Positions 1 to 58,896 of a stretch of DNA of 58,896 bases are shown piece by piece. The position numbers were made by a program, and so were the translations under genes. Numbering within the stretch: the stretch's first letter is position 1; the number at the start of each line of letters is the position of its first letter. The notes under the pieces were generated by a model. It did not search any database and was not told the origin of the DNA. It saw only the letters and a program-made list of their open reading frames with translations. The stretch is from a bacterium (GTDB lineage Bacteria > Vulcanimicrobiota > Vulcanimicrobiia > Vulcanimicrobiales > Vulcanimicrobiaceae), in contig JAGWSR010000082.1 in assembly GCA_028869385.1 (NCBI GenBank), positions 1-58,896 on the forward strand. Reading direction: 5' to 3'.

Positions 1-1037
1 CCGGTCGGCGGATACGGCGTGACGATCGTGCTCGCGCCGGAGTCGCGCGCCCAAGCGAGCACGGCGTCCGCATCGACGAGCACGCCGTCGTTGCGCGTCG
101 TGAAGTGCGCGGCGGCGCGCGTGAGCCCGTCGTCGAGCGCACCCGCGCTGAAGAGCGCGGCGGGCCGCTGCGGATCTGCGACGGGCGGCGTAGGCATCGC
201 GGCAACGGCGCGCACGTTCGCATCGATTCCCAGGCTCTCCGGATACAGATCTTCTTCGGTGAGCAGCAGCGCGACGTCGACGTGCGGCAGTGCGTCGGCG
301 GGCGCGAGCGGCGCGATGCGCGGTGGAGCGCCGTCATCGGGCAGCGCCTGCGCGGCTTCGTCGAGCTCGCCGCGCGGGTCGAAACGCCCGTTCGTGTACT
401 CGCGAATGTTCGACGCGCGCGCAACATAGTGTTTGCCGCGCGTCTGCAACCCGGCGACCCAGCGCCACGAGAGCGTATTCGATGCGGGGTCCGCGTCGAG
501 CAGATGCTTGTAGAAAAAGTCCGAGCCGATCTGCCACGGCAAGCGCAGCGTAAAGATCCAGATGCTCGCGAACCACATGCGCGCGTGATTGTGCAGATAT
601 CCCGTCTCGACCAATTCGCGCGCCCACGCATCGAAGCAGGCGATCCCGGTCTCACCCGCCTTCGCGCGTTCGACGGCCGAACGCAGTGCTTGGTCGCGTT
701 CGAGACGCGCTTTGAGCGCGATGCGCTCGTCGTTGAAGCGCACGAGCATACTCGGGCGAAGTTCGAGCCAGCCCTTCCAGTAGGTGCGCCAGCACACTTC
801 CTGGATGAACTTCTCCGCGTTCGCGTAGCCGTGCCGCGCGAGGACCGCGGCGATCGCTTCCTCTTCGGTGATCAGGCGACGCCGAATCCACGGAGAGAGC
901 GTCGAGACGTTCGTGCGATCGTTGGGACCGCGGTCGGCGTTGCGCTCGCGCGCGTAGGCGCGTCCGGCGCGCGGGAGAAAGGCGTCGAGGCGAGCGAGGC
1001 CCGCTTGGCGGGTCGGCGTCCAGTCGTGCGGCGTCAT
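1..1037 (-). CDS. Photolyase/cryptochrome-family FAD-binding protein (3' end outside window)
   Basis: The minus-strand frame opens with ATG at 1037 and is still open at base 1, so about 345 codons are visible and the C-terminus is missing. Residues about 30-200 match the helical FAD-binding domain of photolyases: ARERN..RGPND near the start, LSPWIRRRLITEEE, FIQEVCWRTYWKGWLE, then LHNHARMWFASIW and SWRWVAGLQTRGKHY. The usual N-terminal antenna (Rossmann) domain is absent; the protein begins almost directly with the FAD domain and has an extra domain downstream. Short photolyase-like proteins of this shape occur in alphaproteobacteria. DNA repair or a light-sensing flavoprotein role is inferred. 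It is divergent from coaE, about 50 bases away. Confidence 0.85.
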   Translation of the reverse strand, partial: MTPHDWTPTRQAGLARLDAFLPRAGRAYARERNADRGPNDRTNVSTLSPWIRRRLITEEEAIAAVLARHGYANAEKFIQEVCWRTYWKGWLELRPSMLVRFNDERIALKARLERDQALRSAVERAKAGETGIACFDAWARELVETGYLHNHARMWFASIWIFTLRLPWQIGSDFFYKHLLDADPASNTLSWRWVAGLQTRGKHYVARASNIREYTNGRFDPRGELDEAAQALPDDGAPPRIAPLAPADALPHVDVALLLTEEDLYPESLGIDANVRAVAAMPTPPVADPQRPAALFSAGALDDGLTRAAAHFTTRNDGVLVDADAVLAWARDSGASTIVTPYPPT

Positions 1038-1086
1038 CGCATGCTACAAGTAGGTTTGCGGCACGGCGGTTTCCAATGCAGTACCG

Positions 1087-1662
1087 ATGCGCGTTGGGCT
1101 AACCGGCGGGATCGGGTCGGGCAAGAGTGAGGTCGCTCGCATCTTCGCGGAGTTGGGAGCGTTCGTCATCGATACCGACGAGCTCGCCCGCGAGGCGGTA
1201 GCGCCGCACTCCGACGGTCTCATGGAGATCGCGCGGCTCTGGCCGCAGGTCGTGGTGCGCGGCGCGCTCGATCGCGCCGCCCTTGCCGAGATCGTCTTCA
1301 ACGACCCATCCGCACGTGCCGAGTTGAATGCGATCGTGCATCCGCACGTTCGTCGGCTGGCGCTCGAGCGCGAGCAGCACGCGAAAACGGGACAATTGAT
1401 CGTTCACGTCGTTCCGCTGCTCTTCGAGACCGGCTACGCGGAGATCGTCGACAAGACGATCCTCGTGATCGCACCGGAGGCCGAGCGCGTGGCACGCGTG
1501 ACGCAGCGCGATCGCGTCGAGGAGTCGCACGTGCGCGCGCGCATGGCCGCGCAGATCTCGCCCGAAGCGGCTCGCGCGCGCGCCGATTTCACGATCGACA
1601 ACGACGGCGACCTCGCGCACCTCCGCGAACGCGCGCGCGCCGTGTACGAGGCGCTCGCGTAG
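1087..1662 (+). CDS. coaE: Dephospho-CoA kinase
   Basis: This is the last step of coenzyme A synthesis: ATP-dependent phosphorylation of the 3'-hydroxyl of dephospho-CoA in the cytoplasm. The 191-residue length is normal for the family. A P-loop GGIGSGKS lies at residues 7-14, the substrate-site DTD motif at 29-31, and the helical VHPHVRR segment in the middle, followed by the lid region with TQRDRVEESHVRARM. The start is the ATG just before the beta strand that leads into the P-loop. It stands alone between a divergent photolyase-family gene and a convergent gene that ends at 1681. Confidence 0.96.
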   Translation: MRVGLTGGIGSGKSEVARIFAELGAFVIDTDELAREAVAPHSDGLMEIARLWPQVVVRGALDRAALAEIVFNDPSARAELNAIVHPHVRRLALEREQHAKTGQLIVHVVPLLFETGYAEIVDKTILVIAPEAERVARVTQRDRVEESHVRARMAAQISPEAARARADFTIDNDGDLAHLRERARAVYEALA

Positions 1663-1680
1663 GCGCGTGGGTATGATGCC

Positions 1681-2298
1681 CTAGAGCTCGAGTGGTGCCC
1701 AGCGCTCCACGTAGAAGCCGCGCGAGCCGTCGAGGCGTTTGGTGACGTATCCGCGCACGCAGATCGGAGCGTCGGGTGCAGCCGAAAGGCGGTGCCCCAA
1801 CGTGATGCTGCCCGTCGAGTCGCTCAAGACCGTCTTGCCGGCGTCGAGGCGTCCCGCGATCGTCACCTCGTCGCCGAGCTTGAGCTTGGCGAGCGCCGAG
1901 ACGGGTGTCGGCTCGGTGAAACGAATCGTCGTTTGCGCTTGCGCTTCGACGTGCTCGCCGAGCAGACGGGCGCGCACGGTGTAGGTGCCCGCGCCCGGAG
2001 CGCCGCCGTCGTCGGCGAGTGCGTTCCAGATGTACACGACGAGCACCGATGGCCCCGGCGGCAGCGTGCGCGCGTGCGGCGGAAAGGTGACGCCGGGCGG
2101 CTCGGGACGCAGGGTGCTGAAGATGACCTTCGTGCCGCGGAGGACGTCGATCGCGTACTCCTGCGGCTGCGGGAACGTCACCGTTTCGGGCGTCGAGCGC
2201 GTGTTGTGCACGGCGACTTCGATGTTGACGCCGTCGAGTGGATCGAGCGTCGTGCGCGCGATCTGCAGCGAGAGCGTGATGGCGGCGAGTGCGATCAT
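1681..2298 (-). CDS. Secreted BsuPI-domain protein
   Basis: This 205-residue protein has a short hydrophobic N-terminus (MIALAAITLSL) that could be a signal peptide or anchor. Residues about 15-110 resemble the intracellular proteinase inhibitor (BsuPI) beta-sandwich: VAVHNTRSTPETVTFP, then YAIDVLRG and VYIWNALADDGG. A second beta-rich region (about 130-200, LGDEVTIAGRLDAGKTVL) looks like an OB-like fold. The gene overlaps the upstream amidohydrolase by 4 bp (ATGA), so the two are translationally coupled. Protease inhibition is only suggested by the family name; most BsuPI proteins have no tested function. Confidence 0.65.
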   Translation of the reverse strand: MIALAAITLSLQIARTTLDPLDGVNIEVAVHNTRSTPETVTFPQPQEYAIDVLRGTKVIFSTLRPEPPGVTFPPHARTLPPGPSVLVVYIWNALADDGGAPGAGTYTVRARLLGEHVEAQAQTTIRFTEPTPVSALAKLKLGDEVTIAGRLDAGKTVLSDSTGSITLGHRLSAAPDAPICVRGYVTKRLDGSRGFYVERWAPLEL

Positions 2299-3743
2299 AC
2301 GTGACCTCCGCGAAGAACGTGCCCGGGGTAGCGCGCGCGGCGTTCGCCGGGCGCGAGCGGCTCACCGTTGACGAAGATGGCGGCGAGCCCGAGAGGTAAC
2401 GCGTACGGGCGAGCATACGTTGCGGCATCCACGAACGCGCTCTCTTCGAAGACGACGAGATCCGCGTAAGCGTCCACCGCGATCGTTCCGCGCTCGGCGA
2501 TGCCGGCGATCGCCGCGGGCAGGCTCGTCATGCGCCGTATCGCTTCTTCGAGATCCAAGGATCGCTTCTGTCGAACGAAGCGCGCGATCGTACGCGCGAA
2601 GGCGCCGAACGCGCGCGGGTGCGGACCGCCAAAGCTCGCGTTGGGATCGAGCGCGAAGCTCGGCGCGGCCGTCCCGATCGCGCAGAACGGCGCGGAGAGG
2701 GCGGTCGCGACGTCGTCTTCACGCATGCAGAAGAGAAAGGCGCGCGCTTCGGGCTCGTCGCGCACGAGCGTTACGAGCGCGCGGGCGGGGCTCGAACGCC
2801 ATGCGGACGCGATCTCGTCGATGCGCGAACCGCACCATGCCGCGTGCGCTTCTCCACGCACCTCGGCGAGCATGATCTCGTGCCAGCGTTCGCCGAGGCG
2901 CGCCTGCAACGCGAGCGCCGCGGTCGCGGCGATCGTCGGATCTTGCAGCGCGTTCGGCGTGACGACCGGCGGAAGCAGCGATGCGAGCGCGATCCACGTC
3001 GCGACGTACGGATAGACGTCACAGGTGACGTCGGCTCCGCGCGTGCGCGCGCGGTCGATGCGTTCCAGCGTACGGTGCACCGCGCCGGCATGCATCGCGA
3101 ACGCCGCATGATGGTGCACGACGTGCAGCGAAACGTCGGCGCGCGCCGCGAGCGCGATCGCATCCTCGAGGTCGCTCGCGATGCGCGAAGGGTCGTCGCC
3201 GAGGTGCACGCTCGCTCGCGGGGCACCGCCCGCGCGCGCGGCGCGCATCGCTTCGAGCGCGTCGTCGTGCGCGGCGCCGTCGAGATCGAGACTGACGCCG
3301 AGCGCGCCGCTCTCGCATGCGGCGCGGATCGCGGCGAACGGATCGCTCGCGGCGCGCGCGTCCGAAAGCCCTACGAACGAGGCGACGTTCGGGGCCGTCG
3401 TGCCCCGTGCCGCCAGGGCGAAAAACTCATCGGCGTCGCGCCATTCTTCCCAACCAAAGAAGCGGGAGTCGCCGCAGTTTCCACCTATGTCCGTGGTGAT
3501 GCCTTGGCCGATTTTCGAGGAAGAAACGGGATGCTCGAGCCACTCGCGCGAGCTGCGCGACGAAATGTCCAGAAAGCCCGGCGCGACGATCTTTCCGCGG
3601 CAATCCACGCGGCGCACGGCATCGCGATCGGCGCAGTCGCCGACGAGCGCGACCCGCTCGCCGACGATGGCGACGTCGGTCGTGAACCGCGGTCTCCCGG
3701 TCCCATCCACGATCGTCCCACCCTCGAGCACCGTCGAAATCAT
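2295..3743 (-). CDS. D-aminoacylase-like amidohydrolase, probable pseudoenzyme
   Basis: The 482-residue protein follows the N-acyl-D-amino-acid deacylase family along its length: GTIVDGTGRPRF at the start, IVAPGFLDI, GNCGDS, LHVVHHHAAF, and PHPRAFGAFAR...MTSLPAAIAG near the end. Two key sites are missing. The metal-binding HxH after GFxD is Ser61-Ser-Arg63, and the catalytic Asp of the IGSDG motif is Ala359 (IGTAA). I read the codons on both segments, so a translation slip is unlikely. The frame is intact over full length, which argues for a retained non-catalytic role rather than decay. It is co-transcribed with the BsuPI-domain gene. No enzyme activity should be assumed. Confidence 0.8.
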   Translation of the reverse strand: MISTVLEGGTIVDGTGRPRFTTDVAIVGERVALVGDCADRDAVRRVDCRGKIVAPGFLDISSRSSREWLEHPVSSSKIGQGITTDIGGNCGDSRFFGWEEWRDADEFFALAARGTTAPNVASFVGLSDARAASDPFAAIRAACESGALGVSLDLDGAAHDDALEAMRAARAGGAPRASVHLGDDPSRIASDLEDAIALAARADVSLHVVHHHAAFAMHAGAVHRTLERIDRARTRGADVTCDVYPYVATWIALASLLPPVVTPNALQDPTIAATAALALQARLGERWHEIMLAEVRGEAHAAWCGSRIDEIASAWRSSPARALVTLVRDEPEARAFLFCMREDDVATALSAPFCAIGTAAPSFALDPNASFGGPHPRAFGAFARTIARFVRQKRSLDLEEAIRRMTSLPAAIAGIAERGTIAVDAYADLVVFEESAFVDAATYARPYALPLGLAAIFVNGEPLAPGERRARYPGHVLRGGHV

Positions 3744-3759
3744 GCTGGGGAAATCCTTG

Positions 3760-3784
3760 GTTTACCGAGCGGCTGGATGGGCAT
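3760..3784 (+). promoter_or_regulatory. Candidate general-stress (SigB-like) promoter for the KGG genes
   Basis: GTTTAC (3760-3765) and GGGCAT (3779-3784) are separated by 13 bases. This is close to the SigB-type consensus GTTTAA-N12-14-GGGTAT known from Gram-positive bacteria, and it lies about 28 bases before the first KGG stress-protein gene. Whether this organism has a SigB-type sigma factor is unknown, so this is a weak call. Confidence 0.3.
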
Positions 3785-3811
3785 AAGAATGACCGAACCC
3801 CAATCTCCGAG

Positions 3812-4048
3812 GTGAGTGAAACGACGATGGCGATGCAAGAAGAACAGCAAGGCGGCGGCATGAGCGTTCGCGAGGCGGGACGTCGCGGTGGCGAACGCGT
3901 GAAAGCCAAGTACGGCACGGAGTTCTACGAAGAGATCGGACGTAAGGGTGGCGAGGCCACCAAAACCAAGTATGGTCCGTCATTCTATGAAGTCATCGGC
4001 CAGAAAGGCGGGCAGAAGCCCAAACGCAAGCCGGATTCGTCTTCGTAA
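3812..4048 (+). CDS. KGG-repeat general stress protein
   Basis: A small (78 residue), highly charged, glycine-rich protein made of repeats of about 20 residues built on the pattern GxKGG...KYG..FYEEIG. Three copies are visible (GRRGG, GRKGG, GQKGG). This is the KGG family seen in GsiB of Bacillus subtilis and in conidiation or hydrophilin-like proteins, linked to stress and desiccation. GTG at 3812 opens the frame, but ATG at 3827 with GGTGA 11 bases upstream is a likelier start and would give 73 residues. A second KGG gene follows after 9 bases, so the pair looks like a duplication in one operon. Confidence 0.85.
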   Translation: MSETTMAMQEEQQGGGMSVREAGRRGGERVKAKYGTEFYEEIGRKGGEATKTKYGPSFYEVIGQKGGQKPKRKPDSSS

Positions 4049-4057
4049 GACAAACTC

Positions 4058-4381
4058 ATGGCTGAGAAAAAGAGCGGCGACGCGTCCGAGCATAAAGAAA
4101 TGTCGGTACGCGAAGCCGGTAAGAAGGGCGGAGACACCGTGCGCGACCGCTACGGTTCGACGTTCTATGAAGAGATCGGGCGCAAGGGCGGCAAAGCCAC
4201 GCGCGACCGGCACGGTGTGGAATTCTACGAGTCCATCGGTCAAAAAGGCGGCAAGGTCGTCAAGGAAAAGTACGGCGCCGACTTTTACGAAGAGATCGGC
4301 CACAAGGGCGGTCAGAAGGTCAAAAAGCTGATCGCCGAGGCCAAGAAGAAGCTCGAGGAGACCGAGCCGACCGAGGGTTAG
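4058..4381 (+). CDS. KGG-repeat general stress protein
   Basis: This is a 107-residue paralogue of the preceding gene with four GxKGG units (GKKGG, GRKGG, GQKGG, GHKGG) and a lysine/glutamate-rich C-terminal helix. Its composition is almost entirely hydrophilic with no cysteine, as in hydrophilins. Known KGG proteins are induced by stress and lack enzyme activity; a protective role is inferred. The repeat unit FYEEIG(R/Q/H)KGG is nearly the same in both genes, which supports recent tandem duplication and repeat expansion. The stop overlaps the convergent lipoprotein gene by 4 bases. Confidence 0.85.
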   Translation: MAEKKSGDASEHKEMSVREAGKKGGDTVRDRYGSTFYEEIGRKGGKATRDRHGVEFYESIGQKGGKVVKEKYGADFYEEIGHKGGQKVKKLIAEAKKKLEETEPTEG

Positions 4382-4878
4382 CGACAGGCGCCGGCGGCGA
4401 TGAGCCGCCGTGCCTCGTCGGCTACCGCCTTTGACGTGGCGCTACCGTCCGGCTGAAGCGTCATGGCGAGGTGCGCGTGCGTCGTCCACGCGACGCCGTC
4501 GCGCTTGTAAAACACCACCTTGCACGGCGTGAACGTCACGTCTTGGTTGCGCGCGAAGAGCAGCGTGAAATTTTGCTGCGGCCACTCGGAGAGCAGCATC
4601 GCTAGCCGTCCGGCCTGGTACTCCACCGCGATCCCGCGCGTGCGAGGCAGATCCAGACCGCCGAGCGGCGGAATCACGGCGACCTTCAGCACCTCTCCCG
4701 GTGGAATCCACGGGCGGTACGAGATCTTCGTTACCGCCTCTTCGAGCGGCATCACGATCCCGCGATCGTCGATCATCAGCGGGGGGAGCGACGGCTGCGG
4801 GGCGGCGGTATGCGCGCGGGCGCAGCCCGCGAGCGCGGCAACGAAGAAGCAAGCGAGCACCCGGCGGGTCAAGGGCAT
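4378..4878 (-). CDS. Putative lipoprotein, DUF302-like or unknown
   Basis: I chose the ATG at 4878, which gives a 166-residue protein starting MPLTRRVLACFFVAALAGC, a clear lipoprotein signal with lipobox AAGC. The frame could be read further upstream but would lose the signal at its N-terminus and overlap the LptC-like gene. The body contains a central hydrophobic beta pattern (FTLLFARNQDVTFTPCKVVFYKRDG) and one cysteine. I do not recognise the family with confidence. A -10-like hexamer GATACT sits 6 bases before the ATG and there is no Shine-Dalgarno, so the message may be leaderless. Confidence 0.7.
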   Translation of the reverse strand: MPLTRRVLACFFVAALAGCARAHTAAPQPSLPPLMIDDRGIVMPLEEAVTKISYRPWIPPGEVLKVAVIPPLGGLDLPRTRGIAVEYQAGRLAMLLSEWPQQNFTLLFARNQDVTFTPCKVVFYKRDGVAWTTHAHLAMTLQPDGSATSKAVADEARRLIAAGACR

Positions 4879-4884
4879 GCTTTC

Positions 4885-4890
4885 AGTATC
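4885..4890 (-). promoter_or_regulatory. -10-like element for a possible leaderless transcript
   Basis: On the minus strand the hexamer GATACT is followed by six bases and then the ATG at 4878. No Shine-Dalgarno is present between them. The spacing would place transcription start at or next to the start codon. Confidence 0.35.
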
Positions 4891-4909
4891 GGCCGCTTCG
4901 GCGGCGCGC

Positions 4910-5470
4910 TCAAGGCGAGGGTGCCACGAACGCGCCATCGATTTTGTTGATGTGCACCTTGTTGGTGCCGAAGTCGATCGTGACCCCGTCGATCTTGAGG
5001 GTCTGCCCGTCCGAATGCACGTAACTCGGGTGGTCCATCCGCAGCAGCTTCGCGCCGTTCGTCCAGGTGACGAGATCGGTGTCGAACGAGCGGTGCGCGG
5101 GATCGCCGATGAGCTCGACGTGCACCTTGCCGACCGCGGTGAAGTTGAGCGCTTGCGTGTCGAGCGAAACGCGCTCCGCGGAGATGCGCAGGTGCGGTTT
5201 CCCGTGCTTGTACACGATGCCGTCCTTCACGCCCTCGACCGTGCCGGTGGTGCCGTCGGCGGAGAGCTGCGCGGTCGCGTAGTCGAAACTCCACGCCTTC
5301 GTCGCGATGCGATTGCCGCGCACTTGGCCGCCGGCGAGCGTGATGCCCGTCTGCGACGGCGGCAGCGGCGGTGTGTCGCGCCCCGCGAGGATCACGCCGA
5401 CGATCACGTAGATTGCAAGCGCGCCGAGCGCGATGTATCCCGCGCGCTTCCACGGAAAGGGCTTACGCAT
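4910..5470 (-). CDS. LptC-like lipopolysaccharide-export periplasmic protein
   Basis: The start MRKPFPWKRAGYIALG gives 186 residues. A single transmembrane anchor covers residues about 10-30. The rest is beta-rich in the OstA/LptC jelly-roll style: GITLAGGQVRGNRI, TGTVEGVKDGIVY, HGKPHLRISAERVSLDT. LptC links the inner-membrane LptBFG transporter to LptA and LptD. Family membership is inferred from the architecture and from its place next to lnt and near LptD and LptF/G genes. It overlaps the end of lnt by 8 bases. Longer upstream reading adds only arginine-rich sequence from the lnt shadow frame. Confidence 0.7.
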   Translation of the reverse strand: MRKPFPWKRAGYIALGALAIYVIVGVILAGRDTPPLPPSQTGITLAGGQVRGNRIATKAWSFDYATAQLSADGTTGTVEGVKDGIVYKHGKPHLRISAERVSLDTQALNFTAVGKVHVELIGDPAHRSFDTDLVTWTNGAKLLRMDHPSYVHSDGQTLKIDGVTIDFGTNKVHINKIDGAFVAPSP

Positions 5471-6956
5471 CGCGGCCTCGTCGCGCGACGAGCACGAGCA
5501 GCGCGTAGAGCGCGAGCGTTGCGAGCCATACGTTCGTGGGGCCGATATGCGCGAACACCGATCCGACCGGCGGACCGACGCGCCCTTCGACGACGCCTTG
5601 CGTTTCGAGCGGGAGCTTCGTCTGCCAGCGTCCGTCGGGGGCGATGATGCCGCTGATGCCCGTCGCCGCCGCGCGCACCACATACGTGCCGAATTCGACC
5701 GCGCGCATCTGCGCGATCTGCGCGTGCTGATACGGGCCGGAAGTGGTGCCGAACCACGCGTCGTCGGTGCTGATGACGAGCAGTTGCGCGCCGTCGCGAA
5801 CTTGCTGGTATCCGAGATCGCCGAATGCCGACTCCCAGCAGATCATCGGCCCGACGCGAAGCCCCGCCTGCGTGGGATAGACGCCGGGATCGGTGCCGGG
5901 CGTGAAGTTGCCGCTCAGTTCGCCGACGTAGGGCAGCCACCACAGAAATTGATGGCCGGGAAACGACTCGGCGAACGGGACGAGCTGACGCTTATCGTAG
6001 ATCGTTTGAAGTCCGCTGCCGTCGATGAAGTAGAGGCCGTTGTACACGCGTTCGGCATGTACGTCGATGCTGCCCGCGATGATGGTGCCGTGCGCGTCGG
6101 CGGCGAGTCGCGCGAAGCGCGCGAGCAACTGCGGATCGCGATTGAGTCCGTAGCGATCGGCGATCACCGTCTCCGGCCACACGATCAATCGTGGAGCGAA
6201 TCGGTCGGTCGTCGCGGTCATCTGCGTGTAGCGCGCGATCGCTTCTTGGAGCGCACCCGGCTGCCACTTGAGCGTCTGCGCGATGTTGCCTTGCACCGCG
6301 GCGACGGGAATCGTCGGCGGCGGGACCGAGCGCGCGGGCCACGCGAGCCACGCGACGACGGTCGCGGCGACCACGCTCGCCGCGGCGAGCGCGCACGCGC
6401 GCCACGAGCGTCGTTCGAACGCATCGGCCGCGTAGGCGGCGACGATACAGATCGCGAGCGTCACGCCGTTCGTGCCGACGTACGCTGCGAGCACGCGCAG
6501 CGCCGTGTCGGCCTGCGTCGTTCCAAGCTGCGCGAAGGGCACGCCGAGCGTGCCGATGGAGCGCATCCATTCGAGCGCGGCGAACGCGGCCGCCGCGGCG
6601 AGCGGAGCGAGTGCCGCGGGCGCGCGTCGATGCGCGACGACCGCGAGCGCGCCCGCCGCACCGAAGGTGAGCGCTTCGAGGGCCGCGGCCGCAACGACCG
6701 CGACGTAAGCAAGCACGCCGACGTCGGCTTGAATCGTGTTGCTCCACCACCAAAAGCTGATCGTGAAGAAGACGAGGCCGGCGAGCCATCCGCGCGCGAA
6801 CGCCGCTCTCCAGGATGCACCTTGCCAACTCCAGAACAGGGCCGCTGCCCCAAGCGGTGCGCACCAAGCGGCTCCGACGCGCGGAAACGCGACGGCGAGC
6901 AGCAGCGCTCCGATCACGCCGACGACGGTGCGGCGTACTCGCTCCGAGGAGATCAT
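5463..6956 (-). CDS. lnt: Apolipoprotein N-acyltransferase
   Basis: Lnt adds the third acyl chain to the N-terminal cysteine of lipoproteins at the inner membrane of diderms. The 497-residue protein starts MISSERVRRTVVG, has about six N-terminal membrane spans, then a nitrilase-fold periplasmic domain. The catalytic triad candidates are the Glu in IVWPETV, the Lys in YDKRQLVPFAE, and the Cys in GPMICWESAF. A final membrane span lies at the C-terminus. The start codon overlaps that of the divergent lipoprotein gene at 6955. No strong Shine-Dalgarno precedes it, so an upstream in-frame start (MNAVTN) cannot be ruled out. Confidence 0.93.
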   Translation of the reverse strand: MISSERVRRTVVGVIGALLLAVAFPRVGAAWCAPLGAAALFWSWQGASWRAAFARGWLAGLVFFTISFWWWSNTIQADVGVLAYVAVVAAAALEALTFGAAGALAVVAHRRAPAALAPLAAAAAFAALEWMRSIGTLGVPFAQLGTTQADTALRVLAAYVGTNGVTLAICIVAAYAADAFERRSWRACALAAASVVAATVVAWLAWPARSVPPPTIPVAAVQGNIAQTLKWQPGALQEAIARYTQMTATTDRFAPRLIVWPETVIADRYGLNRDPQLLARFARLAADAHGTIIAGSIDVHAERVYNGLYFIDGSGLQTIYDKRQLVPFAESFPGHQFLWWLPYVGELSGNFTPGTDPGVYPTQAGLRVGPMICWESAFGDLGYQQVRDGAQLLVISTDDAWFGTTSGPYQHAQIAQMRAVEFGTYVVRAAATGISGIIAPDGRWQTKLPLETQGVVEGRVGPPVGSVFAHIGPTNVWLATLALYALLVLVARRGRDA

Positions 6957-7782
6957 GATTCGTAGATTCGGTTTCGTAGTGTTGGTGACGGCGTTCATGC
7001 TGGCGGCGTGCGGCCGGCAAGTGACGCCGGATCGCGCTGGGACCAACCCGAGCTCGGGCGGACTCTCCTCGGGTGACATGAGCGTGAAGTTCAGCGTCGC
7101 CGCGCCGTTCAACTTCCAAAAGTACTCGTACGCGATCGTTTTCAATACGTCGGGCGACGGCGTGACCCCGCGAGCCGACGGCACGACCAACAACTATCAG
7201 GGCTACTCGTTCGTCATCATCGTCGGGAACGGCGCGAGCGGAGTAGGCGCAACCGCCTACGCGTTCGTGCGCGGAAATAACATCGCGAGCCAGCCGCCGA
7301 CGCTGCTGGCGATCAATGCGGTGGGGCAGCAACTCGTGCTCGACTCGATCAACAGCAACGGGCAGGGCACCCAATTCAGTCTGCATTTTGCACGCCTCAT
7401 CGCGAGCGCGTACGTGACGCCCTCACCCTCGCCGAGCGCGAGCCCCTCCGTAGCGCCTACCGCCACCTCCTCACCGACGGCCGCACCGAGTTCATCGGCG
7501 AGTCCCAGCGCGTCGCCGACGCCCACGCCTACGCCGATCCCGGGTATCGCAAGCGTGTGGCAGTACAACTTCTTCGTGGTTTCGGGCTCGCCCGGGCCGG
7601 GAAGCACGCTCTCCCTGGTGGACTCGCTCGGATCGGCGGGCGCGGCGGACAACACGTACGTCAATCCGTTCCCGCTCGACACCTCGACGGCGTTCGACTA
7701 CATCATCAACGCGCTGACACCCATCGGTGCGCCCGAGGGAAGCGCGCTGATCGTCGGCGGCGAGATCGCGAGCGCGCCGTAA
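6955..7782 (+). CDS. Lipoprotein with Ser/Pro-rich linker, unknown function
   Basis: The 275-residue product opens MIRRFGFVVLVTAFMLAAC, a typical lipoprotein signal with Cys at about residue 19. An N-terminal beta-rich domain (about 45-160) is joined by a PSPSPSASPS-type low-complexity linker (about 160-195) to a second domain of about 80 residues. GAGGAGAT lies 3-10 bases before the ATG, an excellent Shine-Dalgarno. The ATG (6955-6957) shares two bases with the start codon of divergent lnt. A similar Ser/Pro/Ala linker occurs in the LptD homologue next door. No family recognised. Confidence 0.8.
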   Translation: MIRRFGFVVLVTAFMLAACGRQVTPDRAGTNPSSGGLSSGDMSVKFSVAAPFNFQKYSYAIVFNTSGDGVTPRADGTTNNYQGYSFVIIVGNGASGVGATAYAFVRGNNIASQPPTLLAINAVGQQLVLDSINSNGQGTQFSLHFARLIASAYVTPSPSPSASPSVAPTATSSPTAAPSSSASPSASPTPTPTPIPGIASVWQYNFFVVSGSPGPGSTLSLVDSLGSAGAADNTYVNPFPLDTSTAFDYIINALTPIGAPEGSALIVGGEIASAP

Positions 7783-7806
7783 CGTTCGGTGCGCGCCGAT
7801 TCCGGG

Positions 7807-7812
7807 TACGAT
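7807..7812 (+). promoter_or_regulatory. -10-like element for a possible leaderless transcript
   Basis: TACGAT is followed by exactly six bases and the ATG at 7819, with no Shine-Dalgarno between them. The same TACGAT-N6-ATG layout precedes the genes at 13035 and 27258. Confidence 0.4.
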
Positions 7813-7818
7813 GGCGCC

Positions 7819-8001
7819 ATGATCGATGATTTAGCCGGCACGCTCGAACTGACCGCGTGTTCCCGCGACGTCTGCCGCTGCACGCTCATGGGGCCGAGCC
7901 GCGGCGAGGTCTATTGCTCCGATGCCTGTCGGATCGCCGACGAACGCGGCATCGAGAGCGAGACCTGCTCGTGCGGGCACCCGCCGTGTGACGAACGTTA
8001 G
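7819..8001 (+). CDS. Bacterial metallothionein-like Cys-rich protein
   Basis: A 60-residue protein with eight cysteines at 14, 19, 21, 33, 37, 50, 52 and 57. The pattern CRC...YCSDAC...CSCGHPPC matches the SmtA/BmtA bacterial metallothionein layout, where the central YCS.AC segment forms a small zinc-finger-like fold and the last cysteines come in a CGH..C motif. Such proteins sequester zinc, cadmium or copper in the cytoplasm. The ATG at 7819 is preceded by a TACGAT box six bases away. The gene's end overlaps the convergent LptD homologue by 4 bases. The nearby NicO-type transporter fits a metal-handling theme but is not linked as an operon. Confidence 0.75.
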   Translation: MIDDLAGTLELTACSRDVCRCTLMGPSRGEVYCSDACRIADERGIESETCSCGHPPCDER

Positions 8002-10550
8002 AAGTTGAAGGTCGTCGGGATCAGCGGTCCCGACTGCCCGACGTTGAACGTCGCGTTGTGGCTCGGGAAGGCCAAGATGTTGATGGAGACGGTCACCAGT
8101 TTCATGGACTGGTTGTAGAGCGCCTGAAGCTGATAGCAGTCGCCGATCGTGCGCGTGAGATAGATGATCTTGTTCTCCATGCGCCCCTTCTGCTTCCAGT
8201 CGAGATCGGTGACGAATTGCAGCGCCGTATTGCGGCCGAACGGCGTGGTGAGCTGGAGATTGGTCGAGTTGAATCCCTGGCCGATGCCGGGGATGAACGA
8301 TCCGCCGAGCAGCACCATCGAGCGCGCCGAGGGCTGCGCGATCAACTGATAGCTGACCGGAAGCGCCTGCGCGTTGAAGTTCGACTGAAAGCCGAGTGAG
8401 AGGTTGTAGGTGTTGCCGTTGAAGACGCGCACGAGATCTTGCGCGTTCTTGGTATTCGCGATCGGCTGCTGATCCAAGAACTGGAACGGTACGAACGCGG
8501 GGCCGTTGTAATTTGCTTCGCTGTAGCTCAGCGTGTTGACGATGTGATGGCCGATCGGCGAGGTGAGCGTCGCCTGCTGCTGGATCGCGGCCTTCATATC
8601 TCCGGTGCCGTACGCGTACTGCGTCACGTTCACCGTGCTCTGGAAGTTACTCCCGAAGACGTTTTCGATGAGCGGTCCGAAGGCGAACGCGAGATCCGCG
8701 CGCTGCGAGCTGAACGCGTTCGCGGGCTCGCTGTACTCGCCGGCCGTGAACGTCGCGGTGGCGGGCACCCAGAGATGCGGAAAGAATTTGTACGGGCGAA
8801 TCTGCAGTTCGGGCAGCTTGTTGATGCCGTAGGGCGTCTTCGCGTACGTCTTGTCCACCGTCATCTGGTAGTCGGCGCCGCCGGTGGTGTAGTGGAAGAG
8901 ATCGTTGAAGTGCGCCGTCGAGTTGGAACTGCCGATCCCGGCGAAGGTCGATTGACTCGTCGCGAGGTTGAATTGTACGGCGTTGCTCAGCGTCGACGAG
9001 AACTGCCGATTATCGGTGAACGAGATCGTGTCGTTGCTCGACTGCGAGCCGACCGAACTGCGCGAGAACCCGTAGGTTTGCGAGGTGTGCAGCGAGTTGT
9101 GCGCGACCGTACCGTTGAAGGCGGTGTTCGCCGGAAGGTTCGTGTACGGACCGTAGTTCGATTGATACGTGAGGCCGAAGTTTCCGCGCAACGTCTGCGA
9201 GAAGTTCTCCGTCTCGGAGATCTGCACGTTGTTATTGGTGGTCTGCACGCGCCGGTCGTGAATCGTGTAGAAGTTCACGTTCGCCGAGCGGTGCCCGCTG
9301 CGGCGCGCGAAGTAGCCGACGTACCCGAGTCCCAGGCCGACCTTGGTGAAATAGTTGAGGATGTAGTAGCCGTAGTAGTACTGGTCGCGGCCGAACGTGG
9401 TTCGCGTCTTGATCCAGTAGCCTTCGTACTGATCGTATCCGATGTCGGGGAAGTACTTGGGCCGCTGCGCCTCGTTATCGATGGTGCGTAGCGGAATCAC
9501 GACCTTCGGAAGAAAGAACACGGCCGCCGCGCCGAGCCACAGGATCGCCTGGTAGATGACGATCTTGTCGCCCGGATAGACGACGAAGTTCTTACCCGTG
9601 ATGTGGTAGCCGCCGCGCTCGTGTTCGCACGTGGTGACGTTCGGCGCGGTGCCGTGTCCGACGCCGTCGGGATCGGTGTAGAGATCCTTGCCCGTGTAAT
9701 GCACGAGCCCGCGCTCGACGCCTTCGGAGCTGGTGCCCGCCGCGCCATCGAGGCGTGCGGTTTGGTCGATCGTGTCGAAGGTGATCTTTTGCGCTTCGAG
9801 CACCGAATCGCGCGCGTGATTGACGATGAACGGATGTCCGGTGATCGTGACGGTGCGCAGCCCATCGTAGTGCGCGCGGTCGCCGACGATCTCTTCGGCG
9901 CCGTAGAGAATATGCACGTTGCCTTCGGCGTCGCCCGGCTCGCCTTGGTTGGTGTTGCCGGAGACTTTGTCGGCGAGAATCGCGATCGAGTTCGGGGGCA
10001 GCGTGGGCAGACCGGTCGGTTGCGGCTCGGGCGTCGGCGGCGCCGCTCCGGCGGGCGTGATCGGCGGCGGCGTGCTGCCGCCGCGCTGCACGAAGACCGG
10101 CTGATTCTGATCGAACGGATTGGGCGTCGCGGTCGGCACCGGCGGCGGCGTCTCGATCGTGGTCGTTTCGCTGCCGGGCTGCGGGCGCGGCGTCGCGTAG
10201 AGCGTGGTGGTACCGCCGCCGGCGGGCGGGAAGCTCGGCGTGGGAATCGCCGCCGCGCTCGGTGAGGCGCTGGGCGATGCGCTCGCCGACGCCGACGGCG
10301 ATGGCGACGGCAGCTCGAATTGCGCGACGTACACGCTGCCGACGGGGTCGGCGGCGCGCTCGCGGTCGCGCTCGAATGCGCGCGCTTCGTGCACGGCGCA
10401 GCTCTGCGCGTTCATGAGCGCGAGCACGCGCTCGCTCGACGCGCGCTCGGGTGAGAGCGTTGCGGCGGGCACCGGAATGGTGCCGCTCAGCAGCGCGACG
10501 ATGCATAAGGCCGCGACCGGGCCGCGACGGCGAAACGGGGTGAGGTTCAC
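7998..10550 (-). CDS. lptD: LptD-type LPS-assembly outer-membrane protein
   Basis: An 850-residue protein with a signal peptide (MNLTPFRRRGPVAALCIVAL), then a Ser/Pro/Ala/Gly-rich disordered stretch (about 75-190), then an OstA-type domain (about 190-270, IAILADKVSGNTNQGE, EGNVHILYGAEEIVGDRAHYDG). The remainder is a long beta barrel rich in Tyr, Asn, Ser and Thr that ends in a C-terminal Phe, the usual barrel-assembly signal. LptD inserts lipopolysaccharide into the outer leaflet. It lies 4 bases downstream of the LptF/G permease gene in the operon. The long proline/serine segment between signal and OstA domain is unusual. The assignment is at family level. Confidence 0.85.
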   Translation of the reverse strand: MNLTPFRRRGPVAALCIVALLSGTIPVPAATLSPERASSERVLALMNAQSCAVHEARAFERDRERAADPVGSVYVAQFELPSPSPSASASASPSASPSAAAIPTPSFPPAGGGTTTLYATPRPQPGSETTTIETPPPVPTATPNPFDQNQPVFVQRGGSTPPPITPAGAAPPTPEPQPTGLPTLPPNSIAILADKVSGNTNQGEPGDAEGNVHILYGAEEIVGDRAHYDGLRTVTITGHPFIVNHARDSVLEAQKITFDTIDQTARLDGAAGTSSEGVERGLVHYTGKDLYTDPDGVGHGTAPNVTTCEHERGGYHITGKNFVVYPGDKIVIYQAILWLGAAAVFFLPKVVIPLRTIDNEAQRPKYFPDIGYDQYEGYWIKTRTTFGRDQYYYGYYILNYFTKVGLGLGYVGYFARRSGHRSANVNFYTIHDRRVQTTNNNVQISETENFSQTLRGNFGLTYQSNYGPYTNLPANTAFNGTVAHNSLHTSQTYGFSRSSVGSQSSNDTISFTDNRQFSSTLSNAVQFNLATSQSTFAGIGSSNSTAHFNDLFHYTTGGADYQMTVDKTYAKTPYGINKLPELQIRPYKFFPHLWVPATATFTAGEYSEPANAFSSQRADLAFAFGPLIENVFGSNFQSTVNVTQYAYGTGDMKAAIQQQATLTSPIGHHIVNTLSYSEANYNGPAFVPFQFLDQQPIANTKNAQDLVRVFNGNTYNLSLGFQSNFNAQALPVSYQLIAQPSARSMVLLGGSFIPGIGQGFNSTNLQLTTPFGRNTALQFVTDLDWKQKGRMENKIIYLTRTIGDCYQLQALYNQSMKLVTVSINILAFPSHNATFNVGQSGPLIPTTFNF

Positions 10551-10554
10551 GAAA

Positions 10555-11709
10555 TCAGCGTTCTTCCAGCCAGAGCAGTACGACGCCGGTCGTACCCATG
10601 ATAGCGTTCGGTAACCACGCGGCGAGGTAGGGATTGAGCGCTCCGTTGCGGCCGAACGCGGCGGCGGCCGACGTGAGCAAGAAGTACACGAAGAAGGCGA
10701 AGATCGCGAGCGCGATGCCGAGCATGCGTCCGCGCTTGCCGAAGCGCAGCGCGAGCGGAACCGCGAGCACGACGCCGATGAAGCACGCGAACGGCCACGC
10801 GAGTTTCTGCGCGAGACTGATCTGCAGGCTGCCGAGAGCCGATCCGCCCACGCCCTGCGCCTGCAGCGCGTTCACGCGCGTGGCGAGATCCTTGCTCGAC
10901 ATCGTGTACGGGTCGGACGTCGTGTTGCTCATGAACTGCCCCGCGGTCTCCGCGAGCGGCAGCCCCACGGTCACGGCCTTCACGTGTTGTTGGCTCGTGA
11001 CGTAGCCCGCGAGGTTATAGCGCGTGTCGATCACGTCGTGCATCACGAGCGCGCCGTTCTGCACCGTCGCCGTCTTCGCTTGGAGCGTTTCGGACCACGG
11101 GCCGTAGTGCGCGGGCTTGAAGACTTGCACGCCCTGCATCGTTTTGTTGTCGGGCAAGACTTGCGAGACGTAGAACACGTTGCCCGTATCGGGATCCTTA
11201 CGGAAGAACTGCGGTTCGACCGGGAGCGCGTCGGTGTGGTAGATGATCTGGTAGAACGTGCGCGTCGAGAGATCGACCGACGGCGGCACGAGGTGCTCGT
11301 TGATGAGAAACGTGAGCACGAAGAACGCGAATCCGAAGAGAAACGGCGCGAGTGCGATGCGCCACACCGGGATGCCGGAGGTGCGCATCGCCGTCACCTC
11401 GTTGTCGCCCATCACGCGCCCCATCGCGAGCAGCGCCGCGAAGAGCGTGGCGAAGGGAAACGCCATCGGCGTCGCCTGCGGAATGCGGAACATGACGAAG
11501 CGCAGCACGAGGAAGAACGGCGCGTGCTGGTTGACGATGTAATCCGCCGCGAGCACGAAGATGTTGAGCGCCCAGAAGATCAGATACGCCGCGACCGCAA
11601 AGAGAAACGGGCCGAGCATTTCGTTCAGCAGGTAGCGGTCGAGGATCGGGAGCCGCCAGCCCGCGGAGCGAACGCTCGCGAGCGGCTGACGTCCGGTGAG
11701 CGTCGCCAT
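10555..11709 (-). CDS. LptF/LptG-family LPS-export permease
   Basis: The 384-residue membrane protein has the YjgP/YjgQ layout: three N-terminal membrane spans with LPILDRYLLNEMLGPFLFAV and TLFAALLAMGRVMGDNEVTAMRTSGIP, a large periplasmic beta-jellyroll (about 140-280), then three C-terminal spans (VVLAVPLALRFGKRGRMLG). LptF and LptG normally form a heterodimer with the LptB ATPase. Only one permease gene is present here, and LptB is not in the window. The gene follows a lytic transglycosylase gene by 21 bases and precedes LptD. Confidence 0.9.
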   Translation of the reverse strand: MATLTGRQPLASVRSAGWRLPILDRYLLNEMLGPFLFAVAAYLIFWALNIFVLAADYIVNQHAPFFLVLRFVMFRIPQATPMAFPFATLFAALLAMGRVMGDNEVTAMRTSGIPVWRIALAPFLFGFAFFVLTFLINEHLVPPSVDLSTRTFYQIIYHTDALPVEPQFFRKDPDTGNVFYVSQVLPDNKTMQGVQVFKPAHYGPWSETLQAKTATVQNGALVMHDVIDTRYNLAGYVTSQQHVKAVTVGLPLAETAGQFMSNTTSDPYTMSSKDLATRVNALQAQGVGGSALGSLQISLAQKLAWPFACFIGVVLAVPLALRFGKRGRMLGIALAIFAFFVYFLLTSAAAAFGRNGALNPYLAAWLPNAIMGTTGVVLLWLEER

Positions 11710-11730
11710 CGTCAGCGTCTTACGATCGAG

Positions 11731-12204
11731 CTAATAGCTCCGGTACGCGGTGAGCACGCGCGCGACGTAGGCGCGCGTTTCGGCGTACGGCGGAACACCG
11801 TGATAGCGATCGACCGCGCCCGGACCGGCGTTGTAGGCGGCCACCGCGAGGGTGACGTTGCCGTGATAGCGGTCGAGCAACGATTTGAGGTACGACGTGC
11901 CGCACTGCACGTTTTCGTTCGGATCGAAGGGGTTGGCGATCCCGCACGAGGCGGCCGTGCCCGGCATGAGTTGCATGAGGCCTTGTGCGCCCGCGAGGCT
12001 GAGCGCGGAGGGGTCGCCGGACGATTCGGCCATGAGCACGGCGCGCACGAGGCCCGCCGGAACGCTGTTCGCGCTCGAGGCCGTCGTGACGAGCGAGGAG
12101 ATCTGCGCGGGATTCAGCGCGTGCGGCGCATAGGGCAAGTACCCCGTCCCTCCACATCCGTAGAGCAGGCAGAGGAGCAGCGCCGTGCCGAGCAGGTTCC
12201 TCAT
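11731..12204 (-). CDS. Lytic transglycosylase lipoprotein (SLT, GH23)
   Basis: A 157-residue lipoprotein with a signal ending in LYGC (Cys17). The Slt domain fills the rest: catalytic Glu60 in MAESSGDPSALS, then GAQGLMQLMPGTA, NPFDPNENVQCGTSYL and AVAAYNAGPGAV. These are the standard GH23 motifs, so it cleaves peptidoglycan glycan strands to anhydro-muropeptides. It is the first gene of the slt-lptF/G-lptD unit. A GAAGAGG sequence about 7 bases before the ATG can act as ribosome-binding site. Confidence 0.93.
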   Translation of the reverse strand: MRNLLGTALLLCLLYGCGGTGYLPYAPHALNPAQISSLVTTASSANSVPAGLVRAVLMAESSGDPSALSLAGAQGLMQLMPGTAASCGIANPFDPNENVQCGTSYLKSLLDRYHGNVTLAVAAYNAGPGAVDRYHGVPPYAETRAYVARVLTAYRSY

Positions 12205-12262
12205 CCGGATGCCTCTTCTCTGAGCGTCTCCCGCGGCCTTTCGAGCAAGCCGCTCTCCAACG

Positions 12263-12988
12263 TTAGATTGGGAGGAAGGCGAACGCGAGCCCGAGCGCCG
12301 CGATGAAGATGCCGGAGAGCAGCTCCCCGTAGCGTTCGACGCGGCCGAGCGCGAGGCGTTCGAGGCCGGCGAGCGACGCCCAGACCAGCGCCGCGTATGT
12401 GGCGATCGTGGCGGCCGCGAAGACCGCCGCCATCGTGCCGAGTTGCACGACGCCGTAGCGGCCGGCCGCGAAGAAGGCGGGAATGCCCTCGATCATCGGG
12501 CTCGAGCCCAAGATGAACGCGAGCGAGGCGGCACCGGCGGCGGCGTGCGCATGCTCGTGCAGCGCGACGGTGCCGTCGAGCGCGTGCAGATCCTCGTCGT
12601 GATGCTCGTGCCAGTGGATGTGCACGGTGCCGTCGGCGTGGCGATGCTCGTGAGCGTGGCCGTGATGCTCGTGATCGTGTCCGTCGCGCAATTCGCGGAG
12701 CGCCTGGTAGGCGACGTAGCCGCCGAAGAGCACGAGCGCCGCGCTCGAAACGAGCGCGAGCGCGTGCCCGATGGTGCGTGCGGCGACGACGCCGAGTCCC
12801 CAAACGACGACCGCGATCGCGAGCGTGGAGAGTACGTGCCCGGCGCCCGCCTGCACGGCGGTGCGCACGGCGAACGCGCGGCTCCACCCGGATCTTCGCG
12901 CGAGGAGCGCGATCGGCGCCCAATGATCGGGGACGATCGTGTGCAGCACGCCGACTGCGGCGACCGCGGCGATGAGCGTAAGATTCAC
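12263..12988 (-). CDS. NicO/NiCoT-like nickel/cobalt transporter with His-rich loop
   Basis: A 241-residue membrane protein starting at GTG 12988. The first span carries HTIVPDH (residues 16-22), which fits the HX4DH signature of nickel/cobalt transporters. Two spans later comes a cytoplasmic or periplasmic loop (about 100-150) packed with His, Asp and Glu (HDHEHHGHAHEHRH and more), followed by three further spans with SLAFILGSSPMIEG. The family includes RcnA-type exporters and NicO importers; direction cannot be told from sequence. It could also serve a hydrogenase, which needs nickel, since a [NiFe]-type complex lies 8 kb away. Confidence 0.75.
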   Translation of the reverse strand: MNLTLIAAVAAVGVLHTIVPDHWAPIALLARRSGWSRAFAVRTAVQAGAGHVLSTLAIAVVVWGLGVVAARTIGHALALVSSAALVLFGGYVAYQALRELRDGHDHEHHGHAHEHRHADGTVHIHWHEHHDEDLHALDGTVALHEHAHAAAGAASLAFILGSSPMIEGIPAFFAAGRYGVVQLGTMAAVFAAATIATYAALVWASLAGLERLALGRVERYGELLSGIFIAALGLAFAFLPI

Positions 12989-13022
12989 GCCGACGGTTCT
13001 TCGCCTATTCCCACGCGCGGCC

Positions 13023-13028
13023 TACGAT
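13023..13028 (+). promoter_or_regulatory. -10-like element for a possible leaderless transcript
   Basis: TACGAT lies six bases before the ATG at 13035. The intervening GCCGCC is not a Shine-Dalgarno. Confidence 0.4.
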
Positions 13029-13034
13029 GCCGCC

Positions 13035-13478
13035 ATGAGTACGATCACGATCGATCTCTTCGCCAAATCCCTCGCCGAGACGAACGCTTGGATCGACGAC
13101 TACATGAGCGTCTCCGGCGAGGGCGACCCCGAGCGGGCGCTCCACGCCCTGCGAGCGACCCTGCACGCGCTGCGCGATCAGCTCACGCTCGATCAGAACG
13201 CGCATCTCTCCGCGCAGCTGCCCACGATGTTGCGGGGCCTCTACTTCGAAGCGTGGGATCCGCACGGAACCCACGTGCGGCGCGCGACGCTCGAGGGGTT
13301 CCTCGAGCGCATCTCCGACGAGTACGGACGGCACGTGCGCGACTTCGATCCGCAGGACGTCGCCACGGCCGCCTTCGCGGTGCTCGATCTGCGCGTCGCA
13401 GCGGTCGCCGCGAAGATACGCGGCACGCTGCCGAAGGAGTACCGCGCGCTGTGGGAGATTCCGCTCTTCGAGGTGTAA
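13035..13478 (+). CDS. DUF2267 protein
   Basis: The 147-residue alpha-helical protein matches the DUF2267 pattern: ALHALRATLHALRDQLTLDQNAHLSAQLPTMLRG, followed by GLYFEAWDP and a second helical half (FLERISDEYG, FAVLDLR). Two half-domains of about 60 residues repeat this layout. The function is unknown; some homologues sit next to stress or nucleoid genes. The start follows TACGAT by six bases. Proline dehydrogenase begins 9 bases after its stop, so the genes may be co-transcribed. Confidence 0.8.
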   Translation: MSTITIDLFAKSLAETNAWIDDYMSVSGEGDPERALHALRATLHALRDQLTLDQNAHLSAQLPTMLRGLYFEAWDPHGTHVRRATLEGFLERISDEYGRHVRDFDPQDVATAAFAVLDLRVAAVAAKIRGTLPKEYRALWEIPLFEV

Positions 13479-13487
13479 TGGGGATGC

Positions 13488-14423
13488 GTGGCATCTCTCC
13501 TCGAGCGGCCGCTGCGTGCGGCGATTCTCGCGGCGGCCGATAGTCCGTTCGTTCAGCGCACGGTCAGCCGCTACGGCATGCAACTCGGTGCGCGGCGGTT
13601 CGTCGCGGGTGAGAGCACCGCGGAGTTTTTGAGCGTCGCCCGCGAGGTGAACGCCCGCGGCTTCGCGGTCGCCTGCGGGATTCTCGGCGAAGGCGTGCGC
13701 GAGCGCGCCGAAGCGACGGCGGCGGCCGATCGGTATTGCGCGCTGCTGCGCACCTTTGCGGCACAGGGGCTCGACGCCAACGTCGCCTTCAAGCTCACGC
13801 ACCTCGGTCTCGACATCGATCCCGAGCTCGCGTTCGAGAACGCCGCGCGCGTCGCGCAGACGGCGCGCGAATGCGGCAACACGATGCGCCTCGACATGGA
13901 GCAGTCGCGCTACGTGGATGCGACGCTTGCGATCTACCGCCGCCTGCGCGCGCAATTCGACAACGTCGGCTACGTGCTGCAATCGTATCTGCTGCGCAGC
14001 ATGGACGATCTGATCTCGACGTTCGAACTCGAACCGAACGTACGCTTCGTGAAGGGCGCCTATCTGGAGTCGCCGTCGATCGCGTATGCCGACAAGCGCG
14101 ACGTAGATGCGCAGTACGTCAAGCTGGTGGAGACGGCGCTCACGCATCCGGGGTACACCGCGGTTGCGACCCACGATCCGGCGATCGTCGCCGAGATCGA
14201 GCGCTTCGTCGCCGAGCGCGGCATTCCCAAACGCGGTCGCTTCGAGTTTCAAATGCTCTACGGCATCAGCCCGCAACTCGCGCAGTCGCTCGTGGAGCGC
14301 GGGTATCGCGTGCGCCTCGCCGTGCCGTTCGGCGACTTCTGGTTTCCCTATCTCATGCGACGCTTGGCGGAACGCCCGGCGAACCTCGCATTCTTTTTAC
14401 GCGGAGCATTTTCACGACGATGA
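13488..14423 (+). CDS. Proline dehydrogenase
   Basis: A monofunctional, flavin-dependent enzyme that oxidises L-proline to pyrroline-5-carboxylate. The 311-residue length suits the short bacterial form. Visible motifs are the TIM-barrel strands with VAFKLTHLGLDID, TMRLDMEQSRYVDATL, YVLQSYLLRSMDD, RFVKGAYLES, and FEFQMLYGI near the end, where the conserved arginines contact proline. The start is GTG with GGGGA upstream. Its last codon overlaps the DapA-family gene by 4 bp (ATGA). The partner pyrroline-5-carboxylate dehydrogenase is not in the window. Confidence 0.9.
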   Translation: MASLLERPLRAAILAAADSPFVQRTVSRYGMQLGARRFVAGESTAEFLSVAREVNARGFAVACGILGEGVRERAEATAAADRYCALLRTFAAQGLDANVAFKLTHLGLDIDPELAFENAARVAQTARECGNTMRLDMEQSRYVDATLAIYRRLRAQFDNVGYVLQSYLLRSMDDLISTFELEPNVRFVKGAYLESPSIAYADKRDVDAQYVKLVETALTHPGYTAVATHDPAIVAEIERFVAERGIPKRGRFEFQMLYGISPQLAQSLVERGYRVRLAVPFGDFWFPYLMRRLAERPANLAFFLRGAFSRR

Positions 14424-15298
14424 GTCACGCAATCGAAGGGGTGTGGTCGGCGGTCCTCACGCCGGTCGACGCCGATCTGCGCCCCGATGCGGCGCGCGCG
14501 CTTGCCTATTACCGTTCGCTACTGGATGACGGTCTGCACGGCATCAACCTCCTCGGCACGACGGGTGAGGCGATGTCGTTCTCGGTGCGCGATCGGCTCG
14601 CGTTGATGGAGACGCTCTCGCGAGACGGCTTTCCGATGGAGCGCGCGATGGTGGGCACGGGGGCTGCGGCGCTCGAGGATTGCGCGACGCTCACGCGCGC
14701 GGCGTTCGATCTCGGCTTCGCGGCGGCGCTCGTGATGCCGCCCTTCTACTATCGCGATATCACCGACGACGGCGTGATGCGCTTTTTCGACGCGCTCCTC
14801 GCGCGCGCGCACCGCGACGGCGGCAAGGTGCTGCTCTATAACTTCCCGCGCATGAGCGGCATCACGTTTCATGCGCGATTGACGGAGCGCTTGCTTGCGG
14901 CGTTTCCCGAGGCGATCGTGGGCATGAAGGACAGTTCGAACGATCGCGCGCTGCAGGCGGAACTCGTGGGAGCGCATCCCTCGTTCGCGGTGATGCCGGG
15001 TTCGGAGCATGCGCTCGTGGAGTATCGCGAGCGCGGACTAGCCGGCTGCATCTCGGGCAGCGTAGCGCTGTGGGTCGCGCTCGCGCGGCGCGTCTTCGAC
15101 GGCCGTGATGCCGAGGACGGGCGCGCGCTCGACGCGCTGCGCGCTTCGCTCGACGGTCTGCCGATGATCCCCGCGGTGCGCTATCTCGTCGCGCGCTCGC
15201 GACGCGACGACGCGTGGGAACGCTGCGTTCCGCCGCTCGCACCACTCGACGCGGAACGGCGAGCGACGCTCGACGCGCGCGATCTCGTGCGCGCGTAG
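14420..15298 (+). CDS. DapA-family aldolase/lyase (class I, Schiff base)
   Basis: The 292-residue TIM barrel shows GTTGEAMSF, LYNFPRMSGITF with the general-base Tyr, and IVGMKDSS, whose Lys forms the Schiff base. The family covers dihydrodipicolinate synthase, N-acetylneuraminate lyase, keto-deoxy-sugar aldolases and hydroxyproline-pathway deaminases. The substrate-binding YNxPxR..V motif of true DapA is not well matched (YNFPRMSG), so I do not call it dapA. Coupling with proline dehydrogenase (4-bp overlap) hints at amino-acid catabolism. Confidence 0.8.
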   Translation: MSHAIEGVWSAVLTPVDADLRPDAARALAYYRSLLDDGLHGINLLGTTGEAMSFSVRDRLALMETLSRDGFPMERAMVGTGAAALEDCATLTRAAFDLGFAAALVMPPFYYRDITDDGVMRFFDALLARAHRDGGKVLLYNFPRMSGITFHARLTERLLAAFPEAIVGMKDSSNDRALQAELVGAHPSFAVMPGSEHALVEYRERGLAGCISGSVALWVALARRVFDGRDAEDGRALDALRASLDGLPMIPAVRYLVARSRRDDAWERCVPPLAPLDAERRATLDARDLVRA

Positions 15299-15305
15299 GC
15301 GCGCC

Positions 15306-15857
15306 GTGGCCTTGGGCGTCTCGATACGGCGCGCGAATCCGGCCGATGCCGCCGCGATCGCCGAGGTACACGTGGCGTCGTGGCAGGCGCACTACCGCGG
15401 ACTATTGAGCGATGAGGCGATCGCGCGGCGATCGGTCGCGGTACGTCGCGAACAGTGGCAACGTTGCGTGCTCGAGCCCGCGCGCGTGACGCTCGTCGCC
15501 GAAGACGACGGTGCGGTAGTCGGATTCGCGAGCGCGATCTGCTTCGACGTGCCGACCGACGGCTATCGCGCGTACCTGCACACACTCTATCTCGCGCCCG
15601 GCATGACCGGGCGTCGGCTCGGCGCGCGCCTGCTCGGCGCGATGGCGCGCGAACTGCTCGCGCGCGGAATCACTACGATGGCGTTACGCACGCTGCGCGA
15701 AAATCGCGCGCGATCGTTCTACGAGCGTCTCGGTGCGCGACTCGATGGCGCATTCGGCTTCGACGCGGGGCACTTCGACGATGTGGCGTACGGCTTCGAC
15801 GACGTGCGCGCGCTAGTGGCCTTGGACGAGTTTCGCGAGGCCGAAGGCGACGCCTGA
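15306..15857 (+). CDS. GNAT-family N-acetyltransferase
   Basis: A 183-residue acetyl-CoA-dependent acetyltransferase that starts with GTG. Motifs: VSIRRANPADAAAIAEVHVASWQAHYRG at the N-terminus, VVGFAS, then LYLAPGMTGRRLGARLL, the acetyl-CoA pyrophosphate loop (R-x-x-G-x-G/A type), and RSFYERLGAR. The substrate cannot be predicted. The last 45 bases overlap the 3' end of the convergent VIT-family gene. Confidence 0.85.
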   Translation: MALGVSIRRANPADAAAIAEVHVASWQAHYRGLLSDEAIARRSVAVRREQWQRCVLEPARVTLVAEDDGAVVGFASAICFDVPTDGYRAYLHTLYLAPGMTGRRLGARLLGAMARELLARGITTMALRTLRENRARSFYERLGARLDGAFGFDAGHFDDVAYGFDDVRALVALDEFREAEGDA

Positions 15858-16517
15858 GGCGACGCCGCCGATCAAGACGGTCTGGAACGCGGAGCGAAGC
15901 CACGGAATGCCGGTGAGCGCGCCCTTGACGCCGCCGAAGATCGCGAGCGCGATCATCGTGACGATTGCGGAGACGACGAGCGCTTCGCCCGCGTTCGGCG
16001 CGAACATGTATGGGACGAGCGGCACGATGCCGCCCACGACGTACGATCCGCCGATCGTCGCGCCGCTCGCGAGCGCGCGTTTGGGATCGGGCTCGTCGAG
16101 GCCCAGTTCGAGACGCATCATGAAGTTGACCCACTGATCGGGTTCGCGTGCGATCATCTCGACGGCGTCGTGCAGCGTCTGTCCGCTCAAGCCGTAGCTG
16201 GCGAGGATCAGCGCCACCTCGCCGCGCTCGGCATCGGGGATGGTGGCGATCTCACGGTGCTCGCGCGCGAGTTCGCTGCGGTAGTGCTCTTGATCGGTGC
16301 GCGCGGCGAGGTAGCCGCCGAGTGCCATCGCGATCGCTCCGGCCGCGACCTCGGCGATGCCGGCCGTGACGACGATCTTCGACGACGCGATCGCGCCCGA
16401 GATGCCGGCGGCGAGGGCAAACGGAACCGTGAGCCCGTCAGACATCCCGATGACGACGTCGCGGACGGTTTCCGACGCGGTGAAGTGCGACTCGTGATGC
16501 TCGCTAAAAACCGGCAT
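15813..16517 (-). CDS. VIT1/CCC1-family metal transporter
   Basis: A 234-residue protein with the VIT layout: RDVVIGMSDGLTVPFALAAGISGA (first span with the conserved Asp and Gly), GAIAMALGGYLAARTDQEHY, an acidic metal-binding cytoplasmic helix-rich section with many Glu and His, then three C-terminal spans. Family members move Fe2+ or Mn2+ out of the cytoplasm. It begins 12 bases after arsC on the same strand with a GGAGG ribosome-binding site, so it is probably the last gene of the ars unit. Confidence 0.88.
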   Translation of the reverse strand: MPVFSEHHESHFTASETVRDVVIGMSDGLTVPFALAAGISGAIASSKIVVTAGIAEVAAGAIAMALGGYLAARTDQEHYRSELAREHREIATIPDAERGEVALILASYGLSGQTLHDAVEMIAREPDQWVNFMMRLELGLDEPDPKRALASGATIGGSYVVGGIVPLVPYMFAPNAGEALVVSAIVTMIALAIFGGVKGALTGIPWLRSAFQTVLIGGVASGVAFGLAKLVQGH

Positions 16518-16529
16518 GCGTTCCTCCGT

Positions 16530-16931
16530 TCAATCGGATCGTAGCATGTCGTCGGCGAGCGCGCGCGCTTTGGCTTTTACGAGATCGCGAATCTCGCGCA
16601 CGCGCTGCGGCGGCTGATCCTTCGGATCGGGTAAGCCCCAGTCGTCGTCGATGCGCGGCACGCCCCGCACGTCGCAGCCCATGGTGATGATGCGCTGCGC
16701 GCATGCGGCGAGTGCGGGATCGATCAGCTTGGGACGCGCGGCGGAGATGTCGATGCCGTCGTCGGCCATCGCCGCAACCACGCCCGCGTTCGGGAAATCG
16801 GCCACTTCGGTACCGGCGGACGCGACTTCGACGGCGTCGCCCGCGAAGTGCCGGAGATAGGCTTCGGCCATTTGGCTGCGCCCCGTGTTGTGGCGGCAGA
16901 CGAAGAGCACGAGCGGTTTAGGGGATGTCAT
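16530..16931 (-). CDS. arsC: Arsenate reductase, LMW-phosphatase type
   Basis: A 133-residue low-molecular-weight phosphotyrosine-phosphatase-fold protein. The P-loop VCRHNTGRSQMAEAYLRH carries the nucleophilic Cys and Arg. AGTEV, the Cys in TMGCDV (a likely partner of the redox disulfide) and DWGLPDPKDQP with the general-acid Asp complete the pattern. It reduces As(V) to As(III). The gene overlaps the aquaporin gene by 14 bases, which ties arsenate reduction to the channel. Confidence 0.92.
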   Translation of the reverse strand: MTSPKPLVLFVCRHNTGRSQMAEAYLRHFAGDAVEVASAGTEVADFPNAGVVAAMADDGIDISAARPKLIDPALAACAQRIITMGCDVRGVPRIDDDWGLPDPKDQPPQRVREIRDLVKAKARALADDMLRSD

Positions 16932-17610
16932 GGGCGATCTCCGTGGAGGGTGTCTCGAGCCAGCGGGCGAGCGAAGTTGCGGCGATCGCGCCGAGCAACT
17001 GCGCGACGATGAACGGCGCCACGTCGAGCGGCCGAATGCCGGCGAACGTATCGGTGAGCGAGCGCGCGATCGTGACCGCCGGATTCGCGAACGATGTCGA
17101 TGACGTGAACCAGTAGGCCGCGACGATGTACGCCGCGACCGCGAACGGTATGACGTTCGAGCGGAAGCGCGCGCAGCCCCAAATGACCAGCAGCAGACCG
17201 AACGTGGCGACGAACTCCGCGAGCCACTGCGCACCGCCCGTGCGGGCGTGATGCGACGGGAAGAAGAGCGGCAAGCCGAACATGGCGTCGGCGACGGCGA
17301 CGCCGACGAGCGCGCCGAGGAGCTGCGCGCCGATGTAGGCGGGGACGGCGCGCCATGCGAGCCTGCGGCGGACGGCGTCGGCCAGCGAAACGGCAGGATT
17401 GAAGTGCGCGCCGGAGATCGGCCCGAGTGCGGCGATCAGGCAGATCAGCGCCCCGCCGGTCGCGAGCGAGTTCGCGAGCAGGGCGATGGCCGTGTTGCCG
17501 CCCGCGAGGCGTTCGCCCATGATGCCCGAGCCGACGACCGTCGCCAGCAGAAACGCGGTGCCGAAGAACTCCGCCACGACCGCGCGGCGCAGCGCCTGCG
17601 GCGAGCTCAC
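16918..17610 (-). CDS. Aquaglyceroporin of the arsenic-linked type (AqpS-like)
   Basis: The chosen GTG at 17610 gives 230 residues with six membrane spans and both half-helix motifs: HFNPAVS and FANPAVTIARS. The second NPA is followed by Val, not Arg, so the usual arginine of the selectivity filter is missing, as reported for the arsenite channel AqpS of Sinorhizobium meliloti. In that system arsenite made by ArsC leaves through AqpS. The same arsR-aqpS-arsC order occurs here. The start overlaps the arsR stop by 4 bp. Confidence 0.9.
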   Translation of the reverse strand: MSSPQALRRAVVAEFFGTAFLLATVVGSGIMGERLAGGNTAIALLANSLATGGALICLIAALGPISGAHFNPAVSLADAVRRRLAWRAVPAYIGAQLLGALVGVAVADAMFGLPLFFPSHHARTGGAQWLAEFVATFGLLLVIWGCARFRSNVIPFAVAAYIVAAYWFTSSTSFANPAVTIARSLTDTFAGIRPLDVAPFIVAQLLGAIAATSLARWLETPSTEIAHDIP

Positions 17611-17933
17611 GCCGGGACCGCCGGGGCGAGTGCCGCGGCGACGGCGGCGGAGACGCGCTCGTGCGCGCCCGGCGCGAGCCGGTAGTACACCCATGTGCCG
17701 CGGCGCTCGCTCGCGACCAAGCCCGCGTCGCGCAGGAGCTTCAAGTGATGCGAGACCGTGGGCTGATTAAGCGGCAACGCGGCGGTGAAATCGCACACGC
17801 AAACTTCGTCGCGCGCACTCGCCAGGGTAGCGAGGATGCGCAGGCGGTGCGGATCGGCGACGGCTTTGAGGAGCTCGGCCGCGCCGCCGAACGCGTGGGG
17901 GGCGATCTCGGCCGGAGGACAGCATCGTTGCAT
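17607..17933 (-). CDS. arsR: ArsR-family arsenic-responsive repressor
   Basis: A 108-residue winged-helix protein. The ATG at 17933 gives MQRCCPPAEI, adding Cys4 and Cys5; the classic CVCD motif is at Cys45-Cys47, and the recognition helix is PTVSHHLKLLRDAGLV, ending with RRGTWVYYRL in the wing. As(III) binding at such cysteines releases DNA. It is the first gene of arsR-aqpS-arsC-VIT and presumably represses itself. A longer reading (MTAFNT) would put the operator inside the gene. Confidence 0.93.
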   Translation of the reverse strand: MQRCCPPAEIAPHAFGGAAELLKAVADPHRLRILATLASARDEVCVCDFTAALPLNQPTVSHHLKLLRDAGLVASERRGTWVYYRLAPGAHERVSAAVAAALAPAVPA

Positions 17934-17945
17934 TGACACACTTCG

Positions 17946-17975
17946 ATATTGCGGTACTGTATTGAATGCTGTCAA
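17946..17975 (-). promoter_or_regulatory. ars operon promoter
   Basis: On the minus strand the -35 TTGACA (17975-17970) is separated by 18 bases from the -10 CAATAT (17951-17946). The ATG follows 12 bases after the -10, so the leader is about 5 bases or less. Confidence 0.7.
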
Positions 17976-17979
17976 TACA
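17958..17979. promoter_or_regulatory. ArsR operator (inverted repeat)
   Basis: A perfect inverted repeat, TGTATTGA-N6-TCAATACA, covers the -35 and part of the spacer of the ars promoter. An outer repeat ATTGACA (17932-17938) with TGTCAAT (17970-17976) adds symmetry. TTGA/TCAA dyads are typical for ArsR. Confidence 0.7.
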
Positions 17980-18083
17980 GGAACCGCGGGACCGAGGGAT
18001 CAGTTTCTAGCACAGGTGGTAAGCGCACCATTTTGGAAGGCTGACCCAGGTTTTCAATTCTTTGCCGGAGGCATGTTGCTCTG

Positions 18084-19181
18084 ATGGCTTCTCTTTTTCG
18101 TCTGGCTCTCGTAGCCGTGCTCGTCGCCGCGACCGCCACCCCGGCGTTCGCCGATCAGGATCGCGGTCACGGCGCAATCTATTACTCGCCGTCGGGTCAC
18201 CGCATCGGCTATGCGCGCAGCCTGCCGAATGACGACATCGCCGACCACGTTGCCTCCGCGATGTGCCAGGGCGGTCAGCTCGACGCGGACACGCTCAATG
18301 CGTACAGCAACCACGAAGGCGGCGCCTCGGCGACCGGCAGCGGCCCCGACTTCAACACCGTGCTCACCGACTGCCGCAAGCTCGTGAAGTTCACGTCGAC
18401 GAAAGATCATCAGTGCGGCGGCTTCGGCTACTCCTACGATAACCGGTATTCGAAGGGCACGGCCGCCCGCGATCGCCGCGACGTGAACGACAAGCTCTCG
18501 AATTGGCCGCAGAAATTCGTCGTGTGCAACGACGACCGAGCGGTGAGCGGATTCGAACGCTTCATGGGCGCGTTGAGTTCGCTTGCGAACGATCTGAACA
18601 ACGCGACCGGCGGGAACAACGGCGGTAGCGGCCAGCCCGTCAGCCAAATCAGCTTTACGAATACGACGAATACGGCGGTGGGCTTCGGCTTGAAGTGTCC
18701 GTCGGAGGCGACGTACCACCAAATGCAGATTGCCGCCAACGCAACGCAATCGTACGACGCGTCGAGTTGGGGCGGTTCGTGCGGCACCTATAATGTCGAG
18801 ATCGTAACCAACGAAAACGACGGCTCGGTCACGAAGAACGATCGCACCGTCAATGCGGGCGGCCCGTACTCGTTCGTCTTCAACGGCGAAGCGGTTGACC
18901 TCGGGACCGCGCCTGCGCAGCCGCTGACCGTCATCAACGATACGCAGCAGCAGGTGTACTTCACGTTCAACTGCCCAGGCGCCGCGCCGGCGACGCTCAC
19001 CATCAATGCCGGCGGCTCCGTGCAACAGATGCTCGGGTGCTCGACGGGGGCGGAGCTCGATCTGAACACCGGCACGCAAACCAACTCGACGACGAAGATC
19101 TATAGCGTCGCGAACGGCCAGACGTGGCACATTCAGGTGGATCCGACGCTCCACGCATTCACGCTCGTCAAGACGCCGTGA
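18084..19181 (+). CDS. Secreted protein with duplicated C-terminal domain, unknown
   Basis: This 365-residue protein has a signal peptide (MASLFRLALVAVLVAATATPAFA). Residues about 25-160 form an N-terminal region with several Cys (DHQCGGFGYSYDN). Then two beta-sandwich-like units of about 80 residues repeat a shared plan: QISFTNTTNTAVGFGLKCPS...YNVEIV and PLTVINDTQQQVYFTFNCPG...TWHIQV, each with a Cys in the same place. This suggests an internal duplication. No family recognised. A three-codon frame, ATG TTG CTC TGA (18073-18084), with GGAGG before it overlaps the start as TGATG, so start may be coupled to it. Confidence 0.75.
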   Translation: MASLFRLALVAVLVAATATPAFADQDRGHGAIYYSPSGHRIGYARSLPNDDIADHVASAMCQGGQLDADTLNAYSNHEGGASATGSGPDFNTVLTDCRKLVKFTSTKDHQCGGFGYSYDNRYSKGTAARDRRDVNDKLSNWPQKFVVCNDDRAVSGFERFMGALSSLANDLNNATGGNNGGSGQPVSQISFTNTTNTAVGFGLKCPSEATYHQMQIAANATQSYDASSWGGSCGTYNVEIVTNENDGSVTKNDRTVNAGGPYSFVFNGEAVDLGTAPAQPLTVINDTQQQVYFTFNCPGAAPATLTINAGGSVQQMLGCSTGAELDLNTGTQTNSTTKIYSVANGQTWHIQVDPTLHAFTLVKTP

Positions 19182-19987
19182 ACCTCTACGCGATCCCGCC
19201 GTTCGCTCTGCTTGCGGCGGCGATCGTCCTTGCGCCGGTCATCGTCTGCGGCGGCCAGTGGTATCTCCACGGCCGCCTCGGGCTCCGGCGCTTCTTCGTC
19301 GATAATGACGTTGCCGGTTTCATCATCGCCGTCGTGGGCACGCTCTACGCCGTGCTGCTCGGCTTCATGACGGTCGAAGTGTGGGATCATTACGAAACCG
19401 CGCGCCTGCACGTGTGGGCGGAGAGCGCGAGCGTCGCCGACGTGTGGCACGACGCGGTCGGCCTTCCCGCGCAGCCGCGCGTTCGCGTGCGCGCCGATAT
19501 GCTCGCCTATGCCCACACGATGATCGACGAGGAGTGGCCCGCGATGCGCACGGGCGGCTTTAGCGTACGCGGCGACGAGTTGATCATGGACGTAGCCACC
19601 GCCGTCGGCCAATACGTCCCCAAAAATCTCGGTGAAAGCAACGCACAGGCGGCGATCATCGCCCGCGTGAACGAACTGCACGACGCGCGCGGGAGTCGGC
19701 TCGCGACCAACGCCGAAGGCATCTCGCGCTTTCAGTGGATCGTGCTCGTGATCGGCGCGCTCGTCGTGCTGATGTTCTGCTATACGTTCAGCGTGTCGAA
19801 CCTCGGCGCGCACTTGCTCATGACCGGCCTCGTGACGATTCTCATCGCCGCGATGTTCGTGCTGCTCTTCGAATTGCAGTATCCATTCCGCAGCAGTCTC
19901 GGCATCACGCCCGAGGCGTGGAGCGCGCTACTGACGCATATCGACGCGATGGACCGAATGCCCGGTCCGATGTCGTCGATGCACTAA
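19178..19987 (+). CDS. DUF4239 membrane protein
   Basis: A 269-residue protein starting at GTG 19178, which overlaps the preceding stop by 4 bp. Two membrane spans lie near the N-terminus (PPFALLAAAIVLAPVIV; FIIAVVGTLYAVLLGF) and two near the C-terminus, with a helical cytoplasmic section between that includes VWDHYETARLHVWAES. This bestrophin-like DUF4239 layout is common and its role is unknown. A longer reading (MAHSGG) exists but overlaps 58 bases of the upstream gene. Confidence 0.8.
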   Translation: MNLYAIPPFALLAAAIVLAPVIVCGGQWYLHGRLGLRRFFVDNDVAGFIIAVVGTLYAVLLGFMTVEVWDHYETARLHVWAESASVADVWHDAVGLPAQPRVRVRADMLAYAHTMIDEEWPAMRTGGFSVRGDELIMDVATAVGQYVPKNLGESNAQAAIIARVNELHDARGSRLATNAEGISRFQWIVLVIGALVVLMFCYTFSVSNLGAHLLMTGLVTILIAAMFVLLFELQYPFRSSLGITPEAWSALLTHIDAMDRMPGPMSSMH

Positions 19988-20496
19988 TACGGAATCTTCG
20001 CGAGGCAACTGCGCTCGGCATTCGTGAGCTTCGTATAATGCGCCGACTCCGCGCGATCGCGCTTGAGTTCGTGCGCGACCGAGGTTCCCCGATCGTCGAG
20101 TGCGTCGGCAATGCGCCAGCCGTCCTTGCCGCGCTGCATGACGAGCGTTGCGGTACTCGGCTCGTTCTTCCAGAGCTTCAAGTGCATCGTGACCCGCGCT
20201 TCATGTTCGTGCATCGTGGTCGCGCCGACCGCGTACGCCGTGATGCCGACCTGCCCGCCGCCGAAGGGATCGTAGTCGAGAATCGCGCTGTGCGTGCACG
20301 CCTGCGCGGCATCGACCCACGCAAACCCGTTCGCGAGTTCGGGCGTCAGGAAGCTGCGCATCGCAGTCGACCCGTCGAAGACGTTGTGGTGAAGGTGCCA
20401 CGCGTAGAACGTGCGGGCGGTCGACGCGGGCGTCGAACGATCCGCGACCGGCGGCGCGGCGGCCATCGTAGCCGCGAGAACGATTGCTGCAATCAT
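19984..20496 (-). CDS. Secreted DUF3828-like protein
   Basis: A 170-residue protein with a signal peptide (MIAAIVLAATMAAAPP). The body has TFYAWHLHHNV, LTPELANGFAWVDAA, and GKDGWRIADA, a fold similar to the DUF3828 or NTF2-like secreted proteins. The identity is only suggestive. It is convergent with the DUF4239 gene and overlaps it by 4 bases. It lies upstream of, but on the same strand as, nothing obvious, since the hydrogenase operon ends at 20559. Confidence 0.6.
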   Translation of the reverse strand: MIAAIVLAATMAAAPPVADRSTPASTARTFYAWHLHHNVFDGSTAMRSFLTPELANGFAWVDAAQACTHSAILDYDPFGGGQVGITAYAVGATTMHEHEARVTMHLKLWKNEPSTATLVMQRGKDGWRIADALDDRGTSVAHELKRDRAESAHYTKLTNAERSCLAKIPY

Positions 20497-20558
20497 GTGC
20501 GCGTACTTCTCGTAGCCCGCAAAATCTCATCCGCGTTATGACGTCGCCCGGCGCGACG

Positions 20559-20978
20559 TCAATCGAGCCTGCGGTTGAGGCGCTCCGCCGCCTCGCGAAG
20601 GCCCGCCTTGATCTGATCCGGCGTTGGCGGGCAGCCGCGCACGACGACCTCCGCGCCGAGTTCGGCTCCCGCGCCGTCGCCCGCGGTGCCGACGCCGCAC
20701 CACGGTCCAACGCCCGCCGCACAGTCGCCGATCGCGATGACGACACGCGGATGTGGCACCGCATCGAGCGCCGCGCGCGCGGGCGCGCGCATGGCGTCGC
20801 TCATCGGTCCCGCGACGGTCACGACGTCGGCGTGACGCGGAGACGCGACGAGTTCGAATCCCTCTGCCGTGATGTCGTAGTCGGGCCCGGCGAGTGCGTT
20901 CAGTTCGTGCTCGCAGCCGTTGCAACTACCGCAGACGAGATGGCGTATGGCGAGCGACCGTGAGAAGACGTGCTTCAT
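20559..20978 (-). CDS. hyfI: Group 4 [NiFe]-hydrogenase-like small subunit (HyfI/EchC type)
   Basis: A 139-residue subunit of the complex-I-like family with a proximal [4Fe-4S] site. The cysteines are in VCGSCNGCEHEL (16, 19, 22), IGDCAAG (86) and RGCPPTP (116), the pattern of hydrogenase-type NuoB relatives rather than NuoB itself, which has adjacent CC. The ATG at 20978 lies 1 base after the large-subunit stop. It is the last gene of the six-gene operon. It lacks an attached ferredoxin domain. Confidence 0.85.
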   Translation of the reverse strand: MKHVFSRSLAIRHLVCGSCNGCEHELNALAGPDYDITAEGFELVASPRHADVVTVAGPMSDAMRAPARAALDAVPHPRVVIAIGDCAAGVGPWCGVGTAGDGAGAELGAEVVVRGCPPTPDQIKAGLREAAERLNRRLD

Positions 20979-20979
20979 C

Positions 20980-22383
20980 TCAGCGATCCGCGCACGCATA
21001 GCACAGGTTGAAGCTCTTGTTCACGAGTGGAAAATCCGGAACGATGTCGTTGCGCATCGCGCGCGCCACGAGGGGCCAATTGCGGTACGACGCCGAGATA
21101 GCGTGCATGCGCGTGATCGTTCCGCGCGCATCGGTGGCGAGCGAGATCGTCTCCGCGCCGCGGGGACCCTCCGTCGCGGCGCTCCAGCGGCCGCCTCGAA
21201 TCGAGAGTTCGACGGGCGCGGCCTGCCGAGTGGTGCCGAGTTCCGCGAGCGCACGATCGGCGAGCTCGAGCGATGCGCCGATCTCCCGAACTTTCACGCG
21301 GCATCGCGCGAGAACGTCGCCTCGTGCTTCCAGCGAGAGGCTCGGAGCGAGATGCGCGTAGGCGCCGTATGGCGCGTCAACGCGCACGTCGGCGGACTCG
21401 CCCGACGCGCGCGCGGCGGGTCCGACGCCGCCCAACGCCCGTGCCGACTCGCGCGGAACGATGCCCGCGCCGGTGAAGCGCGAGACGAGCGAGCGCGTAT
21501 CGAAGAGCATGCTTTCGTAGCGCGCGATCTCCTCGCGCATCTCACGTAGGGCCGCGCGCAAGCTCGGCGGGTCGCCGACGACATCGGCGCGCACGCCGCC
21601 GGGCTGAATCGCGTCGAGCATGAATCGATGTCTCGCGTGGTCCGCGCAGACGCGCATCACGCGCTCTTTCAGTCGAAGACCCTCGACCTGCGCGCGTCCG
21701 TAGCCGGCGCCCGCCGAAGCCGACGCGAGGTCGAAGAGATGATTGTAGATGCGTTCGAGTTCGGCGAGCACGAGGCGCGCGAGGTCGGCTCGTTCGTCGC
21801 AGGTGTACTCGGCGAGCGCTTCGACGCAGCGGGCGTACGCCGTCGCTCGCGAGACGGTGCATGCCGCGCAGATCCGGGCGACGAGGGCGGCTGCATCCAC
21901 GACGTGCCTGCCCTCGAGCGCGCGTTCGACGCCGCGTCGGCTATAGGAGAGTTGCGCGTCCAGGTGCTGCACGCTTTCGCCCGTGGTCGAGAGCGTGAAG
22001 CGTCCGGGTTCGATGATGCCCGCGTGCACCGGCCCGACCACGACGAGCGTCACGCCGCGTCCGCCCGCGGTGCGCGCCTCGGGGATTCGCCCGTGTTCGA
22101 TCGCGAGCGGACGGTCGTCGGGATGATCGCTGAAGCGGATGCCCCGCTCGTCGCGCATCTCGCGCTCGTCCCAATCGTAGAGCGGCATCTCCGGCGTGCA
22201 CGACGCGACCATCTCGCCGTCGCGCACCGGCGCGCGTAGCACGAGTATGCCGTCGCGCGTGAGAAACAGGTAGTGCACGACGTTCTCGCTCGCGTAGGCT
22301 CCCAGCGGGACCGCGCGCGCGCGAGCGTCACGCACCTCGGCTCGCAGGGCGGCGAGCGAGACGTCGCGCTCGATATAGGTCAT
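20980..22383 (-). CDS. hyfG: Group 4 [NiFe]-hydrogenase-like large subunit fused to a NuoC-like domain (HyfG/HycE type)
   Basis: Residues about 1-110 resemble the NuoC-like N-terminal domain of HyfG (VVHYLFLTRDG, MPLYDWDEREMRDERGI), then the NuoD-like catalytic domain (GPVHAGIIEPGRF). Both NiFe-ligand pairs are kept: Cys172-Ala-Ala-Cys175 in RICAACTVS and Cys461-Tyr-Ala-Cys464 in NLCYACADR. The second deviates from the usual DPCxxC. The protein ends three residues after the last Cys, so there is no C-terminal extension for a maturation protease to remove. This length matches complexes such as CooH. The 467-residue gene overlaps hyfF by 4 bp. Confidence 0.88.
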   Translation of the reverse strand: MTYIERDVSLAALRAEVRDARARAVPLGAYASENVVHYLFLTRDGILVLRAPVRDGEMVASCTPEMPLYDWDEREMRDERGIRFSDHPDDRPLAIEHGRIPEARTAGGRGVTLVVVGPVHAGIIEPGRFTLSTTGESVQHLDAQLSYSRRGVERALEGRHVVDAAALVARICAACTVSRATAYARCVEALAEYTCDERADLARLVLAELERIYNHLFDLASASAGAGYGRAQVEGLRLKERVMRVCADHARHRFMLDAIQPGGVRADVVGDPPSLRAALREMREEIARYESMLFDTRSLVSRFTGAGIVPRESARALGGVGPAARASGESADVRVDAPYGAYAHLAPSLSLEARGDVLARCRVKVREIGASLELADRALAELGTTRQAAPVELSIRGGRWSAATEGPRGAETISLATDARGTITRMHAISASYRNWPLVARAMRNDIVPDFPLVNKSFNLCYACADR

Positions 22384-23714
22384 GGGCGGAGCACTCCGAG
22401 AAACGGAAACGCGATCGCGGCGAGCGCGGCTGCGGTGGCGAACAGCGTCGCGGCGAACGCGAGACGCGGCGTACGACGCGCCGGAGCGTGCGGCGCGCCG
22501 TCGGTGCGCGCAGCGATCGCAAATCGTGCGAGCGCGGCGAAGCCGAGCGCGAGACTCACCAGAACGATCGCGAGCGGTACCCACTCACGTGCCTGCACGG
22601 CGGCGACGATCACCAAGACTTCCGAAACGAACGTGGCAAACGGCGGCAAGCCGCCCAGGGCGATGAACGGCGCCCATTCGAGTACGCTCGTCGTTCGTTT
22701 GTGCTGCGAGCATCCGACCGCGAGGAACGCCGAAGACTTTGCGAAGGCGTGCGCGATCGCGTGAAAGATCGCGGCAAAGAGCCCGAGCGGCGTCGCGATG
22801 CCGAGCGCGATCGCGACGAGTCCGCTGTGCTCGATCGTCGAGTACGAGAGTAAGCGCTTGGGATCGCGCTGCGCGAGCATGAGCGTCGTCGCGAGGAGCA
22901 TGGAGAGCGAACCGCTGGTGAGGAGCGTCAGATTGAAGAGTCCGCCCGCGTCGCCGCCCGCGAGCGCCTGCACGCGCACGATCGCGTAGAGCGCGCAGGT
23001 GACGAGCAGGCCGGAGAGCGCAGCGCTTACCGGTGCGGGCGCTTTCGAATGGGCGTCGGGCAGCCACGCGTGCATCGGCACGAGGCCGGCCTTCACGGCG
23101 AAGCCGAGCAGCATCAAGAGCAGCGCGATGCGCAGCAGATCGGGTTGCAGGCTCCCCAAGTGCTGCGCGAGCACGTGCCAGGCGAGCGCATCTGCGGGCG
23201 CGATGCCCGCCGCCGTTGCCGCGCGCGCGAGCAGCAGCATACCGACGAGCGCCGTCGCGATGCCGAAGCTGCAGAGGATGAGATATTTCCATGCCGCTTC
23301 GAGCGCGGTCTTTCCGCCGCTGAAGCCTACGAGGAAGGTCGTCGCGAGCGTCGTCGCCGAGATGCCGAGCCAGAGGCCGGTGAACGTCGTCGCCGCGACG
23401 GTTTCGAGGAGACTGCTCCAAAAGAGTCCGAAGAGCAAGAAATAGGCGGGTTTGCTCGCCCAGCGAACTTCGGGTGCTTCGATCGTCGGAAAGATGCTCG
23501 TGGCATAGATCACCGCGAGCGCGCCGACGAGACTCACCACACCCACGAAGAGCGCGGAGATGCGATCGAACTGCGGCATCGCGGCGAACGCGAAGGCCGC
23601 GGCGGCGAGCGCGAACGCGATTCGCAGCGCACGCCGGAGCGCTCGCTGCGGGAAGAGGCTTGCGACGGCGGCGCCGAGCGTCGGCAGCGCGATGGCCCAT
23701 GCAATCACGTTCAT
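22380..23714 (-). CDS. hyfF: Hydrogenase-4 membrane subunit F (NuoL/M/N-like)
   Basis: A 444-residue proton-antiporter-like subunit with about 13 spans. Conserved features are AVKAGLVPMHAWLPDAHSKAPAPVSA, the half-channel Lys/His helices, and KRLLSYSTIEHSG. These are the signature of Hyf/Hyc and NuoN-type subunits. It sits in the membrane arm and is expected to move ions as electrons reach the catalytic part. ATG at 23714 overlaps the hyfE stop by 4 bp. The long upstream open stretch in this frame is not real coding sequence, since it lies on the hyfE gene. Confidence 0.9.
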   Translation of the reverse strand: MNVIAWAIALPTLGAAVASLFPQRALRRALRIAFALAAAAFAFAAMPQFDRISALFVGVVSLVGALAVIYATSIFPTIEAPEVRWASKPAYFLLFGLFWSSLLETVAATTFTGLWLGISATTLATTFLVGFSGGKTALEAAWKYLILCSFGIATALVGMLLLARAATAAGIAPADALAWHVLAQHLGSLQPDLLRIALLLMLLGFAVKAGLVPMHAWLPDAHSKAPAPVSAALSGLLVTCALYAIVRVQALAGGDAGGLFNLTLLTSGSLSMLLATTLMLAQRDPKRLLSYSTIEHSGLVAIALGIATPLGLFAAIFHAIAHAFAKSSAFLAVGCSQHKRTTSVLEWAPFIALGGLPPFATFVSEVLVIVAAVQAREWVPLAIVLVSLALGFAALARFAIAARTDGAPHAPARRTPRLAFAATLFATAAALAAIAFPFLGVLRP

Positions 23715-24316
23715 CCGCGCAGCCTCCGCATCGAGCGGATGTCGAGTGCCGGATCGTGCACGATGACCGCGCGCGCGATCGCGAAAGCGACGAACGTGGC
23801 GAGGATGACGTCGAATGCGTCGCCGAGTTCGACCGCAATCGGCAGTTGGGGCGCGAACGTGGCGCTCGCGAGGCCGATCGCGCTTCCGAGCGCGAGCAAT
23901 CCCAGGGCGTGCGCGAGCAGGCTGCGGTTCGCGATGACGACGACGATGCTCGCGAGGACCGCCGTAAAGACGGCCGCGGCATGCGGGACGTGAGCGAACG
24001 CGCTCATCATCGAGGCGGCGTGCGCGGCGACGAGCACGACGGCGGCCGCGAAGACCCGCCACGCGAAGCCGAACGACGGCGCGAGATCGGCGCGCGCACC
24101 ATAGCGTCGGACGAGCGTGAGGAGCATCGCGGGGCCCGCGATGAGCTTGAGCACCGCGATCAGCGCAAAGAACGCGAGGTCGGTCGTGCTCGACATGTGC
24201 GGCCAGGTCGTCCACAGTGCCGCGGCGCTGAGCACCACGTAGGCTACCGTCGCGCGGCGCACATCGACTTCGAGCATCACGCCGAGCGCCCCAATTGCGA
24301 GGACGACGCCTACCAT
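23711..24316 (-). CDS. hyfE: Hydrogenase-4 subunit E (NuoK-like)
   Basis: A 201-residue membrane protein, ATG at 24316. Five to six spans and the sequence TDLAFFALIAVLKLIAGPAMLL, then LLAHALGLLALGSAIGLAS, match HyfE. It overlaps the hyfC stop by 7 bases. HyfE is the small proton-pathway component of hydrogenase 4 that joins the large antiporter subunits. Confidence 0.8.
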   Translation of the reverse strand: MVGVVLAIGALGVMLEVDVRRATVAYVVLSAAALWTTWPHMSSTTDLAFFALIAVLKLIAGPAMLLTLVRRYGARADLAPSFGFAWRVFAAAVVLVAAHAASMMSAFAHVPHAAAVFTAVLASIVVVIANRSLLAHALGLLALGSAIGLASATFAPQLPIAVELGDAFDVILATFVAFAIARAVIVHDPALDIRSMRRLRG

Positions 24317-25143
24317 AGGTTGACTCCGGTGAGACGCACGGCGATGCCGAAGAACGCGAGCAGCGTTGCGAGCGCGAAGAGCGACGGAACTTCGAAGAGG
24401 CGGAGCTTCGCGAAGGTGCGTTCGACGATCGCGGTCGCGAGCACCAGCGCGCAGAACCACGCGAACGTCGAGCCGCCGCTTCCGGGAAGGAGCATGGCCG
24501 CGAGCACGAGGAGCGCTGCTTGCCGCACCGCCGCCGCGTACTGCACGAGCGCGAGATGCCGTCCCGAGTATTCGAGCGCGAGACCCTCGTGGATCATCGT
24601 GAGCTCGTAGTGGGTCTCTTGGTTGTCAATCGGGATGCGCGCCATCTCGGAGAGGTTCACGATGAAGATCGCGGCGGCCGTGAAGAGTGCGCCGAGCGAC
24701 GTCGCGCCGGGGAGCACCGTCGAAACGAGTGCGAGCACGAGCGGCGCTTCGCCCAGTGCGGCGAACGTGGCCTCGCGGCTCGCCGCCATGCCTTCGAACG
24801 ACGAGCGTGCGTCGAGCGCGGCGAGGACGAGCGCGAAGCGTCCGAAGGCGAGGACGAGGGCGATCGCGATTGCGTCGAGCGGCGCGCGCGAACCGATCGT
24901 CGGCACGAGGTACGCCAACACCAACGCCGACCCCGCGTAGAGTCCCGGCGCCGCGAGAAAGACGAGCGAAACCTCGTGCGGCAGCACGATGCCCTTGCGA
25001 GCGAGTTTGCGCAGATCGCGGTAGGGCTGGAGCGGCGACGGACCCGGGCGCCCTTGCAGGCGCGCGCGCAGCGACTTGATGACGCCCTGCAACAGCGGCG
25101 CGACGGCGAGGAGCACGGCGATCTGCGCGAGGTGAGCGATCAT
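24310..25143 (-). CDS. hyfC: Hydrogenase-4 subunit C (NuoH-like)
   Basis: A 277-residue, eight-span protein. The family signature is plain: RLQGRPGPSPLQPYRDLRKL near the N-terminus, and ARIPIDNQETHYELTMIHEGLALEYSG, typical of HyfC, HycD and NuoH. This subunit connects the hydrophilic catalytic arm to the membrane arm. ATG at 25143 overlaps the hyfB stop by 4 bases. Confidence 0.92.
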   Translation of the reverse strand: MIAHLAQIAVLLAVAPLLQGVIKSLRARLQGRPGPSPLQPYRDLRKLARKGIVLPHEVSLVFLAAPGLYAGSALVLAYLVPTIGSRAPLDAIAIALVLAFGRFALVLAALDARSSFEGMAASREATFAALGEAPLVLALVSTVLPGATSLGALFTAAAIFIVNLSEMARIPIDNQETHYELTMIHEGLALEYSGRHLALVQYAAAVRQAALLVLAAMLLPGSGGSTFAWFCALVLATAIVERTFAKLRLFEVPSLFALATLLAFFGIAVRLTGVNLW

Positions 25144-26834
25144 CGGGCGAGCCAGAAGACGACGAGCGCGCCGAGCACGGCGTAGGCGAGGTAGACGCGC
25201 AGGCGGCCGCCCTGCACGACGCGCGTGCGTCGCGCGGTGCGCTGTGCGAAGGCTGCGACGGACCGCGCGAACGCGATCGCGGGTTCGCGCGCGCTCGGCA
25301 TCGCGACGGCGAAGATGCGGGCGATCGGCTGCGAAAACGCCGTCGCGGTATACTGCGAGCGCCGCGTGACGGGCGATCCGCACGTCCACGTGGGCTGATG
25401 CGCGATCGAACGCGAGCGCGCGACCCACGCGGTCGCGAGCAGGCCGAGCACGGGCGCGAGCGCGGCGATTCGCGCGACGTGCGGCAGCGTGCCGAGATCG
25501 GCCTGCACCCCGGTCACCGCCTGCACGGCTGCGCCGAGCTGCTGCATAACGAGTTCGGGTGCGATGCCGATGAGTACGACGATCGCGCTCAACCACGCCA
25601 GTGCAACCGTGACGTGATCAAAACGTTCGGGCTGCGCGACGTGATCGGAGCGCCGTTGTCCGAGCATGCCGATGCCGAAGAACTTCGCGAACGTCGCAAA
25701 GGCGAGCCCGCTCGCGAGCGCGAGCGCCGCGATCGTTACCGCGGCGGCGACGGCGAGTGCCGGCGTTCCCGATGTGAGCGCGTGGACGAAGCCGCGAACG
25801 ATGAGCCACTCCGCGGCGAAGCCGCAGGTGACCGGCAGCGCCGCCGCCGCCGCACAGCCGACGAGCACGAAGGGCGCCGAAAAGCGCAGCGTGCGCATCA
25901 AGCCGCCGAGATGTTCGAGATCGCTCGTTCCGGCGGCGCGCACGATGGATCCGGCGCCGAGAAAGAGCAGGCTCTTGAACGCGCCGTGCGCGATGACGTG
26001 AAAGAAGAGCGCGAGCATCGCGAGCGCCGCGATCGAGGTGAGACCGAATGCTTGCGCCGCGAACGCGAGTCCGAGCGCGCCGATCGCGATGCCCGTATTT
26101 TCGATCGAACTGTAGGCGAGGATGCGTTTGATGTCGCTCTGCAGCGACGCATAGAGTGCGCCGATTGCGCCGCCGAGGCCGCCCACGAGCGCGAGCGCGA
26201 TGCCGAACCAGGCGGGCAGCGGCTGCGCGAGCGTCAACCCGACGAGCGCGAGCCCATACACGGCAACCGCGAGCATGACGCCCGAGAGGAGCGCCGATGC
26301 GGTTGCCGGTGCCGCCGGATGCGCGCTCGGCAGCCAGAAATGCATCGGCACGAGTCCCGCTTTCGAACCGAAGCCCACGAGTGCGAGCAGCGCGATCGTG
26401 ACGCGCAGTGGGGCAGGCACGCTCGGCGCGGCGCGCGCGATCGCATCGAAGGTAAACGCACCCGCATGCGCGCCGAGCAACGCGAGCGCGGCGAGAATGC
26501 AGAGCGCGCCGATTTGGCTGACGATCGCATACGAGAGCAGGGCGCGCCGCACGTAGCGGCGTTCGAAGTGTGCGCCGACGAGCATCGCGGAGACGAGGGC
26601 CATCAGCTCCCACGCGAGCATGAAAGCAAAGACGCTACGCGCGAAGAGCACCGCCGCCAGCGTCGCCGCAAAGACGGCGAGCAGCAGCGTTTCGCGCGCG
26701 CGCGAACGCAGCGACGCGGCGAGTACCGCGGGAACGACGATCGCGAGCGTCGCGAGAAACGGCAGCGCGAGCGGAGTGGACGCAAAGGTGAGATCCAGCA
26801 TCGAAAGCGATGCCGGCGCGGTGAGGGAGATCAC
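25140..26834 (-). CDS. hyfB: Hydrogenase-4 subunit B (NuoL/M-like antiporter)
   Basis: A 564-residue membrane subunit with about 14-16 spans. Diagnostic segments are GFGSKAGLVPMHFWLPSAHPAAPATAS, DIKRILAYSSIENTG and, at the C-terminus, TWTCGSPVTRRSQYTATAFSQPIARIF, a stretch characteristic of HyfB/HycC. It is the first structural gene and starts 8 bases after the ArsR-family gene. No ferredoxin-type subunit (HyfA or HyfH), formate dehydrogenase or maturation gene is present, so the electron donor is unknown. Confidence 0.9.
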   Translation of the reverse strand: MISLTAPASLSMLDLTFASTPLALPFLATLAIVVPAVLAASLRSRARETLLLAVFAATLAAVLFARSVFAFMLAWELMALVSAMLVGAHFERRYVRRALLSYAIVSQIGALCILAALALLGAHAGAFTFDAIARAAPSVPAPLRVTIALLALVGFGSKAGLVPMHFWLPSAHPAAPATASALLSGVMLAVAVYGLALVGLTLAQPLPAWFGIALALVGGLGGAIGALYASLQSDIKRILAYSSIENTGIAIGALGLAFAAQAFGLTSIAALAMLALFFHVIAHGAFKSLLFLGAGSIVRAAGTSDLEHLGGLMRTLRFSAPFVLVGCAAAAALPVTCGFAAEWLIVRGFVHALTSGTPALAVAAAVTIAALALASGLAFATFAKFFGIGMLGQRRSDHVAQPERFDHVTVALAWLSAIVVLIGIAPELVMQQLGAAVQAVTGVQADLGTLPHVARIAALAPVLGLLATAWVARSRSIAHQPTWTCGSPVTRRSQYTATAFSQPIARIFAVAMPSAREPAIAFARSVAAFAQRTARRTRVVQGGRLRVYLAYAVLGALVVFWLAR

Positions 26835-26842
26835 GAGGGGCG

Positions 26843-27151
26843 CTAGTGCGTTGCCTCCAAGAGCGCCTGGCGCTCGCGGAGCTGGCGTTCGTACATGTCG
26901 CGCGCGATGTCGAGCAATTCCCAGATGGCCGGGTCGGCGACGCTATAGCGGATCGACGTGCCCTCGCGGGTCGCGCGCACGAAATCCTTCGCCCGCAGTG
27001 CCGCGAGGTGTTGCGAAACGGTCGGCTGCTCGGTTTCGAGTACCTGCTGCAGCGCCCCAACGCTCATCTCGCCCTCGCGCAGCGCGTCGAGAATGCGGAT
27101 GCGCATCGGGTGCGAGAGCGTCTTGAAGATCTCTGCCTTGAAGTGCCGCAT
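26843..27151 (-). CDS. ArsR/SmtB-family regulator without cysteine
   Basis: A 102-residue winged-helix regulator that opens with MRHFKAEIFKTLSHPMRIRI, the family's first helix. The recognition helix is TVSQHLAALRAKDFV and the wing REGTSIRYSV. No cysteine occurs anywhere, so it cannot use the CxC arsenic or metal-thiolate sites. Its stop is 8 bases before hyfB, hence it is likely the first gene of the hydrogenase-like operon and autoregulates. The ligand is unknown; two histidines near the N- and C-termini (His3, His14) might bind metal but this is guesswork. Longer starts upstream would include the operator. Confidence 0.85.
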   Translation of the reverse strand: MRHFKAEIFKTLSHPMRIRILDALREGEMSVGALQQVLETEQPTVSQHLAALRAKDFVRATREGTSIRYSVADPAIWELLDIARDMYERQLRERQALLEATH

Positions 27152-27164
27152 GGTTTCTATATGT

Positions 27165-27194
27165 ATATTACAATATGCGAATATATATTGGCAA
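27165..27194 (-). promoter_or_regulatory. Promoter and operator of the ArsR-hyf operon
   Basis: On the minus strand the -35 TTGCCA (27194-27189) and -10 TAATAT (27170-27165) are 18 bases apart. CAATAT (27171-27176) and ATATTG (27185-27190) form an inverted repeat within the spacer, a likely operator. The region 27150-27190 is very AT-rich in an otherwise GC-rich setting. The ATG is 13 bases after the -10, the same short-leader layout as the ars promoter. Confidence 0.6.
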
Positions 27195-27245
27195 GCGGCG
27201 GGATGCCGTCTCTCGGGCGTTCCCCGGGATTTCCGATCTGCGGCG

Positions 27246-27251
27246 TACGAT
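27246..27251 (+). promoter_or_regulatory. -10-like element for a possible leaderless transcript
   Basis: TACGAT is followed by six bases and the ATG at 27258, with no Shine-Dalgarno between them. Confidence 0.4.
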
Positions 27252-27257
27252 CGCGGC

Positions 27258-28061
27258 ATGACCGTGCACCCGACGACGTCCCCGTTCCTGGCCGAGCTCT
27301 TTGGGCTCGAGGGCAAGGTGGCGGTCGTGACCGGCGCGGGTTCCGGCATCGGTCACGGCATCGCGCGCTTCTTCGCCGAGGCCGGCGCCTCCGTGGCGAT
27401 TGCCGACCGCAATCCATCGGCCGCGGAGCGCGTCGCCGACGAGTTGAACGCGCACGCGGACCGCGCGACGTGGATCGAGACCGACGTGAGCGCGGAGCCC
27501 GACGTGACGCGCATGCTGCGCCACACGCTCGAGCGCTTCGGCCGCGTGGACATCTTGGTGAACGACGCGGGGATCTTTCCGGCCAAGCTGATCGCGCACA
27601 TGTCGCTCGCCGATTGGGAGCGCGTGCAAGACGTCAACCTGCGCGGCGCGTTCCTCTGCCTACGCGAAGCGGCGTTGCAGATGCGCGGGCAAGGCACGGG
27701 CGGGCGCATCATCAACATCTCGTCGGTTGACTCGCTGCACCCCTCGATGCCCGGGCTCGCGCACTACGATGCGAGCAAGGGTGGCATGAACATGCTCACG
27801 CGCAGCGCGGCGCTCGAATTCGGCCCCGACAAGATCACGGTGAACGCCGTGCTCCCGGGCCTGATCGCAACCGAAGGCGTCGCGGCGATGAATCGCGGCG
27901 CAGGCCCGCCGCCGACCGAGGAGTTCAACAAGCGCATCGTACTCGGCCGCATCGGCACCCCCGAAGACATCGCCGCCTGCGTGCTCTACCTCGCGAGCAA
28001 CGCCGCGAACTGGGTCACCGGACAAACGTTCGTGGTGGACGGCGGATACTTGATCGGCTAG
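27258..28061 (+). CDS. Short-chain dehydrogenase/reductase
   Basis: A 267-residue NAD(P)-dependent oxidoreductase of the classical SDR type. The nucleotide motif VTGAGSGIGHG, ADRNPS after the second beta strand (which suggests NAD preference because an Asp sits there), NDAGI, and catalytic Ser155/156, Tyr170 and Lys174 are all present. The C-terminal VTGQTFVVDGGYL is typical. The substrate is unknown. It faces away from the ArsR-hyf operon across a 106-base AT-rich gap and ends in a strong terminator. Confidence 0.9.
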   Translation: MTVHPTTSPFLAELFGLEGKVAVVTGAGSGIGHGIARFFAEAGASVAIADRNPSAAERVADELNAHADRATWIETDVSAEPDVTRMLRHTLERFGRVDILVNDAGIFPAKLIAHMSLADWERVQDVNLRGAFLCLREAALQMRGQGTGGRIINISSVDSLHPSMPGLAHYDASKGGMNMLTRSAALEFGPDKITVNAVLPGLIATEGVAAMNRGAGPPPTEEFNKRIVLGRIGTPEDIAACVLYLASNAANWVTGQTFVVDGGYLIG

Positions 28062-28084
28062 CGGCGCGATCCTCATCGCGCTTC

Positions 28085-28120
28085 GGAGCCCCCGGCCGTA
28101 TGGTCGGGGGCTCCTTTTTT
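28085..28120 (+). terminator. Rho-independent terminator
   Basis: GGAGCCCCCGGCC and GGTCGGGGGCTCC form a 13-bp stem (with one G-U pair) and a GTAT loop, followed by six T. It closes the SDR gene just before the mraZ promoter. Confidence 0.92.
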
Positions 28121-28156
28121 ATAGCTGGTCGTGGGCAAAAGCCGTCTCGTCCTGCC

Positions 28157-28185
28157 TTGCCGTCCCGTAGGGAAGGGCGTATAGT
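28157..28185 (+). promoter_or_regulatory. Promoter of the dcw (mraZ) operon
   Basis: TTGCCG (28157-28162) and TATAGT (28180-28185) with a 17-base spacer form a good housekeeping promoter. The -10 overlaps the first GTGGTG box of the MraZ operator. Confidence 0.7.
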
Positions 28186-28209
28186 GGTGCAAAGTGGTGT
28201 CAGGTGGTG
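28184..28209 (+). promoter_or_regulatory. MraZ-type operator: three GTGGTG boxes
   Basis: GTGGTG appears at 28184, 28194 and 28204, exactly 10 bases apart, one helical turn. Tandem G-rich boxes before mraZ are the known site of MraZ autoregulation in other bacteria. The third box contains a possible GTG start codon. Confidence 0.75.
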
Positions 28210-28224
28210 CTGCAGGGAGGGGCT

Positions 28225-28668
28225 TTGCAAGCTGAGCTGCCGCGCTTTACGGGTTCGGTGGAGCACGCCTTGGACGACAAGGGGCGGCTCATCGTGCCGG
28301 CGCGATATCGGGAACGGCTTGGAGCGGGCTTCGTCATCACGATAGCCCTACCTGACCCATGCCTCGCGCTCTACCCGAGCGTCACCTGGGCCGGCGTCTG
28401 TGCCAAACTCGAGGCAGTCCCGCGCAAGGACGACAAGTTCCGCGGCTACGTGCGCCAGGTCTTCGCCAATACAGAAGAGGTCGCGTGCGATGCCCAGGGG
28501 CGTCTCCTCATCCCCGCCGCGCTTCGGGCCTACGCCGGGATCGATCGTGAGATCGTCTCGATCGGCGCGCTGACCCGGGTCGAGATCTGGGCCAAGGAGC
28601 GCTACACCGCGCAGACCGCCCCCGAGGGCGAGGTCGCCGAGTTCATGGCCGACCTCGGACTCTATTGA
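28225..28668 (+). CDS. mraZ: Transcriptional regulator MraZ
   Basis: MraZ is a ring-forming AbrB-like DNA-binding protein that controls the dcw operon. The two DKGR-type motifs are EHALDDKGRLIVPARYRE and CDAQGRLLIPAALR. The frame is open from GTG 28204, but that codon belongs to the operator repeats. TTG at 28225 follows AGGGAG by 5 bases and puts the F-x-G...H motif close to the N-terminus, as in other MraZ proteins, giving 147 residues. I therefore prefer TTG. It is the first gene of a 14-gene operon. Confidence 0.9.
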   Translation: MQAELPRFTGSVEHALDDKGRLIVPARYRERLGAGFVITIALPDPCLALYPSVTWAGVCAKLEAVPRKDDKFRGYVRQVFANTEEVACDAQGRLLIPAALRAYAGIDREIVSIGALTRVEIWAKERYTAQTAPEGEVAEFMADLGLY

Positions 28669-28686
28669 TGTGGTGCTGCGATAACG

Positions 28687-29556
28687 ATGCACGTTTCGGT
28701 ACTGCTCGAGCAGTCGCTCGAGTATCTGGCGATCCGGCCGGATGGGATCTACGTCGATGCGACCTTTGGCGCGGGCGGCCACTCCCGTGCGATTTTGGAG
28801 CGCCTGCGGGGTGGTCGGCTGATCGCGCTCGACGCCGATCCGAACGCGGCCGCGCGTGCGGCGGCGATCGGGGATCCGTCATTGACCTTCGTGCACGCCA
28901 ACTTCTCGGAACTCGGCCGCGTGCTCGACGAGTGCGGGGTGCCGCTCGTCGATGGAGTCCTCTTCGATTTGGGGGTATCGTCCATGCAACTCGATGAAGC
29001 AACGCGCGGCTTTTCGTTCCGCGAGAGCGCCCCGCTCGATATGCGCATGAATCCGCTCGAAGGGCAGAGCGCCTACGAGGTGCTCGCCACCGCGAGCGAA
29101 CGCGAACTCGCCGACATCTTCTTTCACTACGGCGAAGAACGCGCCGCGCGCCGCATCGCGCACGCCATCGTCGAACGGCGTACGAGCGGCTCACTGCCCA
29201 AGACCACGACCGAATTCGCGCAACTCGTCGCTGGCGTCGTGCATCGCCCCGGCAAGCGCGAGCGCATCCATCCCGCGACGCGCGTTTTTCAGGCGCTGCG
29301 CATCGCGGTCAACGACGAACTCGACGTGCTACGCGACGGACTGCACGCCGCGATCTCACGGCTGCGCGGCGCGGGGCGCGTGGTCGCGATCAGTTTCCAT
29401 TCGCTCGAAGACCGCATCGTGAAGCACACGTTCCGCGAGGACGAGCGGCTCGAGATTCTCACCAAGAAGCCCATCCTGCCCGACGAGAGCGAGATGGCGA
29501 GTAACCCCCGTGCACGCAGCGCCAAGCTGCGCGCCGCGCAACGGAAGGCAAGTTAG
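28687..29556 (+). CDS. rsmH: 16S rRNA (cytosine1402-N4)-methyltransferase
   Basis: A 289-residue SAM-dependent enzyme acting on the ribosomal P site. Motifs: MHVSVLLEQSLEYL at the start, DATFGAGGHSRAIL for SAM binding, DGVLFDLGVSSMQLDEATRGFSF, and FHSLEDRIVKHTFRE near the C-terminus. Length and order match the family, formerly MraW. It is 18 bases after mraZ. Confidence 0.97.
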   Translation: MHVSVLLEQSLEYLAIRPDGIYVDATFGAGGHSRAILERLRGGRLIALDADPNAAARAAAIGDPSLTFVHANFSELGRVLDECGVPLVDGVLFDLGVSSMQLDEATRGFSFRESAPLDMRMNPLEGQSAYEVLATASERELADIFFHYGEERAARRIAHAIVERRTSGSLPKTTTEFAQLVAGVVHRPGKRERIHPATRVFQALRIAVNDELDVLRDGLHAAISRLRGAGRVVAISFHSLEDRIVKHTFREDERLEILTKKPILPDESEMASNPRARSAKLRAAQRKAS

Positions 29557-29562
29557 TCCCTC

Positions 29563-30021
29563 ATGGCCATGGTTCAGCCGCAGGTCGAACGCGCGCGCCC
29601 GCGCATCGCCAATCCACGCAGCGCGCGCAGCGCCACCGAGACGCGCATCGTCAAGAACAATCGCGCCCGCTACGCGAGCCTGCTGCGCGTCGGCGCGGTG
29701 CTCACGCTCTTGCTCGGCGGCCTTCTCGGCTACGTCATGCTCACGTCCAACGTGACGAGTCTCAGCTACGCCGTCGGCAAGGCGCAGGCGCAACGCGCCG
29801 CGCTTCAAGAAGAGACCGCGCGTCTCGACGATCGCATCGCGATGCTCGAATCCGACGAACGCCTCGCGCGCATCGCCGCCAAACTCGACATGCATCAGCC
29901 CGAGCAGTTCAGCCTGGTGAGGCTCGATAACGCGCCGCATGTCGCGAACGGAAACTTCCCGGTGCTCAACTCGATCGCGGGGTGGTTCGGCGGCGGGGCA
30001 CCTCACCCGCATACGCGGTAG
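29563..30021 (+). CDS. ftsL: FtsL-like cell-division protein
   Basis: A 152-residue bitopic protein: a basic cytoplasmic N-terminus (1-42), one membrane span (about 45-65, GAVLTLLLGGLLGYVMLTSNV), then a coiled-coil segment (AQRAALQEETARLDDRIAMLESDE) and LARIAAKLDMHQPEQ, the usual end of FtsL/LtD proteins. Sequence identity of FtsL is always low; the call relies on shape and location between rsmH and ftsI. It starts 6 bases after the rsmH stop. Confidence 0.85.
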   Translation: MAMVQPQVERARPRIANPRSARSATETRIVKNNRARYASLLRVGAVLTLLLGGLLGYVMLTSNVTSLSYAVGKAQAQRAALQEETARLDDRIAMLESDERLARIAAKLDMHQPEQFSLVRLDNAPHVANGNFPVLNSIAGWFGGGAPHPHTR

Positions 30022-30045
30022 GGCCCGATCACGGGACGGCCGCCG

Positions 30046-31800
30046 GTGCAAAAACGATCCTTCGCGCGCATCGCACCGATGCGCGCGAAAGTCTTTTTTT
30101 ACATCTGCCTCGGAATCGCCGCGTTTCTCGCGTTTCGCCTCTACAAAGTGCAGGTGATGGACGGCCCCGTGCTCGCGCGCGCGGCGCTCGCGCAGCGCTC
30201 CGACACCGTCGACGTCTTCGCGCGGCGCGGCGAATTGCTCGATCGCGACGGCGGCGTGCTCGTGCGCTCGCTCCCTTCCCAGAGCGTCTATGCGGTACCG
30301 CACGACATCCTCGACCCCGAGACGACGATCGCGAAACTGCAGACGGTCGTCGGCAAGCTCGATCCCGACACGATCGCCGCGCTGCACGACAAGCGACTTT
30401 GGTTCGTGTGGATCGCGCGCAAGATCACGAACGAAGAGGCCGATCGCGTACGGGCGCTTAGCCTCGTGGGCATCCAGCTCAAGCAAGAAGATACCGGACG
30501 GCGCGTGGATATGGTGGGCGATACCGCCTCCACGATGCTCGGCTTCGTCGGCACCGATGAAAACGGTCTCGACGGCCTCGAATATTCGCTCGACTCGATC
30601 CTCAAGGGAACCTCGGGCAAGGTCACGCTTGAGACCGATGAGTTCGGTCGGCCGATTCCCTTCGGTCACGAAACGATCGTCAAACCCGCGCAACCGGGAT
30701 TGAACGTGGAGCTTACGCTCGATCCCTATCTGCAATTCGTCACCGAAGAAGCGCTGAGCGAACAGGTCAAGAAGTATCACGCCCTCGACGGCACCGCGAT
30801 CGTGATGGATCCGTGGTCCGGCGAGATCCTCGCGATGGCCAACCTGCCGCACTTCGATCCGAATCACTTCTGGAAGTTCCCCGACGCCGATCGTCGCGAT
30901 CGCGCCGTGACCGACGCGTACGAGCCCGGCTCGACGTACAAGCTCATCACCGCCGCCGCCGCGCTCGAATCGGGCAAAGTGACGATGCAATCGCGCTTCC
31001 CCGCGCGCGACACGCTCGAAGTCGGCGGACACGTGATCCACAACGCCGACGACGACATGCCGACCATCGGCTCCACCGAGACGCTCGAACAGATCATCGA
31101 GTACTCGCACAATGTCGGCGCGGCGGAGGTCGCGCTCGCGACGGGCGGCAGCACGTTCTATGCGATGGAGCGCAAGGCGGGTTTCGGCTCCCCGACCGAT
31201 GTCGAACTCCCGGGCGAGAACCCCGGCATCGTTCCGCCGCCGGCCGAGTGGAGCGATTCGTCCCTCGCGACGATGGCGTTCGGCCAAGGCGTCTCCGTCA
31301 CGCCGCTCGCGATGGCGCGTTTCTACTGTGCGATCGCCAACGGCGGCGTGCTGATGCGTCCGCGGATCGTGCACGCGATCGAGGACGCGCAAGGCCACGT
31401 GCTCTACACCTATCCGCCCGAAGTCGAACGGCGCGTCTTCTCGCCGAAGACGGCGCTCGCACTGCAGAAGTTTTTGCGCGCCGTCGTGACCGGCGGAACC
31501 GGCGATCCGGCCGCGCAGATTCCCGGCTACACGACCTCGGGTAAGACGGGCACCGCGCAGATGGTCGTGGACGGCGTCTATCGTCCGGGCTATTACGCGG
31601 CGTCGTTCATCGGCATGATCCCCGCCGAGCATCCGCGCTTCGTCATCTTCGTGAAGGTCGAGCGTCCCGAAGGCTCCTACTACGGCGGCGTCGTCGCCGC
31701 GCCCGCGTTCACCAAAATCGCGCGTGCCGCGATGCTGCACGTCGGCATCCTGCCCGATCCGCGCTTGATTGCGGCGGCGAAGGAGAAGCACGCGCGATGA
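30046..31800 (+). CDS. ftsI: Division transpeptidase FtsI (class B PBP)
   Basis: The 584-residue protein has one N-terminal membrane span (about 15-35), a dimerisation domain (RRGELLDRDGGVL) and a transpeptidase domain with Ser296-Thr-Tyr-Lys299 (SxxK), Ser354-His-Asn356 (SxN) and Lys500-Thr-Gly502 (KTG). It crosslinks septal peptidoglycan with FtsW. The GTG at 30046 is the first start; ATG at 30079 (MRAKVFF) is possible. No PASTA domains are present. It overlaps murE by 4 bp. Confidence 0.95.
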   Translation: MQKRSFARIAPMRAKVFFYICLGIAAFLAFRLYKVQVMDGPVLARAALAQRSDTVDVFARRGELLDRDGGVLVRSLPSQSVYAVPHDILDPETTIAKLQTVVGKLDPDTIAALHDKRLWFVWIARKITNEEADRVRALSLVGIQLKQEDTGRRVDMVGDTASTMLGFVGTDENGLDGLEYSLDSILKGTSGKVTLETDEFGRPIPFGHETIVKPAQPGLNVELTLDPYLQFVTEEALSEQVKKYHALDGTAIVMDPWSGEILAMANLPHFDPNHFWKFPDADRRDRAVTDAYEPGSTYKLITAAAALESGKVTMQSRFPARDTLEVGGHVIHNADDDMPTIGSTETLEQIIEYSHNVGAAEVALATGGSTFYAMERKAGFGSPTDVELPGENPGIVPPPAEWSDSSLATMAFGQGVSVTPLAMARFYCAIANGGVLMRPRIVHAIEDAQGHVLYTYPPEVERRVFSPKTALALQKFLRAVVTGGTGDPAAQIPGYTTSGKTGTAQMVVDGVYRPGYYAASFIGMIPAEHPRFVIFVKVERPEGSYYGGVVAAPAFTKIARAAMLHVGILPDPRLIAAAKEKHAR

Positions 31801-33266
31801 TGTTGCGCGACGTTGCGCTCTCCACGCTCATCGGACGTCTCCCCGCGAGCACGCAGGTCTCCGGCGCGCGCGATCGCATCGTGAACGCGCTCGAGATCGA
31901 TTCGCGTCGCGTGCGTCCGGGAGCGATCTTCGTCGCGATCCACGGCGAGAAGAGCGACGGTCACGAATTTCTCCAAGCGGCGATCGCCGCGGGCGCGATC
32001 GCGGTCGTGGTCGAAGCGGCGCGCGGCCTCGCGCTGCACGGCGACGTGACCGTGCTGCACGTTCCCGACACGCGACGCGCGCTCTCGGCGCTGGCGGCCG
32101 CGTTCTACGGCGATCCGTCGCGCGCGCTCGACGTGATCGGCGTTACCGGAACCAACGGCAAGACCACCACCACGCGCATGATCGCGGCGATCTGTAACGC
32201 GGCGCTCCGGCCGTGCGGCGTGATCGGCACGGTGGGCGCGGAGTTCGGCGAGCGTCGCTGGCCGCTCGCGAATACGACGCCGCTGCCGAACGAACTCCAC
32301 GCGCTGCTCGCCGAGATGCGCGACGCGGGCGCGCGCGCCGTCGCGATGGAGGTGAGTTCGCACGCGCTCGCGCTCGACCGCGTCGAGGACGTGCACTTCG
32401 CCGCAGCCGCCCTCACCAACGTCACCCGCGATCATCTCGACTTTCACGGCACGATCGAAGCGTACGCCGCCGCCAAGCGTCGTCTCTTCACGATGAGCGA
32501 CGCGCTCGTGCTCAACGTCGACGATCCGCACGGCGCGCAGTGGGCGCGCGAACTCGCCGGACGGGTGCGCACCGTCGTCACCTACGGCGATGCCGCCGAT
32601 GCGCAGCTGCGCGCGAGCGCGATCGTCGCGACGCCGCAGGGATCCGATTTCGCGGTCGACGGCACGGCCGTGCACGTGAATCTCCCCGGACGCTTCAACG
32701 TGGCCAACGCCCTCGCGGCAATCGGCGTGGCGCGCACGCTCGGCATCGACGATGCAACCAGCGCGCGCGGACTCGCCGCGCTCACCCGCGTGAGCGGTCG
32801 CATGGAACACGTCGGCGCGGCCGACGTCGACGTGGTGGTGGACTACGCGCATACGCCCGACGCGCTCGAACAGGCGCTGCGCGCGCTGCGCGCGACCACG
32901 GCGAAGCGCCTCGTCGTCGTCTTCGGCTGCGGCGGCGATCGCGATCGCGGCAAGCGTCCCGAGATGGGGCGTATTGCGGCGCAGTTCGCCGACGCGATCT
33001 ACGTCACGAGCGACAACCCGCGTTCCGAGGCGCCGCTCGCGATCATCGGCGAGATCGAGGCGGGCATCGGCGCCCACGCGCACGTCATCGAACCCGATCG
33101 GCGCGCCGCCATCGAACGCGCGGTGCGCGAAGCGCATGCGGGCGACGTGGTGCTCGTCGCCGGCAAGGGACACGAAAACTATCAAATCGTCGGCGAACGC
33201 ACGCTGCCCTTCGACGACGTCGCCGTCGCGCGCGACGCGCTTGCGGCGCGCGGAGTGCCGCGATGA
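31797..33266 (+). CDS. murE: UDP-MurNAc-tripeptide synthetase, meso-DAP type
   Basis: MurE adds the third residue of the peptidoglycan stem peptide. The ATP site is GVTGTNGKTTTTRM and the metal-dependent central region contains NTTPLPNELH and DHLDFHGTIEAY. The substrate-selecting motif is Asp406-Asn-Pro-Arg409 in TSDNPRSE, which marks meso-diaminopimelate rather than lysine specificity. It has 489 residues and overlaps both neighbours by 4 bp. Confidence 0.96.
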   Translation: MMLRDVALSTLIGRLPASTQVSGARDRIVNALEIDSRRVRPGAIFVAIHGEKSDGHEFLQAAIAAGAIAVVVEAARGLALHGDVTVLHVPDTRRALSALAAAFYGDPSRALDVIGVTGTNGKTTTTRMIAAICNAALRPCGVIGTVGAEFGERRWPLANTTPLPNELHALLAEMRDAGARAVAMEVSSHALALDRVEDVHFAAAALTNVTRDHLDFHGTIEAYAAAKRRLFTMSDALVLNVDDPHGAQWARELAGRVRTVVTYGDAADAQLRASAIVATPQGSDFAVDGTAVHVNLPGRFNVANALAAIGVARTLGIDDATSARGLAALTRVSGRMEHVGAADVDVVVDYAHTPDALEQALRALRATTAKRLVVVFGCGGDRDRGKRPEMGRIAAQFADAIYVTSDNPRSEAPLAIIGEIEAGIGAHAHVIEPDRRAAIERAVREAHAGDVVLVAGKGHENYQIVGERTLPFDDVAVARDALAARGVPR

Positions 33267-34642
33267 AGATTCCCTTCGACGTCGCCGTTGCGGCGACGGG
33301 CGCCGCAGTCTTCGGCTTCGAGCGCGCGCCGTCGTATCTGCGCGTGGTCACCGACACGCGCGCGATCGAACCGGGCGATACATTTCTCGCGTTGCGCGGC
33401 GAGCGTTTCGACGGCCATCACTTCGTCGAAGAGGCGGTGGCGAAGGGCGCGGTCGCGGTCGTCATCGAGGATTCCGACGTTCGCCCGCCCTCGCGCACCG
33501 CGCTCGTGGTTGAGGACTGCTTGCGTGCGTACATGGCGCTCGCGGGCGCGTCGCGCGACCGCTTTCGCGGGCGCGTTCTCGGGATCACCGGCAGCGCGGG
33601 CAAGACGACGACGAAGGTCTTCGCCGCGCAGTTGCTCGCGCGGCGCTACGGCGACCGCGTACTTGCGTCGCCCGCGAACGAGAACAACGAGATCGGCGTG
33701 AGCAAGCTGCTGCTCGCGGCCGAAAACGATCGTCACGACGTGCTCGTGGTGGAGATGGGTGCGCGCCACTACGGCGACATCGCGGCGCTCGTCGAGGTGG
33801 CGAAGCCGCATATCGGCATCCTCACCAACGTGGGCGACGCGCACCTCGAGATCATGGGCTCGCGCGAGCGCCTCGAGGAGACGAAGTGGGGCCTCTTCGG
33901 CGGCGGCGCGCGCGCGATCCTCAACGCGAGCGACGCGGCCTCGATCCGTCGCGCGCCCGCGCTCGAGCGGCCGCCGCATTGGTTCTTCGCCGGTGAGAGC
34001 GACGCGAACGTGCCGACGCACCATCGCGTCACCGCGTTGCTCGGTTCCGCGCGGCTGCTCGAAATCGACGGCTCGCACGAGCGCGGCTACGCGATCGATG
34101 CGCGCGTGCCGGGCCTGCACAACCGGGCGAACCTCGCGGCCGCAATCGCGGCGGCGAGCGAGCTGGACGTTCGTCACGCAACGATCCTCGCGGCGATTCC
34201 GGAACTCACGCTCCCGCAGGGCCGCTACGAGCGCATCGCGCTTCCCGACGGGGTGACGCTGATTTACGATGCGTACAACGCGAACGCCGCGGGCATGATG
34301 GCCGCGCTCGACGCCTTCGCGCACGAACGCGCCGCGCGGCGGATCGCGCTGCTCGGCAGCATGGCCGAACTCGGCGAGCAGGCAGCCGACCTCCACGCGC
34401 AGGTCGGCGCTCACGCGGCTGCGACGAACGTCGATCTCATGCTCGTCGGCGGCGAGTTTGCAAGCGAGCTTGCGATGGGTGCCGTGCGCGCAGGGCTTTC
34501 CTCGGAGCGCATCGTGCCCTACGCGACGAATGCTCAAGCCGCGCAATGGGTCCGAGAGCACGCGCGCGCGGGTGACGTAGTGCTCCTCAAGGGATCGCGC
34601 AGATATCGTCTCGAGGAAATCGTTCAGGAGCTCAAAGCGTGA
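33263..34642 (+). CDS. murF: UDP-MurNAc-pentapeptide synthetase
   Basis: MurF attaches D-Ala-D-Ala to the tripeptide. The P-loop is GITGSAGKTTTK, followed by SPANENNEIGVSK, VVEMGARHYGDI and NVGDAHLEIMGS. The C-terminal domain has YDAYNANAAGM and ALLGSMAELGE. ATG at 33263 overlaps the murE stop by 4 bases, giving 459 residues. Its own last 4 bases overlap the CofE-like gene. Confidence 0.96.
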   Translation: MKIPFDVAVAATGAAVFGFERAPSYLRVVTDTRAIEPGDTFLALRGERFDGHHFVEEAVAKGAVAVVIEDSDVRPPSRTALVVEDCLRAYMALAGASRDRFRGRVLGITGSAGKTTTKVFAAQLLARRYGDRVLASPANENNEIGVSKLLLAAENDRHDVLVVEMGARHYGDIAALVEVAKPHIGILTNVGDAHLEIMGSRERLEETKWGLFGGGARAILNASDAASIRRAPALERPPHWFFAGESDANVPTHHRVTALLGSARLLEIDGSHERGYAIDARVPGLHNRANLAAAIAAASELDVRHATILAAIPELTLPQGRYERIALPDGVTLIYDAYNANAAGMMAALDAFAHERAARRIALLGSMAELGEQAADLHAQVGAHAAATNVDLMLVGGEFASELAMGAVRAGLSSERIVPYATNAQAAQWVREHARAGDVVLLKGSRRYRLEEIVQELKA

Positions 34643-35343
34643 CCCGCGCCCTCGCCGTCAACCGTCCCGACGTCCCCACCGGCGTGATTGCGATTCCGGT
34701 GCGCACGCGCTTGGTCCATCGCGACGACGATCTCGTCGCGCTCGTTGCCGACGCGGTGCGCGGCATCGCGCGTCCCGGCGACGTGCTCGCGATCTCCGAG
34801 ACCGCGGTCGCCATCGCGCAGGGTGAGTTCGTACCCGCCGAATTCGTGCGCCCGTCGCGCCTTGCGTACGCGCTCGCGCGCCGCGCGGGAGCGCTCGCGA
34901 CGATCAATCAACCCGAGTCGCTGCAGTTGGTGATCGATCAGGTGGGTCAGGCGAAGGTGCTCTATGCGGCGGTGATGCACGTGCTCGGGCGTCTGCGCGG
35001 CAAGCGCGGCGTTTTCTACGAGATCATGGGCGAAGCGATTACCGCGATCGACGGCTACACCGGCACGCTGCCGCCCTACGAGCGCGCGATCGTCTTCGCG
35101 CCGCGCGAGCCCGACGCGTTCTGCGAAGCGGTGCGCGCGCGCACGGGCGTGGATTGCACCGTCGTCGATGCGAACGATCTGGAGAAGGCGAAGGTGCTCG
35201 GTGCCTCGCGCTCGGTCGTGCGCGACGCGGTCGAACGCGCGTTGCTCGACAATCCGCACGGCAACTCCGACGAACAGACCCCGATCGTCGTGCTCAAGTG
35301 GCGGGGCGACGGCGCCAACCCGCTCGTGGAGCGCGCGGCATGA
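34639..35343 (+). CDS. CofE-like protein (F420-0:gamma-glutamyl ligase fold) inside the dcw operon
   Basis: A 234-residue protein starting with GTG that overlaps murF and mraY by 4 bases each. It resembles the CofE family, which adds L-glutamate through its gamma-carboxyl to coenzyme F420 with GTP: VLAISETAVAIAQGEFV near the N-terminus, QVGQAKVLYAAVMHVL, and KRGVFYEIMGEAITAIDGYTGTLPPYERAIVFAPREPD. This type is also found as a stand-alone homologue in bacteria that may not make F420. Its location among peptidoglycan-precursor genes suggests an amino-acid ligation or amide-forming step on a cell-wall precursor, or a linkage to undecaprenyl-type phosphate chemistry. The function is inferred from place alone. 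Confidence 0.8.
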   Translation: MTRALAVNRPDVPTGVIAIPVRTRLVHRDDDLVALVADAVRGIARPGDVLAISETAVAIAQGEFVPAEFVRPSRLAYALARRAGALATINQPESLQLVIDQVGQAKVLYAAVMHVLGRLRGKRGVFYEIMGEAITAIDGYTGTLPPYERAIVFAPREPDAFCEAVRARTGVDCTVVDANDLEKAKVLGASRSVVRDAVERALLDNPHGNSDEQTPIVVLKWRGDGANPLVERAA

Positions 35344-36299
35344 CGGGCGTTGCCGCGTTGTACCTCGCGGAGGGCTTGCTCGTGGCGCTCGTCGGCGGAG
35401 CGCTGCTCCTACCGCTGCTGCGCCGGCTGCAAATCAAACAGCACGCCTACGAAGACGCGCCGGAGACGCACCAGAAGAAGACCGGAACGCCGACGATGGG
35501 CGGCGTGCTCTTCGCGCTCGCGATGCTGCCGATGCTCGCCAATTGGGGCGTGCCGTTCGTCGGGCAACTCGTCGTGCTCGTCCTGCTCTGCGCGCTCGTC
35601 GGTTTCGTCGACGACATCCTCGGTATCACGCGCGGTCGCAACATGGGGCTGCGCGCGCGCACCAAGTATCTCGCGACCGCGCTCGCCGCGATCGTCTTCT
35701 TGCGCGGACTGACCGACTCGTACGGCATCTTTCCGCGCGACGTGATCTTTCACGCGGGGACCCTCGTCGTTACGGCACCGCATTGGCTCTGGCTGCTGCT
35801 CGGCATTCTCGCCGTGACGGGCGCGATTCACGCGGTCAACCTCACCGACGGACTCGACGGTCTCGCGACGGGAACGATGATTCCGCCGCTCGTCGTGCTC
35901 GCGGCGATCGGCTTCGCCATGCGGCTCTCGGCGCCGACCGAGGCCGCGCTGCTCGGCATCGGCGCATGTCTCGGCTTTCTGTTCTACAACCGACATCCGG
36001 CGAAGATGTTCATGGGCGACACCGGCTCGCTCGCCCTCGGCGCGCTGCTCTCGGGCATCGCCATCGTGGAAGGCGAGATGCTGCTGCTCGTGCTCATCGG
36101 CGGCGTCTTCGTGGCCGAGGCGCTCTCGGTGATTCTCCAAGTCTCTTACTTCAAAGCGACGGGCGGCAAGCGCATCTTCCGCATGAGCCCGTTGCACCAT
36201 CATTTCGAACTTGGCGGTATGCGCGAAACCTCGGTGACCTATCTGTTCTGGTCGGCATCGTGCGTGCTTGCGGCACTCGGAGCGGCGATCGTACGATGA
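35340..36299 (+). CDS. mraY: Phospho-MurNAc-pentapeptide translocase
   Basis: MraY makes lipid I from UDP-MurNAc-pentapeptide and undecaprenyl phosphate. The 319-residue, ten-span protein shows KKTGTPTMGGVLF, FVDDILG with the catalytic Asp pair, NLTDGLDGLA, FMGDTGSLALGA, and RMSPLHHHFELGGMRE. It is shorter at the N-terminus than the E. coli enzyme but complete. It overlaps the CofE-like gene and murD by 4 bases each. Confidence 0.97.
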   Translation: MTGVAALYLAEGLLVALVGGALLLPLLRRLQIKQHAYEDAPETHQKKTGTPTMGGVLFALAMLPMLANWGVPFVGQLVVLVLLCALVGFVDDILGITRGRNMGLRARTKYLATALAAIVFLRGLTDSYGIFPRDVIFHAGTLVVTAPHWLWLLLGILAVTGAIHAVNLTDGLDGLATGTMIPPLVVLAAIGFAMRLSAPTEAALLGIGACLGFLFYNRHPAKMFMGDTGSLALGALLSGIAIVEGEMLLLVLIGGVFVAEALSVILQVSYFKATGGKRIFRMSPLHHHFELGGMRETSVTYLFWSASCVLAALGAAIVR

Positions 36300-37696
36300 C
36301 CACCTTCACCTTCGACGCACATACGACCGCGCTCGTGATCGGTCTCGGCAAGAGCGGCCTCGCCGTGACCGAGGTGCTGCGCGCACGCGGCGCAACCGTC
36401 TATGCGACCGACGAGAAACCCCGTGCCGATCTCGCCGCGGCAATCGAAGCGGTCGAGGGCTTCGGCGCGCGCTTCGTCGCGCCCGACGAGATGCACGAGG
36501 TCATCGGCGCATTGAACTCGGCGATTCTCTCGCCCGGCGTACCGCTCAACTCGCCGGTCGTGCGCGCCGTACAGCAGCGCAACGTTCCCGTACTCGGCGA
36601 GATCGAGCTCGCGTTTCGTCTCTGCAAGGCGCCCGTGATCGCGGTCACCGGGACGAAGGGCAAGTCCACGACGACGGCGCTCATCGGACACGTGCTGCGC
36701 GCGTGCGGCCGCTCGGTGCACGTCGGCGGCAACATCGGCAATCCGCTCATCAAGGAGGTCCTCGACCTCACGCCCGATGATTGGGTGGTCGCCGAGGTAT
36801 CGTCGTTCCAACTCGAAACGATCCGTTCGTTCAAACCGCGCGTGTCGGTGATCCTCAACCTCGCACCGGATCACCTCGACCGTTACCATTCGATGGACGA
36901 GTATGCCGAAGCCAAGTTTCGCATCTTCGCCAATCAAGCGGGCAGCGACGTCTTCATCGGCAACCTCGACGATCCGCGCATCGCCGCACTCGATGTCGCG
37001 CGCGGCGAGCCGCGGATGCACGCTCGTCAGCTCTGGTTCACGCTCGGCGAACGCCACGACAGCGCGACGATCTATCTGCACGGTGACGCGATCGTGTACG
37101 CGCCGATCGCGGGCGACCCGCGGCCGATCGCGGTGCTGCACCGCGACGAGATTCCGCTCGCGGGCGAGCACAACGTGCAGAACGTCATGGCCGCGCTGCT
37201 CGCGGCGTTCGCGGTGGGGTGCGAGGCCGAACCGCTGCGCGCCGCGGTCGCGAGCTTTCGTCCGATGCCGCACCGCCTCGAGCCCGTCGCGGAGATCGGC
37301 GGCGTGCTCTACGTGGACGATTCCAAATCCACCAACCCCGGTTCGGTCGTCGCCGCGCTACACGCATACGAGCGCCCGATCGTGCTGATCGCCGGTGGCC
37401 GTTCCAAAGGCACGGATTTCGCGGAACTCGGCACGGCCTTGCGTTCGCGTGCGAAAGCGCTCGTGGCCATCGGCGAGGCGGCCGAAGAGATCGCGTCGCA
37501 CGCGGGCGAGGTGCACGTCGTGCGCGCCGAGTCGATGGACGACGCCGTCGCGCGTGCACGCGCGCTCGCGAGCCCCGGCGACGTGGTGCTGCTCTCACCC
37601 GGCTGCGCGTCGTTCGATATGTTCCGGTCGGCCGAAGATCGCGGCGAGCGCTTCGCCGCGGCGGTGCGCGCCTTGCGAGAGACGGCCGATGCGTAG
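36296..37696 (+). CDS. murD: UDP-MurNAc-L-alanine:D-glutamate ligase
   Basis: MurD adds D-glutamate to UDP-MurNAc-L-Ala. The N-terminal domain has LVIGLGKSGLAVTEVL, the ATP site VTGTKGKSTTTALIG, then GGNIGNPL, EVSSFQLETI and APDHLDRYHS. The C-terminal DDSKSTNPGSVVAAL binds substrate and Mg. It has 466 residues. The gene ends by overlapping the start of ftsW by 8 bases. Confidence 0.97.
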   Translation: MTTFTFDAHTTALVIGLGKSGLAVTEVLRARGATVYATDEKPRADLAAAIEAVEGFGARFVAPDEMHEVIGALNSAILSPGVPLNSPVVRAVQQRNVPVLGEIELAFRLCKAPVIAVTGTKGKSTTTALIGHVLRACGRSVHVGGNIGNPLIKEVLDLTPDDWVVAEVSSFQLETIRSFKPRVSVILNLAPDHLDRYHSMDEYAEAKFRIFANQAGSDVFIGNLDDPRIAALDVARGEPRMHARQLWFTLGERHDSATIYLHGDAIVYAPIAGDPRPIAVLHRDEIPLAGEHNVQNVMAALLAAFAVGCEAEPLRAAVASFRPMPHRLEPVAEIGGVLYVDDSKSTNPGSVVAALHAYERPIVLIAGGRSKGTDFAELGTALRSRAKALVAIGEAAEEIASHAGEVHVVRAESMDDAVARARALASPGDVVLLSPGCASFDMFRSAEDRGERFAAAVRALRETADA

Positions 37697-38852
37697 CGCC
37701 GCGCGCCTGGAGCGCGGCGCGTACGACGAGCGCGAGCGCGCGAGCCGGCGCGCGTTCGTCGCGACGCCGCCCGATACGTTCCTCTTCGCCGCGGTTGCCG
37801 CGCTCGTGGGCATCGGTCTCGTGATGATCTTCTCGGCGTCGAGCGCGACCGCGTACGCCGAGCACCACGACGTCGCGTTCTACGTGAAGCGTCAGTTCAT
37901 GTGGCTCGTGGTCGGACTCATCTGCGCCTACGGTGCGTATCGCATCGAGTATCAGAAGCTGCGCCGCGCCGCGCCGTATCTGCTCGCGGGTATCGTGCTC
38001 GCGCTCCTCGCGGTGCTCGTGCCGCACGTCGGCATCGACGTCAACGGCGCGCGTCGTTGGATCGGCGCGTCGTCGCTGAGCTTCCAACCGTCGGAATTCG
38101 CCAAGCTCGCGCTCGTGATCTATCTCTCGGCGATGCTGGCCTCACGCGGGGAGCGCATCACGTCGCTCACGAGCGGGCTCGTGCCGCTCTGCGTGCCGGT
38201 CTTTCTCTGCGCGCTCTTGGTCCTCAAAGAGCCCGACATGGGCACGGCGAGCCTCTACGTGATGGTCGCGTTCGCGATGTTCTTTGCGGCGGGAGCGCGC
38301 ATTCCGCACCTGCTCGCGATCTTTCTCTCGACCGTTCCGCTCGCGGCGATCTCCATCGTCGCGAGCCCGTACAAGCGCGCCCGCATCTTCGCCTTCCTCG
38401 ACCCGTGGAAGGATCCGCAGAACACCGGCTTTCACATCGTGCAGTCGCTGCTCGCGCTCGGTTCCGGCGGGCTCTTCGGCGTCGGGCTCGGGGCATCGCG
38501 CGCGAAGTATTTCTACCTCCCCGAACAGTACACCGACTTTATCTTTTCGGTGCTCGGCGAAGAGCTCGGACTGGTCGGAGCGGTCGTCGTCATCGTGCTC
38601 TTCGTCGTGCTCGCCTATCGCGCGGTGCGCATCGCGATGGCGGCGCCGGATCGTTTCGGATTCTTCCTCGCGGTCGGGTGCGCGTCGCTCATCGTCATTC
38701 AAGCGTTCATCAATATCGGCGTCGTCTCGTCGTCGTGGCCGGTGACGGGCGTTCCGCTGCCCTTCATCTCGTTCGGCGGAAGTTCGCTCATCGTCAACCT
38801 CGTCTCGGTGGCGCTGATCCTCAACGTCGGGCGTCACCGCAAAGTCGCGTGA
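37689..38852 (+). CDS. ftsW: Septal peptidoglycan glycosyltransferase FtsW
   Basis: A SEDS-family polymerase that extends glycan strands from lipid II together with FtsI. The 387-residue protein has about ten spans, a basic cytoplasmic N-terminus, GARRWIGASSLSFQPSEFAKLA, EPDMGTASL, the DPWKDPQNTGFH loop, and PFISFGGSSLIVNL near the end. The start ATG at 37689 overlaps murD. Confidence 0.95.
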   Translation: MRSAARLERGAYDERERASRRAFVATPPDTFLFAAVAALVGIGLVMIFSASSATAYAEHHDVAFYVKRQFMWLVVGLICAYGAYRIEYQKLRRAAPYLLAGIVLALLAVLVPHVGIDVNGARRWIGASSLSFQPSEFAKLALVIYLSAMLASRGERITSLTSGLVPLCVPVFLCALLVLKEPDMGTASLYVMVAFAMFFAAGARIPHLLAIFLSTVPLAAISIVASPYKRARIFAFLDPWKDPQNTGFHIVQSLLALGSGGLFGVGLGASRAKYFYLPEQYTDFIFSVLGEELGLVGAVVVIVLFVVLAYRAVRIAMAAPDRFGFFLAVGCASLIVIQAFINIGVVSSSWPVTGVPLPFISFGGSSLIVNLVSVALILNVGRHRKVA

Positions 38853-39952
38853 ACGTACTCTTCGCGGGCGGCGGGACCGGCGGTCATCTCTACCCCGCGA
38901 TCGCCATCGCCGACGCGCTTCGCGATCGTGCGAACGTGCTCTTCGTCGGCAGCGCGGATCGCATCGAGACCACGATCGTTCCCAAAGCCGGATACGCGCT
39001 CGCGACGGTCGCGAGCCGTCCGCTCACGCGTCGGCTCTCGTTCGAACTCGCGCGCACCGCGCTTGCGAACGCGCGCGGCACGCTGCAGGCGTTGCGCGTG
39101 GTGGCGCGCGCCAAGCCCGACATCGTGATCGCCACGGGCGGATACGTCTGCTTTCCGGTCGTCTTCGCGGCGCGCATCCTGCGCGCGCTCGGGCTCGTGC
39201 ACGCACCGATCGCGCTGCTCGAACCGAACGCGCAGCCCGGACTCACCAATCGCTTGCTGGCGCCGATGGTGGACGAGGTGTGGGGAGCATTCTCCGACGG
39301 CGACGCGCGCTTTGCCGGGAAGTACGTGCATGCGGGTATCCCGGTGCGCGCCGCGCTGCGCGCGTTGCCGACGCGCGAGGACGCGAAGGTACGCCTCGGC
39401 CTCGCCCCGACGCGCCGCACCCTGCTCGCCATGGGCGGAAGTCAGGGCGCGCGCTCGATCAACGATGCGCTCACCACGCTGCTGCGCGGCGCCGGGCTCC
39501 CCGAGGGCTGGCAACTCATCCACGTGACCGGCGAGCGCGAGTACGACCGCGTGCGGCGCGAGCTCGGCCGCGAGGAGGGCGCGGTGCGGCCCTACCTGGA
39601 CGACATGAGCGACGCCTACGCCGCCGCCGATTTGGTGCTCGCGCGCGCCGGGGCATCCACGCTCGGAGAGCTCGCCGCGACCGGCCGTCCGGCGATCCTC
39701 GTTCCCTATCCGCACGCCGCCGACGATCACCAGCGCGCCAACGCCGAGCGCGTCGCGCGGGCCGGGGCGGCCCTCGTGCTCGACGACCGCGATCTCGCCG
39801 CCGGCAAGCTCGGCCTCACGCTCGCCGAGGCGACGGCGCCGAGCCGCCTCGCCGCGCTCGAGGCCGCCGCGCAGCGACTGCGCGAAGCCGATCCCGTTGC
39901 GACTATTCTCGCCCGGATTGACGCGCTCGCGGCGCGAAGGAGCGCGGCGTAA
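38849..39952 (+). CDS. murG: UDP-GlcNAc transferase MurG
   Basis: MurG turns lipid I into lipid II at the inner face of the membrane. The 367-residue GT-B enzyme begins at GTG 38849 with NVLFAGGGTGGHLYPA; the middle has GGYVCFP and ALLEPNAQPGLTNRL, and the donor site is LAMGGSQGARSIN and VLARAGASTLGELAATG. It overlaps the ftsW stop by 4 bp and shares one base with the murC start (TAATG). Confidence 0.97.
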   Translation: MNVLFAGGGTGGHLYPAIAIADALRDRANVLFVGSADRIETTIVPKAGYALATVASRPLTRRLSFELARTALANARGTLQALRVVARAKPDIVIATGGYVCFPVVFAARILRALGLVHAPIALLEPNAQPGLTNRLLAPMVDEVWGAFSDGDARFAGKYVHAGIPVRAALRALPTREDAKVRLGLAPTRRTLLAMGGSQGARSINDALTTLLRGAGLPEGWQLIHVTGEREYDRVRRELGREEGAVRPYLDDMSDAYAAADLVLARAGASTLGELAATGRPAILVPYPHAADDHQRANAERVARAGAALVLDDRDLAAGKLGLTLAEATAPSRLAALEAAAQRLREADPVATILARIDALAARRSAA

Positions 39953-41328
39953 TGGAAGCACGGCCCACCTGGCACTTCGTCGGCATCGGCGGCATCGGCA
40001 TGAGCGCGATCGCGCGCGTGCTGCTCGCGCGCGGCGAACGCGTCAGCGGGTCGGACGTGCGTGAAACGCCGCTCGTCCTGCGCCTACGCGAGGAGGGTGC
40101 GAGCATCGCGATCGGGCACGACGCGGCGAACGTCGAGGGTGCGTCGACGGTGGTGGTGAGCTCCGCGATCGATCGACGCAATCCCGAGTATCTCGCCGCG
40201 CAGCGCGCGCACATTCCGCTCTTGCATCGCGGCGAGTTGCTTGCGCGCTTGATCGCGGAGCGCTCGGGCGTCGCCGTCTGCGGCACGCACGGCAAGACCA
40301 CGACGACGGCGATGGTGCACGCGGCGCTGCGCGCCGGCGGCGTGGACGCGAGCCTCGTGCTCGGCGGCATCGACGGCGCGCTCGGAACCAACGCGCACGA
40401 CGGCACGTCGCCGTGGTTCGTCACCGAAGCCGACGAGTCCGACGGGTCGTTCGCGCTGCTCGATCCGCGCATCGCGATCGTGACCAATATCGAGAACGAT
40501 CATCTCAAGAGCGACGACGAACTGCCGCAACTGGTGCGCGCGTTCGACGAATTTCTCTCGAAGCTCCCCGCGGACGGCGCGGCGATCGTCGGCGTCGACG
40601 ATCCGCTCGCCGCGTCCCTCGTCGAGCACGCGCGATCGGCGCGCACGGTAACGTTCGGATTCGGACCGCGCGCCGACGTGCGCGCGAGCGCGATTCGGCA
40701 GGAAGGGCTCGGCACGGCGTTCGACGTGATCGCCGGCGGCGTGTGTCTCGGAACGATCGAGCTCGGTCTTCCCGGCGCGATCAACGTGGCGAACGCGCTC
40801 GCGGCCATCGCCGTGGCGCGAGAACTCGAGATTCCATTCGCGCGCATCGCCGAAGGCATGCGCGCGTTTCGCGGGGTGCGGCGGCGCTTCGATATTCTGG
40901 CACGCGGCGAACGCATGGTGGTGGTCGACGATTACGCGCACCATCCGACCGCCGTGCGCGCTACGATCGCCGCGGCGCGCCAGTACCATCGCGGCCCCGT
41001 CGTCGTGGCCTTTCAACCGCATCGTTACTCGCGCACGGCGTATCTCGCGCGCGACTTCGCCGACGCGCTGCACGGCGCGGATCGCGTGTATCTCGCGCCC
41101 GTCTATGCGGCGTCGGAATCGCCGGTGCCCGGCGTGAGCGAACGTTCGATCGGCGAGCCGCTCGCCACGAGCGGCACGCGCGTCACCTACGTCGCGCGCG
41201 TGGAAGATCTCGAGGAACGCGTCTTCGACGAAGCGCCGCACGGGGCGCTCGTGCTCATGCTCGGAGCGGGCAACATCACCGACGTGGCCGCGCGTCTCGC
41301 GCGTCGAGTCGAAGCGATTCGCGTATGA
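39952..41328 (+). CDS. murC: UDP-MurNAc:L-alanine ligase
   Basis: MurC starts the stem peptide by adding L-alanine. The 458-residue protein has the N-terminal FVGIGGIGMSAIARVL, the ATP site VCGTHGKTTTTAMVH, EADESDGSFALL, NIENDHL, and in the C-terminal domain VVDDYAHHPTAVRATI. These are full family signatures. It overlaps murB by 4 bases. Confidence 0.97.
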   Translation: MEARPTWHFVGIGGIGMSAIARVLLARGERVSGSDVRETPLVLRLREEGASIAIGHDAANVEGASTVVVSSAIDRRNPEYLAAQRAHIPLLHRGELLARLIAERSGVAVCGTHGKTTTTAMVHAALRAGGVDASLVLGGIDGALGTNAHDGTSPWFVTEADESDGSFALLDPRIAIVTNIENDHLKSDDELPQLVRAFDEFLSKLPADGAAIVGVDDPLAASLVEHARSARTVTFGFGPRADVRASAIRQEGLGTAFDVIAGGVCLGTIELGLPGAINVANALAAIAVARELEIPFARIAEGMRAFRGVRRRFDILARGERMVVVDDYAHHPTAVRATIAAARQYHRGPVVVAFQPHRYSRTAYLARDFADALHGADRVYLAPVYAASESPVPGVSERSIGEPLATSGTRVTYVARVEDLEERVFDEAPHGALVLMLGAGNITDVAARLARRVEAIRV

Positions 41329-42290
41329 GCCTCACGACCGCGCAGGCGCTCGCGTCGCTGCTCGACGAGCACGATCGCGCGGCGCTGCGCGCGATCTTCG
41401 GCGAGCGCGCGCGGTTCGACGAGCCGCTCGGCTCGTACACCTCGTGGAAGATCGGCGGCCCGGCCGACGTCTTCGTCACCGTCGAGCGCGAGTCGGAGCT
41501 CGCCGCGTTGATGGCGCACTGCTTCGCGCGCTCGCTTCCGTGGTTCGTGCTCGGGAGCGGGAGCAACGTGCTCGTGGGCGACGGCGGCATGCGCGGCGTC
41601 GTGCTGCGCCTGGGCGGTGCGTTCGCCGAGGTGCACGCGCGCGCCGAAGTGACGCACGTCATCGTCGAAGCCGGCGCGTCGGCGGGCATGGCGGCGGTCA
41701 CGGCCAAGGCCGCGTCGCTCGGCGCGATCGGCATCGGTTCGCTCGCGGGGATTCCCGGCACGGTCGGCGGCTCGCTGCGCATGAACGCCGGAACCGACCG
41801 CGAGATAGGCGATTTCGTGCGCGAGGTATGGGTGCAGCGTCCGACCAAGCCCGAGCCGCACCCGGTCACGGTGCAATACTATTACCGGCACACGACGCTC
41901 GCTCGCGACGCGGTCGTGTCGCGCGTGACGCTCGCCTTCGAGCGAGGCGACCCCAAGGTCGTGCGCGAGGAGATGCAGGCGCGCCTGGTGCGGCGCAAGA
42001 GCACGCAGCCGATCGCGCTGCCGAACGCCGGTTCGTGTTTTCGCAATCCCGAGGGCGATAAGGCGGCGCGGCTGATCGAAGCGGTCGGCGCTAAGGGATG
42101 GCGGCACGGCGGCGCGGAAGTCTCCCCACTACACGCCAACTTCATCAACAACGTCGGCGGCGCGACCGCGGCGGACGTGGCCGGACTGCTCGCGCGCGTC
42201 CGACGCGCCGTGCACGATCGTTTCGGCGTCGAGTTGCAGTTGGAAGTGCATCTGGTCGGTGTCTTCACCGACGAAACGCATGCGGGATGA
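41325..42290 (+). CDS. murB: UDP-N-acetylenolpyruvoylglucosamine reductase
   Basis: A 321-residue FAD-dependent, NADPH-using enzyme that forms UDP-MurNAc. FAD-binding segments are YTSWKIGGPADVF and VLGSGSNVLVGDGG; IPGTVGGSLRMNAG and the catalytic Ser/Cys region LPNAGSCFRNPEGD are visible, and VSPLHANFINN with the catalytic Glu/Asn region ends the fold. The YYYRHTT loop marks type IIa-like enzymes. Confidence 0.96.
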   Translation: MSLTTAQALASLLDEHDRAALRAIFGERARFDEPLGSYTSWKIGGPADVFVTVERESELAALMAHCFARSLPWFVLGSGSNVLVGDGGMRGVVLRLGGAFAEVHARAEVTHVIVEAGASAGMAAVTAKAASLGAIGIGSLAGIPGTVGGSLRMNAGTDREIGDFVREVWVQRPTKPEPHPVTVQYYYRHTTLARDAVVSRVTLAFERGDPKVVREEMQARLVRRKSTQPIALPNAGSCFRNPEGDKAARLIEAVGAKGWRHGGAEVSPLHANFINNVGGATAADVAGLLARVRRAVHDRFGVELQLEVHLVGVFTDETHAG

Positions 42291-43228
42291 CGAAGAGAAA
42301 TAAGAAGATCGCCGTCGTCATGGGCGGCAGTAGTTCGGAGCGCGAGATCTCGATCCAAACCGGATCGGGCGTGATGCGCGCGTTGCAGTCGCTCGGCTAC
42401 GACGCGCAGTCGCTCGACTACGACCGCCGTTTCGTGGATGCGATTCGCGAGATCGCGCCCGACGCGGTCTTCAACGCGCTGCACGGCCCGGGCGGCGAAG
42501 ACGGTCAGGTGCAGGCGCTCCTCGATTTTCTCGACATTCCGTACACGGGCAGCGGCGTGGAGCCGTCGGCGCTCGCGATGGACAAGCACCTCACGAAGAA
42601 GTTGCTCGCCGCCGAAGGGCTGCCGACCGCCGCATGGGATCTCTTCGATCTCTCGGGCGGCACGCTGCCGTTGTTGCCGGGCTCGCTCGATCTGCCGCTC
42701 GTGATCAAGCCGCGTTACGAAGGCAGCTCGCAAGGCGTCGCGATCGTGCACACGCACGAACAGTGGACGAATGCCATGATCGCGGCAGCAAAAGCCTACC
42801 CGCAGATCATGGCCGAAGAGTATCTCGAAGGCCGCGAGTTCACGTGCGGCATTCTCGGCGAGGAGGCGCTCCCGGTCATCGAGATCGTCTCGAACGCGGG
42901 TGACTTCTACAACTTCGAATCCAAGTACGCACCGGGCGGCAGCACCCACATCGTGCCCGCGAAGATCGACGAAGATCTCGCCGCGCGCCTGCAGATGCTC
43001 GCGCTCTCGGTGCATCGCCTCATCGGGCTGCGCGACTACTCGCGCACCGATTTCATCGTCACCAAAGAGGGCCGTCCGCACATCCTCGAGGTCAATACGC
43101 TCCCCGGCCTCACGCAGACCAGCCTCTTCCCCGACGCGTGCGCGACCCTCGGCATCTCGTACGAAGCGCTCATCGAGCGGCTCACCGGCTACGCGCTCGC
43201 GCGGGCCGAGGTGCGCGACGTCGCCTAA
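42287..43228 (+). CDS. ddl: D-alanine--D-alanine ligase
   Basis: The 313-residue ATP-grasp enzyme makes the dipeptide used by MurF. Motifs: VVMGGSSSEREISIQTG, NALHGPGGEDGQVQALL, YTGSGVEPSALAMDKHLTK, VIKPRYEGSSQGV, and the active-site loop with LEVNTLPGLTQTSL. It closes the dcw operon. No ftsQ, ftsA or ftsZ follows; a peptidase gene starts 80 bases later. Confidence 0.96.
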   Translation: MTKRNKKIAVVMGGSSSEREISIQTGSGVMRALQSLGYDAQSLDYDRRFVDAIREIAPDAVFNALHGPGGEDGQVQALLDFLDIPYTGSGVEPSALAMDKHLTKKLLAAEGLPTAAWDLFDLSGGTLPLLPGSLDLPLVIKPRYEGSSQGVAIVHTHEQWTNAMIAAAKAYPQIMAEEYLEGREFTCGILGEEALPVIEIVSNAGDFYNFESKYAPGGSTHIVPAKIDEDLAARLQMLALSVHRLIGLRDYSRTDFIVTKEGRPHILEVNTLPGLTQTSLFPDACATLGISYEALIERLTGYALARAEVRDVA

Positions 43229-43308
43229 GCGGCGCGCGCGCGGCAACCGCAAGGAGTTTATTTCCGTTTAAGCCTATCGTGCGGGTTAGACTGCACGTGG
43301 AGGCTTTC

Positions 43309-45243
43309 ATGAATCTTTCTCCGAGACTGCGGCGGGCTTTCCCGACCGCGCTTCTCGCCGTCTTTTTGGTCGCCGCCGGGTCCGCGCGCGCGCATGCAGC
43401 GCCCGCGCTGGAACCCTCGCTCGCGACGCAGGTCAATCCGATGACGGTGGTGCTCGACGAGCGCACCGCGCCGCGCGGATTCGCCTACACCCACATGACG
43501 ATCCCGGTGAAGCCGGGCCCGTTCACGCTCGACTATCCGGAGTGGATTCCGGGCGAACACGGCCCGACCGGGCCGTTGCACGACATGTCGGAACTCGTGA
43601 TCAGCGCGAACGGTAAACCGCTCGCGTGGCACCGCGACCAGGTGGATCTCTACGCGTTTCACGTGGACGTGCCGCAAGGCGTCACCACGCTGAACGCCGA
43701 CTTCACCGTACTGCTCAATACCAATAACGATTTCACCGACGGCGTGCTCGCGACGCGCGACATCATGGTCGGAAACTGGAATCGCTACATTCTCTATCAG
43801 CGCGACATCGACAATACGAAGTACTTCGTGCGCGCGAGCCTGATTCTGCCCGACAAATGGGATTACGCGAGCGCGCTTCCGGTGCAGTCGCGCTCGGGTC
43901 AGCGCGTGGACTTCAAAACGGTCAGCCTCGAGACGCTCGTGGATTCGCCGACCGACTCGGGCCGCTACTATCGCCACATCCTCACCTGGCAGCAGGGCGC
44001 GACGAAGACGTATCTCGATCTCTTCGCCGATCATCCCGAGGATCTCGATCTCTCGCCGAAACTGATCGCGGCCTACAAGCGCATGACGCCGGAGGCGATC
44101 GCGCTCTACGGCGGCCATCATTGGAACGTCTATCACTCGGAGCTCACGCTCAGCGACCTGATCCCCGGACAGGGCATCGAGCACCATCAGTCGAGCGACG
44201 ATCGCGCGGGCGACGACTTCCTCACCAATCCGCTCTACTTCGGCGGCGGCGATCTGCTGACGCACGAATTCTCGCATTCGTGGAACGGCAAGTACCGCCG
44301 TCCGTTCGATCTGCAGCAGCCGAATTTCAACGAACCGTTCCCCGAGCACACGGAGCTGCTCTGGCAGTACGAGGGCATGAACCAGTACATGGGCGACATG
44401 ATCTCGTTCCGTTCGGGCATCAAGGGCACGGCGAAAGATTATCCGGAGTATCTCGCCGAGATCTACGCGTCCATGGCGTACGAGCCGGGCCGCGCGACCG
44501 AGCCGATCATCGATCTCACCACCGGCGCGCCGTATTTCTACGCGACGGGCGGAGCGTATCGCTCGTTGCGCCGCACCGCGGGTGACTTTTACACCGAGGG
44601 CGAGCTGATGTGGCTCGATGCCGACACGATCATTCGCGAGAAGACGCACGGCAAGAAGTCGCTCGACGACTACACCAAGATCTTCGCCGGCGGCGTTTCG
44701 GGACCGAAGGTGGTCACCTACACGCGCGCGGACATCGAGCACTATCTCAACGAAGTCGTGCCCTACAATTGGCACGGCTTCTTCCAGAAGTACGTGTATT
44801 CGATCTCGCCGCAGCCCCCGACCGACGAACTCGCGCGCGCGGGCTATCGCTTCGTGCTCGACGACAAGCCGAACAAGTACCTCGCGGCGCAAGAGACCAC
44901 GCGCCACTACGTGAACTCGTGGTACGACGCGGGACTCATCCTCGGGGATAGCGGCAGCGTCGGCGACGTGCGCGAAGGCTCGGCCGCGTGGAACGCGGGC
45001 TTCGGCATCGGGATGAAGATCGTCGCGGTGAACGACCGCGCCTTCACGCCCGACGTGTGGCGCGCCGCGCTCAAGAGCTCGTCGGCGCGCATCGCGCCGA
45101 CCAACGTGATCGTCGACCACGACGGCCACTACGAAACTCTAACCTTGCACTATAGCGGCGGCGTGAAGTTTCCGCATCTCGAGCGTATCAAAGGCACGCC
45201 CGACATGCTGATGCAGATCATGCGCCCGCACGCGAAACCGTAA
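43309..45243 (+). CDS. Secreted M61-family aminopeptidase with PDZ domain
   Basis: The ATG at 43309 lies 6 bases after GTGGAGG and opens with a signal peptide (MNLSPRLRRAFPTALLAVFL). The 644-residue protein has a beta N-terminal domain (VNPMTVVLDE), a zinc catalytic domain with His319-Glu320-Phe-Ser-His323 followed by SWNGKYRRP, and Glu355 in YEGMNQYMG as the third ligand, the M61 (glycyl aminopeptidase) plan. A PDZ-like C-terminal domain contains VGDVREGSAAWNAGFGIGMKIV. Known M61 enzymes prefer N-terminal Gly or Ala; a role in wall-peptide recycling is possible. A paralogue follows immediately. Confidence 0.9.
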   Translation: MNLSPRLRRAFPTALLAVFLVAAGSARAHAAPALEPSLATQVNPMTVVLDERTAPRGFAYTHMTIPVKPGPFTLDYPEWIPGEHGPTGPLHDMSELVISANGKPLAWHRDQVDLYAFHVDVPQGVTTLNADFTVLLNTNNDFTDGVLATRDIMVGNWNRYILYQRDIDNTKYFVRASLILPDKWDYASALPVQSRSGQRVDFKTVSLETLVDSPTDSGRYYRHILTWQQGATKTYLDLFADHPEDLDLSPKLIAAYKRMTPEAIALYGGHHWNVYHSELTLSDLIPGQGIEHHQSSDDRAGDDFLTNPLYFGGGDLLTHEFSHSWNGKYRRPFDLQQPNFNEPFPEHTELLWQYEGMNQYMGDMISFRSGIKGTAKDYPEYLAEIYASMAYEPGRATEPIIDLTTGAPYFYATGGAYRSLRRTAGDFYTEGELMWLDADTIIREKTHGKKSLDDYTKIFAGGVSGPKVVTYTRADIEHYLNEVVPYNWHGFFQKYVYSISPQPPTDELARAGYRFVLDDKPNKYLAAQETTRHYVNSWYDAGLILGDSGSVGDVREGSAAWNAGFGIGMKIVAVNDRAFTPDVWRAALKSSSARIAPTNVIVDHDGHYETLTLHYSGGVKFPHLERIKGTPDMLMQIMRPHAKP

Positions 45244-45254
45244 TGGGAGCGACG

Positions 45255-47156
45255 ATGAAACACTTGATTCTCGGGGCCGCCGCGGCCCTCGCCGTCGCCC
45301 TCTTGGGCGCGGATGCGCTCGACGCGCCGCTCGCGACGCAGTCGAATCCCATGACGGTCGTGCTCGATGCGTCCAAAGCGCCGCTCGGTCTCGCGACCAC
45401 GCACCTCACGATTCCGGTGAAACCCGGTCCGTTCACGCTCGACTTCCCGGAGTGGATTCCGGGCGAGCACGGGCCGACCGGGCCGCTGCGCGTGATGTCC
45501 GAACTGCGCATGAGCGCGAACGGCAAGCCCATCGCCTGGCATCGCGATCAGGTGGATATGTACGCGTTCCATATCGACGTTCCGAAGGGCGTCGATACCG
45601 TCGACGTGACGTACACCGCGCTCCTCAACGGTCCGGGCGACACCATGGCGACGCGAAACATCATGGTCGGCAACTGGAATCGTTTCGTGCTCTACCAGCG
45701 CAACATCGATAACGAACAGTACTACGTCAAGGCGAGCATGATCATGCCGCACGGATGGGACTTCGCCTCGGCCCTGCCGGTGACGTCGCGTTCGGGCGAC
45801 CGCGTCGATTTCGGCACGGTGACCTTCGAGACGCTCGTCGATTCTCCGACCGATATCGGACGCTACGTCAAGCACGTCGAGACGTGGAGCGGCGACGGCG
45901 CGAAGACGTATCTCGACCTCTTCGCCGATCATCCCGAAGATCTGAAGATCGACGACAAGGTCATCGACGCGTACAAGCACCTCACGCCCGAAGCGATGGC
46001 GCTCTACGGCGGTCGCCATTGGAACGTCTATCACGCGGAGCTCACGTTGAGCGATGCGATCGGGTTCCAGGGGATCGAACATCATCAATCGAGCGACGAC
46101 CGCGCGTCGGACGACTTCATGACCGACCCGCTCTCGCAGAAGCTCGGCGGCGATCTCGTTCCGCACGAGTTCTCGCACTCGTGGAACGGCAAGTATCGCC
46201 GTCCGTTCGACCTGCAGCAGCCGAACTTCAACGATCCGTTTCCCGAGCACACCGAACTGCTCTGGCAGTACGAAGGCATGAACCAGTACATGGGCGATAT
46301 GCTCTCGTTCCGCTCGGGCATCCGCGATGCCAAGGAGTATCCCGAGTATCTCGCGGCGCTCTATGCGGCGCTCGCGTACGAGCCGGGACGCAACACGACG
46401 CCGATCATCGATATCACCACCGGAGCGCCGTACTTCTACACGGCCGGCGGCTGGTATCCGAGTCTGCGCCGCACGGCCGGCGATTTCTACACCGAGGGTG
46501 AGCTGATCTGGCTCGACGCCGATACGATCATTCGCGAGAAGACGCACGGCGAGAAGTCGCTCGACGATTACACCAAGCTCTTCGCTGGCGGCGTCTCGGG
46601 ACCGAAGGTCGTGACCTACACGCGCGAGGATATCGAAGGGTACCTCAATCAAGTGGTCCCCTACGACTGGCACGGCTTCTTCGAGAAGTACGTGTACTCG
46701 ATTGCGCCGCAGCCGCCGACGGGCGAACTCGCGCGCGCGGGCTACAAGCTCGTGTTCACCGACAAGCCCAATATCTTCGCCGAAGGGCGAGGCGGACCGG
46801 GGCGCATGGTCAACGCGTGGTACGACGCCGGCCTGCGCATGAGTGGAAAGGGCGACGTCTTCGACGTGCGCGAGAACTCGGCGGCCTGGAAGACGGGCCT
46901 CGCGCCGCACATGCAGATCGTCGCGGTAAACGATCGCGCGTTCTCGCCGCAGGTGTGGAATGAAGCGCTGACCGCGGCGAAATCCTCGCACGATTCGATC
47001 CAACTGCTCGTGAAGCAGGGCACGTGGTTCTCGCACCTCGCGCTCGACTATCACGACGGGATCAAGTTCCCGCATCTCGAGCGCATCCCGAATACCCCGG
47101 ACATGCTCTCGGAGATCATGAAGCCGCACGCTACGCCGACGCCCTCGTCGAAGTGA
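45255..47156 (+). CDS. Secreted M61-family aminopeptidase with PDZ domain (paralogue)
   Basis: This is a close tandem duplicate of the previous gene over its whole length. ATG 45243 overlaps the previous stop, but ATG 45255 has GGGAG at a good distance and gives a cleaner signal peptide (MKHLILGAAAALAVALLG). Zinc ligands are His304-Glu305 and His308 of HEFSH and the Glu of YEGMNQYMG. PDZ region: VFDVRENSAAWKTGLAPHMQIV. The product has 633 residues. The PDZ-domain edges and the loop before HEFSH differ most between copies, so the two may have different substrates. Confidence 0.9.
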   Translation: MKHLILGAAAALAVALLGADALDAPLATQSNPMTVVLDASKAPLGLATTHLTIPVKPGPFTLDFPEWIPGEHGPTGPLRVMSELRMSANGKPIAWHRDQVDMYAFHIDVPKGVDTVDVTYTALLNGPGDTMATRNIMVGNWNRFVLYQRNIDNEQYYVKASMIMPHGWDFASALPVTSRSGDRVDFGTVTFETLVDSPTDIGRYVKHVETWSGDGAKTYLDLFADHPEDLKIDDKVIDAYKHLTPEAMALYGGRHWNVYHAELTLSDAIGFQGIEHHQSSDDRASDDFMTDPLSQKLGGDLVPHEFSHSWNGKYRRPFDLQQPNFNDPFPEHTELLWQYEGMNQYMGDMLSFRSGIRDAKEYPEYLAALYAALAYEPGRNTTPIIDITTGAPYFYTAGGWYPSLRRTAGDFYTEGELIWLDADTIIREKTHGEKSLDDYTKLFAGGVSGPKVVTYTREDIEGYLNQVVPYDWHGFFEKYVYSIAPQPPTGELARAGYKLVFTDKPNIFAEGRGGPGRMVNAWYDAGLRMSGKGDVFDVRENSAAWKTGLAPHMQIVAVNDRAFSPQVWNEALTAAKSSHDSIQLLVKQGTWFSHLALDYHDGIKFPHLERIPNTPDMLSEIMKPHATPTPSSK

Positions 47157-47288
47157 CGTGGGTGCGCCAGGTGTGCGGGCGACCGTACACCTGGCGCGCG
47201 TGCCGTAAACGCGGCCGCGAACTTAACAGGGGGATGCAAGGGGCGCGCGAGCCGGTGTGAAATGCACCGGGTAGTGGAGGTACCTCGC

Positions 47289-48689
47289 ATGCATAACGAA
47301 CCGTTCGACTGTCGTTGCCCGCACGTTCCCTACTCCGAATCGCTCTTTCAAGAGGCGCAGCGCGCATTTAGCCGCCGCGCCTTTCTTACATCCGCGGCTG
47401 CCGCGGGCGTCGCGCTGATGCTGCCGTGGCGCGCGCGCGCCGCCGAGCGCGTGACCGTCCTCAAAGCGGCGCGCCTCTTCGACGGCAAGACGATGCACGC
47501 GCCGGGCGTGCTCGTGGTGCGCGGCGAGCGCATCGTGTCGATGAACGCGGGCGACGCCGGCAGCGACGCGGCCGTCGTGGAACTCGGCGACGTCACGCTG
47601 ATGCCGGGGCTCATCGATTGTCACACGCACGTCGCGCCGTTCATCGTGCCCTCGCTCTATCTCGAAGGCATGCGGCCGAAGAACAGCACCGCCGACAACG
47701 TGCCCGAAGCCGCGCTCTACAGCATTCGCAACGCGCAGACGATGCTGCGCAACGGCTTCACGACGCTGCGCGACGTTGGCGGCGGCGCGGGCATCGATCT
47801 CGCGCTACGCAACGCGATCAACAACGGCGCGATCGTTGGCCCGCACATCTTCGCCGCCGGGCAGGCGCTCTCGATCACGGGCGGCCACGGCGATACGAAC
47901 GACATCCCCGATTGGGTGAACGAAGATCCGAGCGTGCGCATGGGCGCGGTCGGTTACGGCCCCTACGGATTCCGCGAGATCGTACGCGAGCACGTCAAGC
48001 GCCACGTGGATCACATCAAGATCCTCGCGACCGGCGGCGTGCTGAGCTACGGCGACGTGTGGAACGTGCCGCAGATGAACGAGGACGAGATCGCAGCCGT
48101 CGTCGACGAAACGACGAAGTTCGGGCGCAAGGTCTGCGCGCACGCACACGGCGATCCCGGCATCGCGATGGCGGTCAAGGGTGGCGTGCATTGTGTCGAG
48201 CATTGCACGGGCGTGAGCGACAAGACGCTCGCCGAGATGAAGCAGCGCGGCACGTTCATGACGCCGACGATCTGGGCGCTCGACTCGATTCTGCAGCCGG
48301 GCAACCCCAATCACATCCCGGAAAACTCGCTCGAAAAGGCCGAGATGATGCGCAAGATCCGCAACGAGGGCATGCAGCGCACGCTCGCGGCGGGTGCGAA
48401 GATCGCGTACGGCACCGACGCGGGCGTCTTCCCGCACCACGAGAACGCGAAGGACTTCGGTCTGCTCGCGAGCATGGGCATGCATCCGCTCGACCTGATG
48501 CGTTCGGCCACGAGCGTCGCGGCCGAAAACATCGGCGTTGACGATCGCGGCATGCTCGCACCGGGCAAACTCGCCGACGTCGTCGCCTTCGCGGGCGATC
48601 CGAGCCATAACATCACGCTGCTCGAACGCAAACCGAACTTCGTGATGGTCTCCGGCTCAAAAATCGCCCTCGAAGAGCTCGCGGTATAA
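47289..48689 (+). CDS. Tat-exported amidohydrolase (Xaa-Pro dipeptidase/imidazolonepropionase-like)
   Basis: The ATG at 47289 has GGAGG 8 bases upstream and gives 466 residues. The N-terminus carries a twin-arginine signal, SRRAFLTSAAAAGVALML, after an unusually long polar n-region. Metal-binding elements are all visible: PGLIDCHTHVAP, the Lys in DHIKILATGGV, HAHGDPG, CVEHC and GTDAG. The family includes secreted cyclic-imide and Xaa-Pro dipeptidases (Sgx9260 group). Lying after two exopeptidases, it may finish peptide breakdown in the periplasm. Confidence 0.88.
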   Translation: MHNEPFDCRCPHVPYSESLFQEAQRAFSRRAFLTSAAAAGVALMLPWRARAAERVTVLKAARLFDGKTMHAPGVLVVRGERIVSMNAGDAGSDAAVVELGDVTLMPGLIDCHTHVAPFIVPSLYLEGMRPKNSTADNVPEAALYSIRNAQTMLRNGFTTLRDVGGGAGIDLALRNAINNGAIVGPHIFAAGQALSITGGHGDTNDIPDWVNEDPSVRMGAVGYGPYGFREIVREHVKRHVDHIKILATGGVLSYGDVWNVPQMNEDEIAAVVDETTKFGRKVCAHAHGDPGIAMAVKGGVHCVEHCTGVSDKTLAEMKQRGTFMTPTIWALDSILQPGNPNHIPENSLEKAEMMRKIRNEGMQRTLAAGAKIAYGTDAGVFPHHENAKDFGLLASMGMHPLDLMRSATSVAAENIGVDDRGMLAPGKLADVVAFAGDPSHNITLLERKPNFVMVSGSKIALEELAV

Positions 48690-48765
48690 CGCTACCCCCG
48701 TGTCATGCTGAGCTTGTCGAAGCAGAGCGACGCTACCCCTGTGTCATGCTGAGCTTGTCGAAGCA
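48690..48765 (+). repeat. Two tandem 35-bp copies of a repeat with core GTCATGCTGAGCTTGTCGAA
   Basis: Copies at 48690-48724 and 48731-48765 differ at a single base and are spaced 41 bases start to start. The same core is a common dispersed intergenic repeat in several bacterial groups. Here the second copy runs into the 3' end of the DUF5069 gene, so on the minus strand it encodes the last residues, CFDKLSMTQ. Confidence 0.85.
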
Positions 48766-49173
48766 CGCGCGGTCGTCGTGATCGAGAAAGTCCAGTAGCG
48801 GTAGTTCGGGCGGCAGCGTCGCGGCGACCGGGTACTTTGCGAGAAAGTCGGGACGCTCGAGCCGCGAGGCGAGGGTCGGTTCCAGCAAGACGGCGTTGGC
48901 GTGTTCGCGCGCCTGCGCCGTCGTGTTGTTCAGCACCCAGGCGACCACGTCGTCGTCGTTCGCCGCCGTGGCGACGACCTCGCGCAGCTGGTCCTCGCTC
49001 ACGCCGAGCGCCTCGAGCATCCAGTGGCTGAACCCTTTGAGCTGGTACTCGCCGAGGTCGCCGCCGGGTAGCGACGCGCGGAGTTTATCCACGGTCCGAG
49101 CAAGGAAAAGCAGCCCTCCAAGTTCCGCGCGCGGGCTGCGCGGCGGCTGCAAACGGAGATTTAACGGTTCCAA
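48733..49173 (-). CDS. DUF5069 protein with repeat-derived C-terminus
   Basis: A 146-residue cytoplasmic protein matching DUF5069: LGGLLFLARTVDKLRASLPGGDLGEYQ and HWMLEALGVSEDQLREVV. It starts with TTG at 49173; AAGGAG lies 5 bases upstream, which decides the start. The C-terminal tail DRACFDKLSMTQG is read from the dispersed repeat at 48731-48765, so the natural gene end was probably altered by repeat insertion. Function unknown. It is divergent from citrate synthase. Confidence 0.82.
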   Translation of the reverse strand: MEPLNLRLQPPRSPRAELGGLLFLARTVDKLRASLPGGDLGEYQLKGFSHWMLEALGVSEDQLREVVATAANDDDVVAWVLNNTTAQAREHANAVLLEPTLASRLERPDFLAKYPVAATLPPELPLLDFLDHDDRACFDKLSMTQG

Positions 49174-49197
49174 CGAGGCTCCTTACCAAAGTAGCAG

Positions 49198-49219
49198 GGA
49201 GGCGCGTTCCGACGCCTCC
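49198..49219. other. Perfect 7-bp hairpin in the gap before citrate synthase
   Basis: GGAGGCG (49198-49204) and CGCCTCC (49213-49219) can pair around an 8-base loop. It lies 52 bases before the TTG start of citrate synthase and 25 bases past the DUF5069 start. It could be a leader hairpin; there is no T-run, so a terminator is unlikely. Confidence 0.35.
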
Positions 49220-49270
49220 TCAAACCAATACTACCCGCTGCAAGCACGGCGGTTTTCGCTGGAGGATCAC

Positions 49271-50446
49271 TTGTCTACCACAGGTTTGGTTGTCGACCGC
49301 GGGCTCGAGGGCGTCGTCGTCGGTTCTACGGTTCTTAGTAACGTCGAAGGCCAGATCGGCCGCCTCACGTACCGCGGATACGATATCGACGACCTCGCCC
49401 CCAACGCCACCTTCGAAGAAGTCGTGCATCTCTTGCTCTTCGGGCATCTTCCGACCCAAGACGAGTTAGACGCGCTCAAGCGCGAACTCGCTGCGCGTCG
49501 CTCGCTGCCAGTGCCGCTCGTCGCGGCGATGCAGAACGTGCCGAAGACGGCGTGGCCGATGGACGTGCTGCGCACGATCACGAGCGGTCTCGCGCTCTTC
49601 GTTCCGGTCAACAACAAGGGCGAGCACGTCTCCGACGTGCACAGCGCGATCGAACTCGTCGCGAAGATGACGACCATCCTCGCCGCGTGGGATCGCATTC
49701 GTCGCGGCCTCGATCCGATCGAGCCGCGTGCCGACCTCTCGCACGCCGCGAACTTCCTCTACATGCGCACCGGTAAGGTGCCGAGCGAAATCGAGGAAGA
49801 CGCGATCGATACCTATCTCGTGCTGCTGGCCGATCACTCGACCAACGCCTCCACGTTCTCCGCGCGCGTCACCGCATCGACGCGTGCCGATATCTACGCG
49901 GCGGCGACCTCGGCGCTCGCGACGCTCACGGGCGATCTGCACGGCGGCGCGGCGAGCGCGTCGTACAACAACCTCGTCGCGATCGGTTCGCCCGAAAAGG
50001 CCGAACAATTCGTGCGGGACGAACTCGCCAAGGGCAATCGCATCATGGGCATGGGGCATCGCGAGTATCGCGTGCGCGATCCGCGCGCGAAGCACTTGGA
50101 AGCGATCGCGCAGCGCCTCTCGGCGCACGTCGGCAACAGCAAATGGTACGCGATCGCGCGCGAGCTCGAAAACGCGAGCCAGCGCCTCTTGCAAGAATCG
50201 AAGCCGGATCGCAAGATCTACGCGAACGTCGATTTCTACACCGCGCCGGTGCTCGCCGATCTCGGCATCCCGGGCGATGAATTCACCGCACTCTTCGCCT
50301 GCGGACGCATCGCCGGCTGGAGCGCGCACATCCTCGAGCAGTTGCACGACAACCGCCTCATCCGTCCGCAAGCCACGTACGTCGGCCCGCCGACGGGCCC
50401 GTTCGTGCCGATCGAGAAGCGCACGGCCGCAGCCGTCGGCGCTTAG
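49271..50446 (+). CDS. gltA: Citrate synthase
   Basis: A 391-residue enzyme (acetyl-CoA + oxaloacetate to citrate). The start is TTG at 49271 with GGAGG 5 bases before; no ATG gives the right N-terminus. RLTYRGYDIDDLA, DLHGGAASASYN with a catalytic His, GMGHREYRVRDPRAKHLE with the second His and NVDFYTAPVL with the catalytic Asp are present, and the C-terminal GPPTGPFVPIEKR is typical. The long form (upstream frame) is a shadow. Members of this short type also include 2-methylcitrate synthase, but no prp genes are near. Confidence 0.93.
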   Translation: MSTTGLVVDRGLEGVVVGSTVLSNVEGQIGRLTYRGYDIDDLAPNATFEEVVHLLLFGHLPTQDELDALKRELAARRSLPVPLVAAMQNVPKTAWPMDVLRTITSGLALFVPVNNKGEHVSDVHSAIELVAKMTTILAAWDRIRRGLDPIEPRADLSHAANFLYMRTGKVPSEIEEDAIDTYLVLLADHSTNASTFSARVTASTRADIYAAATSALATLTGDLHGGAASASYNNLVAIGSPEKAEQFVRDELAKGNRIMGMGHREYRVRDPRAKHLEAIAQRLSAHVGNSKWYAIARELENASQRLLQESKPDRKIYANVDFYTAPVLADLGIPGDEFTALFACGRIAGWSAHILEQLHDNRLIRPQATYVGPPTGPFVPIEKRTAAAVGA

Positions 50447-51687
50447 GGTAACGGCGGAGGCGTCGGCCGCGGGCGGCGGTCGCGCGGAATCGTCACTTTG
50501 CGGGCCGGCGTCGCAGTTGCATGCGGCGTCGGCCTCGCCGTTTCTACGGGGACCGGCGTCGCCGGAATCGGCCGCAGCGTCGGGCGCGGCAACGGATGCA
50601 CGCTCGGGCGCGGCATGGGATGCCACGTCGGATGCGGCGTCGGATGCGACGTCGGACGTGCCGTCGGTGCCGCGGTGGGCGCGGTCGTCGGGTGCGGTTC
50701 CGGCGAGCGCGTGGCGACCGGTTGCGGATAGAGACGCGTCGGCGTCGGAACCGGAGCGGGCGGCGCGGTCGGCTGCGGCAGGATCGTGACGAACTGCGGA
50801 TACGGCGCGTAGGTGACGGCGCCGTTCGGCGACACGAACATCGCGGTGATCGGGCAGGCGATCGTGGCGTTCGTCACTTGCGTCGGCAGCGTGCCGTTGT
50901 AGAACGGCGATTGCGGCGCGGAGTAGAGCTCGTACTGCCACGGCGATGTGCAGATGAACGCGAACGCGCGCCCGTTCGGCGGCCCGACGAGTTGCACGTC
51001 GAGCGAACGACCGCCGAGGATCGAGTCGGCGAAGACGGTGAGCTGCAGCGGCGAAAAGCCGTAGTATCCGGGCAGGTTCGGGCCGTTCTCGTCACCGTCG
51101 TCGCGCGGGGGTCGCAACGTCGTTTCGAATTGCCACGCGACGTGGAAGGGTGCGCCGTCGCTGCTCGTTCCGTCGAGTCTCACGTCGTGCGTGCCGGGTT
51201 GCAAGCCGCGGCGCGGAATGAAGGTGACGTACACGCCGTCGTAACTCGCTTCGCGCGTGTAGTCCACGCCGTCGAGATAGAGCCGCAGCGTTCGAATGAA
51301 CGCGTCGGGATCGAGCTGCAACTGCGCCGAAATCGTCGGGTAGGCGCTCGCGATCCGCGAATCCGGCGCGGGGTTCAGTCCGCTCACCGGCACCGGGCTC
51401 GGCGACGGCAACGGCGTCGCTCGCGTGGAACGATACACGCTCACGAGATGCGCGCGTCCGTCGTAATACACGCTCGCGCCGAGCATGCCCGCCGCGGAGC
51501 GAATCGGAATGAAGGTGCGCCCCGCGATGATGCGCGAGTCGCGTAGGTGACCCTGCGGCAGCGGCGCGTGCAGCGCCTCGAAGATCGCGCGCATCGGCAC
51601 GAGCACGTGCCCGCGCTCCATGATCGCGATGGACTGCAGCGCGCGATCGTTGACGGTGACGCGGATGGCCGGCGGTGTGTTCGTCAT
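50443..51687 (-). CDS. Copper-amine-oxidase N-domain-like protein with Pro/His-rich tail
   Basis: A 414-residue protein, no clear signal peptide. Residues about 5-90 match the copper amine oxidase N-terminal (stalk) domain: RVTVNDRALQSI, HVLVPMRAIFEALHAPL, AGRTFIPIRSAAGMLGASVYYD. A middle beta domain (about 110-210, LRLYLDGVDYTREASYDGVYVTFIPRRG) follows. The last about 100 residues are low-complexity Pro, Thr, His and Arg (PTPHPTWHPMPRPSVHPLPR). The domain is usually surface-bound in bacteria, so a missing signal is odd. Convergent overlap of 4 bases with gltA. Confidence 0.75.
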   Translation of the reverse strand: MTNTPPAIRVTVNDRALQSIAIMERGHVLVPMRAIFEALHAPLPQGHLRDSRIIAGRTFIPIRSAAGMLGASVYYDGRAHLVSVYRSTRATPLPSPSPVPVSGLNPAPDSRIASAYPTISAQLQLDPDAFIRTLRLYLDGVDYTREASYDGVYVTFIPRRGLQPGTHDVRLDGTSSDGAPFHVAWQFETTLRPPRDDGDENGPNLPGYYGFSPLQLTVFADSILGGRSLDVQLVGPPNGRAFAFICTSPWQYELYSAPQSPFYNGTLPTQVTNATIACPITAMFVSPNGAVTYAPYPQFVTILPQPTAPPAPVPTPTRLYPQPVATRSPEPHPTTAPTAAPTARPTSHPTPHPTWHPMPRPSVHPLPRPTLRPIPATPVPVETARPTPHATATPARKVTIPRDRRPRPTPPPLP

Positions 51688-51732
51688 AGTTCTCGCATCG
51701 GTAACGCAGCAAGCAATGGGTTCGTTCCCGCT

Positions 51733-52866
51733 TCAGCCTTCGTCGAAGGTGCGGCGCAACGTGCTCGGCAGCCGGGTGACGATCTCGTAGTTGATCGTGT
51801 CGGCCCAGCCGGCCCAATCGTCGGCGCTCACCTCTGCGTCGCCGTCCCGGCCGATGAGGGTCACGCGGGCGCCGGAGTGCGCCGAGGGAGCGTTCGTGAG
51901 GTCGAGCACGCACATGTTCATCGCGACGCGCCCGACGATCGGGCAGCGCGCACCGTTGACGAGAAAGGCGCCGCGGTTCGAAAACGCGCGTGGAACGCCG
52001 TCGGCGTAGCCGAGCGGCAGCACGCCCACGCGCATCTCGCGCGGCGCGTGGAAGCTCGTGCCGTATCCGATCGCGGCGCCCGCTTCGACCGCGCGCGTGG
52101 CGACGAGCTGCGATTCATAGGCGAGTGCGGGTACGAGGGTGATGGCGTCGCCGTCGAGCGCGGTGCGCGTCTGCGCCGACGGCCACAGGCCGTAGAGCGC
52201 GATACCGAAACGGCACATGTCGAGTCGCGTCTTCGGCCAGAGCATCGCCGCCGCGGACGCGGCGATGTGGCGCAGCGGCCGCGCGCCGTGCGATGCGAGC
52301 ATCGGCTCGGCGTGCGCGTAGGCCTTGGTGAAGCGCTCGAGCTGAAAGCTCGTGTAGGGAGAGTCGATCTCTTCGGCGGCCGCGAGGTGCGAGAAGATGC
52401 CGGCGAGTTCGATCTCGCCGAGATGCGCGTAGGTCTCGACCGCGTCGGGCAGATCGTCGGCCTCGAGTCCGAGCCGATGCAGACCGGTGTTTACCTTCAC
52501 GTGGGCGCGCACGCGAGCGTGACGCTTGCGCGCGGCCGCCGCGAGATCGCGCAGGTAGCTCTTCGTATCCCACAACGCGACTTCGACCTCCGCTTCGAGC
52601 GCGGCGTCGAGATCGCTTGGGGCGATCGGGCCGAGCACGAGGATCGGGGCGGTGATACCGCCATCGCGCAGTTCGAGCGCTTCGGCGAGCGAGAAGACGC
52701 AGAGGCGCGCGGCGAGCGGTTCGATCGCGAGCGCGGTCTCCACGAGGCCGTGGCCGTAGGCGTTGCCCTTCACCACGAAGGCGCTCTGCGCGGCGCCGAC
52801 GAGCGCGCGCAACGTGCGCGCGTTCGCGCGCAGGGCCTCCAGCGAGATGCGAAGCGAGCCGATCAC
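51733..52866 (-). CDS. alr: Alanine racemase
   Basis: A PLP enzyme that supplies D-alanine for Ddl, 377 residues, start GTG. Lys33 in FVVKGNAYGHG binds PLP (most relatives have an Ala after the Lys). HVKVNTGLHRLG, HIAASAAAM, FGIALYGLWP, the second catalytic Tyr in AIGYGTSFHAP, and GRVAMNMCVLDL complete the picture. It lies 8 kb from the mur operon and is divergent from the FAD oxidoreductase gene across 65 bases. Confidence 0.95.
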   Translation of the reverse strand: MIGSLRISLEALRANARTLRALVGAAQSAFVVKGNAYGHGLVETALAIEPLAARLCVFSLAEALELRDGGITAPILVLGPIAPSDLDAALEAEVEVALWDTKSYLRDLAAAARKRHARVRAHVKVNTGLHRLGLEADDLPDAVETYAHLGEIELAGIFSHLAAAEEIDSPYTSFQLERFTKAYAHAEPMLASHGARPLRHIAASAAAMLWPKTRLDMCRFGIALYGLWPSAQTRTALDGDAITLVPALAYESQLVATRAVEAGAAIGYGTSFHAPREMRVGVLPLGYADGVPRAFSNRGAFLVNGARCPIVGRVAMNMCVLDLTNAPSAHSGARVTLIGRDGDAEVSADDWAGWADTINYEIVTRLPSTLRRTFDEG

Positions 52867-52919
52867 GTGGGAACGCTTCGGCGGCGGGTCGGCGGGTCCC
52901 GGCGCGCCGTGGATCGGAG

Positions 52920-52925
52920 TATGAT
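52920..52925 (+). promoter_or_regulatory. -10-like element for a possible leaderless transcript
   Basis: TATGAT is followed by six bases and the ATG at 52932. A GGAG is 12 bases upstream of the ATG, too far to be an ideal ribosome-binding site. Confidence 0.45.
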
Positions 52926-52931
52926 ACCGCT

Positions 52932-54053
52932 ATGATCGAGATGCCGGTCGTCGTCTGCGGTTTGGGAGGCATGGGGAGCGCCGCGCTCGCGCGCGTGGCG
53001 ATGCGCGGCGTTCGCGTGCTCGGCATCGAGCAGTACGCCCCGGTGCATGCCTTCGGTTCGTCGAGCGGCAAGTCGCGCATCATCCGGCGCGCCTACTTCG
53101 AAGATCCGGCGTACGTGCCGCTGCTCGACCGCGCCTACGAACTCTGGCGCGAGCTCGAAGCGCGCACGCGCGCGCAGGTGCTGCACCTCACCGGATTGCT
53201 CACCCTCGGCTACGACGGCAGCCCCATGCTCGCGGGCGCGCATGCCGCGGCGCGCGCGTACGATATGGACGTGGAGTTCTGGGATGCGTCCGCGATTCGC
53301 GCGCGCTATCCCGCGCTCGCACCGCTCGACGACGAGCACGGCATCTTCGAACGCGACGGCGGATTCGTCGTTCCGGAGCGCGCGATCGAGGCGCACCTCG
53401 CGCTCGCGAAAGATCACGGCGCGCAGACGCGCTTCGGCGTGGGCATGCGCGGGTGGGAGAGCGCGCCGGACGGCGTGCGCGTGACGCTCACCAACGGTGA
53501 GACGATCCGCTGCGAGCAACTCATCCTCACGCTTGGTCCGTGGTTCCGCGAGACGCTCGCCGAGATCGGCGTGCCGCTCGTCATCCAGCGCAACGTGCTC
53601 GCGTGGTTCGCGCCGCGTCGCCCGCTCGGCCCGGACCAGATGCCGTGCTTCTTGATGGATCGGCGCGGGCTACCGTCGGAGTTCTACGGTTTTCCCGATG
53701 TCGGCGACGGCGTGAAGGCCGCGTTTCACGGCTACGGCGAGCATACCGACGCGGCGCACCTCGACCGCGAGGTGCACGAATCCGACGTGCTGCCGCTCGC
53801 ACGCGCGCTCGAGATGTGGATCCCCGGTGCGGCGGGTGCGTATCGCGAGGGCAAGGCCTGCATGTACTCGCTCACGCCCGATCGGCATTTCGTGCTCGAT
53901 CACCATCCGCGCGACGCGCGCGTGACGATCTGCGGCGGCTTCTCGGGTCACGGCTTCAAGTTCGCGAGCGCGATCGGCGAGATCGCCGCGCAACTCGCGC
54001 TCGACGGAGGCTCGCCGCTCCCGATTGCGTTCCTCTCGCTCGCGCGCTTCTAG
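52932..54053 (+). CDS. Sarcosine-oxidase-like FAD oxidoreductase
   Basis: The 373-residue protein has the N-terminal dinucleotide fold VVCGLGGMGSAALARVAMRG, SSSGKSRIIRRAYFEDPAYVPL (the monomeric sarcosine oxidase hallmark), and Cys310 in KACMYSLTPDRHFVLD, the position that carries covalent FAD in that family, then CGGFSGHGFKFASAIGE. The family oxidises N-methyl amino acids (sarcosine, N-methyltryptophan, pipecolate) with O2 to H2O2. The exact substrate is unknown. It converges on and overlaps the membrane-protein gene by 4 bases. Confidence 0.9.
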   Translation: MIEMPVVVCGLGGMGSAALARVAMRGVRVLGIEQYAPVHAFGSSSGKSRIIRRAYFEDPAYVPLLDRAYELWRELEARTRAQVLHLTGLLTLGYDGSPMLAGAHAAARAYDMDVEFWDASAIRARYPALAPLDDEHGIFERDGGFVVPERAIEAHLALAKDHGAQTRFGVGMRGWESAPDGVRVTLTNGETIRCEQLILTLGPWFRETLAEIGVPLVIQRNVLAWFAPRRPLGPDQMPCFLMDRRGLPSEFYGFPDVGDGVKAAFHGYGEHTDAAHLDREVHESDVLPLARALEMWIPGAAGAYREGKACMYSLTPDRHFVLDHHPRDARVTICGGFSGHGFKFASAIGEIAAQLALDGGSPLPIAFLSLARF

Positions 54054-54532
54054 GCAGCGCGATCCAAACGCGCGACGACGAACGCGACCGGAAGGCCGAA
54101 GAAGACGCAGTGCGCGAGCACTTGCACGACGAGTGCGTTCGGCGTGGCGAGCGGCGCGAGTTTTCCGGCGCCGAGCAGCAAGAGATCCATGAACACGTAC
54201 ACGACGATGCCGTACATGAGTCCCGAGATCAACCAGCGCGCGTTCATGAACGGGCGCGTGCTCGCGAGGTACGCGTAGCCGCCGGCCCAACCGACGCTCA
54301 CGATTACGTGCACGAGCAGACCGAGCCATGCGTACGACGTGCTCGACAGCGCGACCGGACCGATTGCGGCGGATGCGATGAACTGCCAGACGCCGAGCAT
54401 GCTGGTATGCTCGGGCAGCGCTATCGCGATCCAAATGAAGAGATCGAACGTCGCGGCACCGACGAGGCCCGCCGCGAGGGCCTGCCGCACGACGAGCGGC
54501 CAGTTGACGCGTTGCTGTTGCTCCGTTGCCAT
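54050..54532 (-). CDS. Small four-span membrane protein, unknown
   Basis: A 160-residue protein with a polar N-terminus (MATEQQQRVNWPLVV) and four predicted spans (AAGLVGAATFDLFIWIAIAL; LGVWQFIASAAIGPVAL; LLVHVIVSVGWAGGYAYL; ISGLMYGIVVYVFMDLLLLG) plus a fifth at the C-terminus (VLAHCVFFGLPVAFVVARL). The pattern is like conserved hypothetical membrane proteins with HVIVS and YGIVVYVFMD elements; no function recognised. It is divergent from the Lgt-like operon. Confidence 0.7.
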   Translation of the reverse strand: MATEQQQRVNWPLVVRQALAAGLVGAATFDLFIWIAIALPEHTSMLGVWQFIASAAIGPVALSSTSYAWLGLLVHVIVSVGWAGGYAYLASTRPFMNARWLISGLMYGIVVYVFMDLLLLGAGKLAPLATPNALVVQVLAHCVFFGLPVAFVVARLDRAA

Positions 54533-54588
54533 AGTGCGGGAGACGTTCGGCTAGGTAGCTTCGGGGCCTTGAGGGAAAGGTCGGAGCC

Positions 54589-55287
54589 ATGGCAGGTCTC
54601 GACGTCCACCTCCGCTGGCTCATCGCGGCACCGATCTACGCCTGCGCCTACGCGCTCGCGTGCGCCGTCTTTTGGTGGATGGCGCGGCGGCGGGGGATGG
54701 CCGACGACACGACCCTACGCGTGATGCTCGCCGGGCTCATCGGCGGCTTGGTCGGCGCGAATCTCGTACAGCTCTTCGCGACCGGGCTCCCGGGCAAGAC
54801 GATCGAGGGCGGCATCGTCGGCGGCTGGCTCGCCGTGGAACTGATGAAGCGCCACCTCGGCATGGCGCGCTCGACCGGCGATCTCTTCGCGCTCGCGATC
54901 CCCGCTGGCGAGGCGCTCGGTCGCATCGGCTGCTTCATCGGCGGGTGCTGTTACGGCAAGATTGCGACCGCGCTGCCGTGGGCCGTGTACGATCACGGCG
55001 CACTGCGTCACCCGACGCAGCTCTATCTTTCGTTCGCGGCGCTATGCTGCTTCGCGGTGCTCTACGCGCTCGAACGTCGCGGCATCCTTCCCGACCGCGC
55101 GCTCTTCGCGATCGGCGGTATGCTGTTCTGCGGCGATCGCTTCGTGGTGGAGTTCTTCCGCGCGGGCGCGACGATGCTCGGACCGGTCACCCTCGCGCAG
55201 GTTGGGTGCCTGATCGGGTTCGCGGTATTCGCGACGATCTTCGTACGCGTCATGCACGTGCGCCGCGCCTTCGCATACGCTGCGTGA
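54589..55287 (+). CDS. Lgt-like membrane protein (prolipoprotein diacylglyceryl transferase relative)
   Basis: A 232-residue, about seven-span protein that follows the Lgt fold: RHPTQLY, GRIGCFIGGCCYG for the Lgt signature GRxGNFxNxE, and GMLFCGDRFVVEFFR for the C-terminal arginine region. Key Lgt residues differ: the HGG loop reads EGG (KTIEGGIVGG), and the Asn of GRxGNF is Cys. A CC pair replaces the NxE. It is therefore a paralogue, not the housekeeping Lgt. The GTGA overlap with the next gene and 4-base gap to the radical SAM gene tie it to that operon. A lipid-transfer role on a different acceptor is inferred. Confidence 0.75.
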   Translation: MAGLDVHLRWLIAAPIYACAYALACAVFWWMARRRGMADDTTLRVMLAGLIGGLVGANLVQLFATGLPGKTIEGGIVGGWLAVELMKRHLGMARSTGDLFALAIPAGEALGRIGCFIGGCCYGKIATALPWAVYDHGALRHPTQLYLSFAALCCFAVLYALERRGILPDRALFAIGGMLFCGDRFVVEFFRAGATMLGPVTLAQVGCLIGFAVFATIFVRVMHVRRAFAYAA

Positions 55288-55580
55288 AAACATCGCGCGA
55301 CGCGTTCATCGGGATGCTGATCGTCGGCTTTTGCCTCGGCGCGACCGTGCTCTTTGCCGTGACGGCACTCGCTTCCATTGTGCTCGTTTCAGCGTGGCAG
55401 CCCATGATCGCCGTTTTGCCCGCAGTGCTCGTTATCGCACTCGTCGTAGCGAGTCGGTTCTGGCGGCCGGACGGGATCAATCGCACGAGCGGGTTCCTGC
55501 TCGGACTCGGGATCGGTCTCGCCGGAGCGTGCACGACATGCGTGCTGATCCTGCAAGGCCTCTCGCACACGGGTAACTAG
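55284..55580 (+). CDS. Small membrane protein of the radical SAM operon
   Basis: A 98-residue protein starting at GTG 55284 that overlaps the Lgt-like stop. Three spans: FIGMLIVGFCLGATVLFAV, MIAVLPAVLVIALVVAS and FLLGLGIGLAGACTTCVLIL. The C-terminal TCVLILQ has a CTTC pair. No family recognised. Four bases separate it from the radical SAM gene. Confidence 0.7.
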   Translation: MKTSRDAFIGMLIVGFCLGATVLFAVTALASIVLVSAWQPMIAVLPAVLVIALVVASRFWRPDGINRTSGFLLGLGIGLAGACTTCVLILQGLSHTGN

Positions 55581-55584
55581 CCGA

Positions 55585-57084
55585 ATGCTCGAACTCTACG
55601 ACTACACGATCGTCAAGAGCGTGCGGGCACTCTGCCCGCGCTGCTTCGCGAACGATCCGGATTTCGACCCCGAGTATCCGACCGATATCTGCGACGGCCA
55701 CTTGGTCGAACGTGACGGCAAGATCTACCTGCGGCGCTTCTGCCGCCGCGGTCACGGCGAGGTGTGGTCACTCTACGAAGAGCGCGCCGACCTGTGGCGC
55801 TATCTCCAGCAGTGGCGCGTGCCGACCAAGATCATCAACCCCGACACGCAAGCGATCTATCCCGTGCCGATGGGATACGAGCATGGGCTCGGGCCGACGC
55901 ACCTGCAGCATTCGTGCATCTTTTTGCTCGACATCACCACGCAGTGTAACTTGAGCTGCCCCGCGTGCTACGCGCACTCGAGTCCGGAGAACTCGTTGTA
56001 TCTCCCGCTCGATGCGGCGCTGCACGCCGTCGACACGGCGATCGCGCGAGAGAACGGGCGCCTCGACGTCGTGATGCTCTCGGGCGGCGAACCGACCGTG
56101 CATCCGCAGTTTCGCGAGTTGCTCGCGGCGCTCGTCGAACGCCCGGTGACGCGCATCCTCATCAACACCAACGGCATTCGCCTTGCGAACGACGACGCGT
56201 TCCTGGACCTGCTGCATCGTCACCGCGACCGTGCCGAAGTCTATCTGCAGTACGACGGGCAGCGCGCGAGCACGCACGAGACGCTGCGCGGCATGGACCT
56301 GACCGCCACGAAAGCGCGCGCCGTGCAGCGCCTCTCCGACGCGCGCATCTTCACGACGCTCGTGATGACGGTGACGAACGAGAACGCCGATCAGGTCGGC
56401 GAGGTGCTCGACACGTGCTTCGGTACGCCGTACGTTGGCGGCGCGATGTTTCAGCCGGTCTTCGCGTCGGGACGCGCGCCGGCATTCGATCCGATGGCGC
56501 GCGTCACGACGACGGGCGTGCTCGGACGCATGGAGGCGCAGTCGCGCAACGGCGTGCGCGCGCACGATCTGATCGCGCTGCCGTGCAGTCACCCGGATTG
56601 CTGCTCGATCGGCTATTGGCTCAAAAACAAGGACGGAAGCATTCGCAGCGTGGCTTCGATCGTCGGCGAGGACGCGCTCAAGGCGAACCTGAGCGTGTTC
56701 GGCAACTCGATCGCCTTCTCGGACGGACTCTCGCAAGTGCACAACGCGCTGCTCGGGCTGATGTCGGAGACGATGACGCTCTCGCGCCCCGAACTCGTGG
56801 GGCACCTGAAAGACCTCTGCGCCGCGTGCGATCTCGGCGGACTCACCGGCCTGCTCAAGCTCGCCTTCGGCCGCGATGCGACGGCGTCGTTCGTGGGCGA
56901 ACGCGTGAAGCGCGTGACAGTGAAGCACTTCATGGACGCCGATACGCTCATCACCGAGCGCCTGGAGCAGTGCTGCGTGCACGTCGGCGGCGCCGGCAAC
57001 GATCCCGTGCGCATGCCGTTCTGCGCCGCGCGCCTCTTCCCGAAGGTGCGCGACCGCGCGAATCAAGGCATGGCGACGCGATGA
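55585..57084 (+). CDS. Radical SAM protein of the Tes (tetraether lipid synthase)-like family
   Basis: A 499-residue protein. The N-terminus is a rubredoxin-like zinc/iron domain, Cys17-Pro-Arg-Cys20, Cys36 and Cys53. The radical SAM core has Cys121-x3-Cys125-x2-Cys128 (CNLSCPACY), then SGGEPT (166-171) and LINTNGIRLA, VYLQYDG. Further cysteines for auxiliary clusters are in PCSHPDCC (334, 339, 340), CAAC (412, 415), QCC (463, 464) and PFC (480). This combination resembles the archaeal enzyme MJ0619/Tes, which joins lipid tails to form membrane-spanning tetraethers. Bacterial homologues have been linked to branched tetraethers. The substrate here is unknown; identity is from memory of the family motifs. 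It overlaps the next gene by 4 bp. Confidence 0.82.
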   Translation: MLELYDYTIVKSVRALCPRCFANDPDFDPEYPTDICDGHLVERDGKIYLRRFCRRGHGEVWSLYEERADLWRYLQQWRVPTKIINPDTQAIYPVPMGYEHGLGPTHLQHSCIFLLDITTQCNLSCPACYAHSSPENSLYLPLDAALHAVDTAIARENGRLDVVMLSGGEPTVHPQFRELLAALVERPVTRILINTNGIRLANDDAFLDLLHRHRDRAEVYLQYDGQRASTHETLRGMDLTATKARAVQRLSDARIFTTLVMTVTNENADQVGEVLDTCFGTPYVGGAMFQPVFASGRAPAFDPMARVTTTGVLGRMEAQSRNGVRAHDLIALPCSHPDCCSIGYWLKNKDGSIRSVASIVGEDALKANLSVFGNSIAFSDGLSQVHNALLGLMSETMTLSRPELVGHLKDLCAACDLGGLTGLLKLAFGRDATASFVGERVKRVTVKHFMDADTLITERLEQCCVHVGGAGNDPVRMPFCAARLFPKVRDRANQGMATR

Positions 57085-57431
57085 ACGACGGAGCGCGCGC
57101 CGTGCGCGTGATCGCCGCGGCAATCGGCGGTATCGGCATCGGCGCGTTGCTGATGTATAGCTCATGGTTCGTGGTGGTGATGTCCAGCAGTATATTCGCG
57201 AACGTTCACCCGCCGGCAAAGCAGATCGAGTTTGCGATGTCGGGAGGCGAGGATGCGTACTTCCTCTGCCTCGCGCTCGGCGTGTTCGTCGGCGCGTTCG
57301 CGCTGCTGCGCCGCAAGATGTCGCCTGAATGGCGCGCGTTCTGCATCGGCGCGGCGCTCCCGCTGCTCGGCTTCTTCGCGCTCTGCTCGGCAATGTCGAT
57401 CGGCGATCTGACTTCGACCCCGCATCTGTAA
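57081..57431 (+). CDS. Small membrane protein of the radical SAM operon
   Basis: A 116-residue protein with three spans (VIAAAIGGIGIGALLMYSSW; YFLCLALGVFVGAFALL; AFCIGAALPLLGFFALC). ATG at 57081 overlaps the radical SAM stop (ATGA). No family recognised. Tight coupling to the radical SAM gene suggests a shared membrane process. Confidence 0.75.
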   Translation: MNDGARAVRVIAAAIGGIGIGALLMYSSWFVVVMSSSIFANVHPPAKQIEFAMSGGEDAYFLCLALGVFVGAFALLRRKMSPEWRAFCIGAALPLLGFFALCSAMSIGDLTSTPHL

Positions 57432-57442
57432 GGAGTACCACC

Positions 57443-57706
57443 ATGAACGACAACGTCGAACGCGGCAAAGAGGTCGAGGGGTGGGCTTTCACCTTTTGCA
57501 AGGCGGCGTTTCTCGCGCTCCTCTGCGGCAAGTACGCGGTGCTCGTGCTCTCGCTCGCGGCGGTGGTGCTGTACTCGGCGTCCTACGTGATGGGGGTGCG
57601 GGAGTGGCGCTGCTGGGTGAAGCCGCCGTGGGTCGTGATCTTCTTCGCGGCGGTGGCCGCCGTGCAGATCGCGCTCATGCTCCGCGGCTCGGGCTTCGTC
57701 ATCTAG
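57443..57706 (+). CDS. Small membrane protein
   Basis: An 87-residue protein, two spans (FLALLCGKYAVLVLSLAAVVLYSAS; PPWVVIFFAAVAAVQIALML) after a charged N-terminus. AAGGAG at about 8 bases before ATG marks the start. It sits 11 bases after the preceding gene, so it is likely the last gene of the same operon. Function unknown. Confidence 0.65.
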   Translation: MNDNVERGKEVEGWAFTFCKAAFLALLCGKYAVLVLSLAAVVLYSASYVMGVREWRCWVKPPWVVIFFAAVAAVQIALMLRGSGFVI

Positions 57707-57769
57707 GCGGGCGGCCCTAGTCCCAGTCGACCCTCATCTGCTTCCAAGCTAGTTCTCGGCGAACATGGG

Positions 57770-57775
57770 TATCAT
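57770..57775 (+). promoter_or_regulatory. -10-like element for a possible leaderless transcript
   Basis: TATCAT is followed by seven bases and the ATG at 57783, with no Shine-Dalgarno. This favours ATG 57783 over the earlier in-frame ATG 57765. Confidence 0.35.
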
Positions 57776-57782
57776 GGTCCCC

Positions 57783-58076
57783 ATGATACGCGAACGCTCG
57801 TTTCAAGAGCCCTCGGAGCTGGTCATCTGGAGCGCCACCGCGCTGCTCGGGGTGCTGCTCGGGCTCGGGGTCGCCTTCATGCTCTGGGCGCAGATCCACC
57901 GCACGGGCGAGCCCGCGCTGCTCGACGCGGCCGTCTTCGCCATGGGCCTCGGGCTCGGGCTGGTCGGCCTGGCGCTGCGGAACCTCACCCCCCGGATCTT
58001 CAGCGTGGCCCTCGGCGTCGCGCTCCTGCTGGCCTTTTTCACCCTCGGCGGGGTCTTTTCGACCCTAGCCGGCTAG
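57783..58076 (+). CDS. Small membrane protein, three spans
   Basis: A 97-residue protein (MIRERSFQEPSELV...) with three predicted spans (VIWSATALLGVLLGLGVAFML; DAAVFAMGLGLGLVGLAL; FSVALGVALLLAFFTLG). An earlier ATG at 57765 would add MGIMVP but lies on the -10-like box. No family recognised. It lies just before the heat-shock promoter of groES. Confidence 0.6.
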   Translation: MIRERSFQEPSELVIWSATALLGVLLGLGVAFMLWAQIHRTGEPALLDAAVFAMGLGLGLVGLALRNLTPRIFSVALGVALLLAFFTLGGVFSTLAG

Positions 58077-58090
58077 GCCTAAATCGCCGC

Positions 58091-58119
58091 TTGCACTCTC
58101 TCTAGGAGTCTGCTAATAT
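58091..58119 (+). promoter_or_regulatory. groES promoter
   Basis: TTGCAC (58091-58096) and TAATAT (58114-58119), 17 bases apart, with a TG before the -10 (TGCTAATAT). The CIRCE element starts 9 bases downstream. Confidence 0.8.
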
Positions 58120-58127
58120 CCGAGGGC

Positions 58128-58152
58128 TGGCACTCATCTGCTTAGAGTGCCA
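58128..58152. promoter_or_regulatory. CIRCE element (HrcA operator)
   Basis: TGGCACTC-N9-GAGTGCCA is a perfect inverted repeat of the CIRCE type (consensus TTAGCACTC-N9-GAGTGCTAA). It overlaps the groES transcript start, so HrcA control is expected. hrcA is not in the window. Confidence 0.93.
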
Positions 58153-58186
58153 ACACCCCAATTACAGATTTTCCTGGAGGTTTTAC

Positions 58187-58492
58187 GTGAATCTCAAGCC
58201 TTTGGCCGATCGCGTGGTCATCGAGCACGTCGAACAGAGCGAGAAGAGCTCGGGCGGCATCTTCTTGCCCGACACCGCTAAAGAAAAACCGCAAGAGGGC
58301 GTGGTCCGTGCGGTTGGCACCGGCCGCGTGCTCGACAACGGCACGACCCTTCCGATGACCGTGAAGGTCGGCGATCGCGTGATCTACTCGAAGTACTCGG
58401 GTTCCGAGATCAAGATCGACGGTAATGAGTACCTCATCGTTTCCGAAAAAGACGTTCTCGCGGTCGTCGACCAAGTTCCGGCCGGCGTTTAA
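58187..58492 (+). CDS. groES: Co-chaperonin GroES
   Basis: A 101-residue protein starting at GTG after [48 protein letters not shown], with the mobile loop in the middle, and the end [10 protein letters not shown] are standard. It caps GroEL and forms the folding chamber. GroEL normally follows in the same operon but is not seen; a CDP-alcohol phosphatidyltransferase-like gene starts 20 bases on. Confidence 0.97.
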
Positions 58493-58511
58493 GGAGCACT
58501 AGAAAACACAG

Positions 58512-58896
58512 ATGGCTGCAAAGAGATATGGTGGAATCTACACCATTAAACCCTGGTGGCAGAGCAGATTAGCCGGCATAGAAAGCGCGCTCGTGAAACG
58601 CCATGTGCATCCTGACGTGATCACGTTCGCGGGTGTAGTCTGTGCCGGGCTGCTAGGAGCAGCTCTGTTTGGGTCCGGCCAATGGCCACTGCTCGCTTTA
58701 GCGGTTCCGCCCCTGGCAATAGGGCGACTGGCAGCGAACGCGCTGGATGGATTGGTAGCGCGGCACACCGGCCTGGCGCGCCCCAGAGGAGAAATGTTTA
58801 ACGAATGTTGCGACCGCATCTCTGATATCCTGGTCTTTGCCGGCCTGGCCTTCACCATACAGGTCATTGCCTCGCTCGCCTGGGGAGTGCTGGTGC
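58512..58896 (+). CDS. CDP-alcohol phosphatidyltransferase (3' end outside window)
   Basis: The frame opens with ATG 58512 (MAAKRYGGIYTIKPWWQSR) and remains open to the window end (128 codons). The family motif DGxxAR-x8-Gxxx(D/N)xxxD is Asp79-Gly...Ala83-Arg84, Gly93, Asn97, Asp101; the third acid is Asn, as in the NE..D subgroup. Several spans follow. These enzymes make phospholipid head groups from CDP-diacylglycerol. GC content (about 58-59 percent by hand count) and rare codons (ATA, AGA, TTA, CTA) contrast with all neighbours. GroEL is missing at this spot, and MAAK is also a common GroEL start. Horizontal transfer or a chimeric join is possible. Confidence 0.8.
   Translation, partial: MAAKRYGGIYTIKPWWQSRLAGIESALVKRHVHPDVITFAGVVCAGLLGAALFGSGQWPLLALAVPPLAIGRLAANALDGLVARHTGLARPRGEMFNECCDRISDILVFAGLAFTIQVIASLAWGVLV

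Follow-up and report, generated by a model that had tools for sequence, protein, structure and literature searches.

The five-gene operon described here, in a 58,896-nucleotide stretch of bacterial DNA (the window), represents, in this genome, a module conserved among bacteria. Its components are an LGT-family protein whose active site has been rebuilt, a Tes-fold radical SAM protein that belongs to a clade of its own, and one or more tiny Cys-tail membrane proteins. Relatives of two enzymes with separate, well-known lipid chemistries, prolipoprotein diacylglyceryl transferase (Lgt), which lipidates proteins, and the archaeal tetraether synthase Tes, which links lipid tails to one another, are thereby joined in one module over at least 11 phyla. 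We tentatively interpret the operon as a non-canonical lipidation or lipid-tail module, which is the best of the readings weighed below.

The window is an entire contig (C43) of a 3.08-Mb MAG with a listed completeness of 100%, and the nearest named relatives of this genome are Candidatus Eremiobacterota. All five genes lie on the plus strand (Table 1). lgtL and tm2 overlap by 4 bp, as do the radical SAM gene and tm4, while 4 bp separate tm2 from the radical SAM gene and 11 bp separate tm4 from tm5. The operon claimed in an earlier note on this DNA was borne out in its coordinates, strand and spacing. The operon contains no methyltransferase gene, and neither tm2 nor tm5 matched a Pfam family.

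Table 1. Genes of the operon, with positions in the window
Gene	Position	Strand	Product
lgtL	54589..55287	+	Lgt-like LGT-family (PF01790) membrane protein, 232 aa; R143 and R239 kept, H103 replaced by Glu, N146 by Cys
tm2	55284..55580	+	Cys-tail small membrane protein, 98 aa (..GFLLGLGIGLAGACTTCVLIL..), GTG start; Cys-tail profile 22 bits
rSAM gene	55585..57084	+	Tes-fold radical SAM protein, 499 aa, Lgt-linked clade
tm4	57081..57431	+	Second Cys-tail small membrane protein, 116 aa (..RAFCIGAALPLLGFFALCSAM..); Cys-tail profile 28 bits
tm5	57443..57706	+	87-aa membrane protein (..GWAFTFCKAAFLALLCGKYA.. WRCWVKPPW..); adjoins the radical SAM gene in Eremiobacterota and Armatimonadota members

The Lgt-like and radical SAM genes are paired across phyla

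We observed an Lgt-like gene on the same strand as the radical SAM gene and at most 2.5 kb from it in 57 of 60 loci (median gap, 24 bp), a rate that applies to the named set, i.e., the 80 loci closest to the window among the matches listed, of which these 60 have at least 2.5 kb on either side. The earlier note had allowed that the Lgt-like neighbor might not be conserved; this was checked and not borne out. By record titles, the loci cover at least 11 phyla (Eremiobacterota, Chloroflexota, Gemmatimonadota, Actinomycetota, Bacteroidota, Bacillota, Planctomycetota, Armatimonadota, Obscuribacterales, Verrucomicrobiota and Pseudomonadota), although several records are MAGs for which single labels may be wrong. 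Readily cultured genera carry the module, including Flavobacterium, Chitinophaga, Neobacillus, Paenibacillus and Sinomonas, as does a Mycobacterium avium plasmid.

Two whole-genome surveys, both independent of the 80-locus named set, were then used to follow the two genes. Across 79 whole Flavobacteriales genomes, the radical SAM protein and its partner Lgt were both present in the same nine and both missing from the remaining 70, with partner Lgt scores of at least 262 bits and all other proteins at 99 bits or below. The window genome and 60 relatives held both genes in 11 cases, each gene alone in one and neither in 48. Ignoring relatedness, the Fisher P values for co-occurrence are 5e-12 (Flavobacteriales) and 3e-10 (window relatives). 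Chance adjacency is ruled out by this co-occurrence together with the synteny across phyla. The single-gene cases among the window relatives are fragmented assemblies.

An LGT-family protein with a rebuilt active site

The lgtL product scored 90.6 bits against Pfam PF01790 (cut-off 24.9), placing its LGT assignment well above the Pfam threshold, and 55.1 bits against TIGR00544, for which the cut-off of 118.9 was not reached. The best structural counterpart of its model (pLDDT 93) was E. coli Lgt (5AZB; Z 19.0, 221 residues), and nothing else exceeded Z 9. The seven-helix fold of Lgt is therefore shared, as are R143, R239, Y/F235 and E/D243. Among 39 Lgt-like partners R143 and R239 (39/39 each), G142, G154 and P197 are invariant; in contrast to Lgt, however, His was found at position 103, part of the HGGL motif in Lgt, in none of the 39, Cys replaces Asn at position 146 in 38 and Glu is missing from position 151 in all, which means that the altered key residues pointed out in the earlier note are real. 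E. coli Lgt loses most or all of its activity upon mutation of H103, R143, N146 or R239, with H103 put forward as the base that acts on the acceptor thiol (PMC8689077, PMC4728403).

The Lgt-like partners group in a single clade (100/99) that excludes canonical and other LGT proteins, and the window genome additionally encodes a separate canonical Lgt (C7:7509-8288, 197 bits), by which canonical lipoproteins would be made. The residues, the clade and the canonical gene located elsewhere in the genome rule out a duplicate of canonical Lgt. Because the arginines are conserved, the Lgt-like protein would be expected to use phosphatidylglycerol (PG), and the pattern of retained and replaced residues suggests that donor handling has been kept while acceptor chemistry has been altered.

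A Tes-fold radical SAM protein outside the Tes clade

Among solved structures, the archaeal GDGT-MAS/Tes entry 7tol was the best match to the radical SAM protein in a sequence search (residues 40-482, 110 bits). For the structural comparison with Tes suggested in the earlier note, an AlphaFold model was made using 36 relatives (pLDDT 81, pTM 0.86); it matched the fold of 7tol at Z 38.3 across 433 residues, with all entries besides 7tol and 7tom at Z 21 or lower. As modeled, the protein has the complete Tes (GDGT-MAS) architecture of rubredoxin-like, radical SAM and C-terminal domains. The second-best match by both fold and sequence was SkfB, a sactipeptide maturase. PqqE, whose family the earlier note had named as an alternative, reached only 19 bits against 110 for Tes and is rejected; HpnH is likewise ruled out (34.8 bits against a cut-off of 225).

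NCBIfam models placed the protein far below both of the closest equivalog cut-offs, with 201.9 bits for TrsS (NF045646, the best NCBIfam match; cut-off 490) and 163.7 bits for Tes (NF045702; cut-off 450). In a quick tree of 66 proteins, for which support is SH-aLRT only, Tes proteins formed one clade (99), all Lgt-linked proteins formed another (98), and methyltransferase-linked relatives fell outside both. The Tes-like character claimed earlier thus held in that the full length of the protein falls within the wider Tes/MJ0619 family, but not in the narrower sense, since the protein lies outside the archaeal Tes clade and fails the Tes model. TrsS identity was rejected on the score and on the partner, which for the related TrsS-like clade is a methyltransferase adjoining the radical SAM gene (L015, L089, L100, L119, L121), whereas Lgt-linked radical SAM proteins are partnered by Lgt-like and Cys-tail proteins, and a methyltransferase is not a recurrent neighbor at their loci. 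The TrsS reference set used here consists of TrsS-like proteins only, as none of the TrsS equivalogs sought in Chloroflexota reached the cut-off.

Closer inspection of individual residues showed which features of Tes (MJ0619, MA_1486; 7TOL/7TOM) are shared with the window protein and which are not. The CX3CX2C core (Cys121/125/128) and further cysteines toward the C-terminus (C334/C339/C340, C412/C415, C463/C464 and C480) are present as claimed in the earlier note, and several C-terminal cysteines are also a feature of Tes. The N-terminal domain that the note had assigned to Cys17/20, 36 and 53 required correction: Cys17, Cys20 and Cys53 are in place, but Cys36 is conserved only in part of the Eremiobacterota and is mostly A, V, I or L elsewhere. 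Because it aligns with Tes His36, His57 is the likely fourth ligand of a rubredoxin-type Cys/Cys/Cys/His site like that of Tes. By alignment, the window protein has Lys at position 439 and Val at position 459, where 7tol, 12 archaeal loci and L017 carry Met and Tyr, and both residues are reported to be completely conserved among 1000 archaeal homologues (PMC9433317); many other Lgt-linked proteins (Bacteroidota, Bacillota) do have Met at the 439 position. Cys73, Cys77 and Cys80 of the Tes N-terminal auxiliary cluster correspond to Val, His and Gly, the cluster cysteines being lost in the window's subclade and retained in most other Lgt-linked proteins. These replacements, the score and the separate clade rule out a plain Tes identity, and the Lgt relative always alongside is a further difference from Tes.

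Cys-tail membrane proteins are the third component of the module

The tiny proteins with two to three transmembrane helices and a Cys-tail, represented here by tm2 and tm4, are a conserved third component of the module that was missed by the earlier note. We built an iterated profile seeded with small proteins downstream of the radical SAM gene in Bacteroidota, Bacillota and others, which gathered 97 members in 67 loci. Among small transmembrane ORFs of the named Lgt-clade loci, it matched 84 of 198 nearby compared to 2 of 135 distant; any single member is matched weakly by this hydrophobic profile, and the argument is one of position, strand and the shared cysteine. On the M. avium plasmid, the profile also matched two annotated hypothetical proteins, both outside the training set, that are encoded between the Lgt-like and radical SAM genes. 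Twelve well-flanked loci have no detectable member.

The cysteine is by far the most conserved position (99/107). It sits in the last helix, typically 16-21 residues past the last basic residue (median, 18.5 after the last K/R). Under the positive-inside rule, this spacing would put the cysteine in the outer half of the bilayer, the position it has in a lipoprotein signal peptide. A strict lipobox ([LVI][ASTVI][GAS]C) was found at the conserved cysteine in only 4 of 86 Cys-tail proteins. Some members carry an N-terminal zinc ribbon, tandem paralogs of the small proteins adjoin the radical SAM gene, and tm5 follows as a further small protein in the Eremiobacterota and Armatimonadota members.

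Proposed chemistry and competing explanations

Our tentative best reading, non-canonical lipidation or lipid-tail modification, would begin with binding of PG by the Lgt-like protein. Its diacylglyceryl part would be moved onto, or held against, the cysteine of a small membrane protein, a non-lipobox acceptor lying about as deep as a lipobox cysteine. The Tes-like radical SAM protein could perform radical C-H chemistry on the acyl tails, coupling them or modifying them in another way, to yield a tail-modified, possibly S-linked lipid. Action on lipid tails is proposed because the protein is homologous to Tes, the structure of which holds two phospholipids (PMC9433317). The Cys-tail protein is probably the acceptor of the Lgt-like enzyme, judging by genetic linkage, the conserved cysteine, its depth and the changed acceptor-side residues. 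Points against this reading include the rarity of a strict lipobox, the weakness of the small-protein profile and the loci in which no member was detected. Lacking His103, the putative base, the Lgt-like enzyme might not use a thiol at all. Furthermore, the Lgt active site faces outward and the radical SAM protein must be cytoplasmic, a topology that points to no particular order of steps. A bolder form is possible but more doubtful: an Lgt relative would place PG-derived diacylglyceryl on a cysteine within the transmembrane helix of a tiny protein without a lipobox, and the Tes-fold enzyme would then rewrite or cross-link the acyl tails. Many ordinary bacteria would thereby produce a lipidated protein not seen before, S-linked, radical-modified and perhaps membrane-spanning.

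The earlier note had instead inferred the synthesis of membrane-spanning lipids. In a broadened form of this inference, the radical SAM protein would join two acyl tails of ordinary ester phospholipids into diabolic-acid-type lipids, and the role of the Lgt-like and small proteins would be limited to presenting or sorting the glycerolipid. The full Tes architecture speaks for this, Tes binds ester phospholipids too (PMC9433317), and ester linkages and PG head groups are both possible in membrane-spanning lipids of bacteria (PMC13274423). Yet the protein lies outside the Tes clade, scores far under the Tes cut-off and has neither Met439 nor Tyr459, and PlsA/Ger-type genes (PF09989) were found in none of 12 module genomes, with Thermotoga maritima positive as a control. 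The absence of PF09989 makes tetraethers by the PlsA/Ger route unlikely in these genomes; ester-linked products would not be touched by this argument. With clade, score, residues and PF09989 all against it, the inference of the earlier note becomes one possibility rather than the default, and we regard it as unlikely.

We give still less weight to peptide modification, whereby the radical SAM protein would act on the Cys-tail protein in a RiPP-like manner (e.g., forming a thioether) and the Lgt-like protein would anchor or lipidate the product. Tandem paralogs beside the enzyme and the runner-up position of SkfB would fit such a role, but the Tes fold extends along the whole length (Z 38 versus 21 for peptide maturases), the N-terminal domain, judging by the alignment, corresponds to the rubredoxin-like domain of Tes rather than to a leader-binding domain, and the conserved cysteine sits in the outward half of a transmembrane helix. 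Least probable of all is methylation or another modification of single lipid tails by an MJ0619-type class D radical SAM enzyme, with the Lgt-like protein an inactive scaffold and no protein lipidation. MJ0619 was originally proposed as a methylase, although the structure paper could not corroborate this (PMC9433317), Met439, the labile cluster ligand in Tes, is replaced in the window protein, and the related TrsS-like clade has its adjoining methyltransferase. That gene does not recur beside the Lgt-linked radical SAM proteins, however, and the full conservation of the Lgt-like pocket arginines runs contrary to a mere remnant.

Relation to known systems

In the open-access literature searched, we found no paper in which a relative of Lgt and a Tes-like radical SAM protein are brought together. 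The module is apparently undescribed, its parts being known families in new forms, and many ordinary bacteria may thus make a lipid modification not previously known. Skillet-1 lipocone proteins with a lipobox-like GS motif are likewise a computational proposal of non-canonical lipidation involving a lipobox-like protein, but they belong to an unrelated enzyme family, use a Ser acceptor and are described without mention of radical SAM proteins (PMC12419801). Tes-like tail coupling is a possible activity in common with the Mss and Ger/PlsA pathway for bacterial membrane-spanning lipids (PMC13274423), from which the 12 module genomes examined differ in lacking PF09989, a comparison made on the Ger/PlsA part of the pathway.

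In earlier work, thresholds of E < 1e-50 and identity > 20% served to count the Tes homologues of bacteria, seen as possible producers of branched tetraethers (PMC8941075), and bacterial Tes hits were also counted elsewhere (PMC11868695). At an assumed database size of 5e9, several Lgt-linked radical SAM proteins (Bacillota, Bacteroidota, Planctomycetota) pass both thresholds against 7tol, while the window protein fails the E-value test (1.8e-28). Such counts may therefore mix true Tes with the Lgt-linked family, which matters for geochemistry; the two might be separated by the Lgt-like neighbor and by the missing Tyr459, plus the missing Met439 in the window's subclade.

A mobilizable copy of the module and divergence of its partners

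A copy of the module, comprising genes for the Lgt-like protein, two Cys-tail proteins (tiny membrane proteins with a near-invariant cysteine in the last helix) and the Tes-fold radical SAM protein, lies on plasmid pS2b from a sputum isolate. Because plasmid typing classes pS2b as mobilizable, the module can move between strains. Two Armatimonadota loci, L053 and L082, encode Lgt-like proteins close to that of the window (46-48% identity), and a close tm5 is present in L053, whereas their radical SAM proteins, at about 35% identity, sit on a long branch as sister; this contrast suggests fast evolution or partner exchange.

Features of the plasmid-borne module and of the flanks of the window operon
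Feature	Coordinates	Strand	Context
Lgt-like, two Cys-tail and radical SAM genes, together	L117:6222-9542		NZ_CP076860.1, plasmid pS2b, Mycobacterium avium subsp. hominissuis
DUF1440-like membrane protein gene	window:54050-54532	minus	Divergent, upstream of lgtL
tm6, 103-aa membrane protein	window:57765-58076		Between operon and groES

Related branches of both families

TrsS-like radical SAM proteins with an adjoining methyltransferase were found at five comparison loci (L015, L089, L100, L119 and L121), and loci of this type include Nitrosotalea, Haloarcula and a Mycolicibacterium plasmid. Within the Tes family, these methyltransferase-linked proteins form a second branch that is likewise uncharacterised. 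Five LGT-family paralogs from Dehalococcoidia, Planctomyces and Paenibacillus genomes (L127, L128, L130, L132 and L136) carry cysteine at position 146 and mostly tyrosine at position 103 (Asn146 and His103 in E. coli Lgt), fall outside the clade of Lgt-like proteins paired with the radical SAM protein, and are perhaps a further Lgt-like subfamily.

Flanks of the operon and record quality

The DUF1440-like gene occupies the same position in L004, L005, L007 and L010, and tm6 is found at the equivalent place only in L004 and L005, both same-genus relatives. Downstream of groES (window:58500-58896), there is no groEL continuation, unlike in relative L023; the ORF there opens with a GroEL-like start, MAAK, before becoming CDP-alcohol phosphatidyltransferase-like, and GC drops to 0.54. 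This stretch is possibly a chimeric contig end. Among the comparison records, the radical SAM protein of L044, labelled 'Limnohabitans', falls within Flavobacterium, and the contig of L025, labelled 'Rhodospirillales', matches the Eremiobacterota relative genome G017 in both place and length; both taxon labels look wrong.
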